From positions 1 through 22,277 of IMG/VR virus record IMGVR_UViG_3300011187_000066: a DNA stretch of 22,277 bases; one strand, given 5' to 3'. Below, piece after piece: positions 1 to 22,277 of the stretch. The position numbers and the translations under genes were made by a program. Source of the stretch: a virus. How positions within the stretch are numbered: position 1 is the stretch's first letter; every line of letters starts with the position of its first letter. The notes beneath the pieces are model-generated. The model searched no databases, was not told the DNA's origin, and worked only from the letters and a program-made list of their open reading frames with translations.

Positions 1-76
1 CCGCTTCCGGCTCCTTAGAAGCCTGGCCTGTCAATTTGCGGAACCACGTGGTCAGCCATACGAAGAATGCGTCCAT
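1..76 (-). CDS. 5' end of an unknown small gene, cut by the window edge
   Basis: The open frame starts at an ATG (minus strand, first base 76) and stays open to the window edge. The visible N-terminus is MDAFFVWLTTWFRKLTGQAS followed by KEPEA. A good ribosome binding site, AGGAG, lies 7 nt upstream of the ATG, in the 19-nt gap after the stop of the 136-residue gene. The start is rich in aromatic and hydrophobic residues, then turns basic, so it could be a short amphipathic or membrane-associated N-terminus. Too little is visible to name a family. It is probably co-transcribed with the preceding gene. Confidence 0.6.
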   Translation of the reverse strand, partial: MDAFFVWLTTWFRKLTGQASKEPEA

Positions 77-95
77 GGGGTCTCTCCTGTGCGAG

Positions 96-506
96 TTAGG
101 CTTCGGGCATCCGCAGCGTCAATGAGTTAATCTTGACCACGTCCCCCGCGACAAAGGTGTCTTTGTCGAAGACCAGATCACGGGTAGGGTTCGATGGTCC
201 GCCTGCGCTGCCCTGGAGAATCGCCGTACCTCCGCTATCGAGGATGCGGAAATACCCCGGGTCACCGTCGGCATCGGCATCGACGTCATCGCCAATGGCA
301 TTGGCAGCCGTGGTTGCTAGGCCGCCGCCGTCAGATCCGGCGGGAAAGGCGTCACTCGCCAGGGTATTCGTGCCCAGCAGCGTGCCAGTCGCTGCCGTTT
401 CGACCGTGTCGGGCTCAGATCCGGTATACACCTTGATTTCCCCGTTATCGGGGAGAGCAGCAACAGCATTGAGAGCGGTGATGGCCGCAGCGTTAGAAAG
501 TCGCAT
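96..506 (-). CDS. Small phage virion-type protein (136 aa), function unknown
   Basis: The protein resembles a family of about 130-residue proteins common in phage structural modules. These begin with a short helix (MRLSNAAAITALNAVAAL), continue with an 'I.VYTG..P' strand and an Ala/Thr-rich 'ATGTLLG' segment, and then show a 'GYFRI.DSGGTAILQGSAGG' strand pair and a C-terminal 'VKINSLTLRMPEA' strand. I know no firmly assigned function; capsid decoration or tail accessory roles are guesses. The ATG at 506 has AGAGGG 7 nt upstream. It lies 24 nt downstream of the predicted +1 of the dyad at 531-547, so this gene probably heads its own transcript. The gene before it (nozzle) ends 67 nt upstream. 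Confidence 0.8.
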   Translation of the reverse strand: MRLSNAAAITALNAVAALPDNGEIKVYTGSEPDTVETAATGTLLGTNTLASDAFPAGSDGGGLATTAANAIGDDVDADADGDPGYFRILDSGGTAILQGSAGGPSNPTRDLVFDKDTFVAGDVVKINSLTLRMPEA

Positions 507-530
507 AAGAGGTCCCTCTGGATGTTTGAC

Positions 531-547
531 TATAGGCGCTGCCTATA
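531..547 (-). promoter_or_regulatory. Promoter-like 17-bp dyad, copy A
   Basis: On the minus strand it reads TATAGGCAGCGCCTATA: perfect 7-bp inverted arms around a 3-nt spacer, followed by G. It sits in the 67-nt gap between the nozzle gene and the 136-residue gene and matches copies B (2958-2974) and C (16228-16244) at 13 of 17 positions. The CTATAG right end resembles the initiation region of T7/SP6-type single-subunit RNA polymerase promoters. A 7-bp stem with a 3-nt loop also resembles N4 virion polymerase promoters. The promoter role is inferred; an operator is the alternative. Confidence 0.5.
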
Positions 548-573
548 TTATAAACCCAAACACCCGTATATCT

Positions 574-2196
574 CTACCCGATTTCTGATAAGTCCTCATA
601 AAGCCCTGCGTAGACGATCTCCTGCGTCCCGCTGACTTCGATCGACCAGCTCAAGGATTCAAAGCCCGAAGGCAGTGGTACGATGCGCTCTGCGACATTG
701 CCAGAGAACACGGTATTGATCTGCCCCCACCGATCACCAGCTTTCAGGACAACCTGCACTGGATAGTCATTCGCGACCAGCTCCAGGAAAGCGAAGTTGG
801 TTGGCGTCGGCAGTGTGTAGACTTTACTCCGCCAGACATATGGCAGTTTGCCGCCTGCATCAAATACCGCCACGGTGTTGCTGTCCGGGTCGCGCACTAG
901 CAGGTTACCCGTAGGCATATCGTGATACGCCAACCCGGAGTACAAGCTGGTTGTTGTAATCGCGTTCTTCCCAGCCAGCGGGTCAAATACCAGCCCCTGG
1001 CGCTCGCCCGCCCCGTTGTCCCAGAACAAGACATAACGCCCTTCACTGTTGCCGCCGATACTGTTTGTCGGCACCTGCCCCCGCCACAGATTGTTCGTAT
1101 AGAACTCCTCTGTCAGCAGGATGAATTTTAACCCCTCTACAGCAACCAACCCATCCGGGCTTTGGTAGATGGCCCAGCCGCCCATGTCGACCAGCGAACG
1201 CGCCGAGCTACATGCATAGCCTTTCTCAGGTTCAAAGACCGTCATCGAGGCCGGGTGCGCCCCGGTAATTAGCACGGGCATGCCGTTAGTTACCACTAAC
1301 AGCCCGGCGCTGATCCATTTCGTGGCCTTGATTTCGTCGCGGATCGTGATGCTGTACTCGGTAGGCCATGCATGGGGCAGGTAGGGTTCCGAGAAATACA
1401 CGGTGCGCTTGCTGAACCCGGAAAGAATACCGTTTGGGCCGTACTCCATACCCTGCAATGGTCCATCCGGCCATAACGAGCTGTTGTCATCCGGCGGCCC
1501 TGACCAGGTCGTTGACGGGAGCACTTCCTGGAGTTCTTCATTCAGTACGTTATCGGTGAAGCCCTGGCTGAAAAAGGGCACTTCCCCGGCGAACTGGAAC
1601 ACGGTGCTTTCGGTACCGCTGTTGGAACGGTAGATGCGCAGCTTCGCACCAGCGCCCAGGTTATAATCCCCTGACGGCTTGGTTGTAAAGGTGACGGACA
1701 GCGGTTCGTTGCGGTTCCGCAGTTTGCCGATTGTCGGCAGGCACGGCGGCCCTTCTGCACCGAAACCATCTACCACGGTCACGACGTAGTAGACTGTCTC
1801 CACCTCCACCAGAGTATCCGGATCTTCGATGACGACCGGGCCGCTGACGGTGGGCGTGCCCGGCGCAGGGACCCCGAGCCGATACACCCCGGCACCCGAG
1901 CGCACCTTGGGGTACGTGCTGTCGGTGATATAGACCCGCTGGTGAACGTCATTCACCACAGGCGACAGGACCGCGTGTGTCGGCTCGCTGAACTGGAGCC
2001 ACGCGCCCTGATAACGAAAAATGGTGTCGGTACCAACGTTGAGGTTCGCCCCGGTCGTGGCCGGTTCGCGCAAGGACCGCAAGGTGTTTTCTTCAAACAG
2101 GCAATTCTCTGCCTCCTGGGCCAACTCGTCAGACAGTCGTCGGGGGTCAACTTTTGGCGCGATGCCCCCGAAATTCTCCTGGCGGATAAAGGTCAT
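574..2196 (-). CDS. Tail nozzle / tail tubular B-like protein (540 aa)
   Basis: This is probably the distal tail tube (nozzle) protein that closes the short tail below the adaptor. The N-terminus 'FGGIAPKVDPRRL..ELAQEAENCLFEENTLRSLREP' matches the opening typical of T7 gp12-like and related podoviral nozzle proteins: a Gly-X-X-Pro-X-X-Asp segment, then an Ala/Asn helix and 'L..L..P'. The body is long and beta-rich, with repeated Gly/Pro turns and Trp/Tyr-rich strands consistent with a propeller-like fold. It ends in 'WSIEVSGTQEIVYAGLYED', also usual for this group. The ATG at 2196 overlaps the stop of the M15 peptidase gene as ATGA and has GGAG 8 nt upstream. P22 gp10-type stabilisation proteins are the close alternative. 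The fold assignment rests on pattern memory, not a search. Confidence 0.65.
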   Translation of the reverse strand: MTFIRQENFGGIAPKVDPRRLSDELAQEAENCLFEENTLRSLREPATTGANLNVGTDTIFRYQGAWLQFSEPTHAVLSPVVNDVHQRVYITDSTYPKVRSGAGVYRLGVPAPGTPTVSGPVVIEDPDTLVEVETVYYVVTVVDGFGAEGPPCLPTIGKLRNRNEPLSVTFTTKPSGDYNLGAGAKLRIYRSNSGTESTVFQFAGEVPFFSQGFTDNVLNEELQEVLPSTTWSGPPDDNSSLWPDGPLQGMEYGPNGILSGFSKRTVYFSEPYLPHAWPTEYSITIRDEIKATKWISAGLLVVTNGMPVLITGAHPASMTVFEPEKGYACSSARSLVDMGGWAIYQSPDGLVAVEGLKFILLTEEFYTNNLWRGQVPTNSIGGNSEGRYVLFWDNGAGERQGLVFDPLAGKNAITTTSLYSGLAYHDMPTGNLLVRDPDSNTVAVFDAGGKLPYVWRSKVYTLPTPTNFAFLELVANDYPVQVVLKAGDRWGQINTVFSGNVAERIVPLPSGFESLSWSIEVSGTQEIVYAGLYEDLSEIG

Positions 2197-2651
2197 GGGG
2201 AGAACTCCATCAGTGGGCGTACATTGCGGACGTCGCCGTGGAACCAGCTTACCCCGGTCTCCATTGCCGTCAGGTAAGGAAACCGTCCGGGGAACTTCCT
2301 GATGTCATTACGCACTTCGGTCGCATGGGCATCCCGGAACAGCGCGTCAAAAGCCCGGCCATACTTGTGCTGGCTGTAGGAGAGCAGGTACTGGTTGACC
2401 CCCTCAATCTCGCCGTGTTGTTCTATCCAAAATTCAGGGGTGCGCAGGCCGGACTGTGTCCGGTGCCCGTAAGTTTCTGCCAGCTCCTGCGAGAACCAGG
2501 TGTTGATGAACATCGGCCCGAAGCGTTTACGAAGCTGGTCGATAGTCGCCAGCATACGGCTATCGAGTAGCTGCCACGCCGCGTTCCCCCGCTCCGCATA
2601 GATAGATGGGGGGATCAGCTCTTGTAGAGCAAAATAATCAGCCTGCTTCAT
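2193..2651 (-). CDS. M15-type peptidoglycan endopeptidase, likely endolysin (152 aa)
   Basis: The protein looks like a compact zinc peptidase of the M15 (D-Ala-D-Ala carboxypeptidase / L-alanyl-D-glutamate endopeptidase) fold that cleaves peptidoglycan peptide stems. It has the motif S-x-H-x-x-G-x-A-x-D as SQHKYGRAFD at residues 93-102, giving H95 and D102 as metal ligands. E131 and H138 in 'METGVSWFHGD' supply the catalytic acid and third ligand. The upstream 'SGLRTPEFW' (67-75) fits the substrate-binding arginine region. No signal peptide is seen, so export would need the holin-like neighbour. Its start overlaps the end of that membrane protein gene by 14 nt, and its stop overlaps the nozzle start, so all three are probably translated from one message. 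Because it lies among virion genes, a virion-borne lysin is possible. Confidence 0.78.
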   Translation of the reverse strand: MKQADYFALQELIPPSIYAERGNAAWQLLDSRMLATIDQLRKRFGPMFINTWFSQELAETYGHRTQSGLRTPEFWIEQHGEIEGVNQYLLSYSQHKYGRAFDALFRDAHATEVRNDIRKFPGRFPYLTAMETGVSWFHGDVRNVRPLMEFSP

Positions 2652-2940
2652 TGGGTATGATTTGCGAGTACAACAGGGTACGGATCTCAGAGAGCGCTTC
2701 TGTGTGCTGGTTCTGACGCTCGCGGTTAACCATAATGGCTTCTTTGACCGCGCTTACATTACGGTCAATGGCCTCCACCTCGATTTCCAGCTTGGAATAG
2801 GAATCCAGGTGGCGCTCCATTTTGGCAGCCACATCGCTGACCCAGAAAACCCATCCTGCGATTGACACGACGATCGCGAAAATAAGCATACCGGCGACAC
2901 TGACGGCAATCTTTTCCAAGGGGCTTCCTGTAAGCGTCAT
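2638..2940 (-). CDS. Single-TM coiled-coil membrane protein, candidate holin or spanin-like (100 aa)
   Basis: The protein has a short N-terminus (MTLTGSPLEK), one strongly hydrophobic helix at about residues 11-34 (IAVSVAGMLIFAIVVSIAGW and on), then about 65 charged helical residues with heptad-like spacing (MERHLDSYSKLEIEVEAIDR and on). This layout fits a class III-type holin or a short Rz-like inner-membrane spanin. No lipoprotein partner was found in another frame. It directly precedes the M15 peptidase gene with a 14-nt overlap, which supports a lysis role. I chose the ATG at 2940 (GGAG 12 nt and GAG 7 nt upstream) because the alternative in-frame TTG at 2958 has no good binding site and overlaps promoter-like dyad B. 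The TTG form would add six residues. Confidence 0.65.
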   Translation of the reverse strand: MTLTGSPLEKIAVSVAGMLIFAIVVSIAGWVFWVSDVAAKMERHLDSYSKLEIEVEAIDRNVSAVKEAIMVNRERQNQHTEALSEIRTLLYSQIIPNEAG

Positions 2941-2957
2941 ACTGTGGCTCGACTCCA

Positions 2958-2974
2958 AATAGGTGATGCCTATA
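2958..2974 (-). promoter_or_regulatory. Promoter-like 17-bp dyad, copy B (imperfect)
   Basis: On the minus strand it reads TATAGGCATCACCTATT, lying in the short gap between the 2279-codon gene (stop at 2985) and the lysis-like pair. Five of the seven arm pairs match perfectly. TATAGGCA and CCTAT are identical to copies A and C. The expected G at +1 is replaced (TTTGG), so it may be weaker. An A-rich stretch (TAAAA) lies just upstream, as T/A-rich DNA does at A. Its position suggests that it drives the lysis pair and nozzle. Confidence 0.42.
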
Positions 2975-2984
2975 TTTTACCACA

Positions 2985-5900
2985 TCACTCGTACAGGGCC
3001 GACCGCAAACTGTTCGTCTGCGATATTCCTGGGATTGAGCGCACAAGCTCATTCCGGGTAATGCCTTTATCCCCCAGCAGGTCCCACAGATGACTGGCCG
3101 TGGGACCTGCGCCAAAGGAAGCGCTGTACATATTCGGGTTCCCCGCCAGCGTGTCGATCACCGGGTCGAAGAACGGCATGCTGGTAAACAGCCCCGTGCG
3201 GTCCAGCGCTTTGCCGGTGGTCTTTAGGATGCTGCCGTCGTTTGCCCCCCAGGTACCGTCGTGCCCGAGACTCTTGATCCGGTTACGCAGCTCATCGGAC
3301 AACGCGCCGAACGCCATGAACACGAACAACATCGGCACCGTCATATAGAGGATGTCCGCTGCCGCCGTGACCGGGTCATCCGGGTTTTCCCGGATACGGG
3401 TCTCCATTTCCCGGGCCAGTCCGCCAACGATTCGCTTGTTGAAGCTGTAGGCGAACGTCTTCAGATGGAAGATGAACGTGCCCACCGGATGACTGGCCCA
3501 GGTGGGGCGCTCGGAGGCATTGGGACGCAACACCGACTCATCAATGAACGTGTTCAGTGAGTCACGGACTTTCTTGGCATCCCGGGCAGCCCCGCTATTA
3601 CCCCGACGGCCCATGGCTTTCTGGGTGCCGTGTCGGCGCACGGACTCCTGGAACCGCTGCACGGTTGCGATGTCAATATCCAGCTCATCGAGGTAGCGCT
3701 GATGCCGACTGGACCCCTTCTGGGCTTCCGCTGCCGCTTCTTCCAGGAACCGCATGCCGACTTTCAGCGACACGGCGCGGCTGTAATTCACAACGGCGTC
3801 GTTGCCGTTGAACTTGAACATATAGGGGAGCATGTTGCGGAATACCCGGCCTTTGCCGCCGTCTTCCCAGCGCGACCACATTTCTGTGGCCATGGCAGCA
3901 CCCATGTCATCCTGCGACGCACCGATGATACGAGCCGTCTCGCGGATTTCCTGGCCGTTTTTCGCCGTTTCCCAGATCACCCGGCGAAATTCGCGAATAC
4001 CGATCTCCCCGCGTGCCCGGGAAAACGCAGCAGCTACTTCCGGCACTGATGCGATACCGGAGAAGGCCAGCGTGCGCAGTGACTCATACGCCCGGATCTC
4101 ACCGATCATGTTGTATTGCAGCGTATTCGGGTCCAGCGGGTCGGCCCGGTCCAGCGCATGATCCACCAGTTTATGTGCCCGCTTGGTAAACGCCTGGCGC
4201 TCTTCTGTCGTCATGCCCTCAGTCCGCTCTTCCAGGACCCGCTCCATAACAGCATCGAGCCGGGCATCCGGATGCAGCCACATGATGACGCCTTCTCCGT
4301 TGTACGCGGCAAGCCCTCGGCGCTGTGCGTCCTCGATGCCCTTCGCCAGCCAGGCATCCTTGGCTTCCTGCGTCCCGTTGTCGTAATCATCAGGGACCAG
4401 TTCATATCGACTCAGATACCCTTCCAGCGCTTCCCGGTTCTTTTTCTCGGCCCGGGCACGCGCTGCCGGTTCCATATCCGCCAGGGTCGAAGGCTTGGTA
4501 TAGCCGTCGAGGAAATGGAACCCGCCAAAGATGCGACGATGCTCCGCTTCCCGCGTGTACTTGGCGATGTAGCTGGTCAGCGCCTGGTACGGGTCATCGT
4601 TCAGAAACCCAGCGTCCATCAGCTTGCGCGCTGTTTCGGTGTCGATCTCCCGGTCGAACTGGATCGGCAGTTTCTTTGGTGCGTAACCGTCAAAGTCGCG
4701 GAACGAGCGCTGCTCGGTCATACGCTGGTGCAGGTCGATGGCCTTGCCCCGCGTCCAGCCGGAATCCACCAGCACCTGGATAAAGTCTTCGCTCTTGCTG
4801 GTCATCCGGGACGTGTTGTAGCTGCGCGGGAAGTAGTTCTCCCATTCCCCGATCGGCAGCCCGGCGTCCAGCAGGTACTGGTGAAAGTTCTTGATGACCT
4901 TGCGCAGCTCTTTGCCTTTTTCAGACAACTGGCTGGTCGGTAGCTCCTGTGCCAGCTCCCAGAACACCAGCTTCCGGCTGCTCTCATCCATGCGCTTGGG
5001 CAGGATTTTCTGAATCTGCCCGATGAACTCGCCACGCGCCCGCCCGACAGCCGTCCAGTAGGGTGTCGCCTTTTGTATTGTGCCGGTGCGCTTGCTGATC
5101 AGATCTGCAATCTCATTCAGCTTCATAATCCGCATCTGGCTGTCGACATCCAGCAACTGCTCAAGCAGGTTTTTCGTGGTCCGCCCGGCCCGTGCTCCGA
5201 GCTGGCGCACCTGGTCGATACCCATGTTGAACCGGCGGCGGGTGATCCCGGCGTCCTTCGGTGTCATCGGGTTCGGCAGGTCCAGGTTCTCCATGTCCCC
5301 GAAGCCGAAGTCCTGCATTTCCTGGAACACGTTCTCGCCCGTGTAGGCGCGGATCACGTTCTCGAATTTCTTGTTCCGGGGATGCAGGCGCGGGTGCGTG
5401 TTCTTCTTGGTTTCGTTGAAGACGCCACGCAACTGCTCGACGCTGCTCTGGAATAGCCGCCCGGCCAGCCCACGGTTCTCTTCCGACGTTCCCCGGAGCG
5501 TTCCCCGTGCCTGGGCGGCGACCTTGTCCGCGAACCATTCCTTGAACCCACCATCGGCGGAATACGCAGCATCGTTTTCGCGGTCGTCCCGATACGCCTT
5601 GAACAACCGCTGTTGCAGTTGGCGTTCTCGCGCGTTGCGCGGGTTACGGATCACTTCCTCGATGCTGTTATAGACACCGTGGCCGACCTCGTGGCCGACG
5701 ATCGACAGCAGCAGGTCCTTCTTCTTCGTGAATCCCGGGTTGATCACGATGACGCCCGTGCGCCCGCGCGGAATAAATACGGCAGCCTTGGGAATGCCCT
5801 CGACGTAACGCGGCTTGAAGTTATCGGGGAGCGAGCCTGCGATCCTGCGCCCGTTCTTGTACCGGGGCTTGCCGCGCTGAGACTCGGTGTAGACCCGGTC

Positions 5901-8900
5901 CTCATAGCGACCGGACAGGCGTTCCCGTGCAGTTTTCCGCTCTTCGGCGGTAATGTGCCCGGCAGTATATACCTCGTCCAAGGCGGTGGCTGTCGAGACC
6001 ACCATGTTGATCCGGTCAAGGCCGACTGACTTCAGGATCCCGTCGATGAAATTGGCAATGGTGCGGCTGTTCCCGGCAGACCCCAGGTTGCCGTAGCCGA
6101 TGGTTCTACCGGCCTGGCTATTGACCGTCTTTTCAGCCGCCAGACTGATCTGTGCTGCCTGCTCCCGTTGCACTGGATCACTCTCCGCAATGAGATTCAT
6201 TGCGTCGGTCTCCAGATGGTCAAACGACAACCCGCCGCTGACCGTCATGTCATCGACTGCCTCGTTCCGGGCTTTCGCCTGCGCCAGGTTACTCCGGGCC
6301 TCTGAAACAGCTCCAGCGGCTGTTGGCGCATCGTCCGCGCGTGAGATAACCACTGGCCGTGCATCTGATCGCGTTGTCGGCTCGGGGCGCGTGCGGGGCG
6401 TCTCGGCCATCGTGCGATTCCGCGCCGGATCGTCAATCAACGACGTGTCAGAACGCAGGTAGGAATCCGTGCTTTGCAGGAACCCGTCTTCGTTATTCTC
6501 GGCATTTTCAACGCCGGTCACACCTTGGATCCCATCAGGCTCCTTGGCACCCCGGGCACGCTGTCGGGCGGTCAGGCCACGCTCACGTGCAGACACAGCA
6601 TCGCTGTGATTGCGCAGCATATCCCGTAGCATTGCCCGGGCTTCCGGGTCCGGCTTTCCATCGGCGCGTGTCGGCAGTGCCGCGTCGCGTTGATCCAGTA
6701 GCCCTTTTTCCTGCCTTTTCAGCCGCCGGAACTGCTGCTTCTGTGCGGCTGCGACATTCTGGACACCATCAACATCGCGCATTGGCGCAACCGTGCCGTC
6801 GAGCAGTTCAAACTGGGTACCGCGTAGCTCACGCAACTTGCCGTGCGCCTCGATCGCTGCCCCAGCAGCGCCTTTCGGATCACGCACGCCTTTGAACAGT
6901 TCTTCGATATTCTTGCGGGTTTTCGTTTGCTTCACCCGGGCACGGGCCGACCGCTTGCGCGCGACCTCCTCGGTGACCCGGTCCCCCGTCGGGTCGATGC
7001 TGGTGGCCTCGCCCGTTTCTTCGTCTCTACTGGCAAAGACCGTGTATCCGTCGTTCCCCTTCTTGCGGGCACGGGTGTCTGCGCCTGCCAGTTCTGACAG
7101 CCGGACCACCTTGCCCCTGCCGGTGCTGAAGTTCTTGTCGCCGCCGATTACCGGATCAACGCCGGGCGCTTCTACCAGCGACCAACCATTTTCGGCCAGC
7201 GTGGCGATTGCTGCGCCGAACGCGTTCATGTCCCACTGCCGCCCCTCCATCTGGGTCGTGGTGCCCTGATTGGTCAGGATCTGGCGGCCCATAGTCACCA
7301 GGTCGGTGCCGATGATCTTCCGCTCATTACCCTCGGAGTCAGTGATGGTCAGGATGCTATCTGCCAGCTCCTGCATACTGGTGCGTATCTGGGCGGCAAT
7401 CCGGGTCTGGCCAGCGGCCTCACGGTCTTTGGCCCGCTTGGCCATGTTCCGGTACAGTTTCCGGCGGGCATTGGTTGCCTTGCCATGGCTCGCTTCGACG
7501 AAACGGTTGGCGTATTCGCGCTCCGTGACCCGCCGGTTATTGGGGCTGCCCAGTTTCGCAAGCTGTGGGTCCTGCTCAATCAGGTTGGACGAGGCCAGTT
7601 GGTCCGGCACGAACTCCTCGGCAATCTGGAAGCCCTTGTCCGTGCGCTGCACGTGGCTGGCCATGACCATGCTGTCTTCCGGCAGCGATGCCAGTGCCGC
7701 TTCCGCTGCCTGCCGATCCGGGTAGACTTCATCCCGCAGCACGGGAGCAATCTGTGCCCCCTCCGGGGCCTGATTCTCAAGGGCGTAGTCGACACTGTCG
7801 CCGTAAACAGTGTCTATATCCCGCGTCATGGTCGCGGCGTCAAAGTCCCCACCTTCCCAGCCGTCCTGGGACTCGAAATCCTCCAGATCTGTCGGGGCAC
7901 TTGTCTTCTCTGGCTCCTGCTCGGGCACGTAGTCCGCCCGTTGATGGCCGGACTGATCAGCGTCCTCGTTCAGGATCCGGTTGAACGCGGGGCCGACCAG
8001 CGTCATCAACTGCTGCTGGATTTCCTCGCTGACCGTGCGTTCGCCGTTGAGCACCTGCCGCGCGCCTTCGCGTACCTTCGGGTCGCGGATCGTTTCATTG
8101 AGCGCGGCTTGTAGAGCCGACTGCTCCCGGCTGTCCATGGTGCTTTCAATGACCTGGTCTGACCGGCGCTGCTCTTCAGGCTGCTTGTCCAGTTGCTGGA
8201 CTTCCAGCGTATCCCCGCCCCGGTCAATGGTGACTGAGTCTCCCCGGTTGGTCATCCGGGCCTGGATCACTTCTTCCTGGGTAGCGACGCCTACGTCACC
8301 CCCTTCCGGGGCCTGCCGCATCGCTTCTTCGATGTCGGCATTGATATCGTCGTCGTTGGTCGCCCGCTCAAAAATCGGGTTGCCACGGGCATCCTGGGCC
8401 ACGACCACCTGGCCGTTGCCTTTGCGCTTGCCGCCGGGTGCATTGAAAATCACCTGGCCCATGGTCTCTTCGTCACCGCCGGTTTCCGCGATGAGATCGG
8501 CTTTTTCCTGATTGGTCGTGTATGCGACCCCGTTCTGGGTCGGCAGCTTGATCGTGCCCTCGGGCAACGCGCTTTCATTCGGCTGGGGAGAGCCGCCCGT
8601 CACTTCCATCGTGTCCTTGCTGGAAGTCGGGTCGCCCATGGCCGCTGCCTGCGCGTCAATGGTGTCCTGCCCTTCCGGCTCCATCACGGTCGCGGCGGGT
8701 GTCTCTACCTGTGCATCAGTCCGGGCGGCAAGGCCAGCGTCCCGTTCAGCACGGCCTTCCTGCTCGTCCACCAGGTCCATGGCCGAGCGCAACGCGGAAT
8801 CGAACTCCTGGTCAATCTCCTGCTTGCGTCTGGCATAGGCTCGCCCTTCCTGGACACCGCCAACGCTTGCGCCTAGCGTGCCACCGACCAGGGCACCTTT

Positions 8901-9824
8901 GGTACCGGCAGTCCACAGCTCGTTGATGCCTTCTGGCGAGAACAGGTCGTAGCTGTCGTCAAAGGCATTGACCGCGAGCTGATCAACCAGCGTTTGGGCC
9001 GCTTCCGTGGCACCTTCCTGCGTGGCGCTGATCCCGGCTTCCTTGCCCACCCGGGCCAGGACCTGGGGCAGGGCTTCCGCTGGGACATTCAGCTTGCGGG
9101 CGATCCCCAGCAGACGTGCCGGGGCGACCATGTCGAGCGAGGCTTTGACCGCGCCGGTCAGCAGCGCTGTTCCCGGTTGGTCGATGCCCCGTTGAGCGAA
9201 GGTGTTCTGGGTTTCACCCGTGTTCTGTGCCCAGTTGGACATGCCCAGGCCGATTGCAGCAGGGCCAAGGTCTTCGGCCAGGTTGCCGATCTTGCCGTTG
9301 ACTTTCTGCACGGCGGCAAGGCCCGACGCGGGCACTTTGCCCTTGGCCGCGTTGAACCGGGCGTAGCCTTTCTCCATCCCGGGCATACGCTTGAGCTTCT
9401 TGCCGATCTCGGCCAGCTTCTTTTTGCTCATTTCCTTCATGGCGGTCCGCCGGGCAATCGCGCCTGCGCCGCCGGTCGCCAGGGCAAGCCCGGCGTCCAT
9501 CAGTAGCTGGGGGGCCTGCTCACCCAGCGTCTCCATCCAGTACGTGCCAAAGTCTGCGAGAGAGTCGACATCATCCCAGCTATGGACCTCCGCCGGATTC
9601 TCGGCTATCTCGCGAAGGTTCCGCTCTGCCCCTTCAGCGCCCCACTCTTCCAGGATATCGACGCCTGTCGCACCGCCAAGGGCACTGGCGAACCCGTACA
9701 GGCTCGCTTGCAGGGAATCAACGCCACGGTCCCAGGCACCGTTGTTCTCCCCCCGGCCCATATCGGCCAGGGATTCCTGGATTGGCATTTCTTCATTCTG
9801 GATACTGCTGAACGTGCGGGCCAT
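2985..9824 (-). CDS. Giant virion/ejection protein with zincin-type peptidase site (2279 aa)
   Basis: This single frame of 6840 bp is the largest gene here. Its position after two small and one mid-sized structural gene parallels T7 gp16, so it is probably carried in the virion and delivered into the host. The N-terminus (about 1-110) resembles other giant podoviral internal proteins ('GVDSLQASLYGFASALGG', then an acidic 'DVDSLADFGTYWMETLGEQAP'). Glycine-rich hydrophobic stretches lie near residues 108-125 and 308-325, followed by an acidic low-complexity region. A coiled-coil-like Lys/Arg/Gln stretch lies near 1020-1060. A zincin site H1378-E-V-G-H1382 is followed by FKEWFADK (E1429). 'ENYFPRSYN' lies near 1660 and a hydrophobic helix near 2155-2180 (YMTVPMLFVFMAFGAL). 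The C-terminal half recalls large polyvalent protein-associated (LPD38-type) regions. No lysozyme-type transglycosylase or RNA polymerase motif was seen. The start has only a weak AGAGA site, 9 nt after the previous stop. Confidence 0.85.
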   Translation of the reverse strand: MARTFSSIQNEEMPIQESLADMGRGENNGAWDRGVDSLQASLYGFASALGGATGVDILEEWGAEGAERNLREIAENPAEVHSWDDVDSLADFGTYWMETLGEQAPQLLMDAGLALATGGAGAIARRTAMKEMSKKKLAEIGKKLKRMPGMEKGYARFNAAKGKVPASGLAAVQKVNGKIGNLAEDLGPAAIGLGMSNWAQNTGETQNTFAQRGIDQPGTALLTGAVKASLDMVAPARLLGIARKLNVPAEALPQVLARVGKEAGISATQEGATEAAQTLVDQLAVNAFDDSYDLFSPEGINELWTAGTKGALVGGTLGASVGGVQEGRAYARRKQEIDQEFDSALRSAMDLVDEQEGRAERDAGLAARTDAQVETPAATVMEPEGQDTIDAQAAAMGDPTSSKDTMEVTGGSPQPNESALPEGTIKLPTQNGVAYTTNQEKADLIAETGGDEETMGQVIFNAPGGKRKGNGQVVVAQDARGNPIFERATNDDDINADIEEAMRQAPEGGDVGVATQEEVIQARMTNRGDSVTIDRGGDTLEVQQLDKQPEEQRRSDQVIESTMDSREQSALQAALNETIRDPKVREGARQVLNGERTVSEEIQQQLMTLVGPAFNRILNEDADQSGHQRADYVPEQEPEKTSAPTDLEDFESQDGWEGGDFDAATMTRDIDTVYGDSVDYALENQAPEGAQIAPVLRDEVYPDRQAAEAALASLPEDSMVMASHVQRTDKGFQIAEEFVPDQLASSNLIEQDPQLAKLGSPNNRRVTEREYANRFVEASHGKATNARRKLYRNMAKRAKDREAAGQTRIAAQIRTSMQELADSILTITDSEGNERKIIGTDLVTMGRQILTNQGTTTQMEGRQWDMNAFGAAIATLAENGWSLVEAPGVDPVIGGDKNFSTGRGKVVRLSELAGADTRARKKGNDGYTVFASRDEETGEATSIDPTGDRVTEEVARKRSARARVKQTKTRKNIEELFKGVRDPKGAAGAAIEAHGKLRELRGTQFELLDGTVAPMRDVDGVQNVAAAQKQQFRRLKRQEKGLLDQRDAALPTRADGKPDPEARAMLRDMLRNHSDAVSARERGLTARQRARGAKEPDGIQGVTGVENAENNEDGFLQSTDSYLRSDTSLIDDPARNRTMAETPRTRPEPTTRSDARPVVISRADDAPTAAGAVSEARSNLAQAKARNEAVDDMTVSGGLSFDHLETDAMNLIAESDPVQREQAAQISLAAEKTVNSQAGRTIGYGNLGSAGNSRTIANFIDGILKSVGLDRINMVVSTATALDEVYTAGHITAEERKTARERLSGRYEDRVYTESQRGKPRYKNGRRIAGSLPDNFKPRYVEGIPKAAVFIPRGRTGVIVINPGFTKKKDLLLSIVGHEVGHGVYNSIEEVIRNPRNARERQLQQRLFKAYRDDRENDAAYSADGGFKEWFADKVAAQARGTLRGTSEENRGLAGRLFQSSVEQLRGVFNETKKNTHPRLHPRNKKFENVIRAYTGENVFQEMQDFGFGDMENLDLPNPMTPKDAGITRRRFNMGIDQVRQLGARAGRTTKNLLEQLLDVDSQMRIMKLNEIADLISKRTGTIQKATPYWTAVGRARGEFIGQIQKILPKRMDESSRKLVFWELAQELPTSQLSEKGKELRKVIKNFHQYLLDAGLPIGEWENYFPRSYNTSRMTSKSEDFIQVLVDSGWTRGKAIDLHQRMTEQRSFRDFDGYAPKKLPIQFDREIDTETARKLMDAGFLNDDPYQALTSYIAKYTREAEHRRIFGGFHFLDGYTKPSTLADMEPAARARAEKKNREALEGYLSRYELVPDDYDNGTQEAKDAWLAKGIEDAQRRGLAAYNGEGVIMWLHPDARLDAVMERVLEERTEGMTTEERQAFTKRAHKLVDHALDRADPLDPNTLQYNMIGEIRAYESLRTLAFSGIASVPEVAAAFSRARGEIGIREFRRVIWETAKNGQEIRETARIIGASQDDMGAAMATEMWSRWEDGGKGRVFRNMLPYMFKFNGNDAVVNYSRAVSLKVGMRFLEEAAAEAQKGSSRHQRYLDELDIDIATVQRFQESVRRHGTQKAMGRRGNSGAARDAKKVRDSLNTFIDESVLRPNASERPTWASHPVGTFIFHLKTFAYSFNKRIVGGLAREMETRIRENPDDPVTAAADILYMTVPMLFVFMAFGALSDELRNRIKSLGHDGTWGANDGSILKTTGKALDRTGLFTSMPFFDPVIDTLAGNPNMYSASFGAGPTASHLWDLLGDKGITRNELVRSIPGISQTNSLRSALYE

Positions 9825-9833
9825 AAGGGTCTC

Positions 9834-11519
9834 TTACTTGTTGAAAGGCCGGGATATACCTTCGTTCCGCGTCAGGATGCTCTCCCCCTCACGCCAGCGC
9901 TGGATGCCCTCCTCGGTGACACCTTTCCCACTGTTGTCCTTGGGCGCGTTACCCACGGCGTTCGGCATCCACCGTCCGATCCATTTCGGGATATGGTCGT
10001 ATTTACGGCCCAGAAGGATGATGTCCGTGGCTGTTTTGTAGTCCATGGAGTCCCAGTTACTCATTGGTCCCAGCGCACTCTCCAGCTTGGCCACTGACTC
10101 TGGTTGGCGGAAAGCCAGCTTGACCTCCCGCGTCAGTACGTCCCGGTTCTGCGGTTCGTCACCGGGGCGCATGGATTCAAAGTATTGGTCGAATACTTCA
10201 CTGCTATTGGACAAGTCCACTTCCGCAATAGCCGTTTCGATAGCGGTATCCACCTGCGCTGTCCGTTCTTTAGAGAGCAGGCTTGACCGCTCCTGCCGTG
10301 CCCGCAGGTCGCGGTTCGGCTTGTTAATATCGGCGTTGGCCTCTGCCAGTGAGATATCGTTGCGCGTCTCGACGGTATCTTCCGCCATGGCACGTTGGGA
10401 GTCGTTATCCGCCGTCACTTCGCCGCGCCGGAACGAGGCTTCATCGGCATTCATGCCTCGCCCCTGTACAAAGTCTGTCAGGCGGTCCGGATTGGAACCG
10501 TGGACGGCGTTCATCCCCGTCAACTGCCGACGGAAAGCGGACGGTCCGGCAGGCTGCTCAGGGGCCGGGGCTGCCGGTGTCTGTGGTGCCGCATTACCGG
10601 CAGCCTGCAACGGCGGACGTGCTCCCTGGACCTCCTCATCAGACGGGGCATCGCCCGTGTTGCGTTGCAGGTACTGGATAACATTGTCAGGATCGGCCAG
10701 TTCTTCTGGCGTCACGCCCAGCGTTTCGCTGGCGGCGGCCAGGTTGTTCAGGGTGAACTCGCTCTGGTAGCCGTTCTGGTATGCCTTGGCATCGAGAACC
10801 GCCAGGATCTCCTGGGCGTCAAGGTTCAACGCCCCATCAGTCCCGCCCGCGCGGACTTCGCCGCCCCTGGCCGTCGCGACAGTCTCCTGGCCGTTGATAT
10901 CCGACGTCCCGGCCATTGCATAGACACCCGAGCCGTCGATTTCGCGCAGGGGGTTACCCTCGGTGACTGTCATCCGGGTGTTCCGGTTGATCGCCCCCTT
11001 GAACGACGGCGACCGGCCCAGCACATCGCTGGCCATTGCCCGTGTCCGCCGGGCGAAGTCCGGGTCTGCAAACGCTGCTTTGGCGTCGCCGTTGAAGCGG
11101 TCCATGATCTCGGCATCAATCTGGGCGCGGACTTTGGCCGCTGCTGCATTCTCACGGGCCGTCTGCCGGGCACCGGTTTTGTCCCGGGTGTCCGCTGCAC
11201 TGGCCAGGTAGGTTTCCCCCTGGGCATCGCGGAGTCTGCTCTGGGACTGTACTTCCGTGTCACTGATGTCCAGCTCACGCATCATCGCTTCGAAATCGTT
11301 ATCGATGGCCAGCTGCTGCTGTCCGCTGGTCACGTCGAATTGGCGCGCCTGCTCTTGCCGGGCATTCCGGGCATCCAGCATTTTGCTATCGACGCGGTAG
11401 CGGTCGGTATCGGCCCGGGTCTGTACGCCCTGACGCAGGGCAGCCGTGCGCTCCTGGTTCGCCAGGAACTGCATACCTGCCTCCAGTCCCCGGAAGCCGC
11501 TTGAGTAATACTCTGCCAT
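9834..11519 (-). CDS. Internal virion / ejection protein, T7 gp15-like by position (561 aa)
   Basis: This hydrophilic, almost entirely helical Ala/Gln/Arg-rich protein has no TM segment and no catalytic motif that I recognise. The N-terminal 130 residues are rich in Q, R, A and D with long predicted helices. A Pro/Ala linker at about 299-327 (APQTPAAPAPEQPAGPS) separates two halves. The second half has a conserved-looking 'FRQPESVAKLESALG...SNWDSMDYKTATDIILLGRKY' segment near 465-510. It sits between the small gp14-like pair and the giant protein, with 12-nt and 9-nt gaps, which is the place of gp15 in T7-type ejection modules. The ATG has AAGGG 7 nt upstream. The role is inferred from synteny and composition, not from sequence homology. 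Confidence 0.65.
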   Translation of the reverse strand: MAEYYSSGFRGLEAGMQFLANQERTAALRQGVQTRADTDRYRVDSKMLDARNARQEQARQFDVTSGQQQLAIDNDFEAMMRELDISDTEVQSQSRLRDAQGETYLASAADTRDKTGARQTARENAAAAKVRAQIDAEIMDRFNGDAKAAFADPDFARRTRAMASDVLGRSPSFKGAINRNTRMTVTEGNPLREIDGSGVYAMAGTSDINGQETVATARGGEVRAGGTDGALNLDAQEILAVLDAKAYQNGYQSEFTLNNLAAASETLGVTPEELADPDNVIQYLQRNTGDAPSDEEVQGARPPLQAAGNAAPQTPAAPAPEQPAGPSAFRRQLTGMNAVHGSNPDRLTDFVQGRGMNADEASFRRGEVTADNDSQRAMAEDTVETRNDISLAEANADINKPNRDLRARQERSSLLSKERTAQVDTAIETAIAEVDLSNSSEVFDQYFESMRPGDEPQNRDVLTREVKLAFRQPESVAKLESALGPMSNWDSMDYKTATDIILLGRKYDHIPKWIGRWMPNAVGNAPKDNSGKGVTEEGIQRWREGESILTRNEGISRPFNK

Positions 11520-11531
11520 GGTCTTGCCCTT

Positions 11532-12128
11532 TTAGATCGCTACCATCAGCGCAGTAGCTGCTAATGAACCCATCATTGCTGTCTGTGACGCCTTGGCATT
11601 TGCCTTGGCGCTACGGTTCGCGTTTTCACGTGAAACCTGCATACCTGCGGCATCGGACAGGCCCTGTGCTGACTGACTCGATACGCCCCGGCCAATGTTG
11701 ATCAGTTCGTTGCGAAAGCCCCGGTTACGGTCGAACTGGTTGATCCGGGCCTCGTTCAGCGTGCTGGCGTCACCGGTCGCCTTGCCCAGGCTCGCTTCCC
11801 GGTTGGCGCTTTGGATCTGCGCCCCGGTGCGCCGGAACCCGTACCGGCTGGCGTCCCGGGTCGCCCGGGCACGTGAGCGCTCGGCGCTTGTGCCGTCGGC
11901 TACCCGCTCCTTGGCGTCATCGATGATGGACATATTCCGTAGCGAGGAGATTGCCTGATCCTCGACCGGGATATAGTCCTGCTCATAACGCGCCTGATCG
12001 CGCTTGGTGATGTCCGCCATCGTCTGGTCCGGGTCTTGCGCGTTGTACCGCACAGATCCAGGCATGACACTGGTAGACCCCCTCCCGCTCAGGCGCTCAA
12101 GGAGTTGCTGGTTGTTGTATGGGATCAT
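11532..12128 (-). CDS. Small Ala/Arg-rich internal virion protein, T7 gp14-like (198 aa)
   Basis: The protein is hydrophilic and helical, ending in a short hydrophobic tail (MMGSLAATALMVAI). Its length is close to that of T7 gp14 (196 aa), which forms part of the ejected channel, and its place upstream of the 561- and 2279-residue proteins fits that role. It shares a layout with the gene just before it: 'Y.PVE.QAISSL' near residue 53, 'YGFRRTGAQ' near 95-103, then an Ala/Asn-rich helical C-terminus. The pair may be an old tandem duplication. Its ATG overlaps the preceding stop as TGATG, so translation is probably coupled. Confidence 0.62.
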   Translation of the reverse strand: MIPYNNQQLLERLSGRGSTSVMPGSVRYNAQDPDQTMADITKRDQARYEQDYIPVEDQAISSLRNMSIIDDAKERVADGTSAERSRARATRDASRYGFRRTGAQIQSANREASLGKATGDASTLNEARINQFDRNRGFRNELINIGRGVSSQSAQGLSDAAGMQVSRENANRSAKANAKASQTAMMGSLAATALMVAI

Positions 12129-12841
12129 CAGCCACCGAACCTCTGGCGTAGCCCTTTCTGGAACGAGTTTAGCTCGTTATTGCCGTAGGTGTATTCTGTG
12201 TGCTTCCCACCGGGGATCATTGTCCCGGTCAGACGATCAACCCTGTTCTCCCCCGTTTTCACCGTATTTCCGAACGCTTTGTCATAGGCACTTTTCCCGG
12301 CGACAACCGCCGCAGTACCCACCTCCCCTACGGCATTTGCCCGGGCCTGGTCTTTGAGGGTCTGGGCATCCAGTTCGCTGCGCGCCGTCAAATTTGCTCG
12401 CCGCGCTGCGCCGGTCAGGGCCGACTGCGTCTGTCGGGCCATGCCCTGCCCCGTCTTGATCACGTTCAGAGTGTCAGCGTCGATCGAATCCCGAGCCGTC
12501 TGGTCCGCACCGGTCTTGATGGCCGTGCGCCCTGATTCAGCGGCACCGGCCCGGCGGAATCCGCGCGATGTCGTCGCCCCTGAACCAAACGTGCCAGCGG
12601 TGGCATCCGCGCGCAGGCCCACAGCTTTCGAGCTTGCCGCCTGCTGTTCCAGGTCCGCGTTCTGCCGTCCGGCGACCATGGCCGAGCGCTTACCGGCATC
12701 TGCCGTGTCCAGCTCGGAAATTGCCGCCTGTTCCAGGGGCCGGAACGCCTCTTCATGGCGCTGGTCCTTCCGGACAGCGATCTGCGCCAGGGCTCTCTCC
12801 TGCGCGGAGGCCCGTTGTTCCGGGGCTTTAGCCTTCGGCAT
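12128..12841 (-). CDS. Ala-rich internal virion protein, related to the next gene (237 aa)
   Basis: This basic, Ala/Thr/Gly/Gln-rich helical protein starts with MPKAKAPEQRASAQERALAQ. Landmarks are 'FRPLEQAAISEL' near residues 33-44 and 'SRGFRRAGAAESGR' near 92-105, which align with 'YIPVEDQAISSL' and 'YGFRRTGAQIQSAN' of the next protein. The C-terminus differs: 'GNTVKTGENRVDRLTGTMIPGG', then 'NELNSFQKGLRQRFGG'. It is probably a minor internal or ejection component, or a tail-associated protein. The ATG at 12841 has GGAG 7 nt upstream and overlaps the GNAT-like gene by 14 nt. No catalytic motif is evident. Confidence 0.6.
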   Translation of the reverse strand: MPKAKAPEQRASAQERALAQIAVRKDQRHEEAFRPLEQAAISELDTADAGKRSAMVAGRQNADLEQQAASSKAVGLRADATAGTFGSGATTSRGFRRAGAAESGRTAIKTGADQTARDSIDADTLNVIKTGQGMARQTQSALTGAARRANLTARSELDAQTLKDQARANAVGEVGTAAVVAGKSAYDKAFGNTVKTGENRVDRLTGTMIPGGKHTEYTYGNNELNSFQKGLRQRFGG

Positions 12842-13262
12842 AGCTCAACTCCTTTCCGACAGTCATAAACGTCTGTCGATAACCGTAGGGCTTGAGCGCT
12901 TTGCCCCAGCCCACTCGTCCAGTGGCCTCGATGGCCTCGCAGCCGTACTGCCGTGCCCAGGCCGTGATGCGCCTGTCGACTTCCGGCATCCAGTCGACTT
13001 CCGGCGCGTCAACGGCGGCACTGACAATCTCCGCGATCCATCTGCCCGGGAGCTTCACGACCGCCGTGGTCACGCATCCGATCAGCCCGCTGGCGTCATA
13101 TACCAGCCAGGGCGTCTGCTCCCCGTCCAGTATTCCGCGCATCAGCTCGGTCACTGTCACTTGGCCCTGTGACCTCTCTGCTGCCATAAGCAGACAGGGT
13201 GCGATGAACGGGGCCATCTGGTGGACGTCAGCGAACGGCACTTCATACACGCGTACGCTCAT
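12828..13262 (-). CDS. GNAT-like fold phage protein (144 aa)
   Basis: The pattern is that of small phage proteins with an acetyltransferase-like fold found next to head-tail genes: an N-terminal 'VYEVPFADVHQMAPFIAPCLL', a central 'PWLVYDASGLIGCVTTAVVKLPG' beta-hairpin, and a C-terminal 'WARQYGCEAIEATGRVGWGKALKPYGYRQ'. The last part matches the 'GR.GW...L...GY' ending of such proteins. The usual acetyl-CoA loop (Q/R-x-x-G-x-G/A after the central strand) is not obvious, so enzyme activity is doubtful and a structural role is likely. The start is the ATG at 13262, which overlaps the preceding stop as ATGA; an in-frame upstream ATG at 13385 would lie deep inside the preceding gene. Confidence 0.6.
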   Translation of the reverse strand: MSVRVYEVPFADVHQMAPFIAPCLLMAAERSQGQVTVTELMRGILDGEQTPWLVYDASGLIGCVTTAVVKLPGRWIAEIVSAAVDAPEVDWMPEVDRRITAWARQYGCEAIEATGRVGWGKALKPYGYRQTFMTVGKELSYAEG

Positions 13263-13894
13263 ATCCCGCCGTACCCCGTCGTGAAGATGCGTGACGTGTT
13301 CGTGCGCCGGGCGATCTCTTGCGCGCGATCCACTTCCGCCCGGTAGGCGTTGTAGTGGAACCCGGCAAGATTCGGGTCGTACCATTCCGTGTTCCGGATC
13401 TCCATGAGCCGTGACAGCGTCCCGTGGATGATGCCATCGGCAAACTCATCCAGGATGCCGTCGGGGATGCCCGTGGCACCCCGGACCGGCTTGATCGCCG
13501 CCCGCCCGCTGATCGTGTACGCCCCTTTGGACGTGGGGGCCAGCGTGAACGTATCCTTGCTGTGGTCGGCCAGAAACAGGAACTCGGGCTTGTCCTGGAT
13601 AGACGCAAAATTCTCGCCGTAATGCTCCCGGAGCATCCGGTGGTTGGCCGTGGCCATCGGCTCCTTGTCGCGGTAAACCTCAAGCGGCGCGACAATACGG
13701 GTGTCCACCGGCAGATTGCTAATTGCGACACTGGTGTCGCCTTTGCCAATGGTCTCGCTGAACGTATGAATCCACGCCTGCGACTCGTGGAAGAATCGCT
13801 GGGCCTGCGAGCGGATCGCCTGGGCGATACTCGGCACCGGGCAGCTCATCACATGCGGCAGGATCTCTGGCATGAGGTCGCTGTATTCAGCCAT
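13259..13894 (-). CDS. Head-tail connector-like structural protein (211 aa)
   Basis: The N-terminal pattern 'YSDLMPEILPHVMSCPVPSIAQAIRSQAQRFFHESQAWIHTF' (Leu-Met-Pro...Leu-Pro...Cys-Pro, then a helix with Phe/His and Trp) is one that recurs in phage connector genes just after the head-tail adaptor. The middle is beta-rich ('TSVAISNLPVDTRIVAPLEVYRD', then 'FTLAPTSKGAYTISGRAAIKP'). The end is helical, with 'LEIRNTEWYDPNLAGFHYNAYRAEVDRAQ'-type residues; the stretch 'WYDP..AGFHY..YR.E...A' is common in this group. The start is the ATG at 13894, overlapping the adaptor stop as TGATG; a GTG one codon upstream is the alternative. Synteny suggests it belongs to the connector or tail hub. Confidence 0.62.
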   Translation of the reverse strand: MAEYSDLMPEILPHVMSCPVPSIAQAIRSQAQRFFHESQAWIHTFSETIGKGDTSVAISNLPVDTRIVAPLEVYRDKEPMATANHRMLREHYGENFASIQDKPEFLFLADHSKDTFTLAPTSKGAYTISGRAAIKPVRGATGIPDGILDEFADGIIHGTLSRLMEIRNTEWYDPNLAGFHYNAYRAEVDRAQEIARRTNTSRIFTTGYGGI

Positions 13895-14553
13895 CACTCA
13901 ATACCCTTTTGCTGGTTCTTGTTGGTCGTGTGCGGGTCCAGTGCTGCTTCAAACTGAAGTCTGGCCCCGAGCGCGCCGCGAAATCGGTTGTAGGCAGCAG
14001 CGGCACGCTGCTCATTCCCCGCGAACTTGGAGTGCTTGGAGTAGGCCCGATACAGCAGATAATCGACCAGCACCGGCACGTATACATCATCTGCCGGTAC
14101 CGTGTTGGTCAGGGCCGTCAGGTCAGTGAAGGGACGGGCTACCGTGATCGACAGGGCACCCGTGCCGTCGTTTGGCGGGTATACCTGAAACTCCAACGGA
14201 ACGGTCGCATCGTAGATGTAATGGTCGGCGTCCTTGGTTTCGCCCAAGGCCCGCCAGCCGGGTTCCGTGGCATCGAGGCGGTCGATGTCCACCAGTCGAC
14301 ACGGCTTTCCGGACACCGCGTTATGTGTCGCCCGGAGCAAATGTAGGGTGCCACTCGGCAGGGGCTGGATCACCCCCGGCGCGAGTGACTGGTTGATCCG
14401 CAAACTGTTGGCGGTGGGTTTGAGAACGACCAGCTCTTTCAAGCCATCGTTGAGCCACGCAATCAGCTCGGGGTCCGTCCAGCGTACCCCGGCATCATCC
14501 TGGATCAGGTAGCGTGCACGCTCAACAATGTACGATACTTGGCGCGTTCCCAT
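13894..14553 (-). CDS. Head-tail adaptor, DUF6682-type (219 aa)
   Basis: The protein resembles the DUF6682 phage adaptor family, which docks below the portal and joins it to the tail nozzle. Visible features are an N-terminal helix with 'ARYLIQDDAGVRWTDPELIAWLNDGLKELVVLKP', a 'QPLPSGTLHLLRATHN' strand, 'DHYIYDATVPLEFQVYPPNDG' and a C-terminal helical part 'VPVLVDYLLYRAYSKHSKFAGNEQRAAAAYNRF'. 'DDaG.rW....LI.WLNDG..E' is the most diagnostic part. The gene starts 6 nt after the preceding stop (TAAGGGAGTATG), so the GGAG is only 1 nt from the ATG. This unusually tight spacing suggests initiation by ribosomes finishing the upstream gene. No other in-frame start is available, because the TAA lies in frame. 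Confidence 0.75.
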   Translation of the reverse strand: MGTRQVSYIVERARYLIQDDAGVRWTDPELIAWLNDGLKELVVLKPTANSLRINQSLAPGVIQPLPSGTLHLLRATHNAVSGKPCRLVDIDRLDATEPGWRALGETKDADHYIYDATVPLEFQVYPPNDGTGALSITVARPFTDLTALTNTVPADDVYVPVLVDYLLYRAYSKHSKFAGNEQRAAAAYNRFRGALGARLQFEAALDPHTTNKNQQKGIE

Positions 14554-14559
14554 ACTCCC

Positions 14560-14835
14560 TTACTCGACAGTAAGCTGGATCTGTTTCTCGGCTGCAATTC
14601 CCTGAGCGGCATACACCAGATGCTCGGGGAGATCGCGAGGCTGCCCAGCTTTGAGCTGGACGACCACCATGTCTTTGGTTACGACCCGCAGGTTCTGCGG
14701 TGACGTTACCTTGCGTAAGCCGCCACCGGCTGCGGGAGCTGGAGCGTCTTTAGGTTCAGGTGTTTTTGCCGGAGTCTCCACCGGCTTCTCCGCCGGTTTC
14801 TCAGTGGACTTCTGTGAAAGGTTCGGGTTGGCCAT
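14560..14835 (-). CDS. Small protein with Lys/Pro-rich arm, likely virion component (91 aa)
   Basis: I cannot name the family. Residues 1-40 form a disordered Lys/Pro/Glu/Ala arm (repeats of 'EKPAEKPVETPAKTPEPKD'). Residues 41-91 form a small beta-like domain, 'LRVVTKDMVVVQLKAGQPRDLPEHLVYAAQGIAAEKQIQLTVE', similar in style to small phage proteins found between the capsid and adaptor genes. Its place directly after the capsid gene suggests a head decoration or completion role. GGAG lies 6 nt upstream of the ATG. It is separated from the capsid gene by a GC-rich hairpin, which may lower its expression relative to capsid. Confidence 0.6.
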   Translation of the reverse strand: MANPNLSQKSTEKPAEKPVETPAKTPEPKDAPAPAAGGGLRKVTSPQNLRVVTKDMVVVQLKAGQPRDLPEHLVYAAQGIAAEKQIQLTVE

Positions 14836-14855
14836 AGGGCACTCCTGGGATTATC

Positions 14856-14884
14856 AAAAGGAGAAACGCCCCCGCCCGGGGGCG
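14856..14884 (-). terminator. Candidate weak terminator or hairpin after the capsid gene
   Basis: On the minus strand, 19 nt after the capsid stop codon, CGCCCCC and GGGGGCG can pair (7 bp, all G-C) around a GGGC loop. The stem is followed by TTTCTCCTTTT. The interrupted U-tract suggests partial termination or 3'-end protection of the capsid message rather than full stop, since essential-looking genes continue downstream without another clear promoter until dyad B. Confidence 0.5.
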
Positions 14885-14903
14885 GGGAGCGTCAGGCGAC
14901 CGT

Positions 14904-16067
14904 TTAGATCGCGGTGTCGATGCACATCACACCGAAGTCCTGGTCATCACCATTGACCGGCGAGTAGAAGTCCGGCTTCAGGAAGCCGAAGATCTTGCCG
15001 ATGCTGATGCCGCCCTTGTTCTTGTAATCGAACCACTCCTCGTTCCATTCCGGAGTGCCCAGATCACAGAAGCCGAGCGCCTGTGCGCCGCACATCAGGA
15101 TGCGCTGGCCGTCGACACCGCCTGCCGTGGCAGCGTGGTCGCCCCACTTATTACCCAGGACACCGTTGTCGCCTATGGCCGTCAGCGCATCAGCACCCAG
15201 CGTGTTCGGCACGTAGCGGAACTCGTGGATGATGAGGCCGTCAGCCATGACCGATGTGGTGCCGCTGAACACCGGGTTGGATGCACCGCGCTGGTACGCA
15301 TGGCGCACGTTGGCGATATAGTCCGGGTCCAGTTTCAGCTTTGCCATGCCGGTGGGGTTCATGAAGACGTGGTACACCTCTTCACCGCCCTTGCCGCGCA
15401 GGCCCTTGATGTACTGCTCCTTGGCTTGCGCCTTGGCCAGAACCAGCATCTCATAGCTGGGGGTGTCATCAGGGGTAATGGCGGTGATATCACCGGTTTG
15501 CAGTCGGCCTGCGTTGGAGTCCCAACGGATATGGCGCTGCGAGGACGGAGCCGCGACATCACTGGCAAAGGCCAGGTCAGACAGGTTCCGACCCGTCGCG
15601 CGTACCGGGCGCAGTGCGCCGTTAGGCTTGACCGTGTAGGGCATGCCAGACAGCGTCAGGAAGCCCATCTGGTCGAGGCGGTCGCCCAGCCAGTAACCCA
15701 GGACATCCTTGGACGTTTTGCGGAAGTTCACGATGGACTTCTGCTCGCCCATCTTACCGCCGGAACGGTTGGCGTGACGCAGCATGTCGATCGTGATCAC
15801 ACGGTCGTATGCCTTGATCGCCTCTTCGTTCCCTTCCAGGTCGTTATCCCCGGTAACACCGTCTTCTTCAAGATCGGGTACCAGCGTAATAACGGCTTGG
15901 TCGCCGCGTTCCGTGCGCGTCAGTTCAGTGATGCGCTGGATCATGGAGTTCGCATCGGAACCCATGAAATTGAAAAGGAAAGAGTTGTTGCGGGCAACCT
16001 TCCAGACGTCGCGTGACCAGACCTTCTTGCGCTCAGTGGTCAGAGCCGTGAAATTTGTATCAGCCAT
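14904..16067 (-). CDS. Major capsid protein, N4 gp56 family (387 aa)
   Basis: The protein matches the N4 gp56 / DUF4043 major capsid group in length (N4 gp56 is about 400 aa) and in landmarks. These are 'FTALTTERKKVWSRDVWKVARNNSFLFNFMG' at the N-terminus, 'KAYDRVITIDMLRHANRSGGKMGEQ', 'DVLGYWLGDRLDQMGFLTLSG' and 'YHVFMNPTGMAKLKLDPDY'. Near the C-terminus are 'LGADALTAIGDN...RILMCGAQALGF' and 'DLGTPEWNEEWFDYKNKGGISIGKIFG'. It forms the icosahedral shell. The ATG has GAGGT 8 nt upstream. It is insulated from the scaffold gene by a terminator and has its own promoter-like dyad and a leader of about 160 nt, and it is followed by a hairpin. Together these fit very high, separately set expression. 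Confidence 0.9.
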   Translation of the reverse strand: MADTNFTALTTERKKVWSRDVWKVARNNSFLFNFMGSDANSMIQRITELTRTERGDQAVITLVPDLEEDGVTGDNDLEGNEEAIKAYDRVITIDMLRHANRSGGKMGEQKSIVNFRKTSKDVLGYWLGDRLDQMGFLTLSGMPYTVKPNGALRPVRATGRNLSDLAFASDVAAPSSQRHIRWDSNAGRLQTGDITAITPDDTPSYEMLVLAKAQAKEQYIKGLRGKGGEEVYHVFMNPTGMAKLKLDPDYIANVRHAYQRGASNPVFSGTTSVMADGLIIHEFRYVPNTLGADALTAIGDNGVLGNKWGDHAATAGGVDGQRILMCGAQALGFCDLGTPEWNEEWFDYKNKGGISIGKIFGFLKPDFYSPVNGDDQDFGVMCIDTAI

Positions 16068-16227
16068 TGTGGCTTACCTCATAATGAAAAACAGTTAAGC
16101 GACAGTCTCTCGGGCCTGTCTAAACAACCGTCCTCACTCTCGCGGAGGCCATCGATACGCAGTCTGGTTCCCTGACTGGGAGGAGCCTAGAAATACGCGG
16201 TATGTTTTGTCGTGTTCCGGTTCACGC
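16068..16227 (-). other. Predicted 160-nt untranslated leader of the capsid mRNA
   Basis: This is the stretch between the predicted +1 of dyad C and the capsid ATG. It holds no credible gene. A 5-bp stem GACAG/CTGTC with a 10-nt loop can form about 30 nt before the binding site (16099-16118). The only small frame, 10 codons at 16120-16152, has no ribosome binding site. The length is unusual in a genome whose other gaps are mostly under 70 nt. Confidence 0.4.
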
Positions 16228-16244
16228 TATAGGCACTGCCTATA
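16228..16244 (-). promoter_or_regulatory. Promoter-like 17-bp dyad, copy C (capsid unit)
   Basis: On the minus strand it reads TATAGGCAGTGCCTATA, then GCG: perfect 7-bp arms around a 3-nt spacer, preceded by CTAT. It lies between the scaffold terminator and the capsid gene, exactly where a new promoter would be needed. It differs from copy A in one base. The similarity to SP6/T7-type promoter ends (CTATAG at -5 to +1) is seen in the sequence; the promoter function is inferred. Confidence 0.55.
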
Positions 16245-16272
16245 ATAGCACCCGACCTTTTCTAAAAGCAAT

Positions 16273-16305
16273 AAAAAAGCCCGCATATCAACGGGATATG
16301 CGGGC
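16273..16305 (-). terminator. Strong factor-independent terminator after scaffold gene
   Basis: On the minus strand, GCCCGCATATC pairs perfectly with GATATGCGGGC (11 bp) around a 5-nt CCGTT loop and is followed at once by TTTTTTATTG. It begins 18 nt after the scaffold stop codon. No T-run follows on the plus strand, so it acts on leftward transcription only. It separates the packaging, portal and scaffold transcript from the capsid transcript. Confidence 0.88.
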
Positions 16306-16323
16306 CTGCCCAATCAGCCCTTC

Positions 16324-17466
16324 CTACAGAGAGTCGCCGCGAAGTGTCGCTTTGGTCGATTCGGGCAAAGCGTCGAACTCCTCCTCAGTCAGGGTATCGA
16401 GGTCAACTTTCCCGTCCCCTGCTGTATTGGAGCGTCCGCCCTCCCGGCTCGGCTGCGCTGCGGCTGCTTCAGCGTTGCGCTTGCGACTCTCCGGTGTGGG
16501 CTTGTTGGCGTTGGCGCTTGGCGGGGCCGGTGTCTCCTCTGGTGCCGGAGCCTCGTCCTTTTTCAGCAGCTCCGGGCGGTGCCGGGTCAGCGTCAGATTG
16601 ACCGCTTCGCTCAGGGCCTCATCGGCGGAGAGTCCGTCCGCCTGGAGCGCGCGCATCATGCTCCCTGCCCGCCCGGCAAGCTCATCGTCGAACTGGTTCG
16701 ACTCCGGGTTGAAGATGGGGTAGTCCGCCTCAACCTGGTCGACGACCGTGTCATAGCGCTCCTGGAGCGACTGCTGACTGACCCGGCCCACGGCCTGGTT
16801 CACGGCGGCATCGGTCCGCGCATCCATTTCCGTGCGCATCTGCGAACGGCCCTGTGTCACCCCGGCAGTGATCGCGTTGGTCATCTGCTCCATGAGAATC
16901 TTGGCGGCTTCTGAGTTCTTGCCGTCAAGGTTCATGTCCAGGGCGCGAGTGACCGCCTCGGCGTCGAGCACATCATCAAGGGTGATGGGCGTATCGTCCG
17001 CCGTGCTTTCCTCGACCCGGCGCTTGGATTCCATTTCTGAAATCCGGCGCTCCAGTTCCCGGCGCTTGCTGATCTCGCGATCCAGCCGCCCCTTGGGCAC
17101 GCGAGGCTCGTCGTTATCGCGCGCCGGGACTTCCGGCTCCGGGGTGCCCTCGTCGTCGCCCGTAGGCTCCGGATCCTCGCCCGGATTGGCCGCGTCCAGT
17201 TCTTCCTGGTCGGTGGCCGGGTCCGTCTCAGGCTCGGGTTCCGGTTCCGGGTCCGTCTCAGGCTCGGGTTCCGGTTCCGGGTCCGTCTCAGGCTCGGGTT
17301 CCGGCGTGTCGTCGGTCTCTTCCATCTCACCGCGCATCTCTGCGTCGTAGGCCGCCTGCTCCTCGGGCGTCATATCGTCCAGGTCGTTAAACGAAGCGGA
17401 CCCCCCGATATAGGGGTTATCCGTTTCGCTCTCAGGCTGGGGTGCTGCTGCTGCTTTGGTACCCAT
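16324..17466 (-). CDS. Capsid scaffolding / assembly protein (380 aa)
   Basis: A highly acidic, helical protein between portal and capsid is the usual place and character of a podoviral scaffold. Residues 1-50 hold 'GGSASFNDLDDMTPEEQAAYDAEMRGE'. Residues 55-82 are a PEPEPEPETD tandem repeat, and 83-120 remain acidic and disordered. Residues 125-150 are a basic coiled-coil-like segment (GRLDREISKRRELERRISEM). A helical core follows to about 300 ('YDTVVDQVEADYPIFNPESNQFDDELAGRAGSMM'). The C-terminus 'LDTLTEEEFDALPESTKATLRGDSL' matches the ending common in phage scaffold proteins. The ATG has GGAG 6 nt upstream, 12 nt after the portal stop. A strong terminator follows it. Confidence 0.82.
   Translation of the reverse strand: MGTKAAAAPQPESETDNPYIGGSASFNDLDDMTPEEQAAYDAEMRGEMEETDDTPEPEPETDPEPEPEPETDPEPEPEPETDPATDQEELDAANPGEDPEPTGDDEGTPEPEVPARDNDEPRVPKGRLDREISKRRELERRISEMESKRRVEESTADDTPITLDDVLDAEAVTRALDMNLDGKNSEAAKILMEQMTNAITAGVTQGRSQMRTEMDARTDAAVNQAVGRVSQQSLQERYDTVVDQVEADYPIFNPESNQFDDELAGRAGSMMRALQADGLSADEALSEAVNLTLTRHRPELLKKDEAPAPEETPAPPSANANKPTPESRKRNAEAAAAQPSREGGRSNTAGDGKVDLDTLTEEEFDALPESTKATLRGDSL
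17221..17304. repeat. 30-bp tandem repeat, 2.8 copies, inside the scaffold gene
   Basis: Two identical 30-bp units at 17221-17250 and 17251-17280 are followed by the first 24 bp of a third at 17281-17304. On the plus strand each unit begins GTCCGTCTCAGGCTCGGGTT. In the scaffold frame one unit encodes PEPEPEPETD, so loss or gain of a unit keeps the frame. Identity at the DNA level, including synonymous positions, shows that the repeat is recent. Confidence 0.93.
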
Positions 17467-17478
17467 TTGGGTCTCCTT

Positions 17479-19617
17479 TTATGACCGGGAAGAGTTTCCG
17501 GTGGGTTGCGGGGTGAGTGCTGACTGGAGCAGTTGCTGCGTCTGCTTGCCCTTGTGCTCCAGCATGATTTTTTGCATGGCGTCGTAGCCGGATTGCAGGG
17601 CCAGGCGTGAGCGGACCTCGAAACCTTCGCGCTCGATCTGGGCCTTCATTTCCAGCTCGGACAGCTTCAGTTCCAGCTCCTGCGGAATCGCACCGGTCTC
17701 CATGAGGACCTTCTGCGCTTCTGCGCGGAGCTTCATGACCTCGCCTTCCAGCTTGGCCACGTTGAGCTGCATGGTCTGGAGTTCCATCTGCTGGATCATT
17801 GCCTGCATCTGCGCTTGCTCCGGTGTCACTTCGCCACGGCCCGTCATTTCACGGACTTCCGTTGCGAGTGCGTGCTTCTTCTCCAGGTTGGAGTATTCAA
17901 TGATCCGGTCGTCCGGAATCATGACCCCTACGCTGCGCAGCTCCAGGGCTTCCGCGAACTGGGTGTCGTTGAACGTGTCACGGCTCGGCTGGCTCGATAT
18001 CACGACATCGAACGTGCCGGTGGTGATGTCATTGAGGACTTCTCCCTCGGGCGTCGGCATGTTCAATTGCAGCTGCTCAAAGCCCGGCTCGCCTTCCTTG
18101 GGCAGGTCACGCGTGATATTGATCACCCGGGGTTCGGTATAGAACGCCTGCACCAGATTCAGCAGCCGCTTGGCCACCATGCGCCGGGTGCGTGCCAGAT
18201 TGTCCAGGGGGACCTGGAGCTGAACCTGGCCCCGTTTCTCCTTGGAGTCGATCGCGACCCCAGAGACCTCGGACCCCGTGAGACCCAGCATGCCCTCGTT
18301 GACCCCGGAGATTTCCCGAATGTTATTGGCCGCTTTCATGCCGATCCGGTCAAGACCGGTCGGGATTGTGTTCGACTGGATCTTCTCAGGTGGCTGCGCG
18401 TTCGGCTTCACCGACAGAACGACCCCGGTCTCGGAGCCGCGTGCCGCCAGCTCTTCGTCGGTCATGTTGTCCAGCGACCCCTTGTACATGATCCAGCCGG
18501 AATTGGCGGTGCTGTTGACCACGTGCAGTTCCTGGCTGGACAGCTTGTTCAACAGGTCCTGCGGATCCAGCAGATTGCTCACGACGCCCGTCGTCTTCCC
18601 CCGGCGGAAATAGGGGAAGTACGGTACGATCGTGAACGCCCGGTATGGCGACCAGGAATCGTGGAGCATGATCTTGTCCGCGCAGACGCGCCACCGGACC
18701 CGGCGCTCGGTCTTCTTGTGCAGGAACAGGTTGAACTGGCTGGCGAACCCGCGTCGCTTCTCCCGGTTCCAGTTCTCGGGCACGCGCTTCTGGTCACCCG
18801 TTTCCGGATCGACGAAGAAGTACACCGTGGAGTTCTTCCAGAACTGGCGCTCAAGCACGCGTACCGAGCGCACCTGTCGGTTGGCCGGGTCGTGGCTCGC
18901 CCAGGCTTCGATGTGCCGGTTGTCTTCATCGGAGAACGTGTTCTCGTACTTGAAGCTGTCCGGTCCCTGGGTCCGGTCGTGGGTCGCGACGTGGGCGACC
19001 TTGTCGCGCATGTCCTTGCCGTACTCGACCTCGATCTCATCGAGTGACCACCAGCGGGTCTTGGTCACTTCCTGCCAGCTATCCGGGTCGTAGCTCTTCC
19101 CGTTCGGGTCCGGGATGATGTCCAGCGGATCCTCGACCGTGATTTCCGCGTGACCCATCAGGTTGTCGTCGAAGGCGATCCGGATGTCGAAGTAGCCCCG
19201 CTCCTGGATGATCCCGTCCGCGAAGACCTCAGACTCCAGCGAATCGTACTGCTGGTTGTCCATGATGGCCTGGGCCAGCTTGGTGAGCGCCGCCGCTTTC
19301 TCTTCCGTCCCGTCCTGGCCGGGCTTGTAGCGGATGTCCGCGCGCCGGGTAACCTGCTCCCCGAGAACCGTGTTGATGGTCGGGAGGATCTGGTTGATGG
19401 TCAGCGCCGGGCGGCCCTGCTTATCCAGCTTGGCTTTGTCTGCCGGGTCCCACTGATCACCACGGTAGTAGTTGTCGCACTTCTGCGCACGCTCCAGGTA
19501 CCCGTCATGCCCCAGGTCCTTTGCGCGGCGGTAGCGATCCCACTCCTCAAGGGCCGCCTGCTCATCCTTCTTTGCTGCAAGGTTGAGCTTCTCTACTTTA
19601 TTGGTAGCGGCTTCCAT
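17479..19617 (-). CDS. Portal protein, P22-type family (712 aa)
   Basis: This is the dodecameric portal at the DNA-packaging vertex; it binds the terminase during packaging and the adaptor afterwards. Length (712 aa; P22 portal is 725) and sequence fit the P22-like portal family. Landmarks include 'YYRGDQWDPADKAKLDKQGRPALTINQILPTINTVLGEQ', 'FADGIIQERGYFDIRI', 'DPLDIIPDPNGKSYDPDS', 'PYFPYFRRGKTTGVVSNLLDPQDLLNKLSSQELHVVNSTANSGW' and 'GVNEGMLGLTGSEVSGVAI'. Residues about 594-690 are a Gln/Met/Leu/Glu-rich helical stretch that would form the C-terminal barrel. The ATG has GGAG 8 nt upstream. It lies downstream of terminase and the 90-residue gene, in the usual order before the scaffold. Confidence 0.9.
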   Translation of the reverse strand: MEAATNKVEKLNLAAKKDEQAALEEWDRYRRAKDLGHDGYLERAQKCDNYYRGDQWDPADKAKLDKQGRPALTINQILPTINTVLGEQVTRRADIRYKPGQDGTEEKAAALTKLAQAIMDNQQYDSLESEVFADGIIQERGYFDIRIAFDDNLMGHAEITVEDPLDIIPDPNGKSYDPDSWQEVTKTRWWSLDEIEVEYGKDMRDKVAHVATHDRTQGPDSFKYENTFSDEDNRHIEAWASHDPANRQVRSVRVLERQFWKNSTVYFFVDPETGDQKRVPENWNREKRRGFASQFNLFLHKKTERRVRWRVCADKIMLHDSWSPYRAFTIVPYFPYFRRGKTTGVVSNLLDPQDLLNKLSSQELHVVNSTANSGWIMYKGSLDNMTDEELAARGSETGVVLSVKPNAQPPEKIQSNTIPTGLDRIGMKAANNIREISGVNEGMLGLTGSEVSGVAIDSKEKRGQVQLQVPLDNLARTRRMVAKRLLNLVQAFYTEPRVINITRDLPKEGEPGFEQLQLNMPTPEGEVLNDITTGTFDVVISSQPSRDTFNDTQFAEALELRSVGVMIPDDRIIEYSNLEKKHALATEVREMTGRGEVTPEQAQMQAMIQQMELQTMQLNVAKLEGEVMKLRAEAQKVLMETGAIPQELELKLSELEMKAQIEREGFEVRSRLALQSGYDAMQKIMLEHKGKQTQQLLQSALTPQPTGNSSRS

Positions 19618-19646
19618 GGTGACTTCTCCAGGTCAGGACGGCCCAA

Positions 19647-19919
19647 TCAGGCTGCGTCGTCTGTTTCGATGTGTTGGTCGGCTGTCTGTTCGCGGTACTG
19701 GGCTTGCGCTTTTTTCTCGGCCTCCTGACGCGCCACGAAGGCTGCGTGATTCGTCGTGGCCGCGAGGACGATGCCGAGCAGGTCATTGGGGTTCTGGGCG
19801 ATGAGCTGCCCGTCTTCGGTGTGGACAATAAACCCATTGATCCCAGCCTCCACGGTGACGTTCTCCCCCGATTTGAAGTACGGAGGGTTCTGCTGTTCTA
19901 TTGCTGTTTGTGCGGTCAT
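19647..19919 (-). CDS. Small unknown protein between terminase and portal (90 aa)
   Basis: I do not recognise a named family. Residues 13-55 look like a small beta-strand domain ('PYFKSGENVTVEAGINGFIVHTEDGQLIAQNPNDLLGIV'). The rest is an Ala/Gln/Glu-rich helix (HAAFVARQEAEKKAQAQYREQ) with an acidic tail. It starts 12 nt after the terminase stop, with GGAG 7 nt upstream of the ATG, and ends 29 nt before the portal start, so it belongs to the packaging operon. A packaging accessory or minor virion role is possible. No zinc, nuclease or DNA-binding motif is visible. Confidence 0.65.
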   Translation of the reverse strand: MTAQTAIEQQNPPYFKSGENVTVEAGINGFIVHTEDGQLIAQNPNDLLGIVLAATTNHAAFVARQEAEKKAQAQYREQTADQHIETDDAA

Positions 19920-19931
19920 CGATCTACTCCT

Positions 19932-21587
19932 TTATGCGCTCATGGCGCTTTTGCGATTGACGTCTCCCCCTCGGGAGAAACGGTGTAGCTTGTCTTTCCA
20001 GCTCGGCTTCTTCTCCAGCCGGATGGTTGCCGGGTTCATCAGCATCAGCATCTGGCCGATCCAGGCGAAGAAGTCCACCTGGTCGTCGTTTACGCCTGTG
20101 GGGAAGCGCAGCAACTCGCTCACGAAGGACTCGGTCCACGGGGCGTTGAACGGGATGTGGATCTTTCCGGCTTCCCACATGCCCTGCACGGCGCGTGCAC
20201 GGGCGACCTTGTCCTGCTTCCCGGGCTTGAGTTCGGTGTAGGAGAAGTCCCATATCCGTTTTTCTTCCTTCATTTCATGCAGAAAGGGGCCGATCGACAT
20301 TTCGATCATGCCTTTCTCGATACCCGTCAGGTCCGGTCGCCACTGGTCGAACATCCCCAGGATCTGACGGCACAGTTCCAGTGACCCCCAGTGACCGCGC
20401 CTGACATGGCGGACCCACAGGTCATTTTTCTGGTCGATGCTCACGATGCCGCCCACAGAGTAGTCGTTCTCCTGCTTTTCGCCAATGGCCAGGTCCCACG
20501 CGCTGTAGTGGACCAGTTCCCTGTCGTTGGGCAGCGCGCCGGGGTCGTTGTAGTCGTACCACTGGATGTGCTCGCGCGTGAAAAAGGCCCCTTCATCCGG
20601 CACCGGATTCTGCTGATACAGGGCTGCCCAGTCGCGCGGGCCAATCGTGTTCTTGATCCGGCTCAGCGCGTCCAGGTCGTACCGGTCGGGGTGCAACGCC
20701 TCACCTTTGCCCCGGTACGTCTCGTCATCAGTCGCTTCAGCGGGGTAATTGACGATCTCCCACTGGTCTGCCCCCTCCTTCATGGCCTCGGTGAGCCTGC
20801 CAGCGAGGTCATCATCGTGCCATCGCGTGAGGATGACGATGACCCCGCCACCGGGGGCGAGTCGGGTGTACGCGGTCGAGGTGTACCAGTCCCAGGTGTT
20901 CTGGCGACTGGCTTCGCTCTCGGCGTCCTCCCGGTTTTTAACCGGGTCATCAATAATCAGGACGTGGGCACCTTTACCGGTGATGGCACCGCCGACACCG
21001 GCTGCCATGTAGCCCCCACCTTCTGTCGTCATCCACGCTTCCGCGCCCTGGGAATCCGGGTGCAGGCGCGTCTCAAACAGCGCCTGGTACGCCGGGTCGC
21101 GGATAATCTCCCGGTTGATCCGGGAGAAGCTGACCGACAGCGAGCCAGAGTACGAGCAGGCCATGACCTCGTGGTTCGGGTAGCGCCCCAGATGCCACGG
21201 CGGCAGGCCCTTGGACGTGAGCTGGCTCTTGCCGTGGCGCGGCGGCATGGTCAGCAGCAGACGTGGACTCAGCCGGTTGGCCACGTCGTCGCTGAACTTC
21301 TCCAACCGGCGACAGATGTCCTTGTGCACCCAGCCCGGGATGTAGTCCGGGTTGAAGCGCATCACGAACGGCAGGAAATTGTCCCGGCACAGCCGCCGCC
21401 GCGCCGCCTCGCGCCGGGCGTACTCCGCCGGGTTGTCAGCCAGTGCCTGGCGCTCCTTCTCCTCGATCTCGCGCAGACGCATACCGGCCAGCTTGCGCTC
21501 GGCCAGGTCGCGCTCGATCTCGACCTGGATCTCGGAATCGGAGTTCCGGCGATCCAGCTCTTCTTTGGAGAAGGTCTTCGCGGTCAT
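19932..21587 (-). CDS. Terminase large subunit, ATPase-nuclease (551 aa)
   Basis: This motor pumps DNA through the portal and cuts the concatemer. The ATPase domain has a Walker A-like 'MPPRHGKS' (114-121), a Walker B 'HVLIIDDP' (208-215, D213/D214) and a motif III-like 'VILTRWHDDD' (251-260). The RNase H-like nuclease shows 'YSAWDLAIGE' (D365), 'LTGIEKG' (E424) and 'VNDDQVDFFAW' (D501, D502, D505). The first 70 residues are a charged helix (KEELDRRNSDSEIQVEIERDLAERK). The true start is the ATG at 21587, overlapping the previous stop as TGATG. The frame is open 80 codons further upstream, but that part lies inside the Tad2-like gene. No small subunit gene is recognised in the window; it may lie to the right. 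Confidence 0.93.
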   Translation of the reverse strand: MTAKTFSKEELDRRNSDSEIQVEIERDLAERKLAGMRLREIEEKERQALADNPAEYARREAARRRLCRDNFLPFVMRFNPDYIPGWVHKDICRRLEKFSDDVANRLSPRLLLTMPPRHGKSQLTSKGLPPWHLGRYPNHEVMACSYSGSLSVSFSRINREIIRDPAYQALFETRLHPDSQGAEAWMTTEGGGYMAAGVGGAITGKGAHVLIIDDPVKNREDAESEASRQNTWDWYTSTAYTRLAPGGGVIVILTRWHDDDLAGRLTEAMKEGADQWEIVNYPAEATDDETYRGKGEALHPDRYDLDALSRIKNTIGPRDWAALYQQNPVPDEGAFFTREHIQWYDYNDPGALPNDRELVHYSAWDLAIGEKQENDYSVGGIVSIDQKNDLWVRHVRRGHWGSLELCRQILGMFDQWRPDLTGIEKGMIEMSIGPFLHEMKEEKRIWDFSYTELKPGKQDKVARARAVQGMWEAGKIHIPFNAPWTESFVSELLRFPTGVNDDQVDFFAWIGQMLMLMNPATIRLEKKPSWKDKLHRFSRGGDVNRKSAMSA

Positions 21588-22093
21588 CAGCCGACGAGCA
21601 CCCAGTCTTCTGCGAGCATGTCGGTCTGCGAGCACAGCCACGGCACGATCTGCCCGTCTGCCGTGCGCATGTCGATGTGTGCGTGGTAATTGATCTCGGT
21701 GCCTTCGGGGTAGATACCCGTCAACGGCGGGCGGTTCACCTTGAAGGTGCTGCCCGGCACCAGGAAGAGGAACATCCCCTTGCCGTTCCAGCCGACCCGC
21801 GCGACACGCCCGCCCCGCTTGATGCACTCCAGCGCGTGGCCGAAGTCCATACCCTCTTCGGTGGGCTGGTACGCTTCATGGAACACGTCGCGGGGCGACC
21901 AGCTGATGTAGCCGTCGTGATCGGGGTGGTTGCTCCCGCCGCCGTTGATATACTCGACCAGGAAGCCCTCATCCGCCCCGTTCTCGTTGGCCCCGTTCTC
22001 GTCGGCGGGTAGCTCCCAGCCACGGTAGTCGTTATATTCCTGCCGGTTCATTGGCCGGGCCAGAATGGCCTTGGTTCCCATGTACGTCTTCAT
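21587..22093 (-). CDS. Two-domain protein with C-terminal DUF2829/Tad2-like domain (168 aa)
   Basis: Residues about 81-168 carry the DUF2829 signature: 'MDFGHALECIKRGGRVARVGWNGKGMFLFLVPGS', then 'INYHAHIDMRTADGQIVPWLCSQTDMLAEDWVLV'. DUF2829 proteins include Tad2, which binds the gcADPR signal of the Thoeris defense system and blocks it. Residues 1-80 form a separate part (MGTKAILARPMNRQEYNDYRGW...GYISWSPRDVFHEAYQPT) that I recall from other phage proteins, alone or joined to DUF2829. The link is a short ENGAN/ENGAD repeat region near 32-43. The start is the ATG at 22093 (GGAG 8 nt upstream), overlapping the previous stop as ATGA. The terminase start follows by TGATG, so all three are probably translationally coupled. 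The anti-defense role is inferred from the family. Confidence 0.8.
   Translation of the reverse strand: MKTYMGTKAILARPMNRQEYNDYRGWELPADENGANENGADEGFLVEYINGGGSNHPDHDGYISWSPRDVFHEAYQPTEEGMDFGHALECIKRGGRVARVGWNGKGMFLFLVPGSTFKVNRPPLTGIYPEGTEINYHAHIDMRTADGQIVPWLCSQTDMLAEDWVLVG
21976..22005. repeat. 15-bp tandem duplication in the Tad2-like gene
   Basis: GCCCCGTTCTCGTTG at 21976-21990 is followed by the same 15 bp with one change (T to C at position 14) at 21991-22005. It encodes the repeated five residues around ENGAN/ENGAD in the N-terminal part of the protein. It looks like a small in-frame expansion of a loop. Confidence 0.8.
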
Positions 22094-22260
22094 GGTTCCC
22101 GCTCCTTTTTTAGGGTTTTCCCCATCCGTTTGTCGCTCCAGAACTGCTCCCCGATGACGATGCCTGCCGTCATAAAGCCAAACAGCAGAACCATGCACAG
22201 GCCGAGGTAGAGTGCCCCGGCAACCATCAGCGCGTGTTCAAGGTAGTCAGGTAGCATCAT
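22090..22260 (-). CDS. Small membrane protein (56 aa), unknown function
   Basis: The protein has one long or two short hydrophobic segments at residues 10-36 (ALMVAGALYLGLCMVLLFGF and on) and a basic C-terminal tail (DKRMGKTLKKEREP) expected to stay in the cytoplasm. It could be a holin-type or superinfection-related membrane protein, but nothing settles this. I chose the ATG at 22260, which has GGAG 9 nt upstream. An in-frame ATG at 22275 would add five residues (MEINT), but its upstream region lies outside the window and the GGAG would fall inside the gene. The stop overlaps the Tad2-like start as ATGA. Confidence 0.62.
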   Translation of the reverse strand: MMLPDYLEHALMVAGALYLGLCMVLLFGFMTAGIVIGEQFWSDKRMGKTLKKEREP

Positions 22261-22277
22261 AGTATTAATCTCCATGC

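Follow-up and report, generated by a model that had tools for sequence, protein, structure and literature searches.

What would a Tad2-like anti-defense domain be doing at the head of a viral packaging cluster, and what is the domain in front of it, named X here? We examined these questions for one gene on a virus fragment of 22,277 bases, the whole of which is called the window. The genes at and around this locus were as follows.

22090..22275, minus strand: 61-aa protein with one hydrophobic stretch, overlapping the X-Tad2 start by ATGA (open reading frame)
21587..22093, minus strand: X-Tad2 two-domain protein (PHROG 872), 168 aa (open reading frame, Pfam, PHROG, alignment and AlphaFold2 model)
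19932..21588, minus strand: terminase large subunit (TerL), beginning MTAKTF, with a TGATG overlap at the X-Tad2 stop (Pfam and PHROG)
17479..19617, minus strand: portal protein (phrog_156, E 4e-113)
14904..16067, minus strand: major head protein (phrog_334, E 2e-79)
13894..14553, minus strand: SU10-type adaptor (PF24175, E 1.8e-26)

The 168-aa frame runs on the minus strand from an ATG at 22093 to a TGA that ends at 21587, and the gene heads a same-strand series for TerL, portal, a 380-residue protein, major head, SU10-type adaptor and virion proteins. The 380-residue protein, encoded between the portal and major head genes, had no family match. A sequence-only reading of the window had reported ATGA and TGATG overlaps at the two ends of this gene, and both were present in the frames 22275-22090 and 22093-21587 and at the TerL start. 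It had also placed the gene in what looked like a late packaging operon, which was confirmed by the matches to TerL, portal, major head, SU10-type adaptor and virion proteins; the cluster around X-Tad2 is a late cluster. The membrane character of the 61-aa upstream protein was judged by eye from its single hydrophobic stretch. A search for sigma-70-like promoters from 19500 to 22277 found 0 compared to 0.6 expected, a result that is uninformative on timing.

The protein divides into two halves.

21857..22093, minus strand: N-terminal X domain, residues 1-79 as modelled (about 1-78), delimited by its own model and its separate occurrence elsewhere
21590..21850, minus strand: Tad2-like domain, residues 82-168 (PF11195, PDB sequence matches and Foldseek matches to Tad2 structures)

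Residues 82-167 matched PF11195 (Tad2-like, the present-day form of DUF2829) at an E-value of 2.4e-25, with 89.3 bits compared to a cut-off of 25, so the DUF2829/Tad2 assignment originally made by eye for the C-terminal half held in a profile search. PF11195 was the sole Pfam family at E ≤ 1, PF13876 did not match the window protein, and neither did PADLOC or NCBIfam models. Comparison with PDB sequences by phmmer gave 7 distinct sequences at E ≤ 1, all of them Tad2 or AcrIIA7, with ModTad2 (9eib, 9e-20) at the top. We aligned 65 proteins, the window protein among them, using the 80 IMG/VR loci with 16 omitted (8 that were truncated, of odd length or without X at the start, and 8 duplicates), and the AlphaFold2 model of the whole protein based on this alignment had a mean pLDDT of 94.3. 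Foldseek returned 24 matches to the model at E ≤ 0.001, every one Tad2 or AcrIIA7, and the best was ModTad2 with His-ADPR (E 6e-9, TM 0.82 by target). Known Tad2 proteins (SPO1 gp34.65, ModTad2 and HgmTad2) therefore agree with residues 82-167 in their domain, in predicted fold and in the loops that are conserved. However, solved Tad2 chains have about 73-104 residues, whereas the window protein has 80 more residues in front and lies in a TerL-portal-capsid cluster. Tad2 is known as a homotetramer with two shared pockets; the model of the window protein covered the monomer.

The whole protein matched PHROG 872, a family without an assigned function, with residues 1-167 aligned to positions 13-171 of the 172-position profile (E 8.4e-58). 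A tblastn search of 50,697 phage records gave a match in 387, of which 89 had 80% or more of the query covered, and a relative was encoded in at least 594 pattern-matched IMG/VR stretches (594 of the 600 among the matches listed). The 65 aligned proteins had 19 invariant columns in common. These last two counts indicate that the observation exceeds chance. The fusion of a Tad2-like domain to an extra N-terminal domain in a packaging cluster thus stood as first described; the view that it is unusual did not, given PHROG 872 and hundreds of relatives. The two-domain layout is known; the surprise is the front domain, which lacks a Pfam or NCBIfam model and, judging from sequence, is shuffled among sponges. 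Coliphage N4 gp49 (L101, 2474-2956) has the same layout as the window protein, but its gene adjoins the virion RNA polymerase gene on the other strand. The sole Pfam match of N4 gp49 was Tad2-like, yet it is PF13876 that bears the name "N4 Gp49", which may mislead annotators. Enterobacteria phage IME10 (JF974339, JN600960 and NC_019501) has an X-Tad2 match over 99% of the query that is unannotated in all three records.

The X half of the window protein had no Pfam or NCBIfam match. Stand-alone X proteins were found in isolated phages, namely Aeromonas phage JELG-KS1 (69 aa) and Erwinia phage phiEaP8 (78 aa), and these also had no Pfam match. Modelled alone, X had a pLDDT of 87. Foldseek comparison of this model to the PDB gave 23 matches, none at E ≤ 0.001, and in a VIA search the best match was a Tudor domain with a Z score of 3.6, perhaps just a common arrangement. 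We also considered whether X is a second, diverged copy of Tad2, because each half, judged by eye, has a tryptophan together with a hairpin and a short helix; profile comparison gave probabilities of 0.15% and 0.24%, and the idea was rejected. One feature of X was unique to the window protein among the 65 aligned.

21975..22006, minus strand: 15-bp tandem duplication that yields ENGAN/ENGAD in a loop of X

None of the 64 relatives in the alignment has these five additional residues, and the duplication therefore looks like a recent slip.

The sequence-only reading had proposed a survey of whether the N-terminal domain occurs alone, and this survey, which found both stand-alone and otherwise-partnered copies, yielded our main result. 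The X profile identified 239 open frames with X in the sequences collected. Of these, 139 came from loci fetched via X and formed 84 groups at 90% identity; 76 frames from the pattern-matched IMG/VR loci and 24 annotated or other-locus frames were counted apart. Pfam assigned PF11195 (Tad2-like) to 64 of the 84 non-redundant proteins, PF13876 to 6, PF21825 (crAss001_48) to 6 and PF24729 (Acb2/Tad1 hairpin) to 2. No further Pfam family, whether structural or metabolic, was found in the 84 at E ≤ 0.001. With our own seed profiles, the 84 groups comprised Tad2 (63), PF13876-like plus Tad2 (1), crAss001_48 (7), PF13876-like (4), Tad1 (2, or 28 frames before grouping), an AWAWHCN domain (1) and 6 unrecognised groups, of which at least L232 and L208 appear incomplete. 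These shares are skewed to Tad2, since the survey started from an X-Tad2 protein and pattern scans return near relatives. The Tad1 tail of an X protein, searched alone, scored 25.9 bits, slightly below the Pfam cut-off of 27, and matched the solved Tad1 8kbb at E 5e-16 by phmmer. A further partner, reached via a Foldseek match of the X model, was the RyR domain in Yersinia phage TG1 (phrog_18865; 40.4 bits compared to a cut-off of 27.4). The RyR partner is one case outside the 84 groups, and the Tad1 partner is rare (2/84).

X was found to behave as a module. L111 and L127 share 91% identity in X but 21% in their tails (Tad2 and crAss001_48, respectively), and L209 and L212 share 93% in X with tails at 20%. 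Because X domains this close carry unrelated partners, X appears to be shuffled as a unit. When partner labels were placed on a tree of 105 X domains, 24 changes were required compared to a minimum of 9; the two pairs outweigh the tree as evidence, since the short X leaves few branches firmly supported. X can stand before or after its partner (PF13876 comes first in P0009), and there are three-domain proteins, such as L154 (X, PF13876, Tad2) and L050 (X, Tad2, crAss001_48). Tad2 halves can also stand alone: those of L065 and L078, which are 85% and 80% identical to that of the window protein, have no X in any frame within 360 bases upstream. The nearest Tad2 halves therefore occur without X, which makes X dispensable for keeping the Tad2 half.

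Seven types of partner were found. We know of no function for three of them, the crAss001_48, KYF...RKLLEAKD and AWAWHCN domains. The other four (Tad2, Tad1, PF13876 and RyR) have tested members, and in each of these families such members act on nucleotide immune signals. Tad1 and Tad2 are reported to sequester cyclic ADPR signals, and the Tad2 family to bind several ligands (PMC12043709); PF13876 is described as the family that includes the cGAMP sponge Acb4 (PMC11722364). Phage RyR-domain proteins (RyDEP) are reported to sequester or degrade cADPR, with 6 of 8 tested homologues binding signals and one tested phage member being a glycosidase while others are sponges (PMC13232231). X-Tad1 fusions such as L145 carry the same X ahead of an anti-Thoeris sponge as the window protein does, although the structure of Tad1 differs from that of Tad2 (PMC12043709). 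X-RyR of phage TG1 likewise has X before a RyDEP-family domain, the partner being RyR rather than Tad2. Individual PF13876, RyR or Tad proteins fused to X need not all be active.

We consider it fairly probable that the window protein is a counter-defence protein in which a Tad2-type sponge for ADPR signals is combined with an X domain that adds ligand binding or avidity, and that it is made with the head genes. In this mechanism, phages would repeatedly have joined X to nucleotide-signal sponges (Tad2, Tad1, PF13876/Acb4 and RyR). The partner set points X to immune-signal work, and we prefer to read it as a module that most likely gives its partner sponge a second ligand-binding or avidity function. 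Nucleotide immune-signal sponges have so far been found family by family, through phage genetics or lysate screens. An unnamed small domain fused, in separate proteins, to four sponge or signal-degrading families could be a pointer to more of the counter-defence toolkit. We found no description of X or of X fusions in the open-access literature searched, a gap that may be one of access. X can be tested directly with the stand-alone proteins of JELG-KS1 and phiEaP8, and N4 gp49 offers an X-Tad2 protein from a classic Escherichia coli phage.

X could instead be a passive module for oligomerisation, solubility or docking, its sponge partners being coincidental to small phage genes. We regard this as a serious possibility, if the lesser one. 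X is small, its SH3/Tudor-like resemblance is weak (Z at most 3.6), and folds of that type are frequently used for docking; against a passive role, none of the Pfam partners in the 84 proteins was structural or metabolic. Three of the 7 partner types, being without known function, leave room for a passive X, whereas the four families with tested activity all converge on nucleotide immune signals, and X also occurs by itself at 69-78 aa. Returning to X as a working part of the sponge, a bolder form of that reading seems to us possible, and is put forward tentatively: X itself would be a nucleotide-signal-binding domain, phages would shuffle X, Tad2, Tad1, Acb4 and RyR into multi-sponges (for example, X, PF13876 and Tad2 in L154), and crAss001_48 and KYF...RKLLEAKD would be further sponges.

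The candidate ligand of the Tad2 half was approached through its pocket, to which two segments may contribute.

21773..21793, minus strand: GWNGKGM loop, residues 101-107 with the start codon as residue 1 (alignment and DSSP of the model)
21602..21640, minus strand: W152..S155..D158....D163 W164 segment, second pocket element (65-protein alignment)

By DSSP of the AlphaFold2 model, the GWNGKGM loop lies between strands one and two of the Tad2 half. Residues 101-105 (G101, W102, N103, G104 and K105) are the same in all 65 aligned proteins, residue 106 is conserved in 62 and residue 107 in 64; W152, D158, D163 and W164 are likewise invariant (65/65). Two protomers contribute to the described gcADPR pockets, which lie in the loops linking strand 1 to strand 2, strand 3 to strand 4, and strand 4 to helix 3 (PMC12043709), and we infer that these published loops correspond to the conserved loops of the modelled window protein. 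A structural comparison with known Tad2 pockets, suggested at the outset, thus gave a matching fold and, if this mapping of loops is right, retained pocket residues. Binding of a dinucleotide (cGG) by Tad2 has been tied to a long insertion in the same source (PMC12043709). The aligned Tad2 span is 86-88 residues here, compared to 85-86 in ModTad2, 95 in SptTad2 and 102 in HgmTad2; the 10-16 additional residues present in SptTad2 and HgmTad2 are missing from the window Tad2 half. Since the domain is close to ModTad2 in length and has no such insertion, an ADPR-type ligand is the better guess. The Tad2 half would most likely sequester a TIR-made ADP-ribose-type signal (His-ADPR or cyclic ADPR) and not a cyclic dinucleotide.

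Drift of the Tad2-like half to another small molecule or to a role outside defence is unlikely in our estimate. The Tad2 family already has several ligands according to PMC12043709, and the window protein has WLCSQTD where many aligned relatives have a W.PS.ND loop; against these points stand pocket loops that are invariant in 65 of 65 proteins and a closest length match that is a His-ADPR binder.

The sequence-only reading had considered it a paradox that a protein of this type, expected to act early, is encoded among late genes, and had suggested carry-over in virions as one solution. Of the nine annotated phages that we examined first, 6 (phiAH14a, 44E38.1, Kapi1, Louie, AP1 and 1.205.O) in our judgement carry the gene within or next to same-strand genes for lysis, packaging or the head. 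In phage Bp4 and Klebsiella phi13.3 it lies elsewhere than in such a region, and MW202545 was counted neither way. Skulduggery and Bacteroides phage BS-TP2 are two further head-region cases. TerL was searched in the 50 longer records of the 80 IMG/VR loci and was detected in 28, and the gene was on the TerL strand in 21 of these 28. With distances measured to the profile match and not to the gene end, the gene was on the same strand and within 5 kb of TerL in 13 of 28 records (3.9 expected at random), within 3 kb in 7 (2.6 expected) and within 1 kb in 1 (1.3 expected). Placement in the late region is therefore enriched, whereas direct overlap with TerL is not general, since 13 of 28 genes were within 5 kb but 1 of 28 within 1 kb. 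The late-gene activator is rinA. In PMC12578639, Thoeris of Staphylococcus and Streptococcus was triggered by the major capsid protein, and deletion of rinA abolished triggering. The late position is not a paradox on this evidence, because some Thoeris systems sense capsid protein and a sponge made with the head genes would fit. The X-Tad2 protein would be translated along with terminase and head genes, so that the sponge would be present when the triggering capsid protein is made, which suggests a reason for a sponge gene within a head cluster. Activity of Acb4 is reported to be early in SPO1 (PMC11722364), and RyDEP is placed early to mid in infection (PMC13232231); both early and late sponges may therefore exist.

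A different reason for a late position would be that X is a capsid binder akin to the Dec protein of phages L and ST64T, serving as a head decoration that carries the sponge to the next cell or shields the capsid from sensors. We considered this because Dec of ST64T lies between the lysis genes and terS, the slot that X-Tad2 occupies in Kapi1, which gives the two genes comparable places in P22-like genomes, and because the records of Kc283 and JELG-KS1 label stand-alone X "Dec" or "decoration". A short motif likeness was visible by eye, and phrog_11049 weakly matched both Dec (E 0.012) and X proteins (E 2e-4 to 0.4). However, hhalign of X (161 rows) with Dec gave probabilities of 0.3% and 1.7% with a shallow Dec alignment, Dec (6e3c) was missing from the 23 matches that Foldseek gave for the X model and was not listed by VIA, and X genes are also found among replication genes, as is the stand-alone X of Kc283. 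With profile probabilities below 2% (again with a shallow Dec alignment) and a weak phrog_11049 link, a capsid-decoration origin of X was not supported, and we regard it as improbable. The X profile gave no match to this shallow Dec alignment, and we found no evidence here for virion carry-over.

That the Tad2-like half is an anti-CRISPR like AcrIIA7 and not a signal sponge is very improbable, even though AcrIIA7 belongs to the same Pfam family (PMC6739104), its entry 9kzr is related in sequence to the window protein by phmmer and three of the phage records listed by tblastn call relatives "anti-CRISPR", since one of the solved structures catalogued as AcrIIA7, 8kbk, has cyclic ADPR and cGG bound.

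Several smaller observations were made on the partners of X. The crAss001_48 domain (PF21825) accompanies X, Tad2 and PF13876 in P0006, P0007, L112, L127 and L155, and by this association may be another counter-defence domain. In Vibrio phages (P0010, P0011 and L089), X is fused to a domain ending RKLLEAKDCFVRA (phrog_1761/5120) with no Pfam or PDB match. From its motif we had presumed the C-terminal part of P0010 and P0011 to be Acb2; this was rejected, as P0011 had 0 phmmer matches in the PDB at E ≤ 1, there was no Pfam match for that part, and PHROG 1761/5120 has no assigned function. Vibrio phage 1.205.O (L089, 3761-4752) has Tad2 and X in adjacent genes, the X gene having a KYF...RKLLEAKD tail. 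Lastly, phrog_4435 matched the PF13876 region in one protein and the RyR region in another (the TG1 protein and P0007), which suggests from sequence matches that PF13876-RyR fusions also exist.
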